Positions 1-64,000 of a stretch of DNA of 64,000 bases are shown piece after piece. The stretch is from Sphingomonas sp. GTDB lineage: Bacteria; Pseudomonadota; Alphaproteobacteria; Sphingomonadales; Sphingomonadaceae. The position numbers were made by a program, and so were the translations under genes. The notes beneath the pieces were generated by a model. That model was not told the origin of the DNA and did not search any database. It saw only the letters and a program-made list of their open reading frames with translations. The stretch is taken from NCBI RefSeq assembly GCF_025353885.1, contig NZ_JANXNX010000082.1, forward strand, positions 1-64,000, in the 5' to 3' direction. The stretch's first letter is position 1. Each line of letters begins with the position of its first letter.

Positions 1-144
1 TACCGCACCCCGGCACCGGAAGCCGCTCCATCGCCACTGCCGCCCTCCGGTTTCGCTACGCTCCACCTCCGACCGACACTGGCGATGGAGGCAACAATGC
101 ACTAACAATCAACACGGACCACTCAGTGGGGGCCGGTCAGAGTT
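1..144. other. Unrecognised flank abutting the truncated IS256 element
   Basis: No gene is supported here. The stretch holds a perfect 11-base inverted repeat (26-36 and 80-90) around a GC-rich spacer. The transposase reading frame departs from the IS256 pattern at about 145, so this sequence belongs to something else: the end of another mobile element or a deletion junction. I could not assign it to a family. Confidence 0.4.
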
Positions 145-927
145 GCGCAGGAGATGGACGATACACGTCTGAACGATCGTCTCGGGAAACACGGCCGTGA
201 TCGCGTCGGGAAAGCCCTTAAGGCCGTCGACGACGGCAAGCAGGATATCGTCGACGCCGCGGTGCTTCAGCTCGTTCATGACGCGCAACCAGAACTGGGC
301 ACCTTCGTTTTGCTCGAGCCACAGTCCCAGCACCTCCTTACGGCCATCGGCGCCAACGCCCAGCGCAATGTGGATCGTCTTGTTGCAGACGGTCCCTTCG
401 TCCCGGATCTTGACCCGGATCGCATCGAAGAAGACCAGCGGGTAAACCGGATCGAGCGGCCGCTGCTGCGAGCTTGCTACCTCATCGAGCACGGCGTCGG
501 TCACCGTGCTGATCAGATCGGGCGATACGCCGATACCGTAAAGATCATGCAGGTGCCCCACGATCTCGCGCGTGCTCATGCCGCGTGCGTACATCGAGAT
601 GATCTTCTCATCGAAGCCGGGAAAGCGCCGCTGATATTTGGCGATCAGCTGCGGATCAAAACTCGCCTGCCGGTCGCGTGGCACCGCGATCTCAAGCTTG
701 CCAGTGTCGGTCATCACCGTCTTGCGGCCATAGCCATTGCGATTGTTATCAGTCTGATCGTCTTGCCCAAGATGATGATCCATCTCGGCATTGAGCGCGC
801 GCTCGGTCAGCGCTTTCTTCAGGCTATCCAGCAGGCCTCCCTGATCAAAGGCCGCACTGGCGGCACCGCCGGCAAGCAACTGGTCCAAAAGCTCATTGGG
901 TATCGTAGGTTCTTTGCGTCGTGACAT
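109..927 (-). pseudogene. IS256-family transposase, C-terminally truncated
   Basis: The 272-codon frame is an IS256-family (MULE-like) transposase, usually about 400 residues. The N-terminal GYGRKTV and VPRDR motifs and two of the three catalytic acidic residues are visible: the Asp of VFFDAIRVK and the Asp of AVVDGLKGF. The match stops after CIVHLLRNS and is followed by about nine unrelated codons and a stop. The last catalytic Glu region (usually near TTNAVE) is absent, so the product should be inactive. Start ATG at 927 follows an AAGGAG-like site. It is called a pseudogene because of the clear loss of the catalytic C-terminus. Confidence 0.85.
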
Positions 928-982
928 AATAGGGCTCCTTCTTTCCCATTATGCCCGCCCGCACACGAAATTTCTGACAGTC
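145..982 (-). mobile_element. Partial IS256-family insertion sequence
   Basis: The element reads on the minus strand. Its start-side terminus lies near 980, where the minus strand reads ggactgtcagaaatttcgtg, which resembles IS256-family terminal repeats. It runs through the transposase start at 927 and is lost at about 145, so one terminal repeat and roughly the last third of the transposase are missing. The intact end sits inside an IS3-family gene. With one end gone, the target duplication cannot be checked. The element should be immobile on its own. Confidence 0.75.
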
Positions 983-1195
983 CCGGACAACGCCGTGACC
1001 GAGACCCTGTTCCGCTCGCTCAAGGTCGAACGGCTTCACGGAACGCGCTTCGGCACGCGGCGTCAAGCCAAGGACGAGGTGATAGACTGGATTACCTTCT
1101 ACAACCATCGGCGGCTGCATTCGACACTGGGGTATAACAGCCCGATGGCTTTCGAGCAGAAATGGCTTGCCGGGCGAATCACCTTGGCAGCATAG
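983..1195 (+). pseudogene. IS3-family transposase (OrfB) C-terminal fragment
   Basis: About 70 codons match the end of the IS3-family integrase core: a DNAVTETLF stretch carrying the last catalytic Glu, then LKVERLHGTRF, a YNHRRLHSTLGY block and a SPMAFE end. The upstream two-thirds, including the first two catalytic Asp residues and OrfA, are missing, because the IS256 element starts immediately before the DNA motif at about 983. The frame opens upstream inside IS256 sequence, so no native start remains. This is a remnant split by a later insertion. Confidence 0.85.
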
Positions 1196-1655
1196 TCAAC
1201 GCGTCAAGGGAGACGCTGGACGAGGGCAAGGTCAAGGAGCACCATGTCGCACTCAACATTAGCGACGATCGCGATGGCTTCAAGCCCTACCGCGGCCAAC
1301 ACGCCACGCGGCGGCACATGAATGAACGGAAGGCCGCTTTCAACATCGCGAATTTGCCTTGTAAACGGCAGCAATGTTAGCGGGAGCAGCCACAGCGGAG
1401 TCGTGATGCAAACAGCGACTGATCCATTTTTGTCGTAACTGAACCTGCCTTCCGATATCCCCAATCTTTGCCGTCTGCGAATTCACGCGGTGGCTATCGG
1501 AGACTTACCAAAAGCCGAAGCATCTCACCGAATATATTAGTTCGTCTCCGGCACGACAATATCAACCAACCACTGCGAATAAATGGCAGATAACCGCGAC
1601 TTACTGCCAACGCCGGTGGACACAATCCGATAAGTCTCCGGATCTAGGGAAATAG
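1196..1655. other. Gene-poor stretch between IS3 remnant and tRNA-Phe
   Basis: No recognisable gene. Open frames exist on both strands (about 72 codons plus at 1162-1380, 86 codons minus at 1204-1464), but neither has a family motif I know or a convincing ribosome binding site. The position, between IS debris and the 3' end of a tRNA, suggests worn mobile-element sequence. I see no copy of the tRNA 3' end in it that would mark an attachment site. Confidence 0.5.
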
Positions 1656-1731
1656 TGGTGCCCGGGGACGGGGTCGAACCGCCGACACTGCGATTTTCAG
1701 TCGCATGCTCTACCAACTGAGCTACCCGGGC
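1656..1731 (-). tRNA. tRNA-Phe (anticodon GAA)
   Basis: The minus strand folds into a 76-base tRNA. The seven-pair acceptor stem is gcccggg/cccgggc, the D arm starts tagctcagttgg, the anticodon stem is tgcga/tcgca with loop ctgaaaa (anticodon GAA, U33 and A37 present), and the T arm carries ggttcga. Discriminator A and the CCA end are encoded. Its 3' end faces the IS-rich left edge, the usual side for integrative elements. Confidence 0.97.
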
Positions 1732-1759
1732 ACGCTGCGTTAGCAACGCGAAGGCGGGC

Positions 1760-1963
1760 CTATAGAGGGGGTCGCCAGCCGATGTCCAGTGCGCCGTCGG
1801 GCCCACCTTCGGGTTCCTCGGCAGACATCGGAATACGATACCCCTCGCCGAGCCATTGCAGCAGGTCGCGGTCGCGGCAGCCCTGGCTGCAAAAGGGCTT
1901 GTGGGGAGCGCTGGCGAGCTTGCCGCAAACCGCGCAGGCTGACTTATCTGGTTTTGGTTGCAT
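1760..1963 (-). CDS. yacG: DNA gyrase inhibitor YacG
   Basis: A 67-residue zinc-binding protein of the YacG family, which in E. coli binds GyrB and blocks gyrase from DNA. The four Cys ligands are visible as C10-x2-C13 and C25-x3-C29, with the family phrase PFCSQGCRDRDL. The acidic Pro-rich tail is typical. The ATG at 1963 puts the family's short N-terminus in place; a longer upstream frame adds only low-complexity sequence. It overlaps the 3' end of the RNase E/G gene by 20 bases, an arrangement that suggests translational coupling within the infA-maf-RNase-yacG unit. Confidence 0.92.
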   Translation of the reverse strand: MQPKPDKSACAVCGKLASAPHKPFCSQGCRDRDLLQWLGEGYRIPMSAEEPEGGPDGALDIGWRPPL

Positions 1964-2942
1964 AGCCAGCCGACCTGGCGAGCGCGGGGTCGGCGTGCAA
2001 GGTGATCGCGCCGCCAAGGTGAGCGGAAAGGTTGTCGAGCCAGTCGAGGTTGGCTTGTAGCACGGCAATGATCTCAGGATGTGCGACGATCTGCACAACG
2101 CCGATCAGGCCCGAACGCTGGACCCTCCGAAGCAGGGCGCGCGCGTGCGAAGCAGCAGCGTCATACCGGAATTGTTCGCAAAGCGAGGCGCGCAGTCGCG
2201 GACGGATGATCTGGAGAAAGCCAAAACCGTTGACGGCAGTGCGCTCGAAGATCGGAGGCAGGGTCGCGTCGACGACGGCGGCGATTGCGAGGCGGTCGGC
2301 CTTGCCCGAGATCGTCGGAAAATCAACGCCGATCGATCCGGTAATGCCAAGACGGCGAATGGCCGCACCGGCAGCTTGCGCTCCCGCTAGAGCCAGCGGC
2401 CCCGGGGCAAGTTCGCCGTCGATGTCGATCAGCGTCATCGCCGGCGTCAGGCTGATCCGCAGCGCACCGCCCGGGAAACGGACCTCGCCGGTTGCCGCTT
2501 CCTCAAGGGTCTCAGTCCATCCTGCGACTTCCAGGCGGTCGGGTCCATGGGGCGGAAGGGCCGTAACCGGGGTGCCCGTCGCCGTGATCCGGTCGTACAG
2601 GGTAGGGGCGGCGGTTTCTGCGACATCGGGGGCCGAGGCGCGGACCTTGGCGCGCTTGACAGCACGGGGCTCGTGGATCGCTTCGCGCGTTACCATGACG
2701 GTGAACGAGCGGCCCATGTCGATGCCGGTCAGGCGGTCAAGCAGCGCTTCGTGATTACCGACGACCGACCGGACTATACCGCGCGTCGCGTCCGCCTGCT
2801 TTTCGACCAAGCGGACGGCGACGACCTGCCCGACCCGGAGTGCCGGAGTATCGGCTTCAACATGGCATTCGACGATCACGCCGCCATCGACCAGCGCGGC
2901 GCGTGCCTCGCCAATTCCGGTTTCGTAGAGCCACTCAGCCAA
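1944..2942 (-). CDS. Short ribonuclease E/G family protein
   Basis: A 332-residue member of the RNase E/G family of 5'-end-sensing endoribonucleases. The N-terminus holds the S1-like strand pattern (VGQVVAVRL, residues 38-46). The DNase I-like catalytic part shows Asp residues in LIDIDGEL (about 171-178) and GVDFPTI (about 205-211), matching the two metal-binding Asp residues of E. coli RNase E. The CPxxC zinc-link that makes RNase E tetramers and any degradosome scaffold are absent, so it is shorter than RNase G (about 490). The TTG start at 2942 overlaps maf by 8 bases and has an AGGCG site upstream. It sits between maf and yacG. Confidence 0.85.
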   Translation of the reverse strand: MAEWLYETGIGEARAALVDGGVIVECHVEADTPALRVGQVVAVRLVEKQADATRGIVRSVVGNHEALLDRLTGIDMGRSFTVMVTREAIHEPRAVKRAKVRASAPDVAETAAPTLYDRITATGTPVTALPPHGPDRLEVAGWTETLEEAATGEVRFPGGALRISLTPAMTLIDIDGELAPGPLALAGAQAAGAAIRRLGITGSIGVDFPTISGKADRLAIAAVVDATLPPIFERTAVNGFGFLQIIRPRLRASLCEQFRYDAAASHARALLRRVQRSGLIGVVQIVAHPEIIAVLQANLDWLDNLSAHLGGAITLHADPALARSAGYATKTR

Positions 2943-3522
2943 GCGTGACGCCTGCGGTCACCAGCAGCGCGCGGGTTTCAAACAGCGGCAGGCCGACGAC
3001 GCCCGAATGGCTGCCCGACAGGAACCGCACGAATGCCTCGGCACGGCCCTGGATAGCATAACCGCCCGCCTTGCCCTGCCACTCCCCGCTCGCCAGGTAG
3101 GCAGTGATTTCAGCGGCGGTCAGTGGTTTGAACGCGACAACGGTGTCGGACAGCCGATGGCGCGCAGTGCCAACGGCGTCGATGACGGTCACGGCGGTCA
3201 GAACACGGTGGCGGCGGCCCGACAGCAGGGTCAGGCACCGAAGCGCAGTCGCTTCGTCGTCGGCCTTGGGCAGGATGCGGCGTCCGGCCGCGACCACGGT
3301 ATCGGCGGCGAGGATGATGTCCCCGGCATGGCTCACGGCGACGGCGGCAGCCTTGGCGGCGGCCAGGCGCATGACGTGGAGGCGCGGGAGTTCAGCACCG
3401 AGCGGAGCTTCGTCGATGTCGGCAGGATCAACAAGCGCGGGCACGACCCCGAGCCGCGCGAGCAGGTCCAGACGGCGGGGTGATGCAGAGGCCAGGACCA
3501 GACGCGGCACGGCGTTCGGCAT
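2935..3522 (-). CDS. maf: Maf family nucleotide pyrophosphatase
   Basis: A 195-residue Maf/YceF/YhdE-type enzyme that hydrolyses non-canonical or pyrimidine nucleoside triphosphates to monophosphates. Motifs are SASPRR near residue 12, AADTVVA near 72 and the C-terminal NxxG-equivalent SGVVGLPLFET. The length is normal. The start codon overlaps the infA stop by one base (TAATG), so it is very likely translated from the infA message. The substrate (dTTP/UTP or modified bases) cannot be decided by eye. Confidence 0.93.
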   Translation of the reverse strand: MPNAVPRLVLASASPRRLDLLARLGVVPALVDPADIDEAPLGAELPRLHVMRLAAAKAAAVAVSHAGDIILAADTVVAAGRRILPKADDEATALRCLTLLSGRRHRVLTAVTVIDAVGTARHRLSDTVVAFKPLTAAEITAYLASGEWQGKAGGYAIQGRAEAFVRFLSGSHSGVVGLPLFETRALLVTAGVTLG

Positions 3523-3740
3523 TACTTGAACCGATACGTTATCCGGCCCTTGGTCAGGTCGTAGGGGGTCATTTCAACCAGCACTTCATCGCCTACCAGG
3601 ACGCGGATGCGGTTCTTGCGCATCTTGCCTGCCGTGTGGCCGAGCACTTCGTGATCGTTTTCGAGTTTCACGCGAAACATCGCGTTGGGCAACAGTTCGA
3701 CAACGCTGCCGCGCATTTCGAGAAGTTCTTCCTTGGCCAT
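3522..3740 (-). CDS. infA: Translation initiation factor IF-1
   Basis: A 72-residue single OB-fold protein identical in length to bacterial IF-1. It begins [11 protein letters not shown] and contains [13 protein letters not shown] and the [11 protein letters not shown] end typical of the family. It binds the 30S A site during initiation. The ATG at 3740 is preferred over a TTG one codon upstream because it gives the family N-terminus. It heads the infA-maf-RNase-yacG run. A GC-rich hairpin (3772-3778 with 3785-3791) lies about 30 bases upstream in the leader. Confidence 0.98.
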
Positions 3741-3834
3741 CAAATCTCTTGGTTGGAATGCAGAATCGCCTGCCCCTTAGCCGCAAGGGGCGCGAAAGGA
3801 AAGGTCGGCAACAATGCGGGGTGAGCGCACCGTC

Positions 3835-3916
3835 ACCCTGAACGCGTCGCAGGGTCCATGCCACCGTCGAAATTGATCTCGCCGAAGCGCCGATAGACCC
3901 CGAAACAAGATCAGGG
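3835..3916. repeat. Decayed REP-like extragenic palindromes
   Basis: Between hppA and infA two short similar units occur. The first is accctg-N9-cagggt (3835-3855), a six-base inverted repeat. The second, accccgaaacaagatcaggg (3897-3916), looks like a degraded copy of an accctgaaacaag-type palindrome. This is a common form of bacterial extragenic repeat. No transposase gene for it is nearby. Confidence 0.4.
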
Positions 3917-3944
3917 CGGCGCGATTATGGGGCTGTTGGGACGC

Positions 3945-6071
3945 TTAAACCCCCGCGTGCGCTGCCAGTGCCGCCAGCAGCAACAGCGCCACGATGTTGG
4001 TAATCTTGATCATCGGATTGACCGCAGGCCCCGCTGTGTCTTTATAGGGATCACCCACGGTGTCACCGGTTACAGCGGCCTTGTGCGCCTCCGAACCCTT
4101 GCCACCGTGATTGCCGTCCTCGATAAACTTCTTGGCGTTGTCCCAGGCACCGCCGCCGCTCGTCATCGAAATCGCGACGAACAGTCCCGATACGATCACG
4201 CCGAGCAAGAGCGCGCCCAAGGCCGCAAATCCCTCGGCCTGCCCGGCGACTGCGGTGATCACAAAATACACCACGATCGGGGTGAGGACCGGCAGCAGCG
4301 ACGGCACTATCATCTCCTTGATCGCCGCCTTCGTCACCAAGTCCACGGTCCGGGCATAATCGGGCTTCGACGTGCCATCCATGATGCCCTTGTTCTCGGC
4401 AAACTGCGCGCGAACGTCTTTCACCACGTCACCTGCCGCACGACCGACGGCGGTCATTCCCATCGCCCCGAACAAATATGGCAACAAGGCGCCGAGCAGC
4501 AGGCCGACGATAACATAAGGATTTTTCAGCGAGAAATCGACGACGAGGTTCGGAAAGAATTCCGCCAGATCGGTCGTATAGGCGGCAAACAGCACCAGCG
4601 CGGCAAGGCCGGCCGACCCAATGGCGTAACCCTTGGTCACTGCTTTGGTTGTGTTCCCGACCGCGTCGAGCGCGTCGGTGCGATGGCGGACCTCATCCTC
4701 CATGCCCGCCATTTCGGCGATGCCACCGGCATTGTCGGTAACCGGGCCGTAAGCGTCCAGCGCAACGACCATCCCGGCAAGCGCCAGCATCGCGGTTGCG
4801 GCAAACGCAATCCCGATCAGGCCCGCCAGCTTGAACGCGACGATGATACCAATGACGATGACCAGCGTCGGCATCGCGGTTGATTCCAAGCTGATGGCCA
4901 GCCCCTGAATGACGTTGGTGCCATGGCCAGTCTCCGACGCCTTGGCGATGCTGCGCACCGGGCGGTAATTGGTTCCGGTGTAATATTCGGTGATCCAGAC
5001 CAGCGCGCCGGTAACTGCCAGGCCGACCATCATCGACCAGAACAGCGCCATGCCGGTAAAGGTCGCGCCCTCGCCGCTGGGGGTCGACCCGATGGCGGCA
5101 TCCATGTCCTTCAAGACATAGTGCGTGGCGAAATAAATGGCGGGAACCGAGAGCAGCGCGGTCGTCCAGAACCCCTTGTAGAGCGCGCCCATGATCGATT
5201 GGCCCTTGCCGAGCCGAACCATGTAGGTGCCGATGATCGAGGTAAAGATGCAGACGCCACCGATCACCAGTGGCAGGGTCATCAGCGCATAAAGCTGATC
5301 GCTGGCAACGCGAACAAGCAGGCTCAGCAACACCATCGTCGCGCCGACGGTCACGACATACGTTTCGAAAAGATCGGCGGCCATGCCTGCGCAATCGCCG
5401 ACGTTATCGCCGACGTTGTCAGCAATGACGGCGGGGTTGCGTGGGTCGTCCTCGGGAATGCCCGCCTCGACCTTGCCGACCAGATCAGCACCGACATCGG
5501 CGGCCTTGGTAAAGATACCGCCGCCAAGACGCGCGAAGATCGAGATTAGCGAAGCCCCGAATGCCAACGCAATCAGGCCGTTGACGACTGTGCGGTCATC
5601 GGGATTGCCGACGGGATGACCGGCAATCTGGGTGAGGTAATAAAAGAAACACGCGATCGAGAGCAGGGCGAGGCCCGCGACGAGCATCCCGGTGACGGCA
5701 CCCGCGCGGAACGCGACGGTCAGGCCGTTCTGCAACCCGGTGCGCGCGGCCTCGGCGGTGCGGACATTGGCGCGAACCGAGATGTTCATGCCGATAAATC
5801 CCGCTGCACCCGACAGTAGCGATCCAATCAGGAAGCCGACGGCCGAAACCGTGCCTAGAAACACGAACACGATGATCGCAACGACGACCCCCACGATGGC
5901 AATGGTACGATATTGACGGCCCAGATAGGCACGCGCCCCCTCCTGGATCGCAGCGGCGATGTCTTGCATCTTGGCATTGCCAGCAGGGGCGGCCAGAACT
6001 TGGCGACTGGTAATGAATCCATACAACACGGCGACGATGCCGCACGCGATGGCGAACAGTACAAGATTCAT
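3945..6071 (-). CDS. hppA: H+-translocating membrane pyrophosphatase (K+-independent type)
   Basis: A 708-residue polytopic inner-membrane pyrophosphatase that couples PPi hydrolysis to ion export. Visible signatures: the [19 protein letters not shown] block, [13 protein letters not shown] and [16 protein letters not shown] near the C-terminus, all metal-PPi ligands. The GNTTKA segment has Lys where K+-dependent enzymes have Ala, which indicates the K+-independent proton-pumping class. The start is the ATG at 6071 after a GAGGAA site; the upstream extension is not family-like. It follows thiL on the same strand with about 96 bases between. Confidence 0.95.
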
Positions 6072-6167
6072 GATCTGGGCTTCCTCTTCCTGGTTTACCC
6101 GCGCGGATGTTGGCTCCGTGTCAGGTGTTGGCGAGGGTATAAGCAAGGTGTCGCAATCGATGCAACT

Positions 6168-7046
6168 TTATTGGGCAGGTGTCTGGTGGAGCCAGCCCAG
6201 CCTGTCCGGGAGTGGAACACGGCCACTGCTATCGCGCAAGGTCAGGCCGGTTCCGGGTGCAAAGGTGCCGATGCGGGTGGCGCTGATCGGTAGCTCGAGT
6301 CCGGTCGGTGCCGCGAAAAGTAATTCATAATCGTCGCCTGCGGTCATCGCGGACAATGCGTCGCCGACAACAGGGACGGTTTGGATCGATATTTCCAGCG
6401 CAAGGTTGCTGGCGGCGGCCATACGCTGGGCGTCGATCAGCAGGCCGTCGGACACGTCCATCATGGCGTGGACGACCGGAGCGAGCGTTTGCCCATCGGA
6501 AAGCCGAGGAATCGGGCGCCGGTATCTAGCGACGTTTGCGCCCCCACAGGTCGGATCGCGGCGAAGCTCGGCAAGTCCCAGGCCGGCCATCCCGATGGTG
6601 CCCGTGACATACAGCGCATCGTCGGCCAGTGCGCCGGAACGAGAGGGTGCGGAGGCGCTGCGTCCGATTGCGGTCAGCGACAATACCCGGGGGGCGGACG
6701 GGTTGGCCACGGTATCGCCACCAAGCAAGGGCATGGCGAAATGCGCCAGCGCCACGCCCAGGCCAGCGATGAAGGCCCTGTCCCAGCAAGCGTTGCCGCT
6801 CAGCGTGTAGCCCATCAGGACACCGACCGGGCTCGCGCCCTTGGCGGCGAGGTCGGACAGGTTCACCGCGAGCAGCTTCCAGGCGACGTCTTCGGGAGGA
6901 TCGCCTGGCAGATAGTGAACGCCCTCGACCAGCATATCGTGGGTGATGACAAGGTCGCCGAGCACCGCCGCATCATCGGCGAACCCGCGTGCCGCAGGAT
7001 GGGTTGCGAGGGGGCGGAGTAGGGCGAGGAAGTCGGCTTCGTTCAT
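6168..7046 (-). CDS. thiL: Thiamine-monophosphate kinase ThiL
   Basis: About 292 residues. It phosphorylates thiamine monophosphate to the active cofactor thiamine diphosphate with ATP. The metal- and nucleotide-binding motifs of the ThiL/PurM fold are visible: FADDAAV near residue 22, VNLSDLAAKGA near 65, GGDTV near 110 and DVSDGLLID near 195. The ATG at 7046 is chosen; a TTG five codons upstream is an alternative. It starts 18 bases after the murA stop, so the two are probably co-transcribed, with hppA following. Confidence 0.93.
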   Translation of the reverse strand: MNEADFLALLRPLATHPAARGFADDAAVLGDLVITHDMLVEGVHYLPGDPPEDVAWKLLAVNLSDLAAKGASPVGVLMGYTLSGNACWDRAFIAGLGVALAHFAMPLLGGDTVANPSAPRVLSLTAIGRSASAPSRSGALADDALYVTGTIGMAGLGLAELRRDPTCGGANVARYRRPIPRLSDGQTLAPVVHAMMDVSDGLLIDAQRMAAASNLALEISIQTVPVVGDALSAMTAGDDYELLFAAPTGLELPISATRIGTFAPGTGLTLRDSSGRVPLPDRLGWLHQTPAQ

Positions 7047-7064
7047 GGAGTCCCGCGCCAATTT

Positions 7065-8348
7065 CTAGCCGTCGCTGTCGCGCTCGATATCGGCACCGAC
7101 GGTCTGCAATTTCTCCTCCAACCGCTCATATCCGCGATCGAGGTGATAGACCCGCTGGACGTGCGTTTCACCCTGTGCGGCCAGTCCGGCGATGATCAGG
7201 CTCATCGATGCCCGCAGGTCGGTCGCCATCACCGGCGCGCCATTCAACACAGGGACTCCGCGCACGACTGCCGAGCGCCCAGTAACCTGGATATCGGCCC
7301 CCATTCGCGCCAGTTCAGGGACGTGCATGTAACGGTTCTCGAATATCGTCTCGGTCAGCACGCTCGCGCCGTTCGCCATGCAGAGCATCGCCATGAATTG
7401 GGCCTGCATGTCGGTGGCAAATCCGGGGTAGGGCGCGGTGGACAGCGTCAACGGCCCGAGTTTGCCGTCGGCGGAAACGCGAATGGCATCCTTCAGCGCT
7501 TCGATTTTGACGCCCGCTTCGGCCAGCGCGTCGAAGGTCGCGGCCATCTCGTGCATGTCGGCCCCCACCAGGTCGACGCTGCCGCCGGTGATCGCGGCGG
7601 CACAGGCATAGCTGCCAGCCTCGATGCGGTCGGGCATGACGGCATAGGTCGCGCCGTGAAGCCGATCGCGCCCCTCGATCGTCAGTGTCTCGCTGCCGAT
7701 GCCGTCGATGACCGCGCCCATCGCGACCAGACAGTTGCACAGGTCGACAATCTCGGGCTCGCGCGCGGCATTTTCGATCACCGAGATGCCGCGGGCCAGC
7801 GTCGCCGCCATCAGCGCGTTTTCGGTGGCACCCACCGAGACGACGGGAAAGCGGATGGTCCCGCCGGGCAGGCGGCCGCCGGGGGCAACCGCCTTGACGT
7901 AACCCGAGGTGATCTCGATCTCCGCGCCGAACGCCTCCAGCGCCTTCAGGTGAAGGTCGATCGGGCGGTTCCCGATTGCACAGCCGCCGGGCAGCGACAC
8001 TGTCGCCTCACCCATGCGCGCAACCAGCGGGCCTAGTACCAGGATCGACGCGCGCATCTTGCGGACGATGTCATAGGGGGCGGTCGTTGATGTCACGCGG
8101 TTCGCGCGCAATGTCATGACGCGTCCGAACTCGTTGAGGTTCGCGCCCTCGATCATGCTGGAGACGCCGAGCTGGTTCAGCAAATGGCCGAAGCCATCGA
8201 CATCGGCAAGCCGCGGCAGGTTACGCAGCGTCAGCGGTTCGTCGGTCAGCAGCGCGCACGGCATCAGCGTGAGTGCGGCGTTCTTGGCCCCGGAAATGTG
8301 AATGCGCCCCGACAGCCTGTTGCCGCCACGAATGATAATACGGTCCAT
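7065..8348 (-). CDS. murA: UDP-N-acetylglucosamine 1-carboxyvinyltransferase MurA
   Basis: A 427-residue cytoplasmic enzyme adding enolpyruvate from PEP to UDP-GlcNAc, the first committed step of peptidoglycan synthesis. It begins with the usual [17 protein letters not shown] phrase. The active-site Cys is present in [11 protein letters not shown] (about residue 117), so it is the fosfomycin-sensitive form. The length is normal and both halves of the EPSP-synthase-like fold are covered. It is followed closely by thiL. Confidence 0.97.
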
Positions 8349-8396
8349 CGCGTGCTGTTTAGCGGGTGCGCCTCCCGGCGCAAGGCGGAGGTGGAT

Positions 8397-8759
8397 TTAC
8401 GCCTTTTCCAGCGTACATTGCAGCGGGTGCTGATTCTGCCGCGCAAAGTCCATGACCTGGGTCACCTTGGTTTCGGCCACTTCGTAGGTGAACACGCCGC
8501 AGATGCCGACGCCCTTCTGGTGGACGTGCAGCATCACGCGAGTCGCATCCTCGATGCTCATGCGAAAGAAACTCTGCAGGCATTGGACGACGAATTCCAT
8601 TGGGGTGTAATCGTCGTTCAGCATCAGCACCTTGTAGGGCGACGGCTTTTTCGTGCGGGTGCGCGTCCGGGTGGCGACGCCGAGGCCGGTTCCGCTGTCT
8701 TCGTCATTGCCGCGACGTTCGTTGGCCGATGTGATCTGCATATCGGCAGAATATGGCAT
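8397..8759 (-). CDS. clpS: ATP-dependent Clp protease adaptor ClpS
   Basis: About 120 residues. ClpS delivers N-degron substrates to ClpAP. The core motif [12 protein letters not shown], which forms the hydrophobic pocket for N-terminal residues, then MLHVHQKG and a [13 protein letters not shown] end are clear. The low-complexity N-terminal tail rich in Arg/Thr is typical. The ATG at 8759 is chosen; an ATG at 8741 would also fit. No clpA lies next to it in this window, whereas many genomes have clpS beside clpA. Confidence 0.94.
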
Positions 8760-8799
8760 TGCTGGGCGCAGGGGCAAGAGCGCGTAGGGTAGCGGTCAC

Positions 8800-8832
8800 A
8801 AAAAAGCCGTCCTCGCAGGGTGCGGGGACGGC
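8800..8832 (-). terminator. Rho-independent terminator after phaP
   Basis: On the minus strand a gccgtcc/ggacggc stem (arms 8826-8832 and 8806-8812) is followed by a run of T (plus-strand A run ending at 8805). It sits 23 bases past the phaP stop, in the right orientation to end that message before clpS. Confidence 0.85.
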
Positions 8833-8854
8833 CTTTAATGTGGTTTGGGTCGGA

Positions 8855-9466
8855 TCAGGCCGAAGTGGCAGTCTTTACCTTTTCGACGGCGACCGCATAG
8901 CGGTTCTGGACCGGCTGTGCGATCTCGCCGAGGAGCTTCATGTAGTTTTCGCCGAACTTCTGCGCTTCACCGACGAAAGCCTCGAGCGAGGATTTGGCCA
9001 GTTCCGACTGGAGCTGGAAGAATTCGGTCGGCGACTTTACAGCGGCAAGCTGCTTAGCAGTCGCATTGGCTTTTTCCATCGAGGTGCGGCCATAATCGGT
9101 CGCATATTTCACGATCTCCTCGGTGCCCTTGGCGGCGACGCGGCCCGATGCGACGACGGCTTCGATGTTGTCCTTCGAGAACGCGACGAATTCTTCAAGA
9201 CCCTTAGAACCCTTTTCCATCGCGGACTTGACGCGCGTCGTGGCGTCGGCGGTGAAGTTGGTGGCTTTGTCCTGGATGTTGGTGAAAGTCTCGTTCACGG
9301 TTTTTTTTCCTTCGATGATGAGCGGAGTGGGTTTGATTGGGGCAGCGGCAATTGGCGGTTTGGGCGCAATCGGCTTGGTTGGTAGAGCATCTAGTTTAGA
9401 CGCAACTGGCTCTGGTTTTTTCGCCGCGGGAACCGCTGTTGGTTTGACAATAGGATTATGGGCCAC
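8855..9466 (-). CDS. phaP: Phasin (PHB granule-associated protein)
   Basis: About 203 residues with a phasin domain. Phasins coat polyhydroxybutyrate granules and control their number and size. The N-terminal 60 residues are Pro/Ala/Lys-rich. The rest is amphipathic helix (NIQDKATNF, then FAFSKDNIEA-like and QLQSELAKSSLEAFVGEAQ segments), typical of the phasin_2 family. The GTG at 9466 is chosen because GGAGAG precedes it; the longer upstream frame crosses the operator-like repeats. It lies downstream of phaC on the same strand and has its own promoter region and terminator. Confidence 0.9.
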   Translation of the reverse strand: MAHNPIVKPTAVPAAKKPEPVASKLDALPTKPIAPKPPIAAAPIKPTPLIIEGKKTVNETFTNIQDKATNFTADATTRVKSAMEKGSKGLEEFVAFSKDNIEAVVASGRVAAKGTEEIVKYATDYGRTSMEKANATAKQLAAVKSPTEFFQLQSELAKSSLEAFVGEAQKFGENYMKLLGEIAQPVQNRYAVAVEKVKTATSA

Positions 9467-9484
9467 TTCGCTCTCCAAGCGGTT

Positions 9485-9548
9485 ATGTTGCGCTGCACCA
9501 TATATCGCGGAAAAAAGCGAATGCAAGTGTTTTGTTGCAGTGCAACAT
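9485..9548 (-). promoter_or_regulatory. Two TGCARYGCAACAT operator candidates before phaP
   Basis: Plus-strand 9536-9548 reads TGCAGTGCAACAT, and its core GTTGCA-G-TGCAAC (9534-9546) is a perfect palindrome about a central base. Minus-strand 9497-9485 reads TGCAGCGCAACAT. The two copies are in opposite orientation, 19-80 bases upstream of the phaP start. Phasin genes are commonly repressed by PhaR, which binds TGC-rich palindromes, so these are candidate PhaR sites. The assignment to PhaR is inference. Confidence 0.6.
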
Positions 9549-9580
9549 CGTCCCATCCGCCGTTACGGCATGGTGAGTTT

Positions 9581-11191
9581 TCAGCGTGAGCGAACGTATC
9601 GGCCCGGGGCATCCTCGATCGCCGGAAGCACACCCTGGCCCGGAATTCGCGCGCCCGCAGCGGTCACATGGTCGGCCCCGAACCCACGCAGCCACGAGAT
9701 CCAGTCGGGCCACCAGCTCCCCCTGGTCTCGGTCGCCCCCGCAATGAATTCGTCCAGCGACGCCACCGAATTCTCGTTGATCCAATACTGGTATTTCTGC
9801 GCCGACGGTGGATTCACGACGCCCGCGATATGGCCCGACCCGGCCAGCACGAAGCGCAGCGGCCCGGTGAAATGTTCGGTTATCTTCCAGACACTTGCGA
9901 GCGGTGCGATATGATCCTCGCGGCCCGCCTGGATATAGGACGGGGTTTTCACCGTGGTCAGGTCGATCGACGCCCCACTGACCCGGATCGCTCCCGGTTT
10001 TGCCAGTTTATTGTCGCGATACAAGTCTTCGAGATAGCTTTTATGCCATTTCGCCGGCAGATTCGTCGTGTCGCCGTTCCAGTAAAGCAGGTCGAACGCC
10101 GGATAGTCCTTGCCCAACAGGTAATTGCTGACGACGTTGTTCCAGATCAGGTCGCGCCCGCGCAGCAGGTTGAAGGTCATCGCCAGGTAGCGGCCATCCA
10201 GATACCCATCCTTCGACAGCTTTTCGATCATCGCGATATTGGCGTCGTCGACGAAGTTCAGCAGTTCGCCGGCTTCCGAAAAATCGACCTGCGCTGTAAA
10301 GAACGTCGCGCTCTTGACCTTTTTGGCCTGCCCGCGGGCGGTCAGCACGGCAAGCGTCGCCGCAAGGGTCGTGCCCGCGACGCAATAGCCGACGGTGTGC
10401 ACCGATTTCACAGCGAGTACGTCGCGCACAGTATCGATCGCCGCGATCTGGGCGTCGACATAATCGTCCCAGACCACATCTTTCATCGACGCATCGGCTG
10501 ATTTCCAGCTGACCATGAACACCGTCAGCCCCTCCGCCACCGCCCAGCGGATAAAGCTTTTTTCGGGCGACAGGTCGAGGATGTAGAAGCGGTTGATCCA
10601 CGGCGGAAAGATGACCAGCGGAGTCTTTGCAACCGTGGGCGTCGTTGGCGTGTACTGGATAAGCTGGAACAGCGGCGTCTCGCACACGACCTTGCCCGGC
10701 GTGGTTGCGATATTGACGCCGACCTCGAACGCGGTCGGCGACACATGGGTCAACTGGCCGCGTTGCAAATCGGTCATCAGGTTCTGAAAGCCGGTGGCCA
10801 GACTGGCACCACTGGTCTCGATCGCCTTGTTCAGCGCCACCGGATTGGTCAGTGGCGAATTGGCCGGGCTCATCGCCTCGACCAGCGTCCGCATAGCAAA
10901 GGTCATGCGTGCCTTTTGCGCGGGGTCGACGCCGGGGACGGTGTCCACCATGTTCATCATGGCGTCAGCCATGACGCCATAGCCCTGGCGGACAAGGTCG
11001 AAGACCGGGTGCTCCCATTCGGGCCCGGCAAAGCGCTTGTCCTTCGGGTCAAGGCGGTCGCGCCCGACAGCGGCAATGGGGGCGAGCAACTGGCCCCAAC
11101 CGTCGAGAATGGCGTGGATCCCGGCTGCTGCCTCGTTTTCGACCGGCGGGTCGGCGGGGGGCGGGGTGGATGTATGGGGGTCTTGGCTCAC
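9581..11191 (-). CDS. phaC: Class I poly(3-hydroxyalkanoate) synthase PhaC
   Basis: About 536 residues. It polymerises 3-hydroxyacyl-CoA (mainly 3-hydroxybutyryl-CoA) into storage polyester. The alpha/beta-hydrolase fold carries the lipase-like box GYCVAG with catalytic Cys (about residue 270), an Asp in GREDHIAP and a His in AGSGHIAG. The N-terminal PhaC domain is present and the length suits class I (no PhaE partner). The GTG at 11191 is chosen because GAGG lies seven bases before it. It diverges from alaC across 97 bases. phaA, phaB and phaR are not in the window. Confidence 0.96.
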   Translation of the reverse strand: MSQDPHTSTPPPADPPVENEAAAGIHAILDGWGQLLAPIAAVGRDRLDPKDKRFAGPEWEHPVFDLVRQGYGVMADAMMNMVDTVPGVDPAQKARMTFAMRTLVEAMSPANSPLTNPVALNKAIETSGASLATGFQNLMTDLQRGQLTHVSPTAFEVGVNIATTPGKVVCETPLFQLIQYTPTTPTVAKTPLVIFPPWINRFYILDLSPEKSFIRWAVAEGLTVFMVSWKSADASMKDVVWDDYVDAQIAAIDTVRDVLAVKSVHTVGYCVAGTTLAATLAVLTARGQAKKVKSATFFTAQVDFSEAGELLNFVDDANIAMIEKLSKDGYLDGRYLAMTFNLLRGRDLIWNNVVSNYLLGKDYPAFDLLYWNGDTTNLPAKWHKSYLEDLYRDNKLAKPGAIRVSGASIDLTTVKTPSYIQAGREDHIAPLASVWKITEHFTGPLRFVLAGSGHIAGVVNPPSAQKYQYWINENSVASLDEFIAGATETRGSWWPDWISWLRGFGADHVTAAGARIPGQGVLPAIEDAPGRYVRSR

Positions 11192-11288
11192 TCTAATCCT
11201 CGCGCACTGGCTTTGACTGCATATACCATCAGGCACCAAGTCTGTTACAAGCCCCGTTCAATACCAACCAAATAGTGGAAAGGTCGAA

Positions 11289-12494
11289 ATGTCCGACGAA
11301 TTCTACCGCATGAAGCGGCTGCCGCCCTATGTCATCAGCGAAGTCAACGCGATGCGGGCAGCGGCGCGCGCGAGCGGGGAGGACATCATCGACCTGGGCA
11401 TGGGCAATCCCGACCTGCCGCCACCCCAACACGTCATCGACAAATTGTGCGAAGTCGCGCGCAAGCCCGATGCCCATGGCTATTCGGCGTCACGCGGTAT
11501 TCCCGGCCTCCGCAAAGCCCAGGCCGGTTACTACAAGCGGCGCTTCGGAGTCGATGTCGATGCCGACAGTGAAGTCGTGGTGACGATGGGGTCGAAGGAG
11601 GGACTTGCCAGCCTGGCCACCGCGATCACCGCGCCGGGCGATGTCGTGCTGGCCCCGAACCCCAGTTATCCGATCCACACCTTCGGATTCATCATTGCAG
11701 GCGCCACGATACGCAGCGTGCCGACCACGCCCGACGACCGGTATTTCGACAGCCTGGAACGCGCGATGCAATATACCGTGCCGCGCCCGAGCGTGCTGGT
11801 CGTGAACTATCCGTCGAACCCGACGGCGGAGACGGTCGATTTGGCCTTTTACGAACGCCTGGTCGCCTGGGCGCGTGATGCGGGCGTCTGGATCATCAGC
11901 GATCTTGCCTATTCGGAATTATATTACGACGGCAATCCGACCGTCTCTATCCTGCAGGTGAAGGGCGCCAAGGACGTCGCCATCGAGTTCACCTCGCTGT
12001 CGAAAACCTATTCGATGGCGGGTTGGCGGATCGGCTTTGCGGTCGGCAATCAAAAGCTGATCGCGGCGATGACGCGGGTGAAGTCGTATCTCGACTATGG
12101 CGCCTTCACGCCGATCCAGGCAGCAGCCTGTGCCGCGCTGAACGGACCGCAGGATATCGTCGCCACCAATCGCGCGCTGTATCACAAGCGCCGCGACGTG
12201 CTGGTCGACAGTTTCGGTCGGGCCGGGTGGGACATCCCGCCGCCACGCGCATCGATGTTCTGCTGGGCCCCCCTGCCACCCGCGCTGGCGCATCTGGGGT
12301 CGCTGGAGTTCACCAAGCAGTTGCTGACTCACGCCGGCGTCGCGGTCGCGCCCGGTGTCGGTTACGGCGAAGATGGCGAAGGTTTCGTGCGGATCGCGAT
12401 GGTCGAGAACGAACAGCGCATCCGACAGGCGGCGCGCAACGTGAAAAAATACCTGGCGAGCATGGGCGTCAATACGGGCGCGAATACGGGGTAG
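11289..12494 (+). CDS. alaC: Glutamate-pyruvate (alanine) aminotransferase AlaC-like
   Basis: A 401-residue fold-type I PLP aminotransferase. It resembles E. coli AlaC throughout, from the RLPPYV start through IIDLGMGNPD, HGYSASRGIP, GSKEGLA and PNPSYPIH to the PLP Lys in SLSKTYSMAGWR (about K239). The expected reaction is glutamate plus pyruvate to alanine plus 2-oxoglutarate. An LL-diaminopimelate aminotransferase role is less likely but shares the family. The C-terminus is a repetitive Asn-Thr-Gly tail. A long palindrome follows the stop. Confidence 0.85.
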   Translation: MSDEFYRMKRLPPYVISEVNAMRAAARASGEDIIDLGMGNPDLPPPQHVIDKLCEVARKPDAHGYSASRGIPGLRKAQAGYYKRRFGVDVDADSEVVVTMGSKEGLASLATAITAPGDVVLAPNPSYPIHTFGFIIAGATIRSVPTTPDDRYFDSLERAMQYTVPRPSVLVVNYPSNPTAETVDLAFYERLVAWARDAGVWIISDLAYSELYYDGNPTVSILQVKGAKDVAIEFTSLSKTYSMAGWRIGFAVGNQKLIAAMTRVKSYLDYGAFTPIQAAACAALNGPQDIVATNRALYHKRRDVLVDSFGRAGWDIPPPRASMFCWAPLPPALAHLGSLEFTKQLLTHAGVAVAPGVGYGEDGEGFVRIAMVENEQRIRQAARNVKKYLASMGVNTGANTG

Positions 12495-12513
12495 AGTTCG
12501 GCTTTCAAATCCC

Positions 12514-12606
12514 GTCACCCCGGCGAAGGCCGGCGCCTATACGATTGTCGGATCGGGCGCATTTCTTTCTGACATCCGTATAGGCCCCGGCCTTCGCCGG
12601 GGTGAC
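12514..12606. repeat. Long-stem extragenic palindrome, copy A
   Basis: Arms 12514-12543 and 12577-12606 (30 bases each) are complementary with one mismatch, around a 33-base loop. The stem opens with gtcaccccggcgaaggccgg. The loop reads as the reverse complement of the loop of the element at 54136-54244, so this is a family member in opposite orientation. It lies in the gap after alaC and could also act as a transcript-end structure, although no T run follows. Confidence 0.9.
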
Positions 12607-12667
12607 GGTAATCGCGGGCAAGAACTGCCGCTTGAACCTGTGGCGTCGGGGGTTCACTAATGCGGGG

Positions 12668-13156
12668 ATGACGATCGATGCGCCTGCGGTTTCCGAAATT
12701 GCCCATACCATCCAGTTGGCCGTCGCGCCGGTGTTCCTGCTGGCGGGGATCGGAGGTTTCATCAACGTGATAGCAGGACGCCTGAACCGCGTCGTCGATC
12801 GTTCGCGACTGATCGAGACACTTCATCCCGCATCGAGCGGCGACGAACATGCGCGTCATGTCTGGGAACTGCGCCTGCTCGATCGCCGGATCGCGCTGGC
12901 GTCGAATGCGATATTCCTGTGCGTTGCAAGTGCTCTGGCGGTTTGCGTGGTGGTGACATTGCTGTTCGTGTCCGAACTGGCCAACCTGAAATACGCGACC
13001 AGCGTGTCGCTGCTGTTCGTGCTGGCGATGATCCTGCTGGCGGCGGGGCTGGTGCTGTTCCTGATCGAGACGCGCGTCGCGGTGCACGGCATCCGGATTC
13101 GCGAAGACCTGCTGGAGCGCGATCGTCGCGGACGGTTCCGGTTTTTGACCCGCTGA
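12668..13156 (+). CDS. DUF2721 membrane protein
   Basis: A 162-residue inner-membrane protein of the DUF2721 family, function unknown. Hydrophobic segments are seen near residues 13-38, 80-105 and 112-135. The charged stretch NVIAGRLNRVVDRSR after the first segment and the paired LRLLDRRIALA before the second are family features. The ATG at 12668 follows a GCGGGG site; a longer frame would begin inside the palindrome. It ends three bases before recF, so the two are probably one transcript. Nothing in the sequence links it to DNA repair. Confidence 0.85.
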   Translation: MTIDAPAVSEIAHTIQLAVAPVFLLAGIGGFINVIAGRLNRVVDRSRLIETLHPASSGDEHARHVWELRLLDRRIALASNAIFLCVASALAVCVVVTLLFVSELANLKYATSVSLLFVLAMILLAAGLVLFLIETRVAVHGIRIREDLLERDRRGRFRFLTR

Positions 13157-13159
13157 ACC

Positions 13160-14233
13160 ATGGCCATCGTGCGCCTGTCGCTGGGCGATTTCCGTTCCTA
13201 TCCAGATGCCCTGGTCGAAGTGGGGTCGGGCATCGTCGTGCTGACCGGCGATAACGGCGCGGGCAAGACCAATATCCTGGAGGCGGTGTCGCTGTTCGCC
13301 CCCGGACGCGGGCTGCGCGGCGCGCCGTTCCGCGAGATGGCGCGGACCGATGGCGGTGGTGGCTTTTCCGTCGCGGCGCGCCTGGTGCCGCGCGCTGGCG
13401 AAACCTCGGTCGATCTCGGCACCGGCAGCGAACCGACGACCCCCGACCGCCGGATCGTGCGCGTCAATGGTGCGGCTTCACCATCGACAGCGCTTGGCGA
13501 ATGGCTGTCGCTGGTATGGCTGACGCCCGCGATGGATCGGATTTTCGCCGACGCTGCGGGCGAACGTCGCCGGTTCCTCGACCGACTGGTGCTGGCGCGC
13601 AACCCCGGCCACGCCCACCACGCCACCCGTTACGAGGCGGCCATGCGCCAGCGCAATCGCCTGCTGACCGACGAAGCGCCCGACGCCGAATGGCTGGCCG
13701 CGCTGGAGGCGGCGATGGTCGAACATGGTGTCGCGCTGGCGGCGGCACGGCAGGCGCTGGTCGATGAACTGGGCCAGCGGATCGCCGCCGAACCGGCCGG
13801 GCCGTTCGCGCGCGCGGGACTGACACTGGCCGGATGGACCTGCGAAAACTTCGCGCGTGACCTGCGCGAGGGACGGGTGCGCGATGCCGCCGCCGGGCGG
13901 ACGCTGACCGGACCGCACCGGCAGGATTTGATGGTTACGCACATCGACAAGGGGCAGGCGGCGGCGCGGTGTTCGACCGGCGAACAGAAGGCGCTGCTGA
14001 TCGGGATCGTGCTGGCACATGCCGATCTGGTCGCCGATGCGATCGGGCGCGCGCCGATATTGTTGCTCGATGAAGTCGCCGCGCATCTTGACCCGCTGCG
14101 TCGCGCGGCGTTGTTCGAACGGATTTCGGCGGCGGGGTATCAGGCGTGGCTGACCGGGACCGAGGCGGTGCTGTTCGAAGCCGTGCCACAGGATGCAACG
14201 CGATTGCGCGTGGCGGGTGGGCGGCTGATCTAA
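13160..14233 (+). CDS. recF: DNA replication/repair protein RecF
   Basis: A 357-residue SMC-like ATPase that helps load RecA at gaps with RecO and RecR. The Walker A motif GDNGAGKT is at residues 30-37, the ABC signature-like STGEQKALL near 270, and Walker [13 protein letters not shown] near 300. The N-terminus LSLGDFRSY is typical. The length is normal. It is far from dnaN (30901), unlike the dnaA-dnaN-recF order of many bacteria, which fits alphaproteobacterial genomes where this cluster is often broken. Confidence 0.95.
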
Positions 14234-14248
14234 CCGCTGGCGGCGGGT

Positions 14249-14965
14249 TTAGAGCCGGGTTTTGCTCGACCCGCAGATGACCGATCCGCTGCCCCGGCTG
14301 ACGACGGTGCAAGCGGGTCTTCCCGATATGGTCACGGTGCCGGTGCCGTTGGCGACGACATTGGCTGATCGCCGCGCCGCCGCCTTTACAACGGCCGAGC
14401 CATCGGATGTCAGGCGCAGGTCGCTGATCGCGAGCGCGCTGGCGTCGAACACACCGGCGCCGCGAATGGCGGCATGGGCCTGGGCTGCCTGGCCGGTAAT
14501 AGTCAGGACTCCCGCGCCGGCCATGCCGATGTCGAGCGTATCAGCCTCGACCGAAGCGACGACCAAGGCGCCCGAACCGTCCTGCGCGATGTTGACGGTT
14601 GGTCCGCGCATATGGTCGACCCTGACCGTCGATGCACCACTCGACCCGATGCTGCGCAACTCGGCGGTGGTCAGCCGGATGGTCGCGGGGCCGGGGTTTT
14701 CGCCCTGCCAGCCGCCCCATGCGTTGCGCGCCGCCTTGATGACGAGCATCTGGCCCTGCGCCTGCACGCTGGTCCGCTCGATCGCCTGTTCGGTGCCCGA
14801 AATCTGCGCCGACGGGCCGCGACCCGTGACGATTTCGATGATGAACGTACCTTCGATCCGGACGCGATCGAACTGAGTGATCGTCAGCGAGCGGGTCCGG
14901 GCGACGGCGGGCGTGGCGACCAGGGCGATCACGAGGAGCAGGGTTCTTATGGTGCCGCTTTGCAC
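14249..14965 (-). CDS. Exported DUF2807 (GIN domain) protein
   Basis: A 238-residue protein with an N-terminal signal peptide (hydrophobic LLLVIALVATPAVA, cleavage expected after the ARA-like site near 22). The rest is a beta-helix-like putative auto-transporter adhesin head domain (DUF2807): repeating short beta strands with Gly-Ser turns such as SGASTVRV, DGSGALVV, MAGAGVLTI and NGTGTVTISG. Family members are found in cell envelopes, and no enzymatic role is known. It lies 8 bases downstream of carD on the same strand. It converges with recF 15 bases away. Confidence 0.82.
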   Translation of the reverse strand: MQSGTIRTLLLVIALVATPAVARTRSLTITQFDRVRIEGTFIIEIVTGRGPSAQISGTEQAIERTSVQAQGQMLVIKAARNAWGGWQGENPGPATIRLTTAELRSIGSSGASTVRVDHMRGPTVNIAQDGSGALVVASVEADTLDIGMAGAGVLTITGQAAQAHAAIRGAGVFDASALAISDLRLTSDGSAVVKAAARRSANVVANGTGTVTISGRPACTVVSRGSGSVICGSSKTRL

Positions 14966-14973
14966 GGGGTTGA

Positions 14974-15519
14974 TCAGGCGGACGGCGCGGTCTTGTTATA
15001 GATCGCGGCCGAAGCGCGCAGGATCTCGAGCAGCTTTTCCAGCGCCTTGGGCTCGTCGAGTTGTTCCATCGCCGCCAGTTCGCGGGCGAGACGGCTGGCC
15101 GCCGCTTCGAAGATCTGGCGTTCGGAATAGCTTTGTTCGGGCTGGTCGTCGGCACGGAACAGGTCGCGGACCACCTCGGCGATCGACACCAGGTCGCCCG
15201 AATTGATCTTTGCCTCATATTCCTGCGCGCGACGCGACCACATCGTCCGCTTGACGCGGGGCTTGCCCTTCAACGTATCGAGCGCCTCGTCCATCTGCTT
15301 GTTCGACGAGAGCTTGCGCATCCCGACACTTTCGGCCTTGTTGGTCGGTACGCGCAGGGTCATGCGTTCCTTCTCGAAGCGCAGGACATACAGTTCGAGC
15401 GCCATTCCGGCGATTTCGGATTTCTGCAGTTCGATGACGCGTCCGACGCCGTGTTTTGGATACACGACGTAATCGCCGACATCGAAAATCAGGACGGTGG
15501 CGGTGGCATTGGCAGCCAT
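14974..15519 (-). CDS. carD: CarD family transcriptional regulator
   Basis: A 181-residue RNA polymerase-binding protein. The N-terminal Tudor-like domain carries FDVGDYVVYPKHGVGRV, which contacts the beta subunit. The helical C-terminal half includes a conserved MWSRRAQEYEAKI segment with the Trp that stabilises open promoter complexes. CarD proteins control rRNA promoters and stress genes. The length is normal for alphaproteobacteria. The 204-base upstream gap is free of genes and probably holds its promoter. In many relatives carD follows fdxA; here it is about 9 kb away. Confidence 0.94.
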   Translation of the reverse strand: MAANATATVLIFDVGDYVVYPKHGVGRVIELQKSEIAGMALELYVLRFEKERMTLRVPTNKAESVGMRKLSSNKQMDEALDTLKGKPRVKRTMWSRRAQEYEAKINSGDLVSIAEVVRDLFRADDQPEQSYSERQIFEAAASRLARELAAMEQLDEPKALEKLLEILRASAAIYNKTAPSA

Positions 15520-15723
15520 GTATTACGACCTTTCTAGCGGAAACAGCGCGCGGGCATCGGCGAGAGTGCGGCGCGGGAACACGCTGCAGTTCGACGACGA
15601 TGGGACTGTTCCGATTGTGACACTCCGAAGGCTGGCGCAGCAGTTCGACCGCGCCGCTTGCGAACCTTTTAACAGATTCGCCACAAAAATGCCAGCGCCG
15701 GGTATTTTGTTGCGCGGGTGGCG

Positions 15724-17112
15724 TCAGTTCAGCGGCCCGACGGGGCGAACCGCATCCACTTCCCGGGTGTCGAGCGAACGTATCCCCGGGTTCAGCCGGG
15801 CGACGCTGCACAGCCCCGCGACCAGGGCTAGGCCACAGGCGATCAGCGCGGGGATCGAACCGCCGCCCAGCCCCAAAGCGAGCAGGGCTGCAACCAGCGT
15901 CGCGCCCATCGTCTGACCGCACAGCCGGATCGTCGAAATCAGCCCGCCCGCCGCCGCCGCCCGTTCGCTTGGCGCGGACCCGATGATGAGGCGCGCGTTG
16001 GGCGACATGAACATGCCGAACCCCGCGCCGCACAGCGACATCCGCCAAGCGACATCGAAATAGGTCGGCGCGGCTGGCATGAACGCGATCAGCAGCAGTG
16101 CGACGATGCCGACGCCCATGCCAATGCCCCCCAGCAGTCCCGCCGGGTAACGATCGGACAAGGTGCCCGCCAGCGGGGCAACGAACAGGGTCGTCAGCGG
16201 CCATGGCGCCATCATTGCGCCGACCTGCGACGGGGTGAAGCCATAGCTGTGTTCGAGGCGGAAGGGCAGCGACACCAGCAACGTCATCGATGCGATAAAG
16301 ACCGTGAACCCGCCGATCGCCGACAGCGCCAGCACCGGGCGGGCCAGCAGGTCGACCGGCAGGACGGGGCGCGGTTCGCGCTTCTGGTTGCGGACCAGCA
16401 CGACCGCGAGGCCAACGCCGATAGCGGTGACGAACGCCGACACCAGCGGCGACGAACCGTGGACCGCGCTCTCCAGCCCGCCGATCAGCAGGCCGAAGGT
16501 CGCCGCGCACAACAGCGCGCCGGCAAAGTCATAGGGTTCGTTGCGCGGTGGCGGATTGGGCAGGAACGCGCCGAGCGCGAGCGACGCCAGCGCGAACGGC
16601 ACGGCGGCTGCAAACAGCCACGGCCAGTTCGCGAACGACAGCAGGAAGCCACCCGCGGTCGGCGCCAGCGCTCCTGCGCTGGAAACGACGACGCTGTTGA
16701 AACCAAGGCCGCGCCCCAGCTTCTCGGGCGAATAAAGCGTCCGCAACATGGCCGAGGTGACGCTCAGCACCGCCGCCGCGCCTAGCGCCTGGAACGCGCG
16801 AACGACCAGCAGGAACGGCAGGGTATTGGCAAAGAAGGCGAGCAGGCTGGCAGCGGCGAACAGGATCTGGCCGTATTGGTAAAGCCGCCGCAGCCCGATG
16901 CGGTCGCCGATTGCCGATAGCGGCAACAGCGTCATGACTAGGATGAGTTGGTACACGGTTATGATCAGCACCGCCGCGGACGAATCGACGCCCAGGTCGC
17001 GCGCGATCGTCGGCAGCGCGACATTGGCGATGCCACCGTCAAGGATCACGAGCGCGGTGCCGAACGAAATGCTGGCGATCCCGGCGATAGTCTTTATGCG
17101 GTCGCGGTCCAT
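15724..17112 (-). CDS. MFS transporter, DHA2 (EmrB/QacA-like) drug efflux type
   Basis: About 462 residues with 14 predicted membrane segments. Motif A is visible as LSAIGDRIGLRRLY and the first helix contains ILDGGIANVALPTIARDLG, the signature of drug:H+ antiporter family 2. It probably exports hydrophobic cations or antimicrobials, but the substrate cannot be predicted. The ATG at 17112 is preferred because AAAGGG lies six bases upstream; ATGs at 17118 and 17160 are alternatives. No membrane-fusion partner or regulator is adjacent. Confidence 0.85.
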   Translation of the reverse strand: MDRDRIKTIAGIASISFGTALVILDGGIANVALPTIARDLGVDSSAAVLIITVYQLILVMTLLPLSAIGDRIGLRRLYQYGQILFAAASLLAFFANTLPFLLVVRAFQALGAAAVLSVTSAMLRTLYSPEKLGRGLGFNSVVVSSAGALAPTAGGFLLSFANWPWLFAAAVPFALASLALGAFLPNPPPRNEPYDFAGALLCAATFGLLIGGLESAVHGSSPLVSAFVTAIGVGLAVVLVRNQKREPRPVLPVDLLARPVLALSAIGGFTVFIASMTLLVSLPFRLEHSYGFTPSQVGAMMAPWPLTTLFVAPLAGTLSDRYPAGLLGGIGMGVGIVALLLIAFMPAAPTYFDVAWRMSLCGAGFGMFMSPNARLIIGSAPSERAAAAGGLISTIRLCGQTMGATLVAALLALGLGGGSIPALIACGLALVAGLCSVARLNPGIRSLDTREVDAVRPVGPLN

Positions 17113-17249
17113 CGCCATCCCTTTGACCCGCACGGCCGCGCTCGCAACCCCGAATAGCATGCCCTACTTCGCCCGATGAGGCGACGCATCGGCGAATTTA
17201 ACCGGGTGCCAATAGCGGTGCGGCGGACTTTTTAGCCACGGCCATGTGC

Positions 17250-17323
17250 TGGATGCCCCGCAAGGACTCGAACCTCGATAAACGGTATCAGAAACCGGTG
17301 TCTTACCATTAGACGACGGGGCA
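17250..17323 (-). tRNA. tRNA-Gln (anticodon CTG)
   Basis: A 74-base tRNA on the minus strand with acceptor stem tgccccg/cggggca, D arm gtct-aatggta-agac, anticodon loop ttctgat (anticodon CTG, U33, A37), T loop ttcgagt and an encoded CCA. The U1-A72 pair is typical of glutamine tRNAs. The discriminator base reads T, which is unusual, and the first anticodon-stem pair is a mismatch. The gene lies between the MFS transporter and the ppx/gppA homologue. Confidence 0.87.
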
Positions 17324-17464
17324 ATCGGGGACGCCAATAAGTAACCCGCTATTTCAAGTCAACGGTCTTGCGACACGCCAGTTGCCCGATCCACCGCCTT
17401 CGGCTAGCATCGCCCCAAGTGCTGCGCGCGAGCTTTTGCGCGGGTGATTTTCGAAGGTATCGGC

Positions 17465-18544
17465 ATGGTGGACGTCAACGTCCCGTTGCCGCAGGGTTCC
17501 GGTGCGAAACGGAGCAACAGTGCGGCTATCAAGGGAGCAGAACCGGCTGTTCAAGGCGGGGTTGGGCGCCCATGGTCCAATGCGCGGCGCACATTTGCGG
17601 CACTCGACCTCGGCACCAACAACTGCCGGTTGCTGATCGCGCGTCCGGCCGAAAACGACGGCTTTACCATCATCGACGCCTTTTCACGCATTGTCCGGCT
17701 GGGCGAGGGACTGGCGGGCAGCGGACGGTTGAGCGACGCCGCCATCGATCGCGCCATGGCCGCACTGTCGGTCTGTGCTGACAAGCTGGTCCGGCGCGGC
17801 GTCCATTTGTCACGCGCGGTCGCAACCGAGGCCTGTCGCCGCGCCGAAAACGGGCAGGATTTTGTCGATCGCGTCTATCGCGAGACCGGCATTGCGCTCG
17901 ATATCATCGACGCCGGCGAGGAAGCACGGCTGGCCGTCGCGGGATGCCATGCGCTGCTGGAACCGGGCGACGGACCGGCGCTGATTTTCGATATCGGTGG
18001 CGGATCGACCGAACTGGTGCGGGTCGAGCGCGGCGTGGACGAACCGCGGATCGTCGCCTGGCGCAGCGTGCCATGGGGGGTCGTCTCGCTGTCGGAGGTC
18101 GAGCCACATGACGCCCCCGACCGCGAGGGGCGACTGGCCGCATACGACCGGATGCGCCAGCGTTTTGCCGACGCCATTGCCAATTTCATTACGCCCGAAA
18201 CCATTGCCGAACCGTTATCGTTGCGGTTGCTCGGCACCAGCGGGACAGTGACGACACTGGCCAGCGTGCATCTTGGGTTGACCGTTTACGACCGACGCGC
18301 GGTCGATGGCCTGCGGGTTCCGTCGGCGGCGCTGCGGGCGATCAGCGCGGGACTGGCGAGCCAGTCGGTTCCCGAGCGCGCGAAAGTCGCTTGTATCGGC
18401 AACGAACGCGCCGACCTGGTCGTGGCGGGCTGCGCGATTCTGGACGCGATCCTCGATATCTGGCCCGCTCCTCGCGTCGGAATTGCCGACCGGGGTATCC
18501 GTGAAGGCATTTTGCGCGCGCTGATCGCGTCGTCTGCCCGATGA
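17465..18544 (+). CDS. Ppx/GppA exopolyphosphatase-family phosphatase
   Basis: A 359-residue ASKHA-fold enzyme that hydrolyses polyphosphate and/or pppGpp. The phosphate loops ALDLGTNNCRLLIA (near residue 46) and FDIGGGSTELV (near 175) and the catalytic-Glu region EEARLAVAG are clear. It is a short form containing only the two Ppx/GppA domains, without the C-terminal HD-like part of E. coli Ppx. The ATG at 17465 follows GAAGG. It is 13 bases upstream of rlmE, so both are likely co-transcribed, an arrangement common in alphaproteobacteria. Confidence 0.9.
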   Translation: MVDVNVPLPQGSGAKRSNSAAIKGAEPAVQGGVGRPWSNARRTFAALDLGTNNCRLLIARPAENDGFTIIDAFSRIVRLGEGLAGSGRLSDAAIDRAMAALSVCADKLVRRGVHLSRAVATEACRRAENGQDFVDRVYRETGIALDIIDAGEEARLAVAGCHALLEPGDGPALIFDIGGGSTELVRVERGVDEPRIVAWRSVPWGVVSLSEVEPHDAPDREGRLAAYDRMRQRFADAIANFITPETIAEPLSLRLLGTSGTVTTLASVHLGLTVYDRRAVDGLRVPSAALRAISAGLASQSVPERAKVACIGNERADLVVAGCAILDAILDIWPAPRVGIADRGIREGILRALIASSAR

Positions 18545-18557
18545 TAAGGAATTTGAT

Positions 18558-19259
18558 GTGAGCAGGGGTGGCGGCGGCGGACGGACGCGCGTGAAGACCG
18601 GGCGGGGGCGGACGGTCTCGTCGAACCGCTGGCTGGCGCGGCAGTTGAACGACCCTTATGTCAAACGCGCGCATGCCGACGGGTTTCGCAGCCGGTCGGC
18701 CTATAAGCTGATCGAGCTGGATGAGCGGTTCGGTTTCCTGCGCGGAGTGCGGCACGTCGTCGACCTAGGCATCGCGCCGGGCGGCTGGGCGCAGGTGATC
18801 CGCAAGCAGGTGCCCAAAGCCACGATCGTGGGCATCGACCTGTTGCCGGTCGATCCGATCGAGGGTGTCGCTATCCTCGAAATGGATTTCATGCTGGACG
18901 CCGCGCCCGACCGGTTGATCGAAGCGCTGGGTTCCGCACCCGACCTGGTGCTGTCGGACATGGCGGCCAATACCGTCGGCCACACCCAGACCGACCATCT
19001 GCGGACGATGGGTCTGGTCGAGGCGGCGGCGGCCTTTGCCTATGACGTGCTGAAGCCGGGTGGGGCGTTCGTGGCAAAGGTATTTGCAGGCGGCGCGGAC
19101 AGCGCGATGGTCGCCGATCTGAAGCGCAATTTTACGACGGTGAAACATGCCAAGCCAGCGGCGAGCCGCAAGGAATCGTCCGAATGGTATGTCGTGGCGC
19201 AGGGGTTCAAGGGCGAGGCCTTGCGCGCGGAACGCGCGGCGGAGCCGGGGATCGAATAG
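18558..19259 (+). CDS. rlmE: 23S rRNA (uridine-2'-O-)-methyltransferase RlmE
   Basis: A 233-residue FtsJ/RrmJ-type methyltransferase that modifies U2552 of 23S rRNA late in 50S assembly. The SAM motif is VVDLGIAPGGWAQV near residue 70. The K-D-K-E catalytic set is visible as SAYKL, LSDMAAN, AKVF and SSEWY. An N-terminal Gly/Arg-rich tail is present. The GTG start at 18558 follows AAGGA. A short palindrome with the gtcacc...ggtgac outline lies just past the stop. Confidence 0.95.
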   Translation: MSRGGGGGRTRVKTGRGRTVSSNRWLARQLNDPYVKRAHADGFRSRSAYKLIELDERFGFLRGVRHVVDLGIAPGGWAQVIRKQVPKATIVGIDLLPVDPIEGVAILEMDFMLDAAPDRLIEALGSAPDLVLSDMAANTVGHTQTDHLRTMGLVEAAAAFAYDVLKPGGAFVAKVFAGGADSAMVADLKRNFTTVKHAKPAASRKESSEWYVVAQGFKGEALRAERAAEPGIE

Positions 19260-19270
19260 AGCTATGCTTC

Positions 19271-19295
19271 GTCACCCCGGCCTACGCCGGGTGAC
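19271..19295. repeat. Short extragenic palindrome related to the long-stem family
   Basis: The 25-base sequence begins gtcaccccggc and ends gccgggtgac, matching the outer stem of the larger palindromes at 12514 and 54136 but with almost no loop. It lies between convergent rlmE and the M23 peptidase gene, where it could serve as a transcript-end hairpin. Confidence 0.6.
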
Positions 19296-19321
19296 GGCGG
19301 TGGGGGGTGACGGCGGGCCGG

Positions 19322-20803
19322 TTAACGCGTCGCGGTGAACTGTTTCAACCGGTTGTTGAACGCGATCAACTCACCACCGCTCAGCAACGAACTTGCCGAA
19401 AAACTGACCGACGACGGATTGACCACGCCGCCGTTCCGGTAAACCTCGAAATGCAGGTGCGGGCCGGTCGACAGGCCAGTTGATCCGACATAGCCGATGA
19501 CTTGCCCTTGGCTGACCCGTGCGCCCGGCCCCACGGCAATGCGGCTCATATGGGCATAGCCGGTGCCGAGGCCGCCCATGTGGTTCAGCTTTACCATATT
19601 GCCGTGGCCACCGTGCCATCCGGCAAACGTCACGATCCCGTCGGTGGCGGCGTGGATCGGTGTGCCGGTGACAGCGGCATAATCGACGCCCTGGTGCATC
19701 CGCGAATAGCCGAGGATCGGGTGGAAGCGCATGCCATAGCCGCTCGTCTGGCGGCCCGCGACCGGCGTGGAATATCCTGAACGTTGCTGGCCCACACCCG
19801 CGGCGTCATACCATTCGGTGCGCCCGCCGATCGTCCACTGGATCATCCGCGTGGCCTGGTCCCCGTTGGTCATCCCGGCATAGAGCAATTTGCCGAACTG
19901 GACCTCGCCAGTAGCCGCGCGGGCGCGCTCGACGACCATGTCGAAGCGCGCACCGTTGTCGAGCGTGCCCAGCTGTACCTTCGAGGCGATGGCACGAATA
20001 TAAGTTTCGACGGCCTGGGGCGGGGCGCCTGCGCCGGTAGCCGAAATGTAGACGCCATCGGTGACGGTGCCCGCAATGCGCATCGGCGTGTGGTCGACCG
20101 CAATCGGTCGGCGCTGCATCGACAGGGTGTTGCCGACGCGTAGAAAGGACAGGCGCATGTCGAAACGGGCGCGGAAATTAAGGTCGTCGAGCGGGCGCGC
20201 ACTGTTTCGATTGAGCCGACGACCCAGCGTCATATCCAGCGTGGTCCCGGGTGCGATCTGCGACGGGTCGACGACCCCCGCTGTCATGCGCGCGACCAGC
20301 GCGGCTTCTGCAGCTGCGACCCCGGCCCGTTCCAGCGCGCGGGTAAAGCCGTCGCCCTGTCCGATCGTAGCCGTCAACTGGAGCAGCGGGCGTTCAGGCG
20401 TGTCGGTTAGCGTCTGGACGGCGTCGGTCGCAGCCATCCTGCTGCCGGTGTCGCCCCCCCATGCCAGGGGAGCGATCGACTGGGCACGCGCCGCCTCCCA
20501 CGCATCAGCGCCCATCGTCGCGGGAACCGCGCCGGGCAGGGCATGAAAACTGGGCGAAAGTGCGTAGGTCGCGGCACAGAGCGCCATGCACGAGGCCAGC
20601 CCGCGCCACCATTTGCGCGAGCCGATGTTAGCCCCGAGGTCGGGGGCGAAATCGAATCGGTCGAGGAAACCGGCGCGATGTTCTGTGGAAAGAACCGGGG
20701 CGGCGCGCCCGAATCGGGGGACACCGGTCGGAATCGCATAGTCGAGCGACAGCACGGCGGTGTGCCCGAGGGTTCCGAACCTTGCTTCGTTGACCTGATA
20801 CAA
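19322..20803 (-). CDS. M23 family metallopeptidase (LytM-type, membrane-anchored)
   Basis: About 493 residues. One membrane segment near residues 66-85 (LASCMALCAATYALS) is followed by a long periplasmic middle part and a C-terminal LytM domain. The zinc ligands are visible as MHQGVDY (H-x3-D) and HLHFEV (H-x-H). Such enzymes cut peptidoglycan cross-links or, when degenerate, activate amidases. Here the metal ligands look intact. The start is uncertain: a TTG at 20803 is used, and a GTG at 20755 would shorten it by 16 residues. It diverges from the helicase gene. Confidence 0.88.
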   Translation of the reverse strand: MYQVNEARFGTLGHTAVLSLDYAIPTGVPRFGRAAPVLSTEHRAGFLDRFDFAPDLGANIGSRKWWRGLASCMALCAATYALSPSFHALPGAVPATMGADAWEAARAQSIAPLAWGGDTGSRMAATDAVQTLTDTPERPLLQLTATIGQGDGFTRALERAGVAAAEAALVARMTAGVVDPSQIAPGTTLDMTLGRRLNRNSARPLDDLNFRARFDMRLSFLRVGNTLSMQRRPIAVDHTPMRIAGTVTDGVYISATGAGAPPQAVETYIRAIASKVQLGTLDNGARFDMVVERARAATGEVQFGKLLYAGMTNGDQATRMIQWTIGGRTEWYDAAGVGQQRSGYSTPVAGRQTSGYGMRFHPILGYSRMHQGVDYAAVTGTPIHAATDGIVTFAGWHGGHGNMVKLNHMGGLGTGYAHMSRIAVGPGARVSQGQVIGYVGSTGLSTGPHLHFEVYRNGGVVNPSSVSFSASSLLSGGELIAFNNRLKQFTATR

Positions 20804-20954
20804 GTCCTGCGCGCCCCTGACGCTCGAGTGCTACCCACCCACGACGTTGCCGCCGCCCTGGGTTTCAGCACTGTGGACAGATTTCGTTAATGTCAAACTA
20901 ACCGGTTCTGAAACTTCGGCTTGCAACGGCGGACTGGCGCGCCATCTTGTGAGA

Positions 20955-23411
20955 ATGGAGTCAAAGCTGGTCGCTGTCCTCGGGCCTACGAACACGGGCA
21001 AGACGCACCTCGCGATAGAGCGGATGTGCGCGCATTCGAGCGGCATGATCGGGTTCCCGCTGCGGTTGCTAGCGCGCGAAGTGTATGACCGGGTTGTCGC
21101 GATCAAGGGCGCGGGCGAGGTTGGCTTGATCACCGGCGAGGAAAAGATCCTGCCGCCAAAGGCACGCTGGCTGCTGTGCACCGCCGAATCGATGCCGATG
21201 AACCGCGACGTCGCCTTTCTGGCGCTGGACGAGGCGCAGATCGGGGCCGATCCCGAACGCGGCCATGTCTTCACCGACCGGATGCTCCACGCGCGGGGCC
21301 GCGAGGAGACGATGATCCTCGGGTCGGAGGCGCTGGGCGGGATGGTGCGCACGCTGATGCCGAAGGCGGAGATCATCAAGCGGCCACGATTCTCGACCCT
21401 GAGCTATGCGGGCGCAAAGAAGCTTTCGCGGTTGCCCAAGCGGTCGGCCATCGTCGCGTTTAGTGCCGAGGAAGTCTATGCGGTGGCCGAGATGCTGCGG
21501 CGCGCGCGGGGCGGAGCGGCGGTGGTGATGGGGGCGCTCAGCCCGCGCACCCGCAATGCACAGGTCGCGATGTTCCAAGCGGGGGAGGTTGACTATTTAG
21601 TTGCCACCGATGCGATCGGCATGGGGCTCAACATGGATTTGAACCACGTTGCCTTTGCCGCGCTCGGCAAGTTCGACGGGCATCGGCAACGTCGGCTAAG
21701 TATCTCTGAAATGGCGCAAATCGCGGGGCGGGCGGGGCGGCACCAGCGCGACGGCACGTTCGGGTCGCTTGGCGGGGAGGAGATGTTCCGGCCCGAGGAA
21801 ATCGAGGCGATCGAGGAACACCGGTTTCCACGCATCGAGCATCTGTACTGGCGCGACGGCGATCCCGATGTGTCGAGCGTGGCGGCCCTGATCGCCGCGC
21901 TGGAGGCGCGGCCCCACCGCTTCGAACTGCGCGCCGCGCCCGAAGCGGTCGACCTCGCGGTGCTGAAGCGGCTCGCCGACGACCCGCTGGTGATCGAGCG
22001 TGCCCGGCATCCGGTGCGGGTGGCGCGGTTGTGGGAGGCGTGCGGCCTGCCCGATTTCCGCAAGGTCGGCCCCGAACATCACGCGCGGACAGTGCAGCGC
22101 ATCTATCGCCACCTGACCGAGGGTTCGGGGCATATCCCGACCGACTGGTTTGCTGCCGAGATTGCCCGGCTGGACGAGGTCGGCGGCGACATTCCGGCGC
22201 TGGGCGGGCGGATCGCGGCGGCGCGGACCTGGGCCTATATCGCGCACCGGGCAGACTGGCTGGCCGATCCGAAGCACTGGGCAGCGCGGACCGAGGCGCT
22301 GGAGGAGCGGCTGTCGGATGCGCTCCACAAAAAGCTGACCGAGCGGTTCGTGGACCGCCGGACGACGGTGCTGATGCGAGAGATCGGCGCAGACCCGGCG
22401 TTGCTGGATGTCACGGTCGCTGACGACGGCGTGGTCAGCGTCGAGGACGAGCCGATCGGGCGGCTCGACGGTTTTGCCTTTGCAGTCGATCCATCGGCGC
22501 GGGTGGGCGAGCGCAAGCGGCTGCTGGCGGCCGCGGAACGACGCTTGCCAAAGGAACGCGCGCGGCGGGCGCAGGCGCTGGTCGAGGCTCCGGATGCGGA
22601 GTTTGCCCTGCTGGCCGAACCGATCGGGATCGCTTGGCGCGGGACGATCGTGGCGCGGCTTGCTCCCGGGCGGACGTTGATGGAGCCGCGCGTCATCCCC
22701 GATCCTGCAATCGGCCTGCTGGGACCCGTCGACCGCGAGCGGGTGAGCCAGCGGATCGAGACCTGGCTGGCGAGCATTCTGCGCCGTCACCTGGAACCGC
22801 TGTTCGCGATGGCGGAGACGGGCGGCGACCTGTTCACGCCACCCCGGGTGCGCGCGCTGTTGGCGCCGCTGGCGGCGGGCGGGGGGAGTGTCGAGCGCGC
22901 GACCGTGGAGGGGCCGCTCGGCGCGCTCGACGCCGATGATCGGCGGATATTGCGTGCCGCTGGGCTGACCGTCGGAACGCTCGACCTGTTTGATGCCCGG
23001 CTGTTGAAGCCCGAACCGCTGCGGCTGGTGGCGACGCTGCGGGCGGTACGGGCCAAGGCGGCGATGCCTGCGCTACCCGCGCCGGGGACAACGGTAACAG
23101 GGGCCGGAGCGCCACTGCCGGGGTTTCGCGGCTTTGGGGCCAAACAGGTGCGGATCGATCTGGTCGAACGCATCGCCCGCGCATTGCACGACCGGAGGAA
23201 GGCGCGGTTGCCGTTCGTGCCCGATCCGGCGCTGGCCACGTCGTTCGGCATCGATGCCACGACTTTTACCGACATCCTGCGCGCCTGCGGCTTTCGTGCG
23301 GAGAGCGGGGGCCACTGGGTCTGGCGCAATCGCCCCCGCCCCGCCCCGCCCAAGGCGGTCCCGCGATCCCCCCATTTCGCTGTGCTGGAAGACTGGGCTG
23401 GCCGTGTCTGA
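20955..23411 (+). CDS. Suv3-like DEAD/DEAH-superfamily RNA helicase
   Basis: About 818 residues. It resembles mitochondrial Suv3 and its alphaproteobacterial relatives: the N-terminal P-loop GPTNTGKTHLA begins a few residues after the start, motif II reads LDEAQIG, and motif VI reads QIAGRAGRHQ. The C-terminal 450 residues are a long family-specific extension with no catalytic motif I recognise. Suv3 unwinds RNA ahead of exonucleases in mitochondria; a matching RNA-decay role here is inference. The ATG at 20955 is chosen because the P-loop immediately follows it. The stop overlaps the next gene by 8 bases. Confidence 0.87.
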   Translation: MESKLVAVLGPTNTGKTHLAIERMCAHSSGMIGFPLRLLAREVYDRVVAIKGAGEVGLITGEEKILPPKARWLLCTAESMPMNRDVAFLALDEAQIGADPERGHVFTDRMLHARGREETMILGSEALGGMVRTLMPKAEIIKRPRFSTLSYAGAKKLSRLPKRSAIVAFSAEEVYAVAEMLRRARGGAAVVMGALSPRTRNAQVAMFQAGEVDYLVATDAIGMGLNMDLNHVAFAALGKFDGHRQRRLSISEMAQIAGRAGRHQRDGTFGSLGGEEMFRPEEIEAIEEHRFPRIEHLYWRDGDPDVSSVAALIAALEARPHRFELRAAPEAVDLAVLKRLADDPLVIERARHPVRVARLWEACGLPDFRKVGPEHHARTVQRIYRHLTEGSGHIPTDWFAAEIARLDEVGGDIPALGGRIAAARTWAYIAHRADWLADPKHWAARTEALEERLSDALHKKLTERFVDRRTTVLMREIGADPALLDVTVADDGVVSVEDEPIGRLDGFAFAVDPSARVGERKRLLAAAERRLPKERARRAQALVEAPDAEFALLAEPIGIAWRGTIVARLAPGRTLMEPRVIPDPAIGLLGPVDRERVSQRIETWLASILRRHLEPLFAMAETGGDLFTPPRVRALLAPLAAGGGSVERATVEGPLGALDADDRRILRAAGLTVGTLDLFDARLLKPEPLRLVATLRAVRAKAAMPALPAPGTTVTGAGAPLPGFRGFGAKQVRIDLVERIARALHDRRKARLPFVPDPALATSFGIDATTFTDILRACGFRAESGGHWVWRNRPRPAPPKAVPRSPHFAVLEDWAGRV

Positions 23412-23727
23412 CGCCGCGCGATCCTTGACCACAATGCGCCTCGACACGTTCCTGTGGTTCGCCCGGCTTGCCAAGACGCGAAGCGCCGCTCAGGCGATCG
23501 CGGCGAGCGGGCATCTTCGTATCGACAGCCGTCCCGTCGACCGTGCCCATGCCGCGATCCGCCCCGGGCAGGTCATCGCCTTTGCCCAAGGCCCGACAGT
23601 AAGGGTGCTGAAGGTCAAGGCCCTGCCGGTGCGAAGGGGGCCGGCTCCCGAAGCGCAGCGATGCTATATTGATCTTGCCCTGGGAAAAGCGGCTCCGACG
23701 ATTGACGAGGCCGCCCCGGAATCCTAA
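23404..23727 (+). CDS. S4 domain RNA-binding protein, Hsp15 (HslR)-like
   Basis: A 107-residue protein with an N-terminal S4 RNA-binding domain (MRLDTFLWFARLAKTRSAAQ onward, with the GHLRID and PGQVIAF strands). Hsp15 recognises stalled 50S subunits carrying peptidyl-tRNA. The GTG at 23404, with GGAAG upstream, overlaps the helicase stop; an ATG ten codons later lacks a binding site. The overlap couples it to the RNA helicase, so both probably act on RNA. The C-terminal tail is short and Pro-rich. Confidence 0.85.
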   Translation: MSDAARSLTTMRLDTFLWFARLAKTRSAAQAIAASGHLRIDSRPVDRAHAAIRPGQVIAFAQGPTVRVLKVKALPVRRGPAPEAQRCYIDLALGKAAPTIDEAAPES

Positions 23728-23763
23728 CGAACCGGCATTAAAAAAACGGGAGTTTCTACGGCC

Positions 23764-24102
23764 ATGACCTATGTCGTCACCGACGCCTGCATCAAGTGCA
23801 AGTATATGGATTGCGTCGAGGTCTGCCCCGTCGACTGCTTTTACGAGGGCGACAACATGCTCGTCATCAACCCCAGCGAGTGCATCGACTGTGGTGTCTG
23901 CGAGCCCGAGTGTCCCGCCGAAGCGATCCTGCCGGATACCGAGAGCGGGCTGGAGAAGTGGCTGGAGCTCAACACGACCTTCTCGGCGCAATGGCCCAAT
24001 ATCACGCGCAGCCGCCCGGCCCCCGCCGATGCTGATGAATTCAAGGGCGTGGACGACAAATTCGACAAGTTCTTCTCGCCGGAGGCCGGCCAGGGGGACT
24101 GA
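23764..24102 (+). CDS. fdxA: 7Fe ferredoxin FdxA
   Basis: A 112-residue ferredoxin of the FdxA type with one 3Fe-4S and one 4Fe-4S cluster. Cys residues are seen in [14 protein letters not shown] and [12 protein letters not shown], with the characteristic long C-terminal extension after [10 protein letters not shown]. It serves as a low-potential electron carrier; its partner is unknown. It lies 36 bases after the S4 protein gene in the same direction, a conserved alphaproteobacterial neighbourhood, and converges with cfa only six bases away. Confidence 0.95.
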
Positions 24103-24108
24103 GTTCGT

Positions 24109-25347
24109 TTAAGTAACGGAGAGCGTCCGCAGCCGCTCTTCCTCGTCGCGAATGTAATCTCGCGTGATCGGCAGGGTGCGGCGACGGCGACTGTATTGCA
24201 GTTGGTAATTGCACAGCGATCCATTTTCGAATGCGGCCGTCGCGCCTGCAAGGTAGAATTGCCACATCCGATAGAAGCGCTCGTCATATAGCGCCTCGAT
24301 CTCGGCACGCTTTTCAACGACGCGGTTGTACCAGTGCTGCAGTGTCAGGCCGTAGTGCAACCGGAGAGTCTCGATGTCGGTGGCGAGCAAGCGGGTCCGC
24401 TCGCTGGCGGACACGATTTCGGACAACGCGGGGCTGTAGCCGCCGGGAAAGATATATTTCGCGGTCCAGGCGTCGGTCACGCCCGGCTCGCCCAGTCGCC
24501 CGATGGTGTGGAGGAGCATGACGCCATCGTCGGTCAGCAGGTCGCGGCATTTCCTGAAAAAGGCTTCGTAGTGGCGCGGGCCGACGTGTTCGAACATGCC
24601 GACAGACACAATTCGATCGAACGGGCCCGTGACATCGCGATAATCGATCAGCTCGAATCTGACCCGGTCGGCGACCCCTGAGGCCTCGGCCCGCTGGCGG
24701 GCGACTTTCAACTGTTCCTCGCTGAGCGTGATGCCAAGGACATCGACGTCGGCAACGCGGTTTAGATACAGCGCCATGCCGCCCCAGCCGCAGCCGATGT
24801 CGAGGACACGCTGGCCGGGTGCAAGCGCCAGCTTGGCGGCAATATGGGCCTTCTTGTCTGCCTGCGCCTGTTCCAGGGTGTTGCCGGGATCGGTGAAATA
24901 GGCGCAGCTATATTGCCGGTCGGCGTCGAGAAACAGGTCGTAGAGCCGGTCGCTGAGGTCATAGTGATGGGCGACGTTGCGTTTCGACCTGCGCGCCCAG
25001 TTGATGCGGTCGACCCGGCCCTTTGCTTTGCGCAACGAGTCTCGCCAGATGTTGGGATTGCCGCTGTTGCCGCCCTTGTCCCACGGATTGTTCATGCGGA
25101 GCAGGCTGACGAGGTCGAGGACATCGCCCTTTTCCATAATCAGCCGCCCATCCATATAGGCCTCGCCAGCGCCGACATCGGGGGCCAGCGCGATGTCCCG
25201 CGCGACGCGGCCATCGGCAAAACGAACAGCGACGTCGGGAAAGCCCGTGGTCGGCACCCCGAAGTTCCGGGCGACGCCTTTGTGGTCGATGATGGTCAGC
25301 GTGCCGTGTCGGAAAGCTTTGGAAACATATTTGTCAAATAGCGACAT
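24109..25347 (-). CDS. cfa: Cyclopropane-fatty-acyl-phospholipid synthase family protein
   Basis: A 412-residue SAM-dependent enzyme that adds a methylene across cis double bonds of membrane phospholipids, usually in stationary phase or stress. The SAM-binding motif VLDIGCGWGGMA lies near residue 180. The conserved NVAHHYDLSDRLYDLFLD, YSCAYF and FEHVGPRHYE segments are present, as is a Cys in the C-terminal QYSRRR region neighbourhood. The ATG at 25347 gives the family N-terminus. A related methyltransferase specificity in the Cfa family cannot be excluded. Confidence 0.9.
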   Translation of the reverse strand: MSLFDKYVSKAFRHGTLTIIDHKGVARNFGVPTTGFPDVAVRFADGRVARDIALAPDVGAGEAYMDGRLIMEKGDVLDLVSLLRMNNPWDKGGNSGNPNIWRDSLRKAKGRVDRINWARRSKRNVAHHYDLSDRLYDLFLDADRQYSCAYFTDPGNTLEQAQADKKAHIAAKLALAPGQRVLDIGCGWGGMALYLNRVADVDVLGITLSEEQLKVARQRAEASGVADRVRFELIDYRDVTGPFDRIVSVGMFEHVGPRHYEAFFRKCRDLLTDDGVMLLHTIGRLGEPGVTDAWTAKYIFPGGYSPALSEIVSASERTRLLATDIETLRLHYGLTLQHWYNRVVEKRAEIEALYDERFYRMWQFYLAGATAAFENGSLCNYQLQYSRRRRTLPITRDYIRDEEERLRTLSVT

Positions 25348-25378
25348 GGGACTGAATTTACCCTGTGTAACAACCAGT

Positions 25379-26140
25379 TCAGATGCCGGCATACCATTGG
25401 TATCCGGCCGCGTCCTCCCAGAATCCCCCATTGCCGCCGCGTATCCCTTTCAGCGACGAAACAAGTTCCAGCCGGTTGACGTATTTCGCGTGCTTGTAGC
25501 CGAGCTGGCGTTCGACGCGCAGGCGCAGCGGTGCGCCATTGGCAATCGGCAGGGTCTGGTCGTTCAGCGCCCAGGCCAGCATCGTCTGGGGGTGGACGGC
25601 ATCGATCCGGTCGATCGATTCATAATAAGGCGCGCCGTCATTGGCATCGGCACAATGGAATACGACATAATTCGCCTGCGGGCTGACCCCGGCGCGGTCG
25701 AGGATGAGTTTCAGCGGGGTGCCGGTCCATTTGGCGATGGCGCTCCAGCCCTCGACACAATCATGGCGGGTGATCTGGCTGCGATGCGGCATGGCGCGCA
25801 GGTCGTTCAGCGCGATCGATTGCGGACGCGCGACCAGGCCGTCGACAACCAGTGTCCAGTCAGCAAAGGCGGCAGCGGCATGGCGCGCATAGTCCGCACC
25901 GACCGGCATCGCCACGCCGTTCGAACGAAAGACGGGTGACCGATCGCCGGGCGCATATTCACGGGCTAGCGCGCTATTGTCCTGCAGCAACCGCTGAAGG
26001 CGGTAATTGCCCCGCTCGCCCTGTTTCAACAGTGACTGGAAATCGGGATTGGCGCCCAGCTTGTCGCATCCGGCGACCAAGGTGCCAGCCCCTGCGACCA
26101 GTCCGCCGACCAGTGCGCGCCGGGTCAGGATCCTGCTCAT
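25379..26140 (-). CDS. Tat-exported molybdopterin oxidoreductase (sulfite oxidase/MsrP fold)
   Basis: A 253-residue periplasmic molybdenum-cofactor protein. The N-terminus has twin arginines (ILTRRALVGG) followed by a hydrophobic segment and a lipobox VAGC near residue 25, so it may be a Tat-exported lipoprotein. The molybdenum-ligating Cys is in RHDCVEGWSAIAKW. The SUOX-fold motifs LVVDGLV and GYKHAKYVN are visible. Its start overlaps the upstream cytochrome b gene by four bases (ATGA), so the two form one enzyme system. Substrate unknown: sulfite, oxidised methionine or another S/N-oxide are all possible. Confidence 0.85.
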   Translation of the reverse strand: MSRILTRRALVGGLVAGAGTLVAGCDKLGANPDFQSLLKQGERGNYRLQRLLQDNSALAREYAPGDRSPVFRSNGVAMPVGADYARHAAAAFADWTLVVDGLVARPQSIALNDLRAMPHRSQITRHDCVEGWSAIAKWTGTPLKLILDRAGVSPQANYVVFHCADANDGAPYYESIDRIDAVHPQTMLAWALNDQTLPIANGAPLRLRVERQLGYKHAKYVNRLELVSSLKGIRGGNGGFWEDAAGYQWYAGI

Positions 26141-26871
26141 GTCGGTTCTCCGGCAGGTGCTGGATCGGGCGGAATGCGGTAGCGACCGGTGATCATCGAC
26201 CGAATTTCGTTATAGGGTCCAGCGAGTGCAACCAACAGCAGGTGAACGAGGATAAACAGCGCAATCCCGCCCGCGCAGATGAAATGGATCGACCGGGTCG
26301 TGGCGCGCCCGCCGAACAGGTCGGGGATCGGCAGGATCGCGTTGAAGCCCGGCGACAGGCCGAGGCCGGTCAGGATCAGCAACGGGATCAGGATAAAGAT
26401 GACCGCGATATAGGTCAGCTTTTGCAGGACATTATAGCGCAACGCCGCCGCCCCGGTCGGGAAACGCAGCCGGGCGTGATCCTTGATGTCGGCCCACAGG
26501 TGCGACGGGGCAATCTCGGCGCGGGTCAGCGTCAGGTCGCGCTGGATATGGCGGGTGATCAGCGACGCGACCAGATAGGCCAGCAGCCCGAACGCCAGCA
26601 CCCACGCAAACGCCAGGTGCCAGATCCGCGCGAGGGCGAGATTGTAGCCTGACGGAATGGTCGCCCAAGCCGGGAAGTGCGGCGGACTGTACCACGGCTG
26701 GTCGAAGTTCGCGCCAAACTCTCCCCAATACAGATGCGGGTGCGCGTTCGAGATGGTCAGGCCGGACATCAGCATGGCGATGACGGCAATCGCGTTGATC
26801 CAGTGCCAGATACGGGTCGAGATGCGGTGGCGCTTGACCAGCTCGCCCCCCTTCACGTCGTCGCTGCCCAT
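26137..26871 (-). CDS. Cytochrome b/b6-domain membrane protein
   Basis: A 244-residue inner-membrane cytochrome of the Ni-hydrogenase/thiosulfate-reductase b-type family. Four hydrophobic segments are seen (starting near residues 24, 84, 150 and 198), with haem-ligand candidates His in RIWHWINAI, ARIWHLAFAW and the HFICAGGIA and FILVHLLL segments. It would pass electrons between quinone and the molybdoenzyme encoded by the overlapping next gene. It is not the MsrQ type that partners MsrP in E. coli. Confidence 0.85.
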   Translation of the reverse strand: MGSDDVKGGELVKRHRISTRIWHWINAIAVIAMLMSGLTISNAHPHLYWGEFGANFDQPWYSPPHFPAWATIPSGYNLALARIWHLAFAWVLAFGLLAYLVASLITRHIQRDLTLTRAEIAPSHLWADIKDHARLRFPTGAAALRYNVLQKLTYIAVIFILIPLLILTGLGLSPGFNAILPIPDLFGGRATTRSIHFICAGGIALFILVHLLLVALAGPYNEIRSMITGRYRIPPDPAPAGEPT

Positions 26872-26931
26872 TGCCGGTCTCCTCGCGTCACTGTTTCGGC
26901 CAACATAGCTACGCTGTAAAGCGCGAGGAGG

Positions 26932-27720
26932 TTACAGATAGGCCCGATAAAAAAATACCATGGTCGTGATCGTGCTGATGGCCAGCGTCCACGCCCGGAT
27001 CGCCCATGGCGGTAACACGATGCCAAGCCGCGCGCCGAAATGACCGCCGACGATTGCGCCGAGCAGCATCGGCACGCACAGGACCCATTTCACCATGCCG
27101 AGCGTCACGAAGACGATGGTCGCGGCGGCATTGGCCATCGACAGCATCAAGGTGCGCGGGGCGGCGAGCTGGTGCGGTGCGCTGCCCGACAGCAAGCCCC
27201 AGGTCGCGGTCATCATCATGCCGACCCCACCGCCGAAATAGCCGCCGTAGAGGCCCAGCAGCACTTGTGCGGTGACCAGCGTGCGTGGCCCGATCGAGGT
27301 GCGCGATCGCAGCCAGTCGGCGGCGCGGGGACCAAAGGCGATGGCGATCGTGGCAACCAGCAACAACCAGGGAATAATGACGTCGAACGTGCTGGAGGGG
27401 GTGGCGACGAGCAACAGGCTGCCCACCAATCCCCCGATGAAGGTGACGATGCAAAGCCGCCTGACCGACATGCCGGCGAGCGGTCCCAGACCGCCGCGAT
27501 AGGCCCATGCGCTGGTGATCGCGCCCGGCTGGAGCGCGACGTTACTGGTGGCGTTGGCAATGGGGGAGGGCAGTCCGAGTGCAATCAGCGTCGGCATGGT
27601 CGCAAACGATCCACCGCCCGCCAGCGCGTTCATTGCCCCGCCGACCATGCCTGCAACCGCCGCCACCGCGAGCGTGATCGCGTCAACCAAGCGCGGCCTG
27701 CTTTTCCTCGGCCAGCGCAT
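26932..27720 (-). CDS. Sulfite exporter TauE/SafE (TSUP) family protein
   Basis: A 262-residue inner-membrane protein with about eight hydrophobic segments and the paired Gly-rich repeats of the TSUP family ([19 protein letters not shown] and [14 protein letters not shown]). Members export sulfite, sulfoacetate or related anions. Its ATG at 27720 lies 38 bases inside the rlmN 3' end. It is just upstream of the cytochrome b/molybdoenzyme pair on the same strand, which would fit a shared sulfur-oxyanion substrate, but this is only a context argument. Confidence 0.88.
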
Positions 27721-28879
27721 CCAGTTCGGCCCGCGTCTTTTTCTCGCTCGCCGATTTCAATTGCCCGCAGGCAGCCATGATATCGCGGCCGCGCGGGGTG
27801 CGGATCGGGGCGCTGATCCCGGCATCGAAGATGATGGTGCTGAACGCCTTTATCCGGTCGCGATCCGAACATTCGTAGGTCGCGCCGGGCCAGGGATTGA
27901 ACGGGATCAAGTTCACCTTGGCCGGCAGCTTGTACTTGTGGATCAGGCGGACGAGTTCGCGGGCGTCGTCGTCGCTGTCGTTCTTGCCCTTGAGCATCAC
28001 ATATTCGAACGTGATGCGCCGGGCGTTGTTGGCTTGCGGATAGTCCGCACAGGCCTGGAGCAGCTCCTCGATGCCGTACTTGCGGTTGATCGGCACGATT
28101 TCGTCGCGGACTTCCTTGGTGACGGCATGGAGCGAGACCGCGAGGTTGACGCCGATCTCTGCGCCCGCACGCGCCATCATCGGGACGACGCCCGAGGTGG
28201 ACAGGGTGATCCGCCGCTTGCTGAGCGCGAGCCCGTCGCCGTCCATTACGATTTTCAAGCCATCGCGCACTGCTTCGAAATTATACAGCGGTTCGCCCAT
28301 GCCCATCATGACGATATTGGTGAGCATCCGACCCTCCTCGCCCGAGGGCCATTCGCCCAGCGAATCACGCGCCAGCATGACCTGGCCGACGATTTCCCCC
28401 GCCGTCAGGTTGCGGACCAGCCGCATCGTCCCGGTAAAACAGAACCGGCAGTTCAGCGTGCAGCCGACCTGGCTCGACACGCACAGGGTGCCGCGGTCGG
28501 CATCGGGGATGAAGACCATCTCGTAATCCTGGCCGTCGGGCGATCGCAGCAGCCATTTGCGAGTGCCGTCGGACGACACCTGCGCCTCGATCACCTCTGG
28601 CCGACCAACGACGAAACGTTCGTCGAGCCAGACGTGCATGGCCTTGGCAATGTCGGTCATCGACGTGAATTCGATGACTCCGCGATTGTAGATCCAGTGC
28701 CAAACCTGTTTCGACCGCAGCTTCGCCTGCTTTAATTCCATACCCGCTTCGGTCAGGACGTCGCGGAGCTGGTCCTTGGTCAGGCCGACCAGGTCGATGC
28801 GGCCATCATCGCGCAGCGTCTTGGCGCGGGGGACGGTGACGGGATCGATGTGTCCGGGGCTTTGCATCAGGGCGTTCAT
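27683..28879 (-). CDS. rlmN: Dual-specificity 23S rRNA/tRNA methyltransferase RlmN
   Basis: A 398-residue radical SAM enzyme that methylates C2 of A2503 in 23S rRNA and A37 in some tRNAs. The radical SAM cluster motif CTLNCRFC is near residue 140. The catalytic methyl-carrying Cys is in the C-terminal MAACGQL. Other family segments are [15 protein letters not shown] and [10 protein letters not shown]. The N-terminal helical domain is present. The ATG at 28879 is used; an ATG four codons later is possible. Confidence 0.96.
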
Positions 28880-28912
28880 CGAGCGCGATATAGGGCTGAT
28901 GGGGCCAAAACG

Positions 28913-29389
28913 CTATCGTCGCGCGCAACCGAGGGCTGCGGCGTCGATGGCGGTGGCCGCGCCCTTCAGCGCATAGCTTTCGGAAAAAACGCGGCCCGTC
29001 GCTGCGCGGGCCCTGACCGTAAAGCCGGGGGCGCTCCGCATCGCCGCGACCAGCGCAGCGTCGGTGCGCTGGTCGGGGGACCAGGCATCGGCCCCGCCAG
29101 CGACCAGCGCAAACCTCTGGACCCCGATGGTCAGCACGACCGGCGCCCCCGCAAGCAGGGCGTGGCTCAGGCGTACCTGAACCTGGCCACGCTCACCCGA
29201 TTGCGGCCAGTTCGACACCGAGGCGAAAGAACGCCATTTGCCGCCATCGGCTCTGATCGGCTGGGCAATGGCATAGCAGCGCGTTGGACGTTCATCGCGA
29301 AAAGTGCCCCATCCCTCGAACGTGCCAAGCGAAGTCCGGGCTGCGGCGGGAGAAATCAGGACAGCCAGAATCACCAGCAGCCGCCTCAT
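28913..29389 (-). CDS. Exported protein resembling invasion-associated locus B (IalB) proteins
   Basis: A 158-residue protein with a signal peptide (LLVILAVLISPAAA, cleavage about residue 18). The mature part has the layout of small IalB-type periplasmic proteins: a Trp/Phe-rich start (FEGWGTFRDERPTRCYAIA), a strand with VSNWPQSGERGQVQVRLS and a terminal Cys that could pair with the one near residue 38. Its role is unknown; the name does not imply virulence. The start overlaps the histidine-phosphatase stop by four bases, so they are one operon. Confidence 0.65.
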   Translation of the reverse strand: MRRLLVILAVLISPAAARTSLGTFEGWGTFRDERPTRCYAIAQPIRADGGKWRSFASVSNWPQSGERGQVQVRLSHALLAGAPVVLTIGVQRFALVAGGADAWSPDQRTDAALVAAMRSAPGFTVRARAATGRVFSESYALKGAATAIDAAALGCARR

Positions 29390-30033
29390 GCGTGGCCGCC
29401 GCCGGTGCCGAGAATGGCGATCTGTTCGACGCCATCCGCGATGACGGCCACCGATCCTTGCGGCAGGCCGGTTGCGATCGGTGCGCCATAGGCCGGGTCG
29501 ATCGGCAGGCCGGTGAGGACGCCGCGCAGCACCCGGCTTGAAATACCGTGCATGACAACCAGCCGGTCCCCGGGGTCGCTGGCAGCATCCCCAGCCCACG
29601 CTCCTACGCGGGCGGCGATCCTGCCGTAGGTCTCGCCATCGGGTGCGGGTTTCAGCAGCATGGTCATCGGATCTATGACCGGCCCGGCCTCTGCCACCAC
29701 GTCGGCGTAGTATCGTCCGCCCCAACTGCCCATGCCGATTTCCATGAGCCGATCGTCAATGTGCGCTCCGTGCCAGTCCAGGTCGAGATGTTCGGCAATG
29801 ATCGCCAGTGTCTGGAGCGCGCGCCCCGCCGGCGATGACCATAATGTCAGCGCGGGTGCGGCCCCCAACTGCGCACGCAGCGCCATGCCCATCGCCTCGG
29901 CATGGGCAAAGCCCGCGCGCGTCAGTGGCGTGTGCGTAATTTCACCTTGCAAGCGCCGACCCGCATTAAACACGGTCTCGCCATGCCGTGCGATCCACGT
30001 CTTTCCCTTGAGCAGGTTTCCAGCCGGTTTCAT
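29386..30033 (-). CDS. Histidine phosphatase (phosphoglycerate mutase-like) family protein
   Basis: A 215-residue member of the histidine phosphatase superfamily. The phospho-acceptor motif ARHGETVFN lies near residue 15, and the second catalytic His is in VMHGISSRVLRG near 160. WSSPAGRALQT provides the conserved Arg. The substrate is unknown; a metabolite phosphatase is more likely than a glycolytic mutase. The ATG at 30033 follows AAGGAATTGACC. It is divergent from the outer-membrane protein gene. Confidence 0.88.
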   Translation of the reverse strand: MKPAGNLLKGKTWIARHGETVFNAGRRLQGEITHTPLTRAGFAHAEAMGMALRAQLGAAPALTLWSSPAGRALQTLAIIAEHLDLDWHGAHIDDRLMEIGMGSWGGRYYADVVAEAGPVIDPMTMLLKPAPDGETYGRIAARVGAWAGDAASDPGDRLVVMHGISSRVLRGVLTGLPIDPAYGAPIATGLPQGSVAVIADGVEQIAILGTGGGHA

Positions 30034-30058
30034 GTCAAGGTCAATTCCTTCTTTGTGG

Positions 30059-30078
30059 CAGATTTGCAACAAAATCTG
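30059..30078. promoter_or_regulatory. Seven-base inverted repeat between divergent genes
   Basis: cagattt and aaatctg flank gcaaca. The repeat lies 26 bases upstream of the histidine phosphatase start and 87 bases upstream of the outer-membrane protein start. It could be an operator; its TGCAACAAAA core is also seen before phaP and the phosphoglucomutase gene. Confidence 0.35.
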
Positions 30079-30164
30079 CTGTTTATCTGAGGTTCATGCA
30101 ATGAACGGCTGGCACCACTACTTAGACACCGTCCCCAGTTCGGGGACCAGTAAGGAGTTGCGTA

Positions 30165-30785
30165 ATGCGTACCATTTTCACTGCCGCGCTGTTGGCGTCG
30201 GCATTCGTTACCCCGGCCCTTGCCCAGGGGCACGCGCCATTCACCGGACCGCACGTCGAAGTCACTGGCGGTTGGGATCGATTGACCGGTAGCAATGGCA
30301 ACGGCGGCCACAATGATGGTTTCGTCTATGGTGTCGGCGCCGGATACGATGCCCAGGTCGGTGGCGTCATCCTGGGGATCGAAGGTGAAGCGACTGATTC
30401 AACCAACAAGGTTCGTGCCCGCAATGTGCTGGTAACGGGCGACAATGCGCGTGTCAGCGCGGGGCGTGACCTGTATATCGGCGGACGTATCGGCTATGCC
30501 GTAGCGCCTGCGACGCTGCTCTACGTCAAGGGCGGCTATACCAACGCACGTTTCGGTGAGCGCTATGACAATGGCGCCGGCACGATCTCGGGCGGTCACG
30601 CCAACGCCGACGGTTACCGTGTCGGTGCCGGTGTCGAGCAGAAGTTCAACGTGTTTGGCCCCGGCGGGTTCGTGAAAGCCGAGTATCGCTACTCGAACTA
30701 CAAGAACCTGAATGTTGGCGATGCGAATATCGACACTGATTTCGACCGCCATCAAGTGGTTGGCAGTATCGGGGTGCGTTTCTGA
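30165..30785 (+). CDS. Small outer-membrane beta-barrel protein
   Basis: A 206-residue exported protein. The signal peptide ends ALA-Q near residue 21. The mature sequence consists of alternating amphipathic strands with Gly/Asn-rich turns and ends in Phe (GSIGVRF), the usual BAM recognition signature. It matches the eight-strand OmpA-like/porin-family barrels (OMP_b-brl), without a peptidoglycan-binding domain. An AAGGAG site precedes the ATG and a rho-independent terminator follows, so it is probably an abundant monocistronic surface protein. Confidence 0.88.
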   Translation: MRTIFTAALLASAFVTPALAQGHAPFTGPHVEVTGGWDRLTGSNGNGGHNDGFVYGVGAGYDAQVGGVILGIEGEATDSTNKVRARNVLVTGDNARVSAGRDLYIGGRIGYAVAPATLLYVKGGYTNARFGERYDNGAGTISGGHANADGYRVGAGVEQKFNVFGPGGFVKAEYRYSNYKNLNVGDANIDTDFDRHQVVGSIGVRF

Positions 30786-30814
30786 CACGTCGACGTCGCT
30801 GAACGGCGATTGGA

Positions 30815-30844
30815 GGGTCGGGGCGCTTGCCCCGGCCCTTTTTT
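30815..30844 (+). terminator. Rho-independent terminator after the outer-membrane barrel gene
   Basis: A ten-pair stem (30815-30824 with 30829-30838, one G-U pair) with a short loop, followed by TTTTTT (30839-30844), 30 bases after the stop codon. Confidence 0.92.
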
Positions 30845-30900
30845 CTGTCCATTAGTCGATCCTTGCATTTTGTTTCAGAAGACCCGGGGGTTTCAGACCG

Positions 30901-32004
30901 ATGAAGGCGACGATCGAACGCGCGACGCTGTTGAAAAGCCTGGGCCATGTCCAGTCGGTGGTTGAGCGACGCAACACCATTCCCATCTTGTCTAACGTCC
31001 TGATCGAGGCTTTGGCAGAGGGCGGCATTCGCCTGATGGCGACCGATCTGGACCTGCAGATATTGGAAACGATCGACGCCAAGGTTGAAACTGCGGGCAC
31101 CACCACGGTATCGGCGCACACGCTGTTCGAAATCGCGCGCAAGTTGCAGGAAGGGAGCGAAGTTTCGCTGAACGCCGCCGACGGCAAGATGGCGGTTAAG
31201 GCCAGCCGGTCGAACTTCAACCTGCCGACGCTCCCGCGCGACGATTTCCCGATTATCGCCGAAGGGGAGTTGCCGACCAAATTCGAACTGCCCGCAGCAA
31301 CCTTGCGCCAGATCATCGACAAGACCCGCTTTGCAATCTCGACCGAAGAGACGCGGTACTATCTGAACGGTATTTTTCTGCACGTGGTCGACGACACGAT
31401 GAAGGCAGCGGCCACCGATGGTCATCGCCTGGCGCGCGTGACGGTTGCCCGACCCGACGGGGCCGAAGGGATGCCCGACATCATCATTCCGCGGAAGTGC
31501 ATCGCCGAATTGCGCAAACTGCTGGACGAGGTGGATGGTTCGGTCGAGGTTTCACTGTCAGCGACGAAGATTCGTTTTGTGCTGGGTCATGCCGTGCTGG
31601 TGTCCAAGCTGATCGATGGCACCTTTCCCGACTATAGCCGTGTGATCCCGACCGGTAACGACAAGATTTTGAAGATCGATCCCAAAAGCTTCATGCAGGG
31701 TGTCGATCGGGTTGCGACCATTGCGTCGGAAAAGACCCGCGCGGTGAAGATGGCGCTCGACAAGGACAAGATTACGCTTTCGGTGACGTCGCCTGAAAAC
31801 GGAACGGCGGCTGAAGAAGTGCCGGGCGAATATTCCGCCAGTGGCTTTGAGATCGGCTTCAACGCGAAATATCTGATGGACATCTTGGCGCAGATCGAGG
31901 GTGATTCGGTCGAGGTGCATCTGGCGGATGCGGCTGCTCCGACGTTGTTGCGCGAGAACGACAAGGCGGCGGCGCTTTATGTGCTGATGCCGATGCGGGT
32001 TTGA
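30901..32004 (+). CDS. dnaN: DNA polymerase III beta subunit (sliding clamp)
   Basis: A 367-residue processivity clamp made of three similar domains. It starts MKATIERATLLKSL and ends YVLMPMRV, the typical C-terminus that lines the hydrophobic partner-binding groove. The LLDGTFPDY-like segment (LIDGTFPDYSRVIP) and GFNAKYLMD are family hallmarks. It stands alone: upstream is a terminated gene, downstream a convergent lipoprotein gene. No DnaA-box cluster is evident next to it, so it does not mark the origin here. A weak hairpin (32015-32020 with 32027-32032) follows the stop. Confidence 0.98.
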   Translation: MKATIERATLLKSLGHVQSVVERRNTIPILSNVLIEALAEGGIRLMATDLDLQILETIDAKVETAGTTTVSAHTLFEIARKLQEGSEVSLNAADGKMAVKASRSNFNLPTLPRDDFPIIAEGELPTKFELPAATLRQIIDKTRFAISTEETRYYLNGIFLHVVDDTMKAAATDGHRLARVTVARPDGAEGMPDIIIPRKCIAELRKLLDEVDGSVEVSLSATKIRFVLGHAVLVSKLIDGTFPDYSRVIPTGNDKILKIDPKSFMQGVDRVATIASEKTRAVKMALDKDKITLSVTSPENGTAAEEVPGEYSASGFEIGFNAKYLMDILAQIEGDSVEVHLADAAAPTLLRENDKAAALYVLMPMRV

Positions 32005-32068
32005 AGGACTTGCCGCGAGTAAGGAAACTCGCTGCTTTCCGATCGGGCGACTAACTCCGCTGACACGA

Positions 32069-32416
32069 CTATTGGCTGCGGATGGCCTTTGCTCGCGCGG
32101 CACCAGCGGTCTTCACGGCATCGGCCTGTGCAGCGGCCTGCGCCTCGATAATGCGGCTTTCTTTTTTCAACGCATCAGCCCGGACATCCAGCGACTGGCC
32201 CTGATAGCCACCGGCGTTATCGGCTTCGCTTGCCAACTGACCTGACTGGTTTGACATCACTTCGGCGCGCTGTGCTGCTGCGGCCTGTATTTCGTGAGCC
32301 TGTGCACTGGCGTTTGATTCGATGGCGTCGGCGGCGCGTTCCTTGGGGTCACTTGAGGTGCAGCCGGATAGCCATACGATGCTGACGATGGCTGCCGCGA
32401 AGAGTGTCGTTTTCAT
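32069..32416 (-). CDS. Small Ala-rich lipoprotein
   Basis: A 115-residue protein with a lipoprotein signal: hydrophobic AAAIVSIVWLSGC with the lipobox LSGC, Cys near residue 19. The mature part is a long Ala/Gln/Glu-rich helix, probably a coiled coil, similar in texture to Lpp or other small envelope helices. No domain is recognised. It lies between dnaN and the phosphoglucomutase gene, about 78 bases downstream of the latter on the same strand. Confidence 0.75.
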   Translation of the reverse strand: MKTTLFAAAIVSIVWLSGCTSSDPKERAADAIESNASAQAHEIQAAAAQRAEVMSNQSGQLASEADNAGGYQGQSLDVRADALKKESRIIEAQAAAQADAVKTAGAARAKAIRSQ

Positions 32417-32494
32417 GATGTCGGCCCTTTAAAAGCACTCCATCCGAGAACGAAGATCGTCCCGGATGGTTGCGCTCCTCGCTTTGGGACGAGA

Positions 32495-33877
32495 TCAATG
32501 GCTCGCCTGTTCCCCACGCACCAATCCCGATGCCGCCAGTTGGGCGTCGATCATGCCGAGCAGGCGGTCGAGCCCGGCCTGATCCTTCGCCTCCGCCCGC
32601 GCGACTAGCACATCTTGCGTGTTCGACGCGCGCAGCAGCCACCACCCATCGACGGTATTTACCCGCGCGCCATCGGTCCGGTTGATGTCCGCACCTTCGG
32701 CTTCGAGCCGGTCGAGCACCTCGTCGATAACCGCGAACTTGCGGCTCTCATCGACCTGGAACCGCATCTCGGGGGTATTGACCATCGCGGGCATGGCATC
32801 CTTCAGCGCGGTCAACGACCCGCCAAGCTGGTGGACCGCGCGGATCAGGCGGACCGCAGCATATTGGGCGTCGTCGAACCCGTAATATTCATGTGCAAAG
32901 AAAATGTGGCCGCTCATTTCCCCGGCGAGTGGGGAATGGGTTTCCTTCATCTTGGTCTTGATCAGACTGTGGCCGGTCTTCCACATCAGGGGCGTGCCAC
33001 CGAGTTCGGCGATCCGGTCGTACAGCGCTTGAGACGCCTTCACATCGGCGATGATCGTCGCGCCGGGTTCGTCGATCAGGACGGGTTCAGCCAAAATGGA
33101 CAGGATCTGGTCGCCCCAGACGACGCGGCCCTGCCCGTCAATTGCGCCCAATCGATCACCATCACCATCAAAAGCCAGTCCGAAGTCGAGCTTGTTGTCG
33201 GCGACGAGCTTTTTCAGATCGGCAAGGTTCTTTTCTTCGGTCGGATCCGGGTGATGATTGGGGAAGTTACCATCGATATCGGTGAAAATTGTGTGGTGTT
33301 CGCCCGGCAGCAGCTTGACCAACATCTCGATGACTTCGCCAGCGGCACCGTTCCCGGCATCCCAGCCGATACGGAAAGGCCCGCCGTCGAACTTTTCGAC
33401 CAGCCGGTTCACATAATCCTCGATAATGACGTAGTTCGAGACCGAGCCCGAACCGTCCTCCCAGTCGCCGGCGTCGGCCAGCGTGGCGAGATCCTGAATG
33501 TCCGCCCCGTAAAACGGCGCATGGGCAAGCACCATCTTGAAGCCGTTATACTCGCCGGGATTGTGGCTGCCGGTTATCTGGACGCCGCCATCAACCTCCA
33601 GCGTGGCTTCCGCGTAATACAGCATCGGGGTTGGTCCAAGACCAATGCGCACAACGTCGATACCGGTCTCGGTCAGGCCACGCACCAATTCGCCTTCGAG
33701 CGACACTGAGGACAGGCGACCGTCGTAGCCGACCGCAATGCGGGTGCCGCCGTTGCGCCGGACGCGCGTGCCGAAGCCGCGACCGATGGCATAGGCGTCG
33801 GCCTCTCCCAATGTTTCGCCGACGATTCCCCGAATGTCATATTCGCGCAGGGCGGTCGGGTTGAAACTATGGGTCAT
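32495..33877 (-). CDS. Phosphomannomutase/phosphoglucomutase
   Basis: A 460-residue alpha-D-phosphohexomutase that interconverts hexose 1- and 6-phosphates, making Glc-1-P for UDP-glucose and Man-1-P for GDP-mannose. The phosphoserine loop TGSHNP is near residue 101, the metal loop DGDGDR near 240, the sugar-specificity loop GEMSGH near 322 and the phosphate-binding end ASNTQDVLVAR near 428. This is the AlgC/PgmG type that supplies sugar nucleotides for sphingans in sphingomonads. It could feed the exopolysaccharide genes at the right end. Confidence 0.94.
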   Translation of the reverse strand: MTHSFNPTALREYDIRGIVGETLGEADAYAIGRGFGTRVRRNGGTRIAVGYDGRLSSVSLEGELVRGLTETGIDVVRIGLGPTPMLYYAEATLEVDGGVQITGSHNPGEYNGFKMVLAHAPFYGADIQDLATLADAGDWEDGSGSVSNYVIIEDYVNRLVEKFDGGPFRIGWDAGNGAAGEVIEMLVKLLPGEHHTIFTDIDGNFPNHHPDPTEEKNLADLKKLVADNKLDFGLAFDGDGDRLGAIDGQGRVVWGDQILSILAEPVLIDEPGATIIADVKASQALYDRIAELGGTPLMWKTGHSLIKTKMKETHSPLAGEMSGHIFFAHEYYGFDDAQYAAVRLIRAVHQLGGSLTALKDAMPAMVNTPEMRFQVDESRKFAVIDEVLDRLEAEGADINRTDGARVNTVDGWWLLRASNTQDVLVARAEAKDQAGLDRLLGMIDAQLAASGLVRGEQASH

Positions 33878-33931
33878 GCAGGGGCCTTTCGGGAACGGAT
33901 TACAGCTTCGCTATAACCAAGTCGTGACGAC

Positions 33932-33945
33932 TTTGTTGCAGCGCA
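33932..33945 (-). promoter_or_regulatory. phaP-like TGCAACAAA motif before phosphoglucomutase
   Basis: The minus strand reads TGCGCTGCAACAAA, 55-68 bases upstream of the phosphoglucomutase start. The same order (TGCACTGCAACAAA) occurs on the minus strand across the phaP palindrome at 9533-9546. It is a candidate site for the same regulator; one copy, not a full palindrome. Confidence 0.35.
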
Positions 33946-33960
33946 TCGAGTCCTGGCGGG

Positions 33961-34212
33961 TCAGGGGCGGAGCATCACGTCGCGCGCCTGGTTGATCCGC
34001 GACGCCAGTTCGACGCTGCCGCCGGTATCGGGATGAACCTTTGTTATCAGTCGTCTGTGGGCTTCCAACACGGCATCGCTGCTGGCGTCGCTGGTCAGGC
34101 CAAGCAGCTTTGCCGCCTCCGACCGGTTCATTCCGCCGGGGACGGTGAGATAGCGTTTGCCGTAGTAATAGAGCGCATAAAGCATCGCGCCGAACAAGAT
34201 TACCTTGATCAC
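33961..34212 (-). CDS. Membrane-anchored J-domain protein (Pam18/DnaJC19-like)
   Basis: An 83-residue protein with one N-terminal membrane segment (VILFGAMLYALYYYG, residues 4-18) and a truncated J domain containing the HPD motif (KVHPDTGG, about residues 57-64), the loop that stimulates Hsp70 ATPase. The layout matches mitochondrial Pam18/Tim14 and alphaproteobacterial relatives. Its start overlaps the mipZ stop by four bases, so the two are made together. Its role in bacteria is unknown. Confidence 0.88.
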   Translation of the reverse strand: MIKVILFGAMLYALYYYGKRYLTVPGGMNRSEAAKLLGLTSDASSDAVLEAHRRLITKVHPDTGGSVELASRINQARDVMLRP

Positions 34213-35000
34213 AGGGCAACCTGCAGGGGCTGTTCCACACCCGCGGGCAGAGCGAACCCGGAGATCATCTCGCGCAATTCCTGCCGCGCGGCGATGTGGC
34301 TGAGACCGACCGATTCGATCGCGCCGACGTCGATCAGCGTCAGACCTTTAGGAAAAAGCTCACGATAAATAACGCGTTCGCCAAGGCCGGGGATAACGCG
34401 AAATCCGACGCGCTTGGACAATTCGGTAAGCGCGGCGGCAACGCGGCGCATGTTGTGTGCCTCCAGGTGCTGGAGGCGGTTGCGCAGGACGACCCAGTCG
34501 ACGGTGCCGCCATCGGCCTTGGCGCGGACCTTGCGCAAATCCCAGATCAGTTCCGCATAGAAGCTGGGCTTCTTGACGCGAAAGGTTTCGGCATCGACCT
34601 GCCCGATCAGGTCGAGGTCGACGAAACTGTCGTTGATCGGCGTCACCAGAGTGTCGGCCAGCGAGATCGCGGCGCGGGCGAGGGGATCGTCACGACCCGG
34701 TGTATCGACGATGATAAAGTCGTTGTCTTCGCTAAGGCGCGCGACTTCGTCCTCTAGTCCCTGGGGCGACAGGGCCGTCAGCACGGCGTGGCTCGGCATC
34801 GGCAACTCAAGCTGGCGACGGCGCATCGTGGCGGCACGATTGTCGAGATAGCGGACCATCGTCTTCTGGCGGACGTCGAGGTCTAGTGCAGCGACCCGGT
34901 GCCCCGCCGCCGCCAGCGCGACGGCCGCATGCACGGCGGTGGTGGATTTTCCCGTGCCACCCTTTTCATTGGCGAAAACAATTTTGTGCGCGCGTTTCAT
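34209..35000 (-). CDS. mipZ: ParA-type division-plane ATPase MipZ
   Basis: A 263-residue ParA/MinD-superfamily ATPase. The deviant Walker A ANEKGGTGKSTT lies at about residues 10-21, Walker A' ALDLDVRQ near 39 and the DTPG Walker B region near 89. It resembles Caulobacter MipZ, which binds ParB, forms a gradient from the poles and inhibits FtsZ assembly, setting the midcell division site. The ATG at 35000 gives the family start MKRAHKIVFANEKGG. It overlaps the J-domain gene downstream. Confidence 0.92.
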   Translation of the reverse strand: MKRAHKIVFANEKGGTGKSTTAVHAAVALAAAGHRVAALDLDVRQKTMVRYLDNRAATMRRRQLELPMPSHAVLTALSPQGLEDEVARLSEDNDFIIVDTPGRDDPLARAAISLADTLVTPINDSFVDLDLIGQVDAETFRVKKPSFYAELIWDLRKVRAKADGGTVDWVVLRNRLQHLEAHNMRRVAAALTELSKRVGFRVIPGLGERVIYRELFPKGLTLIDVGAIESVGLSHIAARQELREMISGFALPAGVEQPLQVAL

Positions 35001-35097
35001 CGGTTTCAAATTACCTGACCGCCCCCGGGCTAGCTTGATTTGATACCCCGGGCTCTGCCAAGGCGTGTGTCTTCGCCATATCGGAGCGGCCCCTTTC

Positions 35098-35940
35098 GTG
35101 CAAACCATCCGTGACCTGGATCATCTTCGCAAGGCGCGCGCTGCGTTGACCGGCCGCGTCGCCGTCGTTCCCACGATGGGCGCGCTCCATGCGGGGCATC
35201 TGGCGCTGGTCGCGGCGGCCAAAGCGCGGGCCGATCAGGTGGTTGCAACGATTTTCGTGAACCCCACGCAGTTCGGGCCGAACGAAGACCTGGCGCGCTA
35301 TCCACGACCAGAGGCTGCGGATGCAGCCATGCTGCAGGCGGCGGGGGTGGCGATCCTCTGGCACCCCGATGTGGCGACAATGTACCCAGACGGATTTTCG
35401 ACGAAGGTTTCGGTGGCAGGGTTCGGCGACGTCCTGGACGGGGCGGCGCGTCCGGGCCATTTCGATGGGGTGGCGACGGTGGTTGCCAAGCTGTTCGGAC
35501 AGGTCCGGCCCGATCTGGCATTCTTTGGGGAAAAGGATTGGCAGCAGCTGGCGGTGATCCGACGGATGACGATCGACCTCGATTTAGGCATCGAAATCGT
35601 CGGTGTCCCGACCGAGCGCGAGGCAGATGGGCTAGCCCGATCTTCGCGCAATGCGTATTTGTCGCACACCGAACGCGCAGCGGCACCAGCATTGCCGCAA
35701 GCGCTCTGTAGGGCGGTCACCGCGATCGAGGGTGGCGTCGATGTTGCCCAGGCTTTGACTGAAGCGCGCGCTGATATCACCCAAGCGGGGTTCGGCGTTG
35801 ATTACGTCGCGTTGATCGACGACCAACTGTTACCCATGGCAAGCCTTTCCGCCGACGGTCGGATCGTGGCCGCCGCTCGCATCGGCACGACCCGGCTGAT
35901 CGATAATCTCGCGGTTTCCCTGAACCCTGCGAGACGCTGA
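35098..35940 (+). CDS. panC: Pantothenate synthetase PanC
   Basis: A 280-residue enzyme that joins pantoate and beta-alanine with ATP to make pantothenate (vitamin B5). The nucleotide-binding HIGH-like motif appears as MGALHAGH and the KMSKS-equivalent as SSRNAYLS. PTQFGPNEDLARYPR and FFGEKDWQQL are strong family signatures. The start is the GTG at 35098 (VQTIRDL), with GGAG twelve bases upstream. It is divergent from mipZ and stands alone, with no panB adjacent. Confidence 0.96.
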   Translation: MQTIRDLDHLRKARAALTGRVAVVPTMGALHAGHLALVAAAKARADQVVATIFVNPTQFGPNEDLARYPRPEAADAAMLQAAGVAILWHPDVATMYPDGFSTKVSVAGFGDVLDGAARPGHFDGVATVVAKLFGQVRPDLAFFGEKDWQQLAVIRRMTIDLDLGIEIVGVPTEREADGLARSSRNAYLSHTERAAAPALPQALCRAVTAIEGGVDVAQALTEARADITQAGFGVDYVALIDDQLLPMASLSADGRIVAAARIGTTRLIDNLAVSLNPARR

Positions 35941-36025
35941 AGTTCTACTTTCTGCGCCGTTAACCATTTGTTGAAACCATTTGCGCAAGGTGGGCCATCG
36001 ACACTCGGTCGAGGGGGGTGGCCGG

Positions 36026-36322
36026 ATGGCACATAGTTTAAAGAGCGCGGCGTTTCTGCTGGAAAGCCGCATGACCGACGCAGCAGCGGGCGATGTCCGC
36101 GCACTTTACGAACTCGGCATTGCCTATTCATCGGGATCGGGTGGCATCAGTGTGGACCTGATCCAGGCGCATAAATGGTTCAATCTGGCGGCGGTGTCGG
36201 GCAACGAGCGCGCGCAGGAATGCCGCGCGGAGATCGCTGATGACATGACGGCGCGTGAAATCGCCGAAGCCCAGCGGCAGGCTCGGGCCTGGCTGGGTGC
36301 CACGACACGGCGGGCGGCCTAG
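36026..36322 (+). CDS. Small Sel1-like repeat protein
   Basis: A 98-residue protein with a single Sel1/TPR-like unit: ARALYELGIAYSSG-type helix followed by DLIQAHKWFNLAAVSGNERAQ. Sel1 repeats mediate protein contacts. No signal peptide is present. The ATG at 36026 follows GAGGGGGG. The 3' end overlaps the convergent acyltransferase gene by four bases. Partner unknown. Confidence 0.8.
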   Translation: MAHSLKSAAFLLESRMTDAAAGDVRALYELGIAYSSGSGGISVDLIQAHKWFNLAAVSGNERAQECRAEIADDMTAREIAEAQRQARAWLGATTRRAA

Positions 36323-37479
36323 CCTTTCCTGAAGGGCGTCATCGTTTCGAGGAACGCCGCATTACCTGCTACCGCGCGACGTTCGCGGTCGAGAAATTCG
36401 GATATGGCCGCGCGAAATCCGGGATTTGGAATATAGTGCGCCGACCATGTCGCAACCGGACCATAGCCGCGGGCGAGCTTGTGTTCGCCCTGCGCTCCGG
36501 CTTCGACGCGCGACAGGCCGCGCAATATGGCGGCGTCGATCGCCTGATAATAGCAAAGTTCGAAATGGAGGCACGGCACGTCTTCCGAACAGCCCCAGTA
36601 GCGCCCGTATAGCGTGTCCGCGCCGATGATGTTGAGCGCGCCCGCAATCGGCCGGCCATCGCGCAGGGCCAGCATCAGCAACACCTTGTCACCCATGGTC
36701 TGACCCAGCAGCGTAAAGAAGCTGCGCGTGAGATACGGCGTCCCCCACTTGCGCGCGCCGGTGTCCTGATAGAATTGCCAGAATGAATCCCAATGCGCTT
36801 CGGTGATTTCCGCGCCGGTCAGGTGGGCAATTTCCAGCCCCTCGACCGCTGCTGCCCGTTCCTTGCGGATCGCCTTGCGCTTGCGGGATGTGAGCGCGGC
36901 AAGGAAGTCATCAAAACTGGCGTAACCGTTATTGGTCCAGTGAAACTGCGTGCCTTCCCGTATCAGCCAACCGGCGTCACGGAAAACGTCGAGCTGGTCC
37001 TCATCGACGAAGTTGGCGTGGGCGGACGACAGGTTATTGTTGTCTACCAGCACCTCCGCAGCGGCGATCAGTGCGGGGGCGAGGGCAGCGTCGCGCGCCA
37101 GCAGGCGGGGGCCGGGGACCGGTGAAAAGGGCACCGCGATCAGCAGTTTGGGATAATAATTACCACCCGCCCGTTCCCAGGCATCGGCCCATGCGTGGTC
37201 AAAGATATATTCGCCCTGACTATGGCTTTTAGCATAGGCAGGCAGCACTCCGGCCAGCGTTCCGTCAGTCGCATCGATGGCGATGGGCACAGGTTGCCAA
37301 CCGGTCCCGGCGACCGCGCTGCCCGATTTTTCAAGCGCGCTGAGGAAGGCATGGCTGACAAAGGGGTTGGCGTCACCCGCACAGGCATCCCATTGGACGG
37401 CGTCGAACGCGGCAATTCCATTGCCGATGCGCGCCGTCACCGCGCCAGCTTCGGGTTGGTCACTGTTGCCTTCGCTCAC
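36319..37479 (-). CDS. GNAT-family N-acyltransferase (DUF482/FemAB-like)
   Basis: A 386-residue protein of the family formerly called DUF482, now placed among peptidoglycan-type or FemAB-like acyl-CoA N-acyltransferases. Conserved segments are WDACAGDANPFVSHAFLSALE, the central LTSRKRKAIRKER (basic, near residue 197) and LYGRYWGC with HFELCYYQAI. The reaction is unknown. It is followed by the glycerophosphodiester phosphodiesterase gene, whose frame begins 773 bases upstream on the same strand and whose stop overlaps this start by four bases. Confidence 0.82.
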   Translation of the reverse strand: MSEGNSDQPEAGAVTARIGNGIAAFDAVQWDACAGDANPFVSHAFLSALEKSGSAVAGTGWQPVPIAIDATDGTLAGVLPAYAKSHSQGEYIFDHAWADAWERAGGNYYPKLLIAVPFSPVPGPRLLARDAALAPALIAAAEVLVDNNNLSSAHANFVDEDQLDVFRDAGWLIREGTQFHWTNNGYASFDDFLAALTSRKRKAIRKERAAAVEGLEIAHLTGAEITEAHWDSFWQFYQDTGARKWGTPYLTRSFFTLLGQTMGDKVLLMLALRDGRPIAGALNIIGADTLYGRYWGCSEDVPCLHFELCYYQAIDAAILRGLSRVEAGAQGEHKLARGYGPVATWSAHYIPNPGFRAAISEFLDRERRAVAGNAAFLETMTPFRKG

Positions 37480-38252
37480 GCAATCTTCTCGTAGATCGCC
37501 TCGTCAGCATAGGCGAAGGCGGCTTGTTCGCTGGCGGCGTCGCGCACGGTCCAGGTCAGGAGGGCGATCCCGCGACCGCGCGCGTTCGCCGCAAAGCGTG
37601 AAGGCAGGTCGCGGACATCGTACGCCAGAAAGTCGGGTTTTCCACGCGCCATGGACGCCCAACGCCGGAACCAGCCCTTTATCCGCTCCTTGCGCGTGGT
37701 TTCGCCCCGTTCGGTGACCACCAGACCCCGGACGACGCGCGGCGCATTCTGACCGAACCAGTGGGCGACCTGCGGATTGAACGACATGACCGCTGCTGCC
37801 CCGCGATACCCCTCAAGCGCGCGGTGGACCGACAGGCACAGCGCGGCAACATGGCGCTCCTTCGTCTTCACCTCGATCAGGACGGGAACACGGCCACCGA
37901 TAATCTTCAGGATTTCGGGAAGGCGCGGGATACACTCGTCGGTGCCGGCCAGCTTGATTGCGTCCAGTTCGGACGCGGACCGCGACCCGAACGCACCCCG
38001 CGCCGCCGTCAGCCGTTCCAGTTCAGCATCGTGGAACACAAATGCTTCCCCACCCGAGGCAGCCTGCACATCGAGTTCGATGCCGTGGCCCAGCACGATG
38101 GCCGCACGAAATGCCGCTCGACTGTTTTCGACGCATAGAGTGTTGTGCAAACCGCGATGCGCAAACGGTTGCGTCTTCAGGAATGCAATGCGCTGCGGGT
38201 GCGGCGCGGGTGCGATCAGCCGCTCAAGCGGGGCGAACAGCGACGATCGCAT
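37476..38252 (-). CDS. Glycerophosphodiester phosphodiesterase family protein
   Basis: A 258-residue TIM-barrel GDPD enzyme. It hydrolyses deacylated phospholipids to glycerol 3-phosphate and an alcohol. Active-site motifs: FAHRGLH, GIELDV and FHDAELERLT, then IEVKT for metal binding. No signal peptide is seen, so a cytoplasmic GlpQ2/UgpQ-like form is likely. The ATG at 38252 overlaps the RidA gene end by 29 bases and the stop overlaps the acyltransferase start, so these genes are closely packed. Confidence 0.88.
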   Translation of the reverse strand: MRSSLFAPLERLIAPAPHPQRIAFLKTQPFAHRGLHNTLCVENSRAAFRAAIVLGHGIELDVQAASGGEAFVFHDAELERLTAARGAFGSRSASELDAIKLAGTDECIPRLPEILKIIGGRVPVLIEVKTKERHVAALCLSVHRALEGYRGAAAVMSFNPQVAHWFGQNAPRVVRGLVVTERGETTRKERIKGWFRRWASMARGKPDFLAYDVRDLPSRFAANARGRGIALLTWTVRDAASEQAAFAYADEAIYEKIA

Positions 38253-38691
38253 CGATTTCCACCATGGCGCCGAGCGGTAGCACCGGGACACCGACCGCGG
38301 CGCGAGCATGACGGCCCGCATCGCCGAACAGTTCGACCATCAGCGAAGATGCGCCATCGGCAACCTTTGCCTGGTCGGTGAACCGCGAGTCGCTGTTGAC
38401 GAACACGCCGAGTTTCACGATCCGCTCGACGCGATCGAGCGACCCAAGCGCCTTTTTGATCTGGGCAACAAGCATGATGCCACAGGCTTCGGCGGCCTGC
38501 TTGCCCGCTGCCACATCACGGTCTTCACCGAGCCGTCCGGTCATAACCGCGCCGTCGAGAAAGGGCAGTTGACCCGAAACGTAGAGAAACCCGGCGACTT
38601 CGACCGCGGGGACATAGTCAGCGACCGGGGCCGCAGGGGTTGGCAGCTTAAGGCCGCGCTTGGCGAGGATGGCGTCGATCGTATCTTTCAT
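38224..38691 (-). CDS. RidA family protein
   Basis: A 155-residue member of the RidA/YjgF/UK114 family, which deaminates reactive enamines and imines made by PLP enzymes. This is the longer YjgH/TdcF-like subtype, with the GFLYVSGQLPFLDG strand, an internal KLGVFVNSD segment and the ARAAVGVPVLPLGAMVEIDAI end containing the conserved Arg of active members. The ATG at 38691 is chosen. It overlaps the next gene by 29 bases. Confidence 0.88.
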   Translation of the reverse strand: MKDTIDAILAKRGLKLPTPAAPVADYVPAVEVAGFLYVSGQLPFLDGAVMTGRLGEDRDVAAGKQAAEACGIMLVAQIKKALGSLDRVERIVKLGVFVNSDSRFTDQAKVADGASSLMVELFGDAGRHARAAVGVPVLPLGAMVEIDAIVAVRPA

Positions 38692-38723
38692 GGTGACAGC
38701 CAAAGCGTGCGCGGGCGGCGCGG

Positions 38724-39353
38724 TCAAGCGGCTTCGAGCGGCACGCCCGAAAATCGCGCCTGGATCCACGCCAGCGCGTCGTCCCAATGATCGATCCGGG
38801 CATGGGCGGCGGCAGCGGGCGGCGTTGCCTCCGCGACCATTGGTTCGGCAATCATATGCAGGCGAAAGACTTCGGGCGCATGGCGCGCGACCGACTCATG
38901 ATGCTGCGGCAGGTCGTCGACAAACACGGTGACCGAGGGTTGAAACTCGGTGATGAGTTTTGCCACAGGATCGCCCTTGCCCCCCTGGTTGGTGACCACG
39001 CGGTGCCAGATGCCGTGGGTGCCAAGCTGTTCGGCGCGCGCCTCGTTGAATTGATCGGTCAGGTTGGTAAGAATCACGATGTCGGCGACTTCGGCAATTG
39101 CGGCCAATGCCTCTCGCGCGCCGGGCACCAATGTCTGCCTGCTCATCTCTGTCTTGAAAAAGCCGTCTAGTAGCGGCCAGACTTCAGGACCGGACAGTGC
39201 GGTGCCGGTCGTGCGATGTTTCAGCGCGTTCGAAAAGTCGCCGCCAACGGGAGCGAAGTCGATGTCATGCGCTTCGTCCAGCCAGTCGCCGAAGTGGCTG
39301 ACCATGTGCAGCAGGACTTCGTCGCAGTCGGTGATCAGGAGGGGGCGGGTCAT
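38724..39353 (-). CDS. HAD-superfamily hydrolase
   Basis: A 209-residue HAD phosphatase-like protein. Motif I is TDCDEVLL (nucleophile and acid/base Asp, residues 8-15), motif II ILTNLTD near 95, and motif IV FVDDLPQH near 143. A small helical cap lies between motifs I and II. The substrate is unknown. The ATG at 39353 overlaps the DUF3572 stop by four bases, so the two are coupled. Confidence 0.83.
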   Translation of the reverse strand: MTRPLLITDCDEVLLHMVSHFGDWLDEAHDIDFAPVGGDFSNALKHRTTGTALSGPEVWPLLDGFFKTEMSRQTLVPGAREALAAIAEVADIVILTNLTDQFNEARAEQLGTHGIWHRVVTNQGGKGDPVAKLITEFQPSVTVFVDDLPQHHESVARHAPEVFRLHMIAEPMVAEATPPAAAAHARIDHWDDALAWIQARFSGVPLEAA

Positions 39354-39616
39354 TGGGCAAGCCTTTCGCGCGCCAGGACCAGCGCGACGGGGGGAACATC
39401 GAGCATTTTGGCACAGGCAATAAGATCGGGTTCATGCCCTGCCAGATAACCGAGTACCGCTTCCATCAAGGCCGGGTCGGTCACGCGCGAGCGAATTCCG
39501 TCGGCATCGAGGCCCGTCAGCGCCAGCAGGCGATCGGCGCGCTCCTCGTCCTGTAAAATCCAGACCAGCGCCGAAAGCGCCAGGTCCATTGCGTTATTTG
39601 TCTGTTCCGCGCTCAT
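39350..39616 (-). CDS. DUF3572 protein
   Basis: An 88-residue alphaproteobacterial protein of unknown function with the DUF3572 pattern: ALSALVWILQDEERADRLLALTGLDADGIR and a C-terminal VPPVALVLARERL. It is helical and soluble. In many alphaproteobacteria a DUF3572 gene lies beside a divK-like response regulator, as here (divergent, 53 bases apart), which hints at a shared process without proving it. Confidence 0.83.
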   Translation of the reverse strand: MSAEQTNNAMDLALSALVWILQDEERADRLLALTGLDADGIRSRVTDPALMEAVLGYLAGHEPDLIACAKMLDVPPVALVLARERLAQ

Positions 39617-39669
39617 CGCCTAAGTCGGTTCCAGTTTGTTGGGCCAGTTTGATCGGGGTTAGTTAGCGC

Positions 39670-40053
39670 GTGGCAAAAAGGGTGCTCGTTGTCGAGGATA
39701 ACGAACTGAACCTGCGGTTATTCTGCGACCTGCTGCGGGCGCATGACTATGAGACCGAGGGATTGCGCGACGGGCGAGAGGCGTTGGACCGCGCTCGCGC
39801 CTTCATGCCCCACCTGATCGTCATGGATATCCAGATGCCGCACGTCACCGGCCTTGAACTGACCGAGGCGATTCGCGCCGACGAGACATTGCGTACGATA
39901 CCGATCATGGCCGTCACCGCCTATGCCGGAAAAGCTGACGAAGACCGGATTCGCGCAGCCGGAGCCGACGCCTATGTATCCAAGCCTATTTCGCTGATGC
40001 GCTTTATCGAAACGGTAGAGGGGCTGGCAAATCGTCCACCGACGCCAGCCTGA
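39670..40053 (+). CDS. divK: Single-domain response regulator, DivK-like
   Basis: A 127-residue CheY-like receiver with no output domain. Phospho-acceptor Asp is in IVMDIQMP (about residue 53), the acidic pair in VVEDNE near 8, Thr in AVTAYAG near 84 and Lys in VSKPIS near 106. It closely follows the Caulobacter DivK pattern; DivK controls CtrA through DivL/CckA and coordinates division. The GTG at 39670 is the start. Position beside DUF3572 and rpmG supports the assignment. Confidence 0.85.
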   Translation: MAKRVLVVEDNELNLRLFCDLLRAHDYETEGLRDGREALDRARAFMPHLIVMDIQMPHVTGLELTEAIRADETLRTIPIMAVTAYAGKADEDRIRAAGADAYVSKPISLMRFIETVEGLANRPPTPA

Positions 40054-40064
40054 AGGTTGCAAGA

Positions 40065-40238
40065 TTACTTGATCTTGGCTTCCTTGAACTCGACATGCTT
40101 GCGGACGACTGGGTCGTATTTGCGGAACGACAGCTTTTCCGTCGTGTTCAGGCTGCGCGGGTTCTTTTTCGTCGTGTAGTAAAAGCCGGTGTCGGCCGTG
40201 CTGACGAGCTTTACTTTAATGGTAGTCGGCTTTGCCAC
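40065..40238 (-). CDS. rpmG: 50S ribosomal protein L33
   Basis: A 57-residue L33 of the Cys-free type, starting [20 protein letters not shown] and ending [11 protein letters not shown]. The typical zinc Cys residues of some L33 paralogues are absent, so it is a non-zinc (C-minus) form. The GTG at 40238 gives the expected N-terminus. It converges with divK at 11 bases. Confidence 0.97.
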
Positions 40239-40402
40239 GGCTGAAGCACTTTCGATTCTGGTGTCTGCAAGGAAAGGCGGGCCAATGGCGGTCGGGCGGC
40301 AAAAAGTCAAGCAATCGCCGCGCTTGTGCCCCGCTCTGCGTTAACCTCTTCTTCACCATAAGGGGCGCAGTCTGCAATTACGGGGACAAAAGGGACGATC
40401 TC

Positions 40403-40726
40403 ATGGGTATGGGCGCCGACGCCAGGCTGGTCGTAAAGGCCGAATTGAGCAACCGCATCGACCGGCTGGCAATGGAATTGCCGCACATGACCGCCAGCTC
40501 GCTAGCGTTCGCGGTCGACGACATCCGCCGCACTGCTTATAACCACGACCTCAGGCCGCTGGCCGAACTTGCCCGTGGACTGGAGAACGCAATTTCCGAA
40601 TCGAGTGGTGCGACGATGGTCCTGCCGTTCCTTGAAGCGATGAGCGATGCGGTAACGTGTGAAAGCATCGATCCCGCGGTCGCCGCCAGCTTCCTTGCCT
40701 CGGTGGGGCTTCGCCTGCACGGTTGA
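40403..40726 (+). CDS. Hypothetical protein
   Basis: A 107-residue protein that I do not recognise. It is predicted soluble and helical, with several small conserved-looking segments (LSNRIDRLAMELPHMTASSLAFAVDDIRR, AYNHDLRPLAELARGLE in pieces) and a mixed charge pattern. No signal peptide or membrane segment. AAAGGG lies ten bases before the ATG. It is followed three bases later by a membrane-protein gene, so the pair is probably one transcript. Function unknown. Confidence 0.65.
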   Translation: MGMGADARLVVKAELSNRIDRLAMELPHMTASSLAFAVDDIRRTAYNHDLRPLAELARGLENAISESSGATMVLPFLEAMSDAVTCESIDPAVAASFLASVGLRLHG

Positions 40727-40729
40727 TCC

Positions 40730-41221
40730 GTGAACGCACTTATTCCCGCATTCGTCGCTGTGCTGCTGGCCGAGATCGGCGGCGGCCTGATCATTTTCGG
40801 TCGAGAGCGCCGTCTTGTCGCGGCGTTCATCATGCTCTTGCTGATCGTGCTGGCGGTGATCACCGGTTCTATGATCGGAGCATTGCTCATCGTCCCGGCG
40901 CGAACGCTGATGCTCGGCCTCGCACTGGTGTTTGCGGCAACGGCGCAATTCGGTCGTGGCAGGTCGGGTGGAGATACTTCGACGCTGTTGGCCAGCGCCC
41001 TGACGCTGTATCGGTCACCATCCCCCTTTCTGGCCTTCGCCTTTACCGCGTGGATGGGTGCGCCGATCGGAGCGGGTGCGGGCTCCATGGCCGCCCTGGT
41101 AGTGGCCGCGGGCATCGGCACCGTCGCGCCGTCGATGCCGCGAGGCGCGCGCGTCGGTGCAGGCACAATTCTGGGCCTGGCCGGTATTTTTGCCATGCTT
41201 AGCGGATTGCGCGTTCTGTAG
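40730..41221 (+). CDS. Hypothetical membrane protein, possibly TMEM165/GDT1-like
   Basis: A 163-residue protein with five or six hydrophobic segments. Two similar halves begin AFVAVLLAEIGGG and FAFTAWMGAPIGAG, which faintly recalls the duplicated E-x-G-D motifs of TMEM165/GDT1 (UPF0016) Mn2+/Ca2+ transporters. The Asp-Lys of that motif is not present, so the match is weak. It starts with GTG, three bases after the previous stop. Function unknown. Confidence 0.6.
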   Translation: MNALIPAFVAVLLAEIGGGLIIFGRERRLVAAFIMLLLIVLAVITGSMIGALLIVPARTLMLGLALVFAATAQFGRGRSGGDTSTLLASALTLYRSPSPFLAFAFTAWMGAPIGAGAGSMAALVVAAGIGTVAPSMPRGARVGAGTILGLAGIFAMLSGLRVL

Positions 41222-41314
41222 GGCCCGCCCAAATAGAAATCGACGATCGCGAAGGAGCTTTTTGTCCTGCAAATGGTTATGCAGCCGAAACATATCACAC
41301 AGGGATCATCCGAG

Positions 41315-41815
41315 ATGGCAAAAGCACCAAAAGCAAAACTGAAGACCCCGACCGACCTGCCGACCAATGCGGTCGCCACGGTGGCCGACGCGCTGAATGG
41401 TATATTGGCCGACAGCTTCGCCCTCTATTTCAAGACCAAGAATTTCCACTGGCATGTGTCGGGCCCGCACTTCCGCGACTATCACTTGCTTTTCGACGAG
41501 CAGGCCGCACAGATTTTCGCGACGACTGACCTGATTGCCGAGCGCGTTCGCAAGACTGGCAACACGACGCTGCGGTCGATCGGCGATATTGGGCGTCATC
41601 AAACTTCGAAGGACAATGATCTGGATTTCGTGTCGCCTGCCAATATGCTGGCCGAATTGCGCGACGACAATCTGAAGCTGGTTGAGGCGCTTCGTGTTGC
41701 CAAGGACTTGGCCGACGATGCCAAGGACAATGCGACGTCGGCGGTGATCGACAATTGGACCGACGAGGCCGAGCAGCGCGCGTGGTTCCTGTTCGAGGCC
41801 GCGCAGAACGTCTAA
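41315..41815 (+). CDS. dps: DNA starvation/stationary-phase protection protein Dps
   Basis: A 166-residue ferritin-like Dps. It stores iron by oxidising Fe2+ with peroxide and packs DNA in stationary phase. The ferroxidase ligands are in KNFHWHVSGPHFRDYHLLFDEQA (in two parts: HWHVSG and HLLFDEQ). The Lys-rich N-terminal tail (AKAPKAKLKTP) could contact DNA. An ATG at 41273 would add 14 residues; 41315 is preferred for the family N-terminus. Seven bases separate it from the DNA ligase gene. Confidence 0.93.
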   Translation: MAKAPKAKLKTPTDLPTNAVATVADALNGILADSFALYFKTKNFHWHVSGPHFRDYHLLFDEQAAQIFATTDLIAERVRKTGNTTLRSIGDIGRHQTSKDNDLDFVSPANMLAELRDDNLKLVEALRVAKDLADDAKDNATSAVIDNWTDEAEQRAWFLFEAAQNV

Positions 41816-41821
41816 TATGAT

Positions 41822-43390
41822 ATGCGTGCCTTTGCCGATCTTCTCGACCGCCTGATTTATACGCGGAGTCGTAACACCAAGTTGCGGCTGATCGGTGATT
41901 ACCTGCGGACGACGCCCGATCCCGACCGGGGTTGGGCGCTCGCCGCGCTTACCGGGGAGCTCGACCTGCCGGGCGTCAAGCCGGCGGTCGTGCGCGCTTT
42001 GATTGAGGAGCGTGTGGACCCCCTGCTGTTTCGGATGAGCCGGGACTATGTGGGCGATACGGCGGAGACGGTGGCGTTGCTATGGCCCGCGCGTGGCGAG
42101 CCGGACGCCAGCGTGAAGCTCGGCTTCGTCATCGACCGGTTGCTTTCGCTTGGGCGGGTGGACGCACCTGCTGCTCTGGCGGCGATGCTCGACGTTTTGG
42201 ATTCGGACGAGCGGTTCGCTTTGCTGAAACTGGCGATGGGCGGGTTGCGGGCGGGGGTTTCCTCGCGACTGGCAAAGACCGCCTTGGCACAGGCCTTCGA
42301 TCTCGACGTCGATGCGGTCGAAGAGGTCTGGCATGGGATTGCGCCGCCCTACACCCCGATCTTTGATTGGGCCGACGGCAAGATCGCGCAGCCGACCGCG
42401 CTCGACACGCCGGTGTTCCGTCCGTTCATGCTTGCGCACCCCCTTGAAGACGCGCGGGTCGACCTGGCCGATTATGCAGCGGAGTGGAAATGGGACGGCA
42501 TCCGCGTCCAGATCGTGCGCGCCGGGGGGCAGGTGCGACTATATAGCCGGGGTGGTGACGATATCACCGGCAGCTTTCCCGACGTCGCCGATGCGGTGAC
42601 GGTCGATGGCGCGTTTGACGGGGAATTGCTGGTGCGCGGCGAGGTGCAGGGCGGCGAGGCGGCAAGTTTCAATGCGCTTCAGCAGCGGTTGGGGCGCAAG
42701 ACCGTGTCGCCGAAGATGCGGACCGAATATCCGGCGTTCGTGCGGCTGTATGATATAATGTTTGACGGACCGGAGGATTTGCGCGGTCTGTCATGGACTG
42801 AGCGTCGGGCGCGACTGGAGATGGCCTTACCCCGCTTCGACCCTGAACGTTTCGATATTTCAGCGGTGATCGAGGCCCGCGATTTCGACGCGCTGGAGGA
42901 AATACGCGCGGGGGCTCGCGATGCGGCGATCGAGGGTGTCATGCTCAAACGGCGCGATAGTATCTACACCGGCGGGCGGCGGGCAGGCCTTTGGTACAAA
43001 TGGAAACGCGACCCCCTGACCGCCGATTGCGTGATGATGTATGCCCAGCGCGGCAACGGGAAACGGTCTTCCTTCTATTCGGATTATACGTTTGGATGCT
43101 GGACCGAGGAGGGCGAGTTGCTGCCGGTGGGCAAGGCCTATTCCGGGTTCACCGATGAGGAACTGAAAGGGTTGGACCGATTTGTTCGTCAGCATACGCT
43201 GAACCGGTTCGGGCCGGTGCGCGAGGTTGAAAAGACGCTGGTGCTGGAGGTTGCGTTCGATTCGATTCACGAATCGAAGCGGCACAAGTCGGGCATCGCA
43301 ATGCGGTTTCCACGTATTTCGCGGATACGAACGGACAAGCCTGCCGCTGAGGCCGATATGATTGCGACGTTGAAGCGGATGATTGCCTGA
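41822..43390 (+). CDS. ATP-dependent DNA ligase (LigC/'cisplatin damage response' type)
   Basis: A 522-residue ATP-dependent ligase with an N-terminal helical DNA-binding domain (residues 1-200), the nucleotidyltransferase domain and a C-terminal OB fold. The AMP-accepting Lys is in EWKWDGIR (K223). Other motifs are DGELLVRG, FDGPEDLRGLSW, EGVMLKRRDS and LWYKWKRDP. Bacteria usually carry this type beside a DNA exonuclease and Lhr-like helicase, which are absent here. It is 6 bases after dps, so both could serve DNA protection and repair under stress. Confidence 0.9.
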   Translation: MRAFADLLDRLIYTRSRNTKLRLIGDYLRTTPDPDRGWALAALTGELDLPGVKPAVVRALIEERVDPLLFRMSRDYVGDTAETVALLWPARGEPDASVKLGFVIDRLLSLGRVDAPAALAAMLDVLDSDERFALLKLAMGGLRAGVSSRLAKTALAQAFDLDVDAVEEVWHGIAPPYTPIFDWADGKIAQPTALDTPVFRPFMLAHPLEDARVDLADYAAEWKWDGIRVQIVRAGGQVRLYSRGGDDITGSFPDVADAVTVDGAFDGELLVRGEVQGGEAASFNALQQRLGRKTVSPKMRTEYPAFVRLYDIMFDGPEDLRGLSWTERRARLEMALPRFDPERFDISAVIEARDFDALEEIRAGARDAAIEGVMLKRRDSIYTGGRRAGLWYKWKRDPLTADCVMMYAQRGNGKRSSFYSDYTFGCWTEEGELLPVGKAYSGFTDEELKGLDRFVRQHTLNRFGPVREVEKTLVLEVAFDSIHESKRHKSGIAMRFPRISRIRTDKPAAEADMIATLKRMIA

Positions 43391-43420
43391 CCCGCGTTCC
43401 TGCAAGTCAGGCCAATCGAA

Positions 43421-44725
43421 TTACCGTCCGCCGGTACGCTTTACCGCGGACTTGTGCGCGCCGACGCCGCCGGGACGACGTGGGAAGTGACGGCGAGTAT
43501 CGTCTGAACGCGGCGCATCGCTGCGCGTGCCGCCGCGACCGTTTGGTGCATTGCGCACGATCACCGGTTTAGGCAGCTTCGAGCGCAATTCGTCGAATTC
43601 AGGCGGCAGAGGCGTTGGCGTCAACGGAACCCCGGTCAGACGCTCGATGCTCTTCAACCAGCCCTTTTCCTCGCCATCGACAAAGCTGACGGCGATGCCG
43701 CTGGCTCCGGCGCGGGCGGTACGGCCGATCCGGTGGACGTATTGTTCGGCGACGTTTGGTAGGTCGAAGTTGAACACATGGCTGACACCAGAAACGTCGA
43801 TGCCGCGCGCAGCGATGTCGGTGGCAATCAGAATCTTGATGTCACCCTTTTTGAACGCGTCGAGCGCGTCCATGCGGGCGTTTTGCGATTTGTTGCCGTG
43901 GATCGCTGCCGAACGAATGCCCGCGGCGGCCAGGAACTTCACGATCTTGTCGGCACCATGCTTGGTGCGGCTGAACACCAGCGCGCGGTCGATCGGCTCG
44001 TTCTGGATAACGATCGTCAGCAGCGCCATCTTTTCGGCAGCGTTTACAAAGGTCACATACTGGTCCACGCGCTCTGCCGTCGACGACACGGGAGCCACCG
44101 AAACCTTGACAGGGTCGGTCAGGAAACGATCACCGAGTTCGGAAATCGACTTTGGCATCGTGGCCGAGAAGAACAGCGACTGGCGCTGCTTGGGCAACAG
44201 ACGGTCAATCTGCTTCAACGCGTGGATGAACCCAAGGTCGAGCATCTGGTCGGCTTCATCGAGGACGAAGATTTCGACGTGACGCAGGTTCAGCGCACGC
44301 TGTTCGATAAGGTCGATCAGACGGCCCGGCGTGGCGACAAGGATGTCGAGGCCCTGTCCGCACATCTTGATCTGGCGACCGATCGGCATGCCGCCGAACA
44401 CAACGCCGACGGCAAGGTTCATGCCCTTGCCATAGTCGGTGAACGACTGGGCGATCTGGGCGGCCAACTCGCGGGTCGGTGACAGGACGAGCATCCGGCA
44501 GGCCCCTGGCATGCGCTTGTTGCCAGAGGCAGCCAAGCGCATCAGCGAGGGCAGCGCGAATGCCGCGGTCTTGCCGGTGCCGGTCTGCGCGATGCCGCAC
44601 AGGTCGCGGCCTTCAAGCAATTTCGGAATAGCCTGCGCTTGGATCGGCGTTGGCGTATCATATCCCTTGGCCGAAAGGGCGTCGAGAATCTGCGGCGAAA
44701 GGCCGAGATCGGAAAACTTGGTCAT
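43421..44725 (-). CDS. rhlE: DEAD-box RNA helicase, RhlE-like
   Basis: A 434-residue DEAD-box helicase. Motifs are present in order: the Q motif (GYDTPTPIQAQAIP), Walker A AQTGTGKT (about 46-53), PTRELAAQI, TPGRLIDL, DEAD (LDEADQML), SAT, ARGIDV and HRIGRTARAG. The C-terminal tail is short and Arg/Gly-rich. It remodels RNA in ribosome assembly or decay. A 264-base upstream gap holds no gene that I can support, only a small imperfect hairpin (44781-44802), possibly a leader. It converges with the ligase gene. Confidence 0.93.
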   Translation of the reverse strand: MTKFSDLGLSPQILDALSAKGYDTPTPIQAQAIPKLLEGRDLCGIAQTGTGKTAAFALPSLMRLAASGNKRMPGACRMLVLSPTRELAAQIAQSFTDYGKGMNLAVGVVFGGMPIGRQIKMCGQGLDILVATPGRLIDLIEQRALNLRHVEIFVLDEADQMLDLGFIHALKQIDRLLPKQRQSLFFSATMPKSISELGDRFLTDPVKVSVAPVSSTAERVDQYVTFVNAAEKMALLTIVIQNEPIDRALVFSRTKHGADKIVKFLAAAGIRSAAIHGNKSQNARMDALDAFKKGDIKILIATDIAARGIDVSGVSHVFNFDLPNVAEQYVHRIGRTARAGASGIAVSFVDGEEKGWLKSIERLTGVPLTPTPLPPEFDELRSKLPKPVIVRNAPNGRGGTRSDAPRSDDTRRHFPRRPGGVGAHKSAVKRTGGR

Positions 44726-44989
44726 GGGTAACTTTCAAATATTGCCAGGCCCGCGCACACGAAAACGGCGCGCTGGACAAGCGGGAGGTTGTGACAACCC
44801 GCGTGAAAGGGGAAGCCGATTGGCTGAGAGCGTCAAGGGGTCGAGCCTGTCCGAACAAACGGAAATTCACGCTGGCCGACCTGCGAAAACGGGTGTCGCT
44901 TCGCTGCGCTGCGGCAGGATATGGCAGGTAAGTCGCATAAATGCAACCTTCGCCTTGATCGAGGCGTTCTGGCGGCCCACATACTTCCT

Positions 44990-45553
44990 ATGCTCATTGA
45001 AACCGAAACGACTCCGAACCCCTCGACCCTGAAATTTCTACCGGGTCGCGCCGTGATGGAGGGTGGCACGCGGGACTTTGCGACGCCGGAGGAAGCCGAT
45101 GCTTCGCCGCTGGCGGAAGCGCTGTTCGCGCTGGGCGATGTCGAGGGCGTGTTTTTCGGACGTGACTTCGTGTCGGTCACCGCGGGCCCCGGAAGCAACT
45201 GGAGCAACCTGAAACCCGACGTGCTGTCCATCCTGCTCGATCATTTCAGCGGGGGCATGCCGCTCTTCAGGCCCGCCCCTGCCGGGGGATCGGCGGCAGA
45301 AGTATCGGTGGACGACCCGGCCGACGCCGACATTATCGACCAGATCAAGGACTTGATCGAAACGCGCGTCCGACCGGCCGTCGCAAACGATGGTGGCGAC
45401 ATCATCTACCAGAGTTTCAACAAGGGTAATGTCTATCTGAAGATGCAAGGGGCCTGTGCCGGGTGCCCCTCGTCGACGGCGACGTTGAAACAAGGTATCG
45501 AATCGCTGCTGAAACACTATGTGCCCGAGGTGACCGGGGTTTTCGCGGTCTGA
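44990..45553 (+). CDS. NifU-family Fe-S cluster carrier (Nfu1-like)
   Basis: A 187-residue protein with an N-terminal Nfu domain (MLIETETTPNPSTLKFLPG start, FGRDFVSVT) and a C-terminal NifU domain containing CAGCPSS, the CxxC site for a bridging [4Fe-4S] cluster. It is the mitochondrial Nfu1/bacterial Nfu layout, delivering clusters to target proteins such as lipoyl synthase. The ATG at 44990 is chosen because the family motif follows at once. The following nitroreductase gene starts 18 bases on. Confidence 0.95.
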   Translation: MLIETETTPNPSTLKFLPGRAVMEGGTRDFATPEEADASPLAEALFALGDVEGVFFGRDFVSVTAGPGSNWSNLKPDVLSILLDHFSGGMPLFRPAPAGGSAAEVSVDDPADADIIDQIKDLIETRVRPAVANDGGDIIYQSFNKGNVYLKMQGACAGCPSSTATLKQGIESLLKHYVPEVTGVFAV

Positions 45554-45571
45554 CACAAAGGACCGGACGAC

Positions 45572-46162
45572 ATGGCTGCACCGCTTGACGATCTCGCGCT
45601 CGATCAACTGTTTCGGACCGCGCGCAGTTACAACGGCTATACCGATAAACCCGTCAGCCACGACCAGATGGATGCCATCTGGGAACTGATGAAGTTTGGG
45701 CCAACGTCGGCCAACATGCTGCCCGCGCGCTTGATTTGGGTCAAAAGCCCGGCGGCCAAGGAAAAGCTGGCCGGTGCCGCCAGTGCTGCGAACAAGGCCA
45801 AAATCATGAGCGCGCCCGTCACGGTCATCGTGGGCATGGACATGGAATTCTATGAGCAGCTCCCCGAACTGTTCCCGCCTGCCGATGCCCGCAGCTGGTT
45901 CGTAGGCAACGATGCCTTGATCGAACTCAGCGCGATCCGCAATTCGTCGTTGCAGGGTGCTTATCTGATCCTGGCAGCCCGTGCTCTTGGCCTCGATACT
46001 GGGCCGATGTCGGGCTTTGACAACGCTGCCGTTGATGCCGAGTTTTTCGCGGGCACGTCAATCAAGTCGAATTTTATCACGACGGTCGGGTATGGCGAGC
46101 CGTCCAGTGTCTTTGGCCGTTTGCCGCGACCCGCCTTCGACCGGTTCAATTCCATCAGGTGA
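45572..46162 (+). CDS. rutE: Malonic semialdehyde reductase RutE-like nitroreductase
   Basis: A 196-residue FMN-dependent nitroreductase-fold protein. It has the RutE/HadB subtype features: [30 protein letters not shown] and a C-terminal [11 protein letters not shown]. RutE reduces malonic semialdehyde to 3-hydroxypropionate in the Rut pyrimidine pathway, but no other rut genes are near, so the substrate here is uncertain. Its stop overlaps the GTG of tsaB (GTGA). Confidence 0.82.
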
Positions 46163-46794
46163 GTGTTTTGGTCATCGAAACGGCGACGCGGGCATGTTCG
46201 GTCGCATTGCTGAAGGATGGCGCAGTCGTCGCCTCCTTCACTGAGAATGTCGGGCGCGGTCATGCCGAACGGCTGCTACCGCTGATCGCGGCGTTGCCGG
46301 GGGGAGGGCGCGCCGCGGCGATCCTGGTGGACTGCGGTCCGGGCAGCTTTACCGGTATTCGCGTCGGCGTCGCTGCGGCACGCGGACTTGGGTTAGGCTG
46401 GGGTGTGCCGGTGACCGGCTATTCATCGCTGGCATTGCTGGCGGCGGGGCATTTTGCCGACTGTCGCGGTTCCGACCTGTCGGTGACCGTCGCGATCAGC
46501 GCCGGACATGGCCAGTTGTTCGTTCAGTCATTCGAAGGAAATCCGGTCAGAAGCGTCACTCCGCTGCGTTCGATTACGCCAGGCGAGGCGGCGATTGTCG
46601 CCGGTTCGGTGATCGTCGGCGATGCCGCAAGGGCGATCGTTGACGATCGTGGTAGTGGAGAGGCGTTCGAGCGGACGCCCGATGCAGGCAATGCGCGATT
46701 GTTGCCGGTCGTGCTGGCGTCGTTGCCCCCCACCCCGATCTACGGTCGCGATGCTGATGCCAAACCCATGGTGCCGCGGGCCCCGGCGGGATGA
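46159..46794 (+). CDS. tsaB: tRNA t6A37 synthesis complex subunit TsaB
   Basis: A 211-residue ASKHA-fold protein that, with TsaD and TsaE, transfers threonylcarbamoyl to A37 of ANN-decoding tRNAs. It starts [15 protein letters not shown] and has [18 protein letters not shown], the family signatures. It is catalytically inactive itself but essential for TsaD in most bacteria. The GTG start overlaps the previous stop. It is linked by ATGA overlap to rimI, a common pairing. Confidence 0.95.
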
Positions 46795-47252
46795 TCGATA
46801 CCGCGTTCGTCGAGGGATCGGCCACGGATTTGCCCGAAGTGATGGCGGTCATGACAGCCGCGTTCGATCCAGCTTTTGGTGAGGCATGGACGTCCAGCCA
46901 GTGCCTGGCGCTGATGACCATGCCCGGAACCCGCCTAGTCCTGGCGCGGTTTGATCGGGTGCTTGGCTTTGCGCTTTCGCGGACCATCGTCGGCGAGTGT
47001 GAGTTGATGATGCTCGGCGTGGATCCGGCGGCGCAACGGCAAGGGTTGGGCAAGGGGTTGCTCAACACTGTAATAACGACGGCGATGAGGGAAAACGCGA
47101 CCGCAGTATTTCTGGAGGTGCGTGCCGCAAACCCGGCAATTGCATTGTATAGCTATTCAGGATTTGAAAAAGTCGGCGTTCGCGCGCGCTATTATCGTGG
47201 TAGTGCGGGCCAGGTCTTCGACGCTGAAACGTATCGCCGGATGCTGCGTTAA
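46791..47252 (+). CDS. rimI: Ribosomal protein S18 N-acetyltransferase RimI-like
   Basis: A 153-residue GNAT acetyltransferase. The acetyl-CoA loop QRQGLGKGLL is near residue 82 and MMLGVDPAA precedes it, as in RimI, which acetylates the N-terminal Ala of ribosomal protein S18. FLEVRAANPAIALYSYSGFEKVGVRARYY matches the RimI C-terminal region in parts. It overlaps tsaB by four bases. Other GNAT targets remain possible. Confidence 0.9.
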   Translation: MIDTAFVEGSATDLPEVMAVMTAAFDPAFGEAWTSSQCLALMTMPGTRLVLARFDRVLGFALSRTIVGECELMMLGVDPAAQRQGLGKGLLNTVITTAMRENATAVFLEVRAANPAIALYSYSGFEKVGVRARYYRGSAGQVFDAETYRRMLR

Positions 47253-47354
47253 AATTGGACCTTTAACAAAACAAATATAAGTCTAGATCATGAATATCGG
47301 TAAACGCCAAGAGTTAGCGCGTCGCGCGCAAAACCAGACGAAATGGAATATAAT

Positions 47355-47777
47355 ATGAGTGAAATGTCGGAACTGCAGGAAACGTTCATCACATTGACCG
47401 CCGACATCGTCGCGGCGCATGTGAGCAACAACAGCGTTTCGGTAAACGATCTGCCTGCGCTCATTGCCAATGTTCACGGCGCGCTGAGCAAATTGGATCA
47501 GCCTGCTGCTGCCCCGGTCGTCAAACAGGAACCTGCGGTTTCGATTCGCACGTCGATCAAGCCGGACTATGTTGTGTGCCTTGAGGATGGCAAGAAGTTG
47601 AAGATGCTCAAGCGCCACCTGATGACGCATTACCAAATGACGCCGGACCAGTATCGCACCAAATGGGGCCTGCCTGCCGATTACCCCATGGTGGCGCCGA
47701 ATTACGCCGAGCAGCGGCGCACGCTTGCCAAGAAAATCGGGCTCGGCACGAAGCGTCGTAAACCACCGGCTCGCTGA
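47355..47777 (+). CDS. MucR/Ros family zinc-finger transcriptional regulator
   Basis: About 140 residues. MucR/Ros proteins are H-NS-like DNA binders that in rhizobia and Caulobacter control exopolysaccharide, motility and virulence genes. The N-terminal helix mediates oligomers; the zinc finger is CLEDGKKLKMLKRHLMTHY, with ligands Cys, Asp, His, His in the Ros (CxxD) arrangement. MTPDQYRTKWGLPADYPMVAPNYA (in parts) is the family end. The ATG at 47355 follows a GGA; an ATG four codons upstream is possible. It could regulate the polysaccharide genes at the right end. Confidence 0.92.
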   Translation: MSEMSELQETFITLTADIVAAHVSNNSVSVNDLPALIANVHGALSKLDQPAAAPVVKQEPAVSIRTSIKPDYVVCLEDGKKLKMLKRHLMTHYQMTPDQYRTKWGLPADYPMVAPNYAEQRRTLAKKIGLGTKRRKPPAR

Positions 47778-47819
47778 ATTTTTTTGCGGTGACGTTGGCG
47801 TTGGGCTAGCGTCACCGCG

Positions 47820-48242
47820 ATGCAACGTAGAATCGATATTGAAGCGCTGTGCGCTGAAAAAGGACTTCGGATTACCGAACAGCGGCGGGTCATAGCACGC
47901 GTTCTGTCGGAGGCCGAGGATCATCCCGATGTGGAACTGCTCCATTCGCGCGCTGCGGCCATCGACAAGGGCATTTCGATTGCTACGGTTTATCGGACTG
48001 TACGACTTTTCGAAGAAGCCGGTATCCTTGAACGGCACGATTTCGGCGACGGACGTTCGCGTTACGAGGCCGCTGCCGAAGCGCATCATGATCATCTGAT
48101 CGACGTCGAAACCGGCAAGGTGATCGAATTTGTCGATCCCGAACTGGAAGCCCTGCAAAAGGTGATTGCCGAAAAACTGGGTTTCCGCCTGGTCGATCAT
48201 CGGATGGAGCTTTACGGGGTCGCGCTTGATCGCAAGGCCTGA
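47820..48242 (+). CDS. fur: Fur family metalloregulator
   Basis: A 140-residue Fur-family repressor with an N-terminal winged helix (LRITEQRRVIARVLSE, ISIATVYRTVRLFEEAG) and a dimerisation domain with AHHDHLIDVETG metal ligands. The C-terminal CxxC pairs of some Fur proteins are absent, as is common in alphaproteobacterial Fur/Mur. Metal specificity (Fe or Mn) cannot be assigned. The 3' end overlaps the TTG-start acyltransferase gene. Confidence 0.88.
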   Translation: MQRRIDIEALCAEKGLRITEQRRVIARVLSEAEDHPDVELLHSRAAAIDKGISIATVYRTVRLFEEAGILERHDFGDGRSRYEAAAEAHHDHLIDVETGKVIEFVDPELEALQKVIAEKLGFRLVDHRMELYGVALDRKA

Positions 48243-48993
48243 CCGGGCCGGGACCGCCCGTCTGGCGCTCCGACTTGCAATGCTCGCGATTGCCTTGGGT
48301 GTGGCGCTGCCGTTGCACCTTGCGGTCCGCTTTCTTCGGCTGCCATCCACCGTGCCGCGGCTTTTCCTGGCACGCGTTGCGCGGATTTGCGGTGCGGTCG
48401 TGTCGGTTCATGGCAAAGCGCTGACCAAAGATGTTTTCTTCATATCAAACCACATCAGCTGGCTCGATATCCCGGTTTTGGCCGGGCAGACCGGTGCGGC
48501 GTTCATTGCGCAGGCGCCGATGGCGGACTGGCCGCTGATTGGATGGCTCGCAAAGTTGAACCGGACCGTCTTCGTATCGCGGACTGACCGGCTAACCGTG
48601 AGCCAGCAGATCGCGACGCTGCGCGATGCGCTCGATCATCGGCAGCCGGTCGTTTTGTTTCCGGAAGGGACGACAACCGATGGTCAGAGCCTGTTGCCCT
48701 TCAAGCCGTCCCTGTTCGAAGTGGTTATGCGCCCATCACGAAAGCTGTTGGTGCAGCCGGTGTTGCTGAACTATGGGTCGGCGGCGACCGATATTGCCTG
48801 GATTGGCGAGGAAGGGGCGGGCGAGAATGCCGTTCGATTGCTGCGGAGGCGGGGCAAGTTTCCGGTCCGCGTCGAATTGCTCGATCCGGTTGACCCGAAC
48901 GCCTTTCCCGATCGCAAGGCACTGACCGCCGAAATACGAAAACGCATGACCAAGGCGCTCTCCGCTTCCTTGGGCGGCGTTGCGATTGTATAG
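48226..48993 (+). CDS. plsC: 1-acyl-sn-glycerol-3-phosphate acyltransferase (PlsC-like)
   Basis: About 255 residues. It acylates lysophosphatidic acid to phosphatidic acid at the membrane. The HX4D motif is NHISWLD (catalytic His and Asp), the lysophosphatidate site FPEGTT follows near residue 150, and an N-terminal hydrophobic segment ([20 protein letters not shown] region) anchors it. The start is uncertain: the TTG at 48226 overlaps fur; an ATG at 48280 would shorten it by 18 residues. It overlaps the start of miaB by 14 bases. Confidence 0.85.
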
Positions 48994-50326
48994 CCGCCCA
49001 ATCTTGACTCGCCCGCACCCCAAATCATTCCATATCAAGTCGTTCGGCTGCCAGATGAATGTCTATGACGGCGACCGCATGGGCGAGTTGCTGACGAGCG
49101 AAGGCATGGTCGCGGTCGGGTCCGACGATGCCGACCTCGTCGTGCTGAATACCTGTCACATTCGCGAGCGGGCGGTGCACCGCGTGTATTCGGAAATCGG
49201 CACGCTGAAGCGCGAAGATGGCACGCGGCCGATGATCGCGGTCGCGGGTTGTGTCGCGCAGGCCGAGGGGGCTGAGGTCGCCAAACGGGCGCGCGACGTC
49301 GATGTCGTGGTCGGACCGCAGGCGTATCACCGGTTGCCCGAACTGGTGGCGGCGGCGCGCGGCGGCAAGGCGGTGATCGATACAGAAATGCCCGCGCTGT
49401 CGAAATTCGGTGCACTGCCGGCGCGGACGAAGGGTCAGCGGACATCGGCGTTCCTGACGGTTCAGGAAGGGTGCGACAAGTTCTGCACCTATTGCGTCGT
49501 GCCATACACGCGCGGGGCCGAAGTCTCGCGCTCGTTCGATGCGATCATGGATGAAGCACGGGCGCTGATCGATGGTGGAGCGCGCGAAATCACGTTGCTC
49601 GGGCAGAATGTGAATGCCTGGGGGCACGATGGCGTCGGTCTGGATGGGCTGGCAATCGCGCTCGACAAACTGCCCGGGCTCTCGCGCATCCGCTATATGA
49701 CGAGCCATCCGAACGACATGACGCAGGGGCTGATCGATGCGCACCGCGACGTCGAAAAACTGATGCCGTTCCTGCATCTGCCGGTGCAGTCGGGTAGCGA
49801 CCGAATCCTGAAAGCAATGAACCGCAGTCATTCGCACGACAGTTATCTGCGGCTGCTGGACCGGGTCCGGATCGCCCGGCCCGACATCGCGCTGTCGGGT
49901 GATTTCATTGTCGGTTTCCCCGGGGAGACCGATGCGGATTTCGAAGACACGCTGACACTTGTGGCCGAGGTCGGCTATGCGCAGGCGTTCAGCTTTACTT
50001 ATTCGCCGCGGCCCGGAACGCCCGCCGCGACGATGGGTGCGCAGATCCCGAAAGCAGTGATGGACGAACGGCTCCAGCGGTTGCAGGCTGTCATCAACGA
50101 GCAACAACACGCGTTCAACATTGCTTCCATCGGCACCCGGACAACCATCTTGATCGAACGGGCGGGCAAGCTGCCGGGGCAGATGTTGGGTAAATCGCCC
50201 TGGCTGCAGTCGGTTCATGTCGTTCATCCCGAACTGACCGCTGGCGATTTGATAGAGGTCGACATTGTAGCGGCCGGCCCTAATTCTGTTACCGGAACTT
50301 CACCCGACACAAGAAAGGCGGCCTGA
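48980..50326 (+). CDS. miaB: tRNA-2-methylthio-N6-dimethylallyladenosine synthase MiaB
   Basis: About 448 residues. It methylthiolates i6A37 in tRNAs reading UNN codons. Three Cys of the auxiliary cluster are in FGCQMN, NTCHIRE and AGCVAQ, and the radical SAM motif is CDKFCTYC near residue 163. A C-terminal TRAM domain is present ([19 protein letters not shown] region). The start is uncertain: TTG at 48980 or TTG at 49004. It begins the miaB-phoH-ybeY-corC block, conserved in alphaproteobacteria. Confidence 0.94.
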
Positions 50327-51322
50327 ATGTCGCGTAAGCCCGTTCCCGCAAAAGCTGGAGACCGTTCGCGACTGGAAGTGATGTTCGATAAACCGCAACT
50401 GCTGGGGCGGGTGTTCGGGGAATATGACCAGAACCTGGTCGCGATCGAGAACAAGCTGGGCGTTTATATCGCGGCACGGGGCAATAAATTACAGATCGAG
50501 GGCGAGGCATCGGCCATCGCGCGCGCTCGTGATGTGCTGACCGGTCTGTATAACCGGATCGTGCAGGGGCAGGACATCGACAGCGGCGCGGTCGAGGCGG
50601 TGATTGCCATGTCGTCCGAACCGACGCTGGACGGCATCATCCGCCACGACGTATCCGAATCGCCGACGGTGATGATCCGCACGCGCAAGAAAACCATCGT
50701 GCCGCGCTCGGCGATGCAGATCCGCTACATGGAAGCGCTGGTCAAGCACGACATCATCTTTGCCCTGGGGCCAGCCGGTACGGGCAAGACCTACCTCGCC
50801 GTCGCGCAGGCGGTGTCGCAGTTGATCACCGGTTCGGTCGACCGGCTGATCCTGTCGCGGCCGGCGGTCGAAGCGGGTGAGCGTTTGGGATTCCTGCCCG
50901 GCGACATGAAGGAAAAGGTCGATCCCTACCTGCGCCCGTTGTACGATGCGCTATACGATTGCCTGCCCGCCGAACAGGTCGAGCGGCGGATTGCCAGTGG
51001 CGAGATCGAGATCGCGCCGATCGCGTTCATGCGCGGGCGGACGCTGGCGGGATCGTTCATCATCCTGGACGAGGCGCAGAACACGACGCCGTCGCAGATG
51101 AAGATGTTCCTGACCCGCTTTGGCGAGAACAGCCGGATGGTGGTCTGCGGCGATCCCAAGCAGATCGATCTGCCCGACATCACCAAGTCCGGCCTCGCCG
51201 ATGCCGTCGCCAAGCTGGAGGGGGTCGAGGGCATCGCGACGGTGCGTTTCGGCGTTGCCGATGTGGTCCGGCATCCGATCGTCGGCCGGATTGTCCAGGC
51301 CTATGAAGGTCCGGACGCCTAG
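50327..51322 (+). CDS. PhoH family ATPase (PhoH-like protein)
   Basis: A 331-residue protein with an N-terminal KH-like stretch (ARGNKLQIEGE) and a PhoH P-loop domain. Walker A is GPAGTGKTYLA near residue 150 and Walker B is FIILDEAQNTT near 245. PhoH-like proteins are RNA-linked ATPases/helicases; with YbeY they are implicated in rRNA maturation. The ATG directly follows the miaB stop (no gap), and ybeY starts three bases after this stop. Confidence 0.94.
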   Translation: MSRKPVPAKAGDRSRLEVMFDKPQLLGRVFGEYDQNLVAIENKLGVYIAARGNKLQIEGEASAIARARDVLTGLYNRIVQGQDIDSGAVEAVIAMSSEPTLDGIIRHDVSESPTVMIRTRKKTIVPRSAMQIRYMEALVKHDIIFALGPAGTGKTYLAVAQAVSQLITGSVDRLILSRPAVEAGERLGFLPGDMKEKVDPYLRPLYDALYDCLPAEQVERRIASGEIEIAPIAFMRGRTLAGSFIILDEAQNTTPSQMKMFLTRFGENSRMVVCGDPKQIDLPDITKSGLADAVAKLEGVEGIATVRFGVADVVRHPIVGRIVQAYEGPDA

Positions 51323-51325
51323 GCG

Positions 51326-51829
51326 ATGATGTTGGTAGAGCATCTTGTTGAGCCCCCCTGGCCCGATCATGACTGGCAGACGCTGGGCGAGCGCGCCGTT
51401 GCGGCAGCGCTGGCCGCCAGCCCGCAGGCCGACCTAGCCAAGACGTCGGCGACGGTGGAAATCTCGGTACGGCTGACGTCCGATGACGCGGTGCACACCC
51501 TCAACCGGCAGTATCGCCAGCAGGACAAGCCGACCAACGTCCTGTCATTCCCGATGGTGCAACCCGACCTGATCGAGACGCTGGGCAATACCGACGATGG
51601 GGAGATATTGCTGGGCGACATCGTCCTGGCCCATGATGTCTGCGCGCGCGAGGCGGCGGCGCGCGGGGTTGCGCTGGCGGACCACGCAACGCATCTGATT
51701 GTGCATGGCGTCCTGCATTTGCTAGGCCATGACCATATGGGCGATGCGCAGGCAGAGGCCATGGAAACGATCGAGCAGGCCGCGATGGCTGCGCTCGGGC
51801 TGCACGACCCTTATCCGATCGAGGACTGA
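51326..51829 (+). CDS. ybeY: rRNA maturation endoribonuclease YbeY
   Basis: A 167-residue zinc metalloprotein. The metal site is HGVLHLLGHDH (HGxLHLxGYDH pattern), and the conserved Arg is in LNRQYRQQDKPTNVLSFP. YbeY processes the 3' end of 16S rRNA and takes part in 70S quality control. The start is ATG ATG at 51326; either ATG would serve. It lies between phoH and corC. Confidence 0.96.
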   Translation: MMLVEHLVEPPWPDHDWQTLGERAVAAALAASPQADLAKTSATVEISVRLTSDDAVHTLNRQYRQQDKPTNVLSFPMVQPDLIETLGNTDDGEILLGDIVLAHDVCAREAAARGVALADHATHLIVHGVLHLLGHDHMGDAQAEAMETIEQAAMAALGLHDPYPIED

Positions 51830-51838
51830 CAACCCGCA

Positions 51839-52753
51839 ATGAAAGAAGGTGATAGTAGAACCGTCCGACCGCCCGAAAACGGTCGCTTTTTCAGCGGGTT
51901 GCGGGCAATGCTGTTCGGCGAGCATGCGGAGCCGACTCTGCGTGACCAGATCGAGGAAGCGATCGCCGACCATGAGGACGATCCCGAGCCGACCTCGGCG
52001 GGGGATTTGTCGCCGGTCGAGCGCCAGATGGTCCGTAACCTGCTCCACTTCGGTGAGCGCACCGTGGACGATGTCGCCGTCCCGCGATCCGACATCATCG
52101 CCATCCCCGACACGACCAATTTCGCCGAACTGGTCGCTTGTTTTGCCGACGCCGGTCACAGCCGCCTGCCGGTCTATCGCGCCAGCCTGGACAGCATCAT
52201 CGGCATGATTCATATCAAGGACGTCTTTGCGATCCTGGCGCACGAGGGGCCGCGCCCTGACACGATCGCCGACCTGATCCGTCAGCCGCTGTATGTCCCG
52301 CAGTCGATGGGCGTGCTCGACATGCTTGCCGAAATGCGGTTGCAACGCGTCCATCTGGCCATCGTCATCGACGAATATTCGGGAACCGAGGGACTGGTGA
52401 CGATCGAGGATCTGGTCGAGGAGATCGTCGGCGATATCGAGGATGAGCATGACGACGCCCCCGAGGCATTGATCGTCGCGCTGGACGATGGCCTGTGGGA
52501 GGCCGACGCCCGCGCCGAGCTGGAGGATATCGCCGCCGCCATCGACCCCCGATTGGGAGAAGTCGACGGCGATGTCGATACCATCGGCGGCTTGGCGTTC
52601 GTACTGGCGGGGCATGTTCCCCAACCGGGCGAATGCCTGACCCACGCCAGCGGCTGGCGCATCGAAATCACCGAGGGCGATACCCGCCGCGCGACCCGCG
52701 TGCGCCTGCATCCGCCGGTGATCGGTGATGACGACGCGCCCACTGGCAAGTAG
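51839..52753 (+). CDS. CorC/HlyC family CBS-domain protein
   Basis: A 304-residue cytoplasmic protein with two CBS domains (DVAVPRSDIIAIP and YVPQSMGVLDMLAEM regions) and a C-terminal CorC/HlyC transporter-associated domain (DTIGGLAFVLAGHVPQPGE). The transmembrane DUF21 domain is absent, so it is the CorC form, linked to Mg2+/Co2+ homeostasis. The usual downstream lnt (apolipoprotein N-acyltransferase) is not next; a sorbosone dehydrogenase gene follows. Confidence 0.93.
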   Translation: MKEGDSRTVRPPENGRFFSGLRAMLFGEHAEPTLRDQIEEAIADHEDDPEPTSAGDLSPVERQMVRNLLHFGERTVDDVAVPRSDIIAIPDTTNFAELVACFADAGHSRLPVYRASLDSIIGMIHIKDVFAILAHEGPRPDTIADLIRQPLYVPQSMGVLDMLAEMRLQRVHLAIVIDEYSGTEGLVTIEDLVEEIVGDIEDEHDDAPEALIVALDDGLWEADARAELEDIAAAIDPRLGEVDGDVDTIGGLAFVLAGHVPQPGECLTHASGWRIEITEGDTRRATRVRLHPPVIGDDDAPTGK

Positions 52754-52779
52754 TGCTGCCAGTCACCATAAAGAGGGGT

Positions 52780-54093
52780 ATGACAATTCGCCGCCGCATC
52801 CTGATCATTATCGTCGTCCTGATCGCCATCATCGCCGGCGTGATCTTTTACCTCACGCGCGGCGACACCGCCCAATTGAGTGCGGATGCGGTGTCCGGCA
52901 CCCGGCCACGGATCACCAGTCCGCGGGTTCAGCAATTCCCGACCATCGATGTCGCCGATGTGGTCGGATGGCAGGGCGCGGCAAAGCCCGTCGCTGCGGC
53001 GGGATTGTCGGTCAATGCGTTTGCGGCCGATCTGGACCACCCACGCTGGCTTTACCAACTCCCCAACGGCGACGTGCTGGTTGCGGAGACGAATTCACCG
53101 AAGCGGCCGACCGGCGGGATATCCGATTTCGTCATGAAGACGCTGATGTCGAAGGTTGGCGCAGGGGGGCCGTCGGCCAATCGCATCACCCTGTTGCGTG
53201 ATACCGACGGTGATGGCGTCGCAGACTTTCGTTCGGTGTTCCTGACCGGCCTGGAGTCACCGTTCGGCATGGCTCTGGTGGGTGACCGGTTGTTTGTCGG
53301 CAATCACAATGCGCTGGTCGCCTTTCCCTATAAACCCGGAGACACAAGGATCACCGCGCCTGCGCAGAAGATCGTGGCGTTGCCCGGTGGCGGGAATCAC
53401 TGGGCCAAGAATGTGGTGGCCGACCCGACCGGCAACCTGCTGTATATCGGGGTCGGATCGTCGACCAACATCGCGGACAACGGGATGGACGCGGAAAAAA
53501 ACCGTGCAAACATCCTCGAGTATAATTTGCAGACGCACAAGATCCGCATCTATGCCGCCGGGCTTCGCAATCCGGTCGGCATGGCATGGGAACCGAAATC
53601 GCAACAGCTTTGGACGGTGGTCAACGAACGCGACATGCTGGGTTCCGACCTTGCGCCCGATTATCTGACATTGGTCGAACTCGGTGCCTTTTATGGCTGG
53701 CCGTACAGTTATTGGGGCGGATACGAGGACCCGCGCGTCGAGGCGCGTCCCGAACTGCTGCAATATACCCGCCGCCCCGACTATGCTCTGGGGCCGCATA
53801 CGGCGTCGCTGGGTCTGGCGTTCGGGTCGCTCGGCACTTTCACCGACGGCGCGTTCATCGGCCAGCACGGATCGTGGAATCGCAAGCCGGTTTCAGGATA
53901 TAAGGTGACGTTTGTCCCCTTTGGGCCTCGCGGGTTTCCGCAGGGCAAGATGCAGGACGTGCTGACCGGCTTTCTCGACAAGGACGGCAAGGCGCAGGGC
54001 CGACCGGTCGGCGTGATCGTCGACAAGGCTGGCAGCCTGCTGGTGGCAGACGATGTCGGCAACCGGATCTGGCGGGTCTCATTGGGTCGGTGA
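52780..54093 (+). CDS. Sorbosone/PQQ-type sugar dehydrogenase family protein
   Basis: A 437-residue protein with an N-terminal membrane anchor (ILIIIVVLIAIIAGVIFYL, residues 7-25) and a six-bladed beta-propeller of the soluble glucose dehydrogenase/sorbosone dehydrogenase type. Markers: LDHPRWLYQLPNGDVLVAET, LPGGGNHWAKN, YAAGLRNPVGMAW, and a C-terminal DKAGSLLVADDVGNRIWRV. It would oxidise a sugar or aldose in the periplasm with PQQ. The cofactor is inferred from the family. The ATG at 52780 follows AAAGAGGGG. Confidence 0.88.
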   Translation: MTIRRRILIIIVVLIAIIAGVIFYLTRGDTAQLSADAVSGTRPRITSPRVQQFPTIDVADVVGWQGAAKPVAAAGLSVNAFAADLDHPRWLYQLPNGDVLVAETNSPKRPTGGISDFVMKTLMSKVGAGGPSANRITLLRDTDGDGVADFRSVFLTGLESPFGMALVGDRLFVGNHNALVAFPYKPGDTRITAPAQKIVALPGGGNHWAKNVVADPTGNLLYIGVGSSTNIADNGMDAEKNRANILEYNLQTHKIRIYAAGLRNPVGMAWEPKSQQLWTVVNERDMLGSDLAPDYLTLVELGAFYGWPYSYWGGYEDPRVEARPELLQYTRRPDYALGPHTASLGLAFGSLGTFTDGAFIGQHGSWNRKPVSGYKVTFVPFGPRGFPQGKMQDVLTGFLDKDGKAQGRPVGVIVDKAGSLLVADDVGNRIWRVSLGR

Positions 54094-54135
54094 GGGGTGG
54101 GGCGAGGCGCTTGAGTGCCCTACACCGCCAATTCC

Positions 54136-54244
54136 GTCAGTCCGGCGCAGGCCGGGGCTTATACGGGCTTCCGAAAGATGCGCACGCGTTCCGGTCCGTA
54201 CCCGATCCGACAGCCGTATAGGCCCCGGCTTGCGCCGGGGTGAC
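54136..54244. repeat. Long-stem extragenic palindrome, copy B
   Basis: Arms 54136-54166 and 54214-54244 (31 bases) are complementary with about four mismatches, around a 47-base loop. The stem and loop match copy A at 12514-12606 in inverted orientation (shared loop pieces atgcgc and ccgatccgaca), with some extra loop bases. It lies between convergent genes and could also end transcripts from both sides. Confidence 0.88.
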
Positions 54245-54250
54245 GAGGGT

Positions 54251-56659
54251 TCAGCGCCCCTGCGGCCGCGAAGACGGCTCAGCGGTGATTGCGGCACGGC
54301 CGACCGCCTGGCAATCGCGGTCGTCGGTTGCCCGAAACGGGAGCGCCCCGCACCCTGTCGGCCCGCCATACAGCCATCCCGAACCCATATAGCCGACGTA
54401 GACGCGGCCGAAAATGTTCTTGTCCCCCTCGATCACGATCACTTGGTCGAGCCGACCCATCGGGAATTTCCCGACCTGTTGCCAGCTGTCGGCATTGTCG
54501 GTCGATCGCCAGATCGCATAGGCCCCGCCGACGCGGCCGGAGATGAATATCGTCGGATAGTGCGCCTGCGGGGCGGCCTTACCAAAGGCGATATCGTCGA
54601 CGCGATCGATGTTTTCGAGCGTAGTCCAGGTGGCACCGCCGTTGACAGAGCGTCGCAGTCGGGTGTCGGGGCCATAGCTGACGCCTGAGGTAAAGAACAA
54701 ATTTCCCGCAACGCCGGGAACGGCGCGCAGCTTTGCCGCCTCATGACTATGCGGCGCAATCTCGCCCTCGAACACGCGCTGCCACGATCCGCCGCCATCG
54801 GTCGTTCGCCAAAGGCCGGTCAGCGCCGAATTGGCGCCCCCGCCACTGTGCACGAGATAGAATGTCGCGGCATCGACGCGGTCCGCCGCCAGTGTCTTGC
54901 GACCCCCATATAACTTCTCATAGGATCCGGTCAGCGGCAGTTTTTCGCCGGGAAGCGAGACCCGGGTCCAGCTGAGCCCTCGATTGCGGGTGAAAAAGGG
55001 CGAGCGGTTGAACGCGGGTGCCCAGACGATGTTCTTCGTGTCGTTGGCGGATACTGCAATCGTGCCGAACGACATGCGCCAAGGGTCATTAGCCCGGGTT
55101 CCCGGTGGCGTCGGCAAAGTGGCAAACTTGGTCCAGTTCTGGCCACCATCCAGACTGTAACCGGCAAGGATCGTATCGCCGTCCTCCGCACAGCATTGCC
55201 GTGCGTCGGAGGCATTCGTGACGATGAATGCCGGATCGGCTGCACTCCAATCGAGCTGCTGGGCGGAAATCAGCACCCGTGGTTTCGGGCCGAACGTCGT
55301 CGAAAAGCGGTCGAGATCGGGTTTCCGGTGGATCCCGAAATCCCATGCGGCAAACAATGGTGCCTGTCCCGGCGGGGCGATCACGTCGTTGGCGACCAGT
55401 TCCTCGATCCCCCGCGCCCGGATTTTCCAGTTGAGCGCCGAACAGCCGGTGCCGAGATCGGCAAAATAGGGGCCGACGCCTGCGGCGACCCACAGCCGGT
55501 TACGCACCACCGGATCGAAGGCGATCTGGCCGGAAGCGAAAAACGCGCCGTTGTTGACCTTCAGATATTGGGGTTCGCCGGGGCCGGTCGACGTGTTGCG
55601 ATAGGCGGCGGTCCAGCCAGCGCCGCCGTTGACCGAACACCATGCGCGACCGCCCATGTCGGTCAGGACGATCTGACTGCCCTGCGGATTGGCGGCAACC
55701 CCTGCAAAATCGGCGACCGGCAGCCCGTGGCCCGACAAGTCGGTCCATTTCCCGGCGCGTAACACCCAGGCTTTTTTGGCTTCCTGATCGATCACAAACA
55801 GGCTGCCATCGGCGGCGAAGCTGGTCTGGGCAATGGTGACGGGGCCGGGCGATCCCACCGGCGTGACGGGCCGGAACACGCCATCGGGCAATGCCATATA
55901 CAGGCCGTGGCCCGGAGACGCCGCATACAGTGGCGGCGGTTGCCTGTGGCCGGGTGAGGGGCCGAAACGGACCGTGATGGGTGGGCTCTGGATGCCGGAG
56001 GCCGGGCGCAAGTCGGCACCGGGCGGGACCGAATCCACGTGCGTCCAACTGGCTGCGCCGTCGCTCGATTTCCACAAGCCGTCCTCGGCCGTCCCGAGAT
56101 AGAGCAGGTCAGGATCGACCGGGCTGACCGCCATGAACGCGCCATACAGGCGGAATTCGCTGTTGGCGTTGAACGGGTGGGGGAAGGGCGCCTTGCCCGA
56201 CCGTAGCTGCCATGAAGCCCCGCCATCATCCGACCGATAGACCCGCGCCATGATCGCCATGTAGATCCTGCGGGGATCACCCGGTGCCACGGCCACCTCG
56301 AACGCGCCCTGGTTCATGCCGTTCTGGGTGCGATCAAATGCCGGGACACTGGCGGCGCTGGCCAGCTGGACCCAGCGATCGGCCGAGACGTTCCAGATAT
56401 AGGCACCGTGGACGTCGGTGCGAACGACGCGCGTGGCCCCGGTCGCATCGGTCGCCATACCCGTGATGTAACCGCCGCCGCCAATCGCCACGGATCGCCA
56501 CAAATAGGCCTCGCCGGTGCTGGGTCCGTCGGCGGAGGTCGCTTTATCGGGGTCGGACGAGGCGTTTGCACAGGAGGCGGTGGCGAACAGGCCAAGCATC
56601 GTGCACGCCATTATCAATGAGCCCAAAAACTGGCCCAGAAACTTTTGAAAGTGCTGCAT
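54251..56659 (-). CDS. Exported beta-propeller protein resembling GH74 (xyloglucanase-like/BNR repeat)
   Basis: An 802-residue protein with a lipoprotein-like signal (LIMACTMLGLFATASC, Cys near residue 30). The mature part is a BNR/sialidase-type propeller: repeated SxDxGxxW units (RSDDGGASW, KSSDGAASW, LDGGQNW, RTTDGGGSW, SVNGGATW, RSTDNADSW). The start of the mature part, WRSVAIGGGGYITGM with VRTDVHGAYIWN, matches GH74 xyloglucanases, whose Asp in this RTDVxGAY motif (here D82) is catalytic. It may cut a glucan-backbone polymer. It is divergent from a flippase gene. Confidence 0.75.
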   Translation of the reverse strand: MQHFQKFLGQFLGSLIMACTMLGLFATASCANASSDPDKATSADGPSTGEAYLWRSVAIGGGGYITGMATDATGATRVVRTDVHGAYIWNVSADRWVQLASAASVPAFDRTQNGMNQGAFEVAVAPGDPRRIYMAIMARVYRSDDGGASWQLRSGKAPFPHPFNANSEFRLYGAFMAVSPVDPDLLYLGTAEDGLWKSSDGAASWTHVDSVPPGADLRPASGIQSPPITVRFGPSPGHRQPPPLYAASPGHGLYMALPDGVFRPVTPVGSPGPVTIAQTSFAADGSLFVIDQEAKKAWVLRAGKWTDLSGHGLPVADFAGVAANPQGSQIVLTDMGGRAWCSVNGGAGWTAAYRNTSTGPGEPQYLKVNNGAFFASGQIAFDPVVRNRLWVAAGVGPYFADLGTGCSALNWKIRARGIEELVANDVIAPPGQAPLFAAWDFGIHRKPDLDRFSTTFGPKPRVLISAQQLDWSAADPAFIVTNASDARQCCAEDGDTILAGYSLDGGQNWTKFATLPTPPGTRANDPWRMSFGTIAVSANDTKNIVWAPAFNRSPFFTRNRGLSWTRVSLPGEKLPLTGSYEKLYGGRKTLAADRVDAATFYLVHSGGGANSALTGLWRTTDGGGSWQRVFEGEIAPHSHEAAKLRAVPGVAGNLFFTSGVSYGPDTRLRRSVNGGATWTTLENIDRVDDIAFGKAAPQAHYPTIFISGRVGGAYAIWRSTDNADSWQQVGKFPMGRLDQVIVIEGDKNIFGRVYVGYMGSGWLYGGPTGCGALPFRATDDRDCQAVGRAAITAEPSSRPQGR

Positions 56660-56791
56660 GCCGCACGCCTAAGGCAGTTTATTCTGTTCGACGAGGGGCT
56701 AACCACCTGTCCTACACGGCCAGCGTCATTTAACGGCGGTCCCTGTAGAGAACGAATCGCCATTGATTCCGGCAAGGGCAACGAAAACGTC

Positions 56792-58042
56792 TTGAGAAAA
56801 CTGGATTTGCCCTTTGCCAGCGCCGCGCGATATTCGCTGGCGATCCTTGGCCCGATCGGATCGGCGGGCGCGCAGTTCGCGCTGTCGCTCGTGCTGCTGC
56901 GCGTGCTCGACCAGGGTGGCTTCGGGCGGTTTTCGTTCCTGTTGGTGCTCTCGCAATTCACCTGGGGCATCTGGACGGCGTTGTTCTGCGCGCCGCTGCC
57001 GCTGCTGCTGTCGCAGGGGACGGGCGAAACCCGCGACCGGACCCGGCGCACCATCCAGAACGCCAGTCTGATCGGTGCCGTGGTGGCGCTGATCCTGTTC
57101 GGCGTCGTCGGGATGTTACTTGGCGAAGATTTCGGGGCGGCGGCGATCTTTGCCGCTTATGCCGCCATGTCGCTGTTGCGGTGGTTTGCCCGCGCCCACG
57201 CCTATGCCATCGGCGCGCAGGTCAGGACCACGATTTCGGACATGGTCTATGCCGCGACGGTGCTGATCGGGGCCGGGCTGTTACTGGTGTTCAAGTCGGA
57301 CGCGCTGTTGTCGGCCTGGGCGATTCTGTTTGCCGGGGCGACGCTGGGCATGATCCCGTTTGGCCGGACTTACCTGCGTGAACAGTTTTTGCAGGTCTCA
57401 CCCCGCGCGCTCGCCGACTATAGGCCTGTCTGGCGCGAACATTCCCGCTGGTCGCTGTTTGGCGTGGCGACGACCGAGGCGACCGCTAATGCGCATACCT
57501 ATTTCGTGATTCTGCTGATGGGGCCGACCGCGTTTGCCCCCATCGCGGCCAGCGCGCTGATCATCCGGCCGATCAACGTCGCGATGAACGCGCTGACCGA
57601 ATTCGAACGGGCGCAGATGGCGCGCCAGATCGGGGCGGGGCGGGTCGACCTGGCCCATCGCGCCGCCCGCTTTTTCCGGGCCGCGCTGGCGCTGGTCTGG
57701 CTGCTGACGGCGGTCGCGATCGTCGCGTTGTTCTACCGGGCACCGTCGCTGATCTTTCCACCGCAATACGACATCGGCGTGCTCGTCACCGGCGTCACGC
57801 TGTGGATGCTGGTCTCGGCGATCCGGGCGATGCGCACGCCGGAAAGCGCGCTGCTGCAGGCGGCGGGGGCGTTCCAGCCGTTGGCCCGGGCGAGCCTGTG
57901 GTCCTCCATCGTGTCGATCGTCGCGGTGCTGGCGCTGTTGATGCTGGGCCAGCCGCTGTGGTCGATCGTCGGCATCCTGTTCGGGGAGGCGGTCTTTGCG
58001 GCGCTGACCTGGCGTGCGGTGCGGGTGTGCTTCAGGCCCTGA
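56792..58042 (+). CDS. Polysaccharide flippase/transporter (Wzx/MOP family)
   Basis: About 416 residues with around 12 hydrophobic segments; the MOP-superfamily pattern is seen in FPASAARYSLAILGPIG-like start and LRVLDQGGFGRFSFLLVLS. It would flip undecaprenyl-linked repeat units across the inner membrane. The start is uncertain: TTG at 56792 (RKLDLPFAS) has AAGGG 13 bases upstream; the longer frame upstream is not family-like. Its 3' end overlaps the convergent glycosyltransferase gene by 11 bases. It is one of two flippase genes here. Confidence 0.78.
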   Translation: MRKLDLPFASAARYSLAILGPIGSAGAQFALSLVLLRVLDQGGFGRFSFLLVLSQFTWGIWTALFCAPLPLLLSQGTGETRDRTRRTIQNASLIGAVVALILFGVVGMLLGEDFGAAAIFAAYAAMSLLRWFARAHAYAIGAQVRTTISDMVYAATVLIGAGLLLVFKSDALLSAWAILFAGATLGMIPFGRTYLREQFLQVSPRALADYRPVWREHSRWSLFGVATTEATANAHTYFVILLMGPTAFAPIAASALIIRPINVAMNALTEFERAQMARQIGAGRVDLAHRAARFFRAALALVWLLTAVAIVALFYRAPSLIFPPQYDIGVLVTGVTLWMLVSAIRAMRTPESALLQAAGAFQPLARASLWSSIVSIVAVLALLMLGQPLWSIVGILFGEAVFAALTWRAVRVCFRP

Positions 58043-59102
58043 GGCATTCGCGCAGGGCGGCGTCCAGCGCCTGCAAACATTGCGACCAGTCGAAGTCGGC
58101 GCGGACCCGCTGGGAGATGTCGTTGCCGCGTCGCCGGATGTCGGCGATGACTAGCCCGGCGATCCATTCGGCGGTATCCTCGACAGGCCGCTCGGGGCCG
58201 ACGACATGGCCGTCATAGGTCGCGACCATGCTGCGCGCACCGGCGAGGTCGAGGCAGACCGGAACGACCCCGCAGGCCATCGCCTCCAGTACGATCAGCG
58301 GATAGGAATCGATCCGCGACAGATGGATCAGGACATCCGACCGCTGGAGCGCAACGACCATCTGCGGCATCGACTTCGGACCGGGCACGGTGACATGGTC
58401 CGCCAGCTGGTGCCGGGCGATCCGGTCGTGAAGCGCGGCGTTGGTCACAGCGTCGGCGGGACCAACGATCTCGGCCGAAAACACCAGCCCCGCGTCGCGG
58501 AGCGCGGCGCACACGTCGACGACCAGGAAACTGCCCTTGCCCTCCGACAATCGGCTGGCGTGGATCAGGCGCAACTGCGCGGGGTCCTTCGCGAGCGGAT
58601 CGGGCCGCGCCGCCAGCATTTCGGCTGGCAGAAAGGTGATGATCCGCGAGCGAGGGACACTGGCGGGCAGATTCAGTTCGCCTTCCTGCGTGGCCGACAG
58701 CAGGGCGAAGCGGCTGGCATGGCGCAGCGCCCACCCGCTGAGGCGTCGCAGGACCGGGCTGGATTGCGATTTCCAGTTCGAACCGAGGTGCGGCGTCACC
58801 ATCACGCGCATCCCGAGCAGGCGGGCGACGATCAGATAGGCAAGGTCGGGCAGGTTCACATAGTGCAGCCAGATGCAATCGGGGCGATCACGGCGCTGGC
58901 CGATCAGGGCGGCAATGCCGCGCAGGTACAGCGCCAGCGTGCCGAGCGACAGATAGGCACTGCTGGTCATGATGCGCGTCACCTGCCAGTGGCCATCCCG
59001 CGCAAGCGCCGCGCTGGCACGGTCGCAAAATGCCTCGACCCCGCCCGTATGCGCCGACGATCCGCCCAGCATGACCAGGCGTAGTGTATTGGCACCGGCC
59101 AC
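58032..59102 (-). CDS. Glycosyltransferase family 4 protein
   Basis: About 356 residues with two Rossmann-like halves of the GT-B fold. The N-terminal part starts RLVMLGGSSAHTGGVEAF. The C-terminal donor site has RLSEGKGSFLVVD and the GT4 motif SRIDSYPLIVLEAMACGVVPVCLD, where the Glu positions bind the sugar nucleotide. It would add one sugar to a lipid-linked repeat. The GTG at 59102, one base after the upstream stop, is used; an ATG at 59072 is possible. Confidence 0.85.
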   Translation of the reverse strand: MAGANTLRLVMLGGSSAHTGGVEAFCDRASAALARDGHWQVTRIMTSSAYLSLGTLALYLRGIAALIGQRRDRPDCIWLHYVNLPDLAYLIVARLLGMRVMVTPHLGSNWKSQSSPVLRRLSGWALRHASRFALLSATQEGELNLPASVPRSRIITFLPAEMLAARPDPLAKDPAQLRLIHASRLSEGKGSFLVVDVCAALRDAGLVFSAEIVGPADAVTNAALHDRIARHQLADHVTVPGPKSMPQMVVALQRSDVLIHLSRIDSYPLIVLEAMACGVVPVCLDLAGARSMVATYDGHVVGPERPVEDTAEWIAGLVIADIRRRGNDISQRVRADFDWSQCLQALDAALRECLRA

Positions 59103-59103
59103 G

Positions 59104-60423
59104 TCAGCGCGCCCGGGTTGCGGTGTTGCCAAACAGTCGATTGTCACCCTGGCCCCGGCGCGGGGTGGCCCGGGTGATCGTCCACAGCAGCGCAATCGTC
59201 ATCATCAGGAACACCTCGACGAGGGTATCGCGATCGAAAATGCTTGATTCGGTGACGTTGTGCGCGATGCAGAACATGAACACGCCCAGGATCAGCGCTC
59301 CACGCGGTCCCTGGGCAAGGGGACTCGCCAGCAATCGGACCAGCGGATAGACGATGACCGCGCCGACGACGAGCAGCAACCCGGGCACGCCGGTTTGCGA
59401 CACGACGTCCAGATAGCCGTTGTGCCCCTGCGTGACCGTCAGCACCCATCCGTTCGAATACTGATAGATCGGGCTGGCGGCCCCGATGTTCCAGAACGAA
59501 CCATAGCCCGATCCCGTCCAGGGATGGTCGGAAGCGTAGCTGGCAAGCGCCGACCAGATCCGTGTCCGCCCTGTCAGCGCGGTCGGATCGTTCAGATGCT
59601 GTAGCAGCGGATCGTTATAGACCCCCACCAGGACCGCCACGACGATCGCCAGCAAGAAAATCGTCGACAGGACGAACACGCGATACCGCGCGCTGTAGAA
59701 CTGAAAGACCGCCGCCAGCCCGATCGCGAAGGCGCACAAGGCCAGCGACGTCTTCGATTCGGTCTTGAACAGGAAGAACGCGGCCAGCGCGATGACGACG
59801 GCGCGCAGCGCCTTCGGGATCCGTTTGGCATCAAAAGTGAACACGATAATCGTGATCGCGCATACCGATCCGACCAAGTTCTTTTGCAACATGAATCCGC
59901 GCCAGTCGCCGATTAGGGCCTTGTCATACGGTTCGTTCGCCTGATGGATACCAATCTGCGGAAACATCAGGACGGTCAGGAAATTGACGAGCAGCGCGAT
60001 AACGAAGGCGATGCGCAGGACAAGCATGACCTGTTGGTAGCCAAGCTGGCGGACAACGGCGAAAATCGTCCAGATGATGATGGTGGTCAGCAGCACCCGG
60101 CGCAGGCTGATCGCGGGGTCGATCGCCCACCCCAGGCTCAACCAGCACCACGCCAGGGTGATCACAATGCCAATCGGCACGCACAGCACCCGATCAAGGC
60201 TGTCGAGCGGGCGGATCGCGTAGAGCGCCATCAGCGCGATGACAATATAGCCGATCTGGCGGATCGGGCTGCCCTCGCCCGTCACGCCTGCCGAATCGAC
60301 GACCGTCATTGCCGGACCCAGCAGCGTCAGCGAAATCAGCGCCACCAGCGTCGCCAGCAGGAACTGGCGACGGGGCAATCCCGAGCGTCCTGAACGCTTG
60401 GCGGTGAACATGTCCGCCATCAT
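59104..60423 (-). CDS. O-antigen ligase/polymerase family membrane protein (Wzy-like)
   Basis: A 439-residue polytopic protein with about 11 hydrophobic segments. It carries the family's large periplasmic loop with HPWTGSGYGSFWNIG and TVTQGHNGYLDVVSQTGVPG, the RX10G/HX10G-like region of Wzy/WaaL. By context it is more likely the exopolysaccharide polymerase than an O-antigen ligase, since no lipopolysaccharide core genes are near. The next gene is a GT4 glycosyltransferase one base away, so both are one operon. Confidence 0.83.
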   Translation of the reverse strand: MMADMFTAKRSGRSGLPRRQFLLATLVALISLTLLGPAMTVVDSAGVTGEGSPIRQIGYIVIALMALYAIRPLDSLDRVLCVPIGIVITLAWCWLSLGWAIDPAISLRRVLLTTIIIWTIFAVVRQLGYQQVMLVLRIAFVIALLVNFLTVLMFPQIGIHQANEPYDKALIGDWRGFMLQKNLVGSVCAITIIVFTFDAKRIPKALRAVVIALAAFFLFKTESKTSLALCAFAIGLAAVFQFYSARYRVFVLSTIFLLAIVVAVLVGVYNDPLLQHLNDPTALTGRTRIWSALASYASDHPWTGSGYGSFWNIGAASPIYQYSNGWVLTVTQGHNGYLDVVSQTGVPGLLLVVGAVIVYPLVRLLASPLAQGPRGALILGVFMFCIAHNVTESSIFDRDTLVEVFLMMTIALLWTITRATPRRGQGDNRLFGNTATRAR

Positions 60424-60528
60424 GACCGTCGTTCACGCTGCGACGAGATGCAGAAATCTAGGCCCATATGTCTGTCGTCTGCCCCCGGCTGCCTGATGTC
60501 ATGTTGGTAATGCATCCCGATCGTCAAT

Positions 60529-60539
60529 GCCATAATGGC
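60529..60539. promoter_or_regulatory. GCCATAATGGC palindrome between divergent polymerase and ugd
   Basis: A perfect 11-base palindrome in the 261-base gap between the divergently transcribed polymerase and ugd genes. No other clear signal is seen in this gap. It is placed where a shared operator for the polysaccharide genes could be; assignment to a specific regulator is not possible by eye. Confidence 0.35.
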
Positions 60540-60684
60540 GTGCAGGCCATCCGCGGTTTTTCCAGGGATGTTTCGCCGGATTTTGCCCGGCTCTAGTGAA
60601 AACCGTTGAACATTAAGCGCATCTCGTCGATGGATTGCCGGCGCAAGGCGTAAAGCCATCAACGATGATCGAAGCGAGGCGACT

Positions 60685-61998
60685 ATGAAGATAGCGATGA
60701 TTGGTGCTGGTTACGTGGGCTTGGTGTCGGGAGCATGTTTCGCCGATTTCGGACATTCGGTAATCTGTGTCGACCTCGATCAATCAAAGATCGACGCCCT
60801 GCATGCGGGCCGAATGCCCATTTTCGAACCCGGCCTTGCCGAACTGGTGCGGATCAACGTCGCGGCCGGTCGATTGAGTTTCACGACCGTGCTGGCCGAG
60901 GCTGCCGTCGATGCCGATGCCGTGTTCATTGCCGTCGGCACGCCGTCGCGCCGGGGTGACGGCCATGCCGACCTCACCTATGTTTTTCAGGCGGCGCGCA
61001 ACATTGCCGCTGCGGTCACCAAGCCGACCGTCATCGTTACGAAGTCGACGGTTCCGGTCGGGACCGGCGACGAGGTCGAGCGAATCCTGCGTGAAGTGGC
61101 GCCCGACATCGACTTGACCGTCGTCTCAAACCCCGAATTTCTGCGCGAAGGCGCCGCCATCGACGATTTCAAGCGGCCCGATCGCATCGTTATCGGTGCC
61201 AACGACGAACGCGCACGCAACGTCATGCGCGACGTTTATCGCCCCCTGTATCTCAATCAGTCGCCGCTGTTGTTCACCAGCAGGCGGACGGCTGAGCTGA
61301 CCAAATATGCGGCCAATGCATTCCTGGCGACCAAAATCACCTTCATTAACGAGATGGCGGATTTGTGCGAAGCCGTCGGCGCCGATGTCAGGGACGTCGC
61401 GCGCGGCATTGGCCTGGACAACCGGATCGGGTCGAAGTTCCTTCATGCCGGCCCCGGCTATGGCGGATCATGTTTTCCCAAGGACACGCTGGCCCTACTG
61501 AAGACCGCCGAGGATTTCGAGACGCCGATGCGCATTGTCGAGGCGGTGGTCCAGGTGAACGACGGACGCAAGCGCGCGATGGGGCGAAAGATCATCACCG
61601 CAATGGGTGGCGATGTTCGTGGCAAGACGGTCGGGCTGCTGGGACTGACGTTCAAGCCGAACACCGACGACATGCGCGATGCGCCCTCGCTGGCAATCGT
61701 GCAGGCCTTGCTCGACGCCGGGGCGACGGTGCGGGCGTTCGATCCCGAGGGCATGGCGACGGCGCGCGCGCTGATGCCCGACATCACCTATTGCGAGGGA
61801 CCCTATGCCGTGGCGGAGGGGGCCAGCGCGATTGCGATCGTGACCGAATGGAACGAGTTCAGGGCGCTGGACCTGGCACGCCTGACGGGGACGATGGTGG
61901 AAAAGCGGATCGTCGACCTGCGTAATCTGTACGATGCCGATGATTTGGCGCGGCTGGGTATTGCCTATGAGTGCGTCGGGCGTCCGACGCCACGTTAA
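60685..61998 (+). CDS. ugd: UDP-glucose 6-dehydrogenase
   Basis: A 437-residue NAD-dependent enzyme that oxidises UDP-glucose twice to UDP-glucuronate. The Rossmann motif GAGYVGLVSGACFA is at residues 7-20, the catalytic Cys is in GGSCFPKD (C263), and the central helix carries TAELTKYAANAFLATKI. It ends with a normal UDP-binding domain (GLTFKPNTDDMRDAPS). UDP-glucuronate would supply the split glycosyltransferase encoded next, consistent with a glucuronic acid-containing exopolysaccharide. Confidence 0.97.
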   Translation: MKIAMIGAGYVGLVSGACFADFGHSVICVDLDQSKIDALHAGRMPIFEPGLAELVRINVAAGRLSFTTVLAEAAVDADAVFIAVGTPSRRGDGHADLTYVFQAARNIAAAVTKPTVIVTKSTVPVGTGDEVERILREVAPDIDLTVVSNPEFLREGAAIDDFKRPDRIVIGANDERARNVMRDVYRPLYLNQSPLLFTSRRTAELTKYAANAFLATKITFINEMADLCEAVGADVRDVARGIGLDNRIGSKFLHAGPGYGGSCFPKDTLALLKTAEDFETPMRIVEAVVQVNDGRKRAMGRKIITAMGGDVRGKTVGLLGLTFKPNTDDMRDAPSLAIVQALLDAGATVRAFDPEGMATARALMPDITYCEGPYAVAEGASAIAIVTEWNEFRALDLARLTGTMVEKRIVDLRNLYDADDLARLGIAYECVGRPTPR

Positions 61999-62011
61999 GG
62001 GCGGTGGCGCG

Positions 62012-62063
62012 CCGACCTGATTCCTCAACGAGGAGGGTGGGTTCGGGTCGGCGATCAGGTCGG
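62012..62063. repeat. Inverted repeat between convergent ugd and pssD-like gene
   Basis: Ten-base arms ccgacctgat (62012-62021) and atcaggtcgg (62054-62063) around a 32-base spacer, in the 70-base gap between two convergent stops. It could help end transcription from both sides. No T run follows either arm. Confidence 0.6.
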
Positions 62064-62068
62064 GCGGA

Positions 62069-62545
62069 TTACAGCAGGCGACCTTCGAACAGCAGCCGCG
62101 GCGGCTGCGCGAGATGTTCCCACTGCGTGATCGATAGTGTGGAAAACGACTGCGCCAGCTTTCCGCTGAAGGACAGTTGTTCGGAATTCGCAACACTGTC
62201 GATCCAGATTGTCTTGGCACCATTCCAGCGACCGGCGACGAGACAGAGCAGGCCCGGCAGCGCGCCGGTGGTGATGATGAAGTCGGGCTTTGCGCCCCGG
62301 ACAATCGACCAGGCGGCAAAGAAGCATCGGATCAGTTGGAGCGGACGGTTTCGGTTAGCATCGGGCAGGACCAGAACGTCGTCGATCCCGGCGCGCACGC
62401 CAAGTTCGGGATCGGTCGTTGCAAAGCTGACCTGAAAATTCTCGAACGCCGGGCGCAGGAGCATCAACTGCTCCCAATGGCCCCCCTTGGATGCCACAGC
62501 GAGCAGTTTTATCTTTTTAGCTTGGGTGTCGACCGGCGGGAGCAC
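62069..62545 (-). CDS. PssD/Alg14-like glycosyltransferase subunit, copy 2
   Basis: A 158-residue protein of the Alg14/PssD family, the half-enzyme that binds acceptor and membrane while its partner (Alg13/PssE type) binds the sugar nucleotide. Motifs: SKGGHWEQLM, the DFIITTGALPGLL strand-helix, and AKTIWIDSVANSE. It is closely similar to the other PssD-like gene at 63016-63483. GTG at 62545 directly abuts the stop of the PssE-like gene (TGA-GTG), so the two are translationally linked. Confidence 0.85.
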   Translation of the reverse strand: MLPPVDTQAKKIKLLAVASKGGHWEQLMLLRPAFENFQVSFATTDPELGVRAGIDDVLVLPDANRNRPLQLIRCFFAAWSIVRGAKPDFIITTGALPGLLCLVAGRWNGAKTIWIDSVANSEQLSFSGKLAQSFSTLSITQWEHLAQPPRLLFEGRLL

Positions 62546-63019
62546 TCAATTAGCTTCTATGAATTTTACGATGGCTTCGCGAAGGCGGATGCGACTTGGA
62601 ATTTCGATGCTCTCGTCAGGGGGCAGCAGGGGCTGGCCCAGTAACGCGATCAGTTCGGCGTCGGTGCGCGCGATATAGACGCCCTGCCGTCCCTCCAGCG
62701 AACCGATCGTCGCCATCTGGTGATCGTTGCGGTGTTCCTTCAAAGCGGCGCGGCGCGGGAACAGGATGACCGGCTTGCGATATTTCTGAGCGATCACCAC
62801 CGTCCCAACCCCGGCGTGCGATACGATGCAGGTTGCCCGCGACAGTATTTCATCGAATTCGGAAGGCCGCAGCATCTTTTGCCATTCCATGTTCTTAGGC
62901 TCGTAGCTGCCGTAACCAGTCTGGGCGAAAATCGGCGTCCCGATACCGGGCGCGGCTTCATCCACGATCTTTACGAATCGGTCGAACGGCAATTGCGTGC
63001 CAACTGTCAGCAGGATCAT
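62546..63019 (-). CDS. PssE/Alg13-like glycosyltransferase catalytic subunit
   Basis: A 157-residue protein of the Alg13/PssE (GT28 C-terminal half) type. It carries MILLTVGTQLPFDRF at the N-terminus and the sugar-nucleotide site SHAGVGTVVIAQKYRKPVILFPR (in parts), with NDHQ toward the end. In Rhizobium leguminosarum PssD and PssE together transfer glucuronic acid to make a glucuronosyl beta-1,4 link; here the same pair may use UDP-glucuronate from ugd. It is flanked by two PssD-like genes. Confidence 0.88.
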   Translation of the reverse strand: MILLTVGTQLPFDRFVKIVDEAAPGIGTPIFAQTGYGSYEPKNMEWQKMLRPSEFDEILSRATCIVSHAGVGTVVIAQKYRKPVILFPRRAALKEHRNDHQMATIGSLEGRQGVYIARTDAELIALLGQPLLPPDESIEIPSRIRLREAIVKFIEAN

Positions 63020-63483
63020 AGCAACGCTCCATCGTAGCGGGGGCCCGATGGCTTAGCCAGATGTTCCCACTGGGTAAGCCATAACGACGAAAACCAGCGC
63101 GCGCAGGCTCCGCTCATCGAAGATCTGTCGGAATTGGCGATACTGTCGATCCAGATCGTCTTGGCGCCCATCAGTCGCCCGACCACGACGCAGAACAGGC
63201 CAGGCAAGGCGCCAGTGGTAATGATGAAGTCAGGGTTTGCCTGACGAACGATCGACCAGGACCGCCACAGGCAGTAAAGCGCGCGGATCGGCTGGTTACG
63301 GTTCGAGTCAGGCAAAAGGTAGATGCGGTTGATGCCTTCGCGAATTGCGAGGTCGTAATTTGTCGTTGCATATTCCACCTCGAACCCCGCGAAAGCGGGA
63401 CGCAACAGCATTAACTCTTCCCAGTGACCACCGGGCGAGGCCACCGCGAGCAACTTTATTTGGTCAGTTCTTGATCTTTTCAT
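63016..63483 (-). CDS. PssD/Alg14-like glycosyltransferase subunit, copy 1
   Basis: A 155-residue Alg14/PssD-family protein, with SPGGHWEELM, DFIITTGALPGLFC and AKTIWIDSIANSD. It is the first gene of the trio; its stop overlaps the PssE-like start by four bases (ATGA). By eye more than half its residues match the copy 2 protein, strongly over the two core motifs, with more differences in the middle (residues 35-75). A fast-diverging duplicate with a different acceptor is one explanation. Confidence 0.85.
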   Translation of the reverse strand: MKRSRTDQIKLLAVASPGGHWEELMLLRPAFAGFEVEYATTNYDLAIREGINRIYLLPDSNRNQPIRALYCLWRSWSIVRQANPDFIITTGALPGLFCVVVGRLMGAKTIWIDSIANSDRSSMSGACARWFSSLWLTQWEHLAKPSGPRYDGALL

Positions 63484-63677
63484 GAGCCGAAAAATCGCTT
63501 TCGCTTAATCGTACGCGTCCCCCAGCGAAGCGTCCGGCCATCCTGATGTATAACTGTTTCGTTAGCATTCGATTAGCAATAATTTGCCCCTGACATGATT
63601 TGCAGTTCGTCGCAACTGTGGCTCGCTTTATCGCCGCGAACTTGATCCGAAATGGAGCAGGTTATCCGTAAATACGG

Positions 63678-63708
63678 TTGACCCTGAAAAAGGATGCATT
63701 CTTATAGT
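63678..63708 (+). promoter_or_regulatory. Sigma70-type promoter for the right-edge flippase
   Basis: TTGACC (63678-63683) and TTATAG (63702-63707) are 18 bases apart, close to the consensus -35 and -10. The expected start of transcription is near 63714, about 45 bases before the flippase start used here. The TGCAACGCAACAT motif overlaps the region from -10 onward. Confidence 0.6.
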
Positions 63709-63720
63709 GCAACGCAACAT
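63708..63720 (+). promoter_or_regulatory. TGCAACGCAACAT operator candidate over the flippase promoter
   Basis: This 13-base site matches the pattern TGCARYGCAACAT found twice before phaP. It overlaps the likely transcription start, a position suited to repression. The common regulator is not identified. Confidence 0.45.
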
Positions 63721-63758
63721 TTTTCCTTATGGTCCTCGGGAATAATGAATGGATCGGC

Positions 63759-64000
63759 ATGGCCGTCAACAAGCGCCTTGTAACCAATATCGCCTCGATG
63801 ACCTTGTGGCAGGTCGGCAATTATCTGGTGCCTCTGCTGACATACCCATTTTTGACGCGCGTCCTCGACGTGCGAGGCTATGGCCAGTTCACGTTCAGTT
63901 TCGGAATCATCGCCTATTTCGTGCTGATTACCGATTGGGGCTTCGGCATGAGCGCCAGTGCCGAAGTGGCTCAGAACCGGGACGATCCCGCCCGCATATC
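63759..64000 (+). CDS. Polysaccharide flippase Wzx-like, N-terminal part (cut by window edge)
   Basis: The frame stays open to the end of the window with about 80 codons. It begins MAVNKRLVTNIASMTLWQVGNYL and continues LLTYPFLTRVLDVRGYGQFTF, a typical start for oligosaccharide flippases of the PST/Wzx family, and is membrane-embedded throughout. The ATG at 63759 has GGATC upstream; an in-frame ATG at 63729 is possible. The neighbouring PssD-PssE-PssD trio is divergent from it. Confidence 0.82.
   Translation, partial: MAVNKRLVTNIASMTLWQVGNYLVPLLTYPFLTRVLDVRGYGQFTFSFGIIAYFVLITDWGFGMSASAEVAQNRDDPARI

Follow-up and report, generated by a model that had tools for sequence, protein, structure and literature searches.

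Most glycosyltransferases carry their donor and acceptor sites in one polypeptide. In the EpsE/EpsF and Alg14/Alg13 systems a MurG-like architecture is split over two proteins, with a GGH loop and a complex formed via the C-termini, and in its accessible parts PMC8993221 describes these enzymes as pairs or simple fusions. According to the same portions of that article, the complex is built from the last three residues of Alg14, which help to bind Alg13 (PMC8993221, citing Gao 2008), and a C-terminal helix of Alg13. The histidine of the GGH loop proved essential in Agl24, an archaeal homologue, and EpsE/EpsF relatives transfer glucose or galactose. In R. leguminosarum the same two halves are encoded by overlapping genes of an exopolysaccharide cluster (PMC9961541, PMC1403797). 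There, as far as the accessible text goes, PssD and PssE act together as the glucuronosyltransferase for the first glucuronate, the second being the task of another enzyme, PssC (PMC1403797). The open literature on split glycosyltransferases yielded no precedent for two acceptor halves per catalytic half, and no such system appears in the accessible portions of PMC9961541, PMC8945535, PMC4973528, PMC8993221 and PMC1403797; a precedent may exist in subscription journals.

Organization of the D-E-D Locus

The DNA analyzed here is a 64,000-nt stretch from Sphingomonas sp. (the window). Unlike the R. leguminosarum locus, it has two genes for the acceptor half (D) per gene for the catalytic half (E). 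All three frames are intact and lie on the minus strand in the order D1, E, D2. D1 (63016..63483, 155 aa, ATG start) and D2 (62069..62545, 158 aa, GTG start) encode putative PssD/Alg14-like acceptor halves, and E (62546..63019, 157 aa) encodes a putative PssE/Alg13-like donor-binding catalytic half. The D1 stop overlaps the E start in an ATGA at 63016-63019, and D2 begins with its GTG (62545-62543) directly after the TGA that ends E (62548-62546). Both D proteins contain the motifs SxGGHWExLM (SPGGHWEELM in one, SKGGHWEQLM in the other), TTGALPGL and AKTIWIDS. Gene order, coordinates, the two junctions (ATGA at 63016-63019, TGA-GTG at 62545-62548) and the motifs are therefore as the first-pass annotation had described them. 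Pairwise alignment, which it had proposed as a check, showed that D1 and D2 are homologous, with 60% identity over 152 residues; since the E-value was 7e-70 in a single comparison, the match is not due to chance.

Judging from gene spacing and overlap, D1, E and D2 would be carried on one transcript. A scan of positions 60400-64000 gave a single promoter-like site, on the minus strand at 63769-63742 (shuffled mean 1.8), and a single terminator-like site, located within ugd (shuffled mean 3.5); the scan found none at the end of the trio. D2 is separated from the end of ugd by only 70 bases. Between the two gene ends lies an inverted repeat (62010..62066, arms 62010-62021 and 62054-62066), which is a possible shared transcription end; it has no T run and was not called by the terminator scan. 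The fold of 61995-62075 reached -27.8 kcal/mol (z -3.57), and 0/200 shuffles were as good.

Family Assignment and Predicted Fold

Against the NCBIfam PssD model (NF041549, cut-off 110) D1 and D2 scored 77.4 and 73.3 bits, and E scored 80.7 bits against PssE (NF041548, cut-off 120). Because these scores are below the cut-offs, the three proteins are not filed as PssD/PssE equivalogs, and we class D1 and D2 as PssD-like and E as PssE-like. In Pfam, D2 matched Alg14 (PF08660) with 28.1 bits, above the gathering cut-off of 27, and D1 came just under it with 25.4 bits, while E matched Glyco_tran_28_C (PF04101), the Alg13 side, with 36.8 bits (gathering cut-off 22). D and E also correspond to the first and second half, respectively, of the WelK-type beta-1,4-glucuronosyltransferase model NF046028, with scores of 58.9 (D1), 60.3 (D2) and 73.4 bits (E) that are all below the cut-off of 400; this model, however, covers a single 319-position chain that includes only one acceptor half. 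A PDB sequence search matched E to yeast ALG13 at 1.9e-5 and found no relative of D (best E-value 0.45, unrelated proteins).

The structure of D2, the only D modelled, was predicted with a pLDDT of 93.6. Its best structural match was the N-terminal half of MurG (Z 17.6, rmsd 1.9, 136 residues aligned), the aligned part of the P. aeruginosa MurG chain (331 residues) being residues 3-162. Four MurG entries gave Z of 16.7-17.6, and the next family 14.6. MurG differs in being a single chain that serves peptidoglycan synthesis; its other half has no counterpart in the D2 model, so E would supply it. Family membership, together with the fold of the D2 model, supports the earlier view of D1 and D2 as acceptor-type halves and of E as the catalytic, donor-binding one.

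A PssD-like copy lacking conserved residues would, according to the first-pass annotation, have refuted its proposal. We compared D1 and D2 at the 23 positions that are conserved at ≥ 90% in 133 other D sequences, and each keeps 23/23, GGH loop included; the 133 sequences themselves comprise 90 with no position lost, 31 with one, 11 with two and 1 with four lost. Two hydrophobic residues end 153 of 156 D sequences (frames ending near the domain), a pattern that the C-termini of D1 (ALL) and D2 (RLL) both fit. Reading of the sequences by eye revealed no obvious N-terminal membrane helix in D1 or D2, and their putative role as membrane partners is assigned by homology. Taken with the selection acting on the D genes of a related trio, which is where the selection test was run, rather than on D1 and D2 of the window, the signatures, the C-termini and the D2 model make both D1 and D2 look functional.

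These features bear on the idea that the three proteins form one heterotrimer, either a D1-E enzyme with D2 as a structural or regulatory subunit or an assembly in which D1, D2 and E add two sugars per visit. Tight linkage of D1, E and D2 is consistent with such a complex, and so is the occurrence of D-D in one frame at three planctomycete loci (see below). A purely structural subunit, however, would have no need of the full set of conserved positions, GGH loop included, that D2 keeps, and D2 contrasts here with a lone D of another genome (G226, L070), in which the GGH motif has lost its H and the G before it. We consider the heterotrimer quite improbable.

Distribution of D and E Genes

To place the trio among related loci, D was searched at E-value ≤ 1e-15 and E places were taken at E-value ≤ 1e-12 in 397 genomes of the family. 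D was carried by 55 of them in 57 places, which comprised 53 single D-E pairs, two lone D genes and the window trio. Among 80 named-genome loci (the best 80 of 112 relatives) 70 were D-E; there were also two D-E-D, three D-D-E and three D-E-D-E tandems (L087, L109 and L113), one D-E with a split E frame and one D near a contig end. The pair is thus the usual arrangement, as had been claimed. In the genus of S. ginsenosidimutans D was present in 41 of 295 genomes, and only S. ginsenosidimutans and S. adhaesiva had two D genes close together; one further genome (G437) had two far apart. All these survey counts are lower bounds, a limited number of first-look candidates having been scored per genome, and the two genome samples may overlap. 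Neither the genome surveys nor the literature searched, in its accessible parts, disclosed a common fixed trio with known biochemistry, the circumstance that the first-pass annotation had raised against its own proposal.

The genome of the window (117 contigs, 98.2% complete) has two D genes, found by a search with D1, and one E match in a profile search at E-value ≤ 0.001. That search revealed no second E, although one could be missing, given the number of contigs and the completeness. Might D2 use another catalytic partner, encoded elsewhere? Lone D genes do exist in the family survey, one on contig 27 of G226 and one in G228, where D and E lie ~9 kb apart. Yet at E-value ≤ 0.001 the profile search left E as the only candidate partner in the genome, and D2 abuts it, which makes a different partner very unlikely. 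Even less probable, in our estimate the least so of all the readings considered, is that D2 is the decaying remnant of a D-E-D-E tandem; such tandems are known at the three loci named above, but the D2 frame is intact with no conserved position lost, the 70 bases up to the end of ugd are all that follow it, and the D2 of the related trio is under purifying selection.

Two minor observations may be added. The lone D of G226 (L070:4553-4999), situated away from the D-E pair of that genome, has an incomplete GGH motif, the second G and the H being gone, and misses 5 of the 23 conserved positions; it is possibly decaying or repurposed. In viral contigs there were 10 pattern matches, of which tblastn showed none to be a relative.

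Related Trio in S. ginsenosidimutans and S. adhaesiva

The D-E-D loci of S. ginsenosidimutans and S. adhaesiva lie inside a cluster that is syntenic with that of the window. Common to the three clusters are a DUF1972 GT4 with 65% identity, which resembles the rhamnosyltransferase Cps2T (166.6 bits against the Cps2T model, cut-off 500), a second GT4, GT4b (62-63%), a hexapeptide acyltransferase (74%), a heparinase-like protein (55%) and a flippase (46-47%, with 46% in S. ginsenosidimutans), as well as a partial third GT4 (62-68%) at the edge of the compared stretch. In all three the trio and the glycosyltransferase run point away from each other. Among the 295 genomes only S. ginsenosidimutans and S. 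adhaesiva have GT4b at 63-64%, with three more at 37-51%, and in 387 family genomes besides the window's own none has it at that level, the next match being at 33%. In the genomes sampled the trio therefore goes with one polysaccharide pathway.

Comparison of S. ginsenosidimutans with S. adhaesiva gave dN/dS of 0.034 for D1 and 0.062 for D2, which indicates that both D genes are kept in the related trio. The E stop of S. ginsenosidimutans shares bases with a GTG of the D2 frame (GTGA), a coupling similar to the E/D2 junction of the window. We found no ugd in the 20 kb around the S. ginsenosidimutans or the S. adhaesiva trio. In the S. adhaesiva assembly (L077:4444-4907) E is split over two overlapping frames and both D genes are open; the split is either an assembly error or a real change.

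History of the Two D Genes

Both D genes of the window fall in one clade with D1 of the other trio (100/99 in the 144-row tree, 99/96 in the 48-row tree), and D2 of the other trio lies outside it, with D of G107 (96/74; 97/79). Within the clade the trees differ on D2 of the window: the 144-row tree puts it outside a group made up of D1 and 13 others, and the 48-row tree puts it weakly with D1 of the other trio (81/74). A clade of the window's D1 and D2 was not rejected (AU 0.367); joining the window's D2 to D2 of the other trio was at the edge of rejection (AU 0.0501), and so was a clade of the other trio's D1 and D2 (AU 0.0584). When the E of S. adhaesiva, whose frame is split, was omitted, the E tree joined the genes of the window and S. 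ginsenosidimutans as sisters (96/82).

A count of columns in the four D sequences gave 9 that group D1 with D2 within each genome, 1 that groups D1 with D1 and D2 with D2, and 2 that group them crosswise, a distribution suggestive of gene conversion or of separate origins. Six of the 9 within-genome columns, however, are I/V or K/R exchanges, and the direction of 5 of these 6 is the one that would be favored in S. ginsenosidimutans, whose genes have the higher G+C. Third-position identity along D1/D2 ranges from 0.35 to 0.60, and since no tract is sharply identical, no recent gene conversion is seen. The sister E genes and the syntenic clusters favor one trio origin. The trio would either be ancient, with D2 changed since, or have arisen twice.

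The same comparisons allow an assessment of whether D1 and D2 are redundant after duplication, that is, both pair with E and serve the same acceptor, the second copy being perhaps a matter of dosage or of different conditions. The closest relative of D2 is indeed D1 (61%), and a common clade of the two was not rejected; D1 for its part matches D of G090 equally well (61%). Yet identity has fallen to ~60% and synonymous sites are near saturation (pS 0.66), so the D1/D2 split is old, and the two D genes of the other trio are only 52% alike and are nevertheless both conserved. We regard redundancy as unlikely, though it deserves to be kept in mind.

Genomic Neighborhood and Proposed Function

Next to the trio, ugd (60685..61998, plus strand) encodes a protein of the UDP-glucose dehydrogenase type with Pfam UDPG_MGDP_dh domains; it is above the cut-off of NCBIfam NDP-sugDHase and, with 496 bits, below that of TuaD (700). 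Its product would supply UDP-glucuronate. On the other side the start of a gene for a Wzx-type flippase (63729..64000, plus strand; L063:3729-5039; Pfam Polysacc_synt, 160.8 bits) is divergent from D1 and leads a glycosyltransferase run beyond the window. On the minus strand are genes for a Wzy/O-antigen-ligase-type polymerase (59104..60423; Pfam Wzy_C, 66.7 bits) and a GT4-type glycosyltransferase (58032..59195; Pfam Glycos_transf_1, 66.8 bits), and the cluster has in addition rmlA-, rmlB- and rmlD-like genes and several glycosyltransferase genes.

The reading that we put forward, with evenly balanced confidence, is that E is a donor half shared by the paralogous D1 and D2, giving two transferases with one donor and different acceptors. 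In what would be a split glycosyltransferase of the MurG/Alg14-13 type, D1 and D2 would bind the acceptors, and E would form one enzyme with D1 and another with D2. Assembly of one polysaccharide repeat unit would then involve different lipid-linked acceptors for D1-E and D2-E and a common nucleotide-sugar donor that is most likely UDP-glucuronate; the difference in acceptors is suggested by the presence of two D genes. In favor of this reading are the single E found against two D genes in the genome, the conserved positions and C-termini of both D proteins, the MurG-like D2 model, the recurrence of the trio in a syntenic cluster where both D genes are under purifying selection, and the planctomycete parallel (see below). 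Weighing against it are the PssD and PssE scores under the cut-offs, the split E frame of S. adhaesiva and a second E that the incomplete assembly may lack; D1 and D2 might also serve one function. They might divide between them the tasks of R. leguminosarum PssD/PssE and PssC, or similar ones.

Glucuronate is perhaps the donor. Kinship with WelK and PssD/PssE speaks for it, and the adjoining ugd is a suggestive hint; it is uncertain because EpsE/EpsF relatives use glucose or galactose and because plasmid relatives are annotated in some cases as glucuronosyltransferases and in others as GlcNAc transferases, and the 20 kb around each of the other two trios gave no ugd. If the shared-donor reading is true, an interchangeable acceptor half on a fixed catalytic half would show which part of the enzyme sets acceptor choice, and polysaccharide pathways could be rebuilt with the trio as an existing natural test system. 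A reason might also emerge for the persistence of the split form of these enzymes in many bacteria.

Two other genes of the region are worth recording. A heparinase II/III-like protein (L063:9127-11046; Pfam Hepar_II_III_C) is conserved in the related trio clusters and would fit a uronate-containing polymer. Positions 54251-56659 of the window encode a protein of 802 residues that narrowly passes the cut-off for Sortilin-Vps10; G437 encodes a 53% homologue of it at a distance of ~6.5 kb from a D-E pair (L219).

Two Acceptor Halves per Catalytic Half in Planctomycetota

At three planctomycete loci (L090:3992-5056, L128:3872-5041 and L132:3917-5044) two Alg14-like D domains occur in one stop-to-stop frame, which is followed by a separate PssE-like E. 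None of these D domains has lost more than one of the 23 positions (22 or 23 kept), and the genomes concerned have one (G399), one (G400) and three (G401) copies of E. A predicted model of the D-D fusion was poor (pLDDT 61.4 from 3 sequences) and was not used as evidence. In G791, whose genome has one E, the order D, D, E is also seen, each gene having a frame of its own; in the order sample D was carried by 42 of 201 genomes. A 2:1 ratio of D to E is present in two unrelated phyla with different gene order. We tentatively entertain, while leaning against it, the wider proposition that E of the window serves D1 and D2 in a shared-subunit glycosyltransferase placing the same sugar at two places, and that the 2:1 ratio arose separately in Planctomycetota, where the fused D-D is perhaps a two-step enzyme.

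D-E fusions and one E-D fusion exist among the relatives, so the family is plastic in general. At one locus (L209:512-2435) a D is followed by an E-D fusion in one frame and then by an E, the order of the fusion being reversed.
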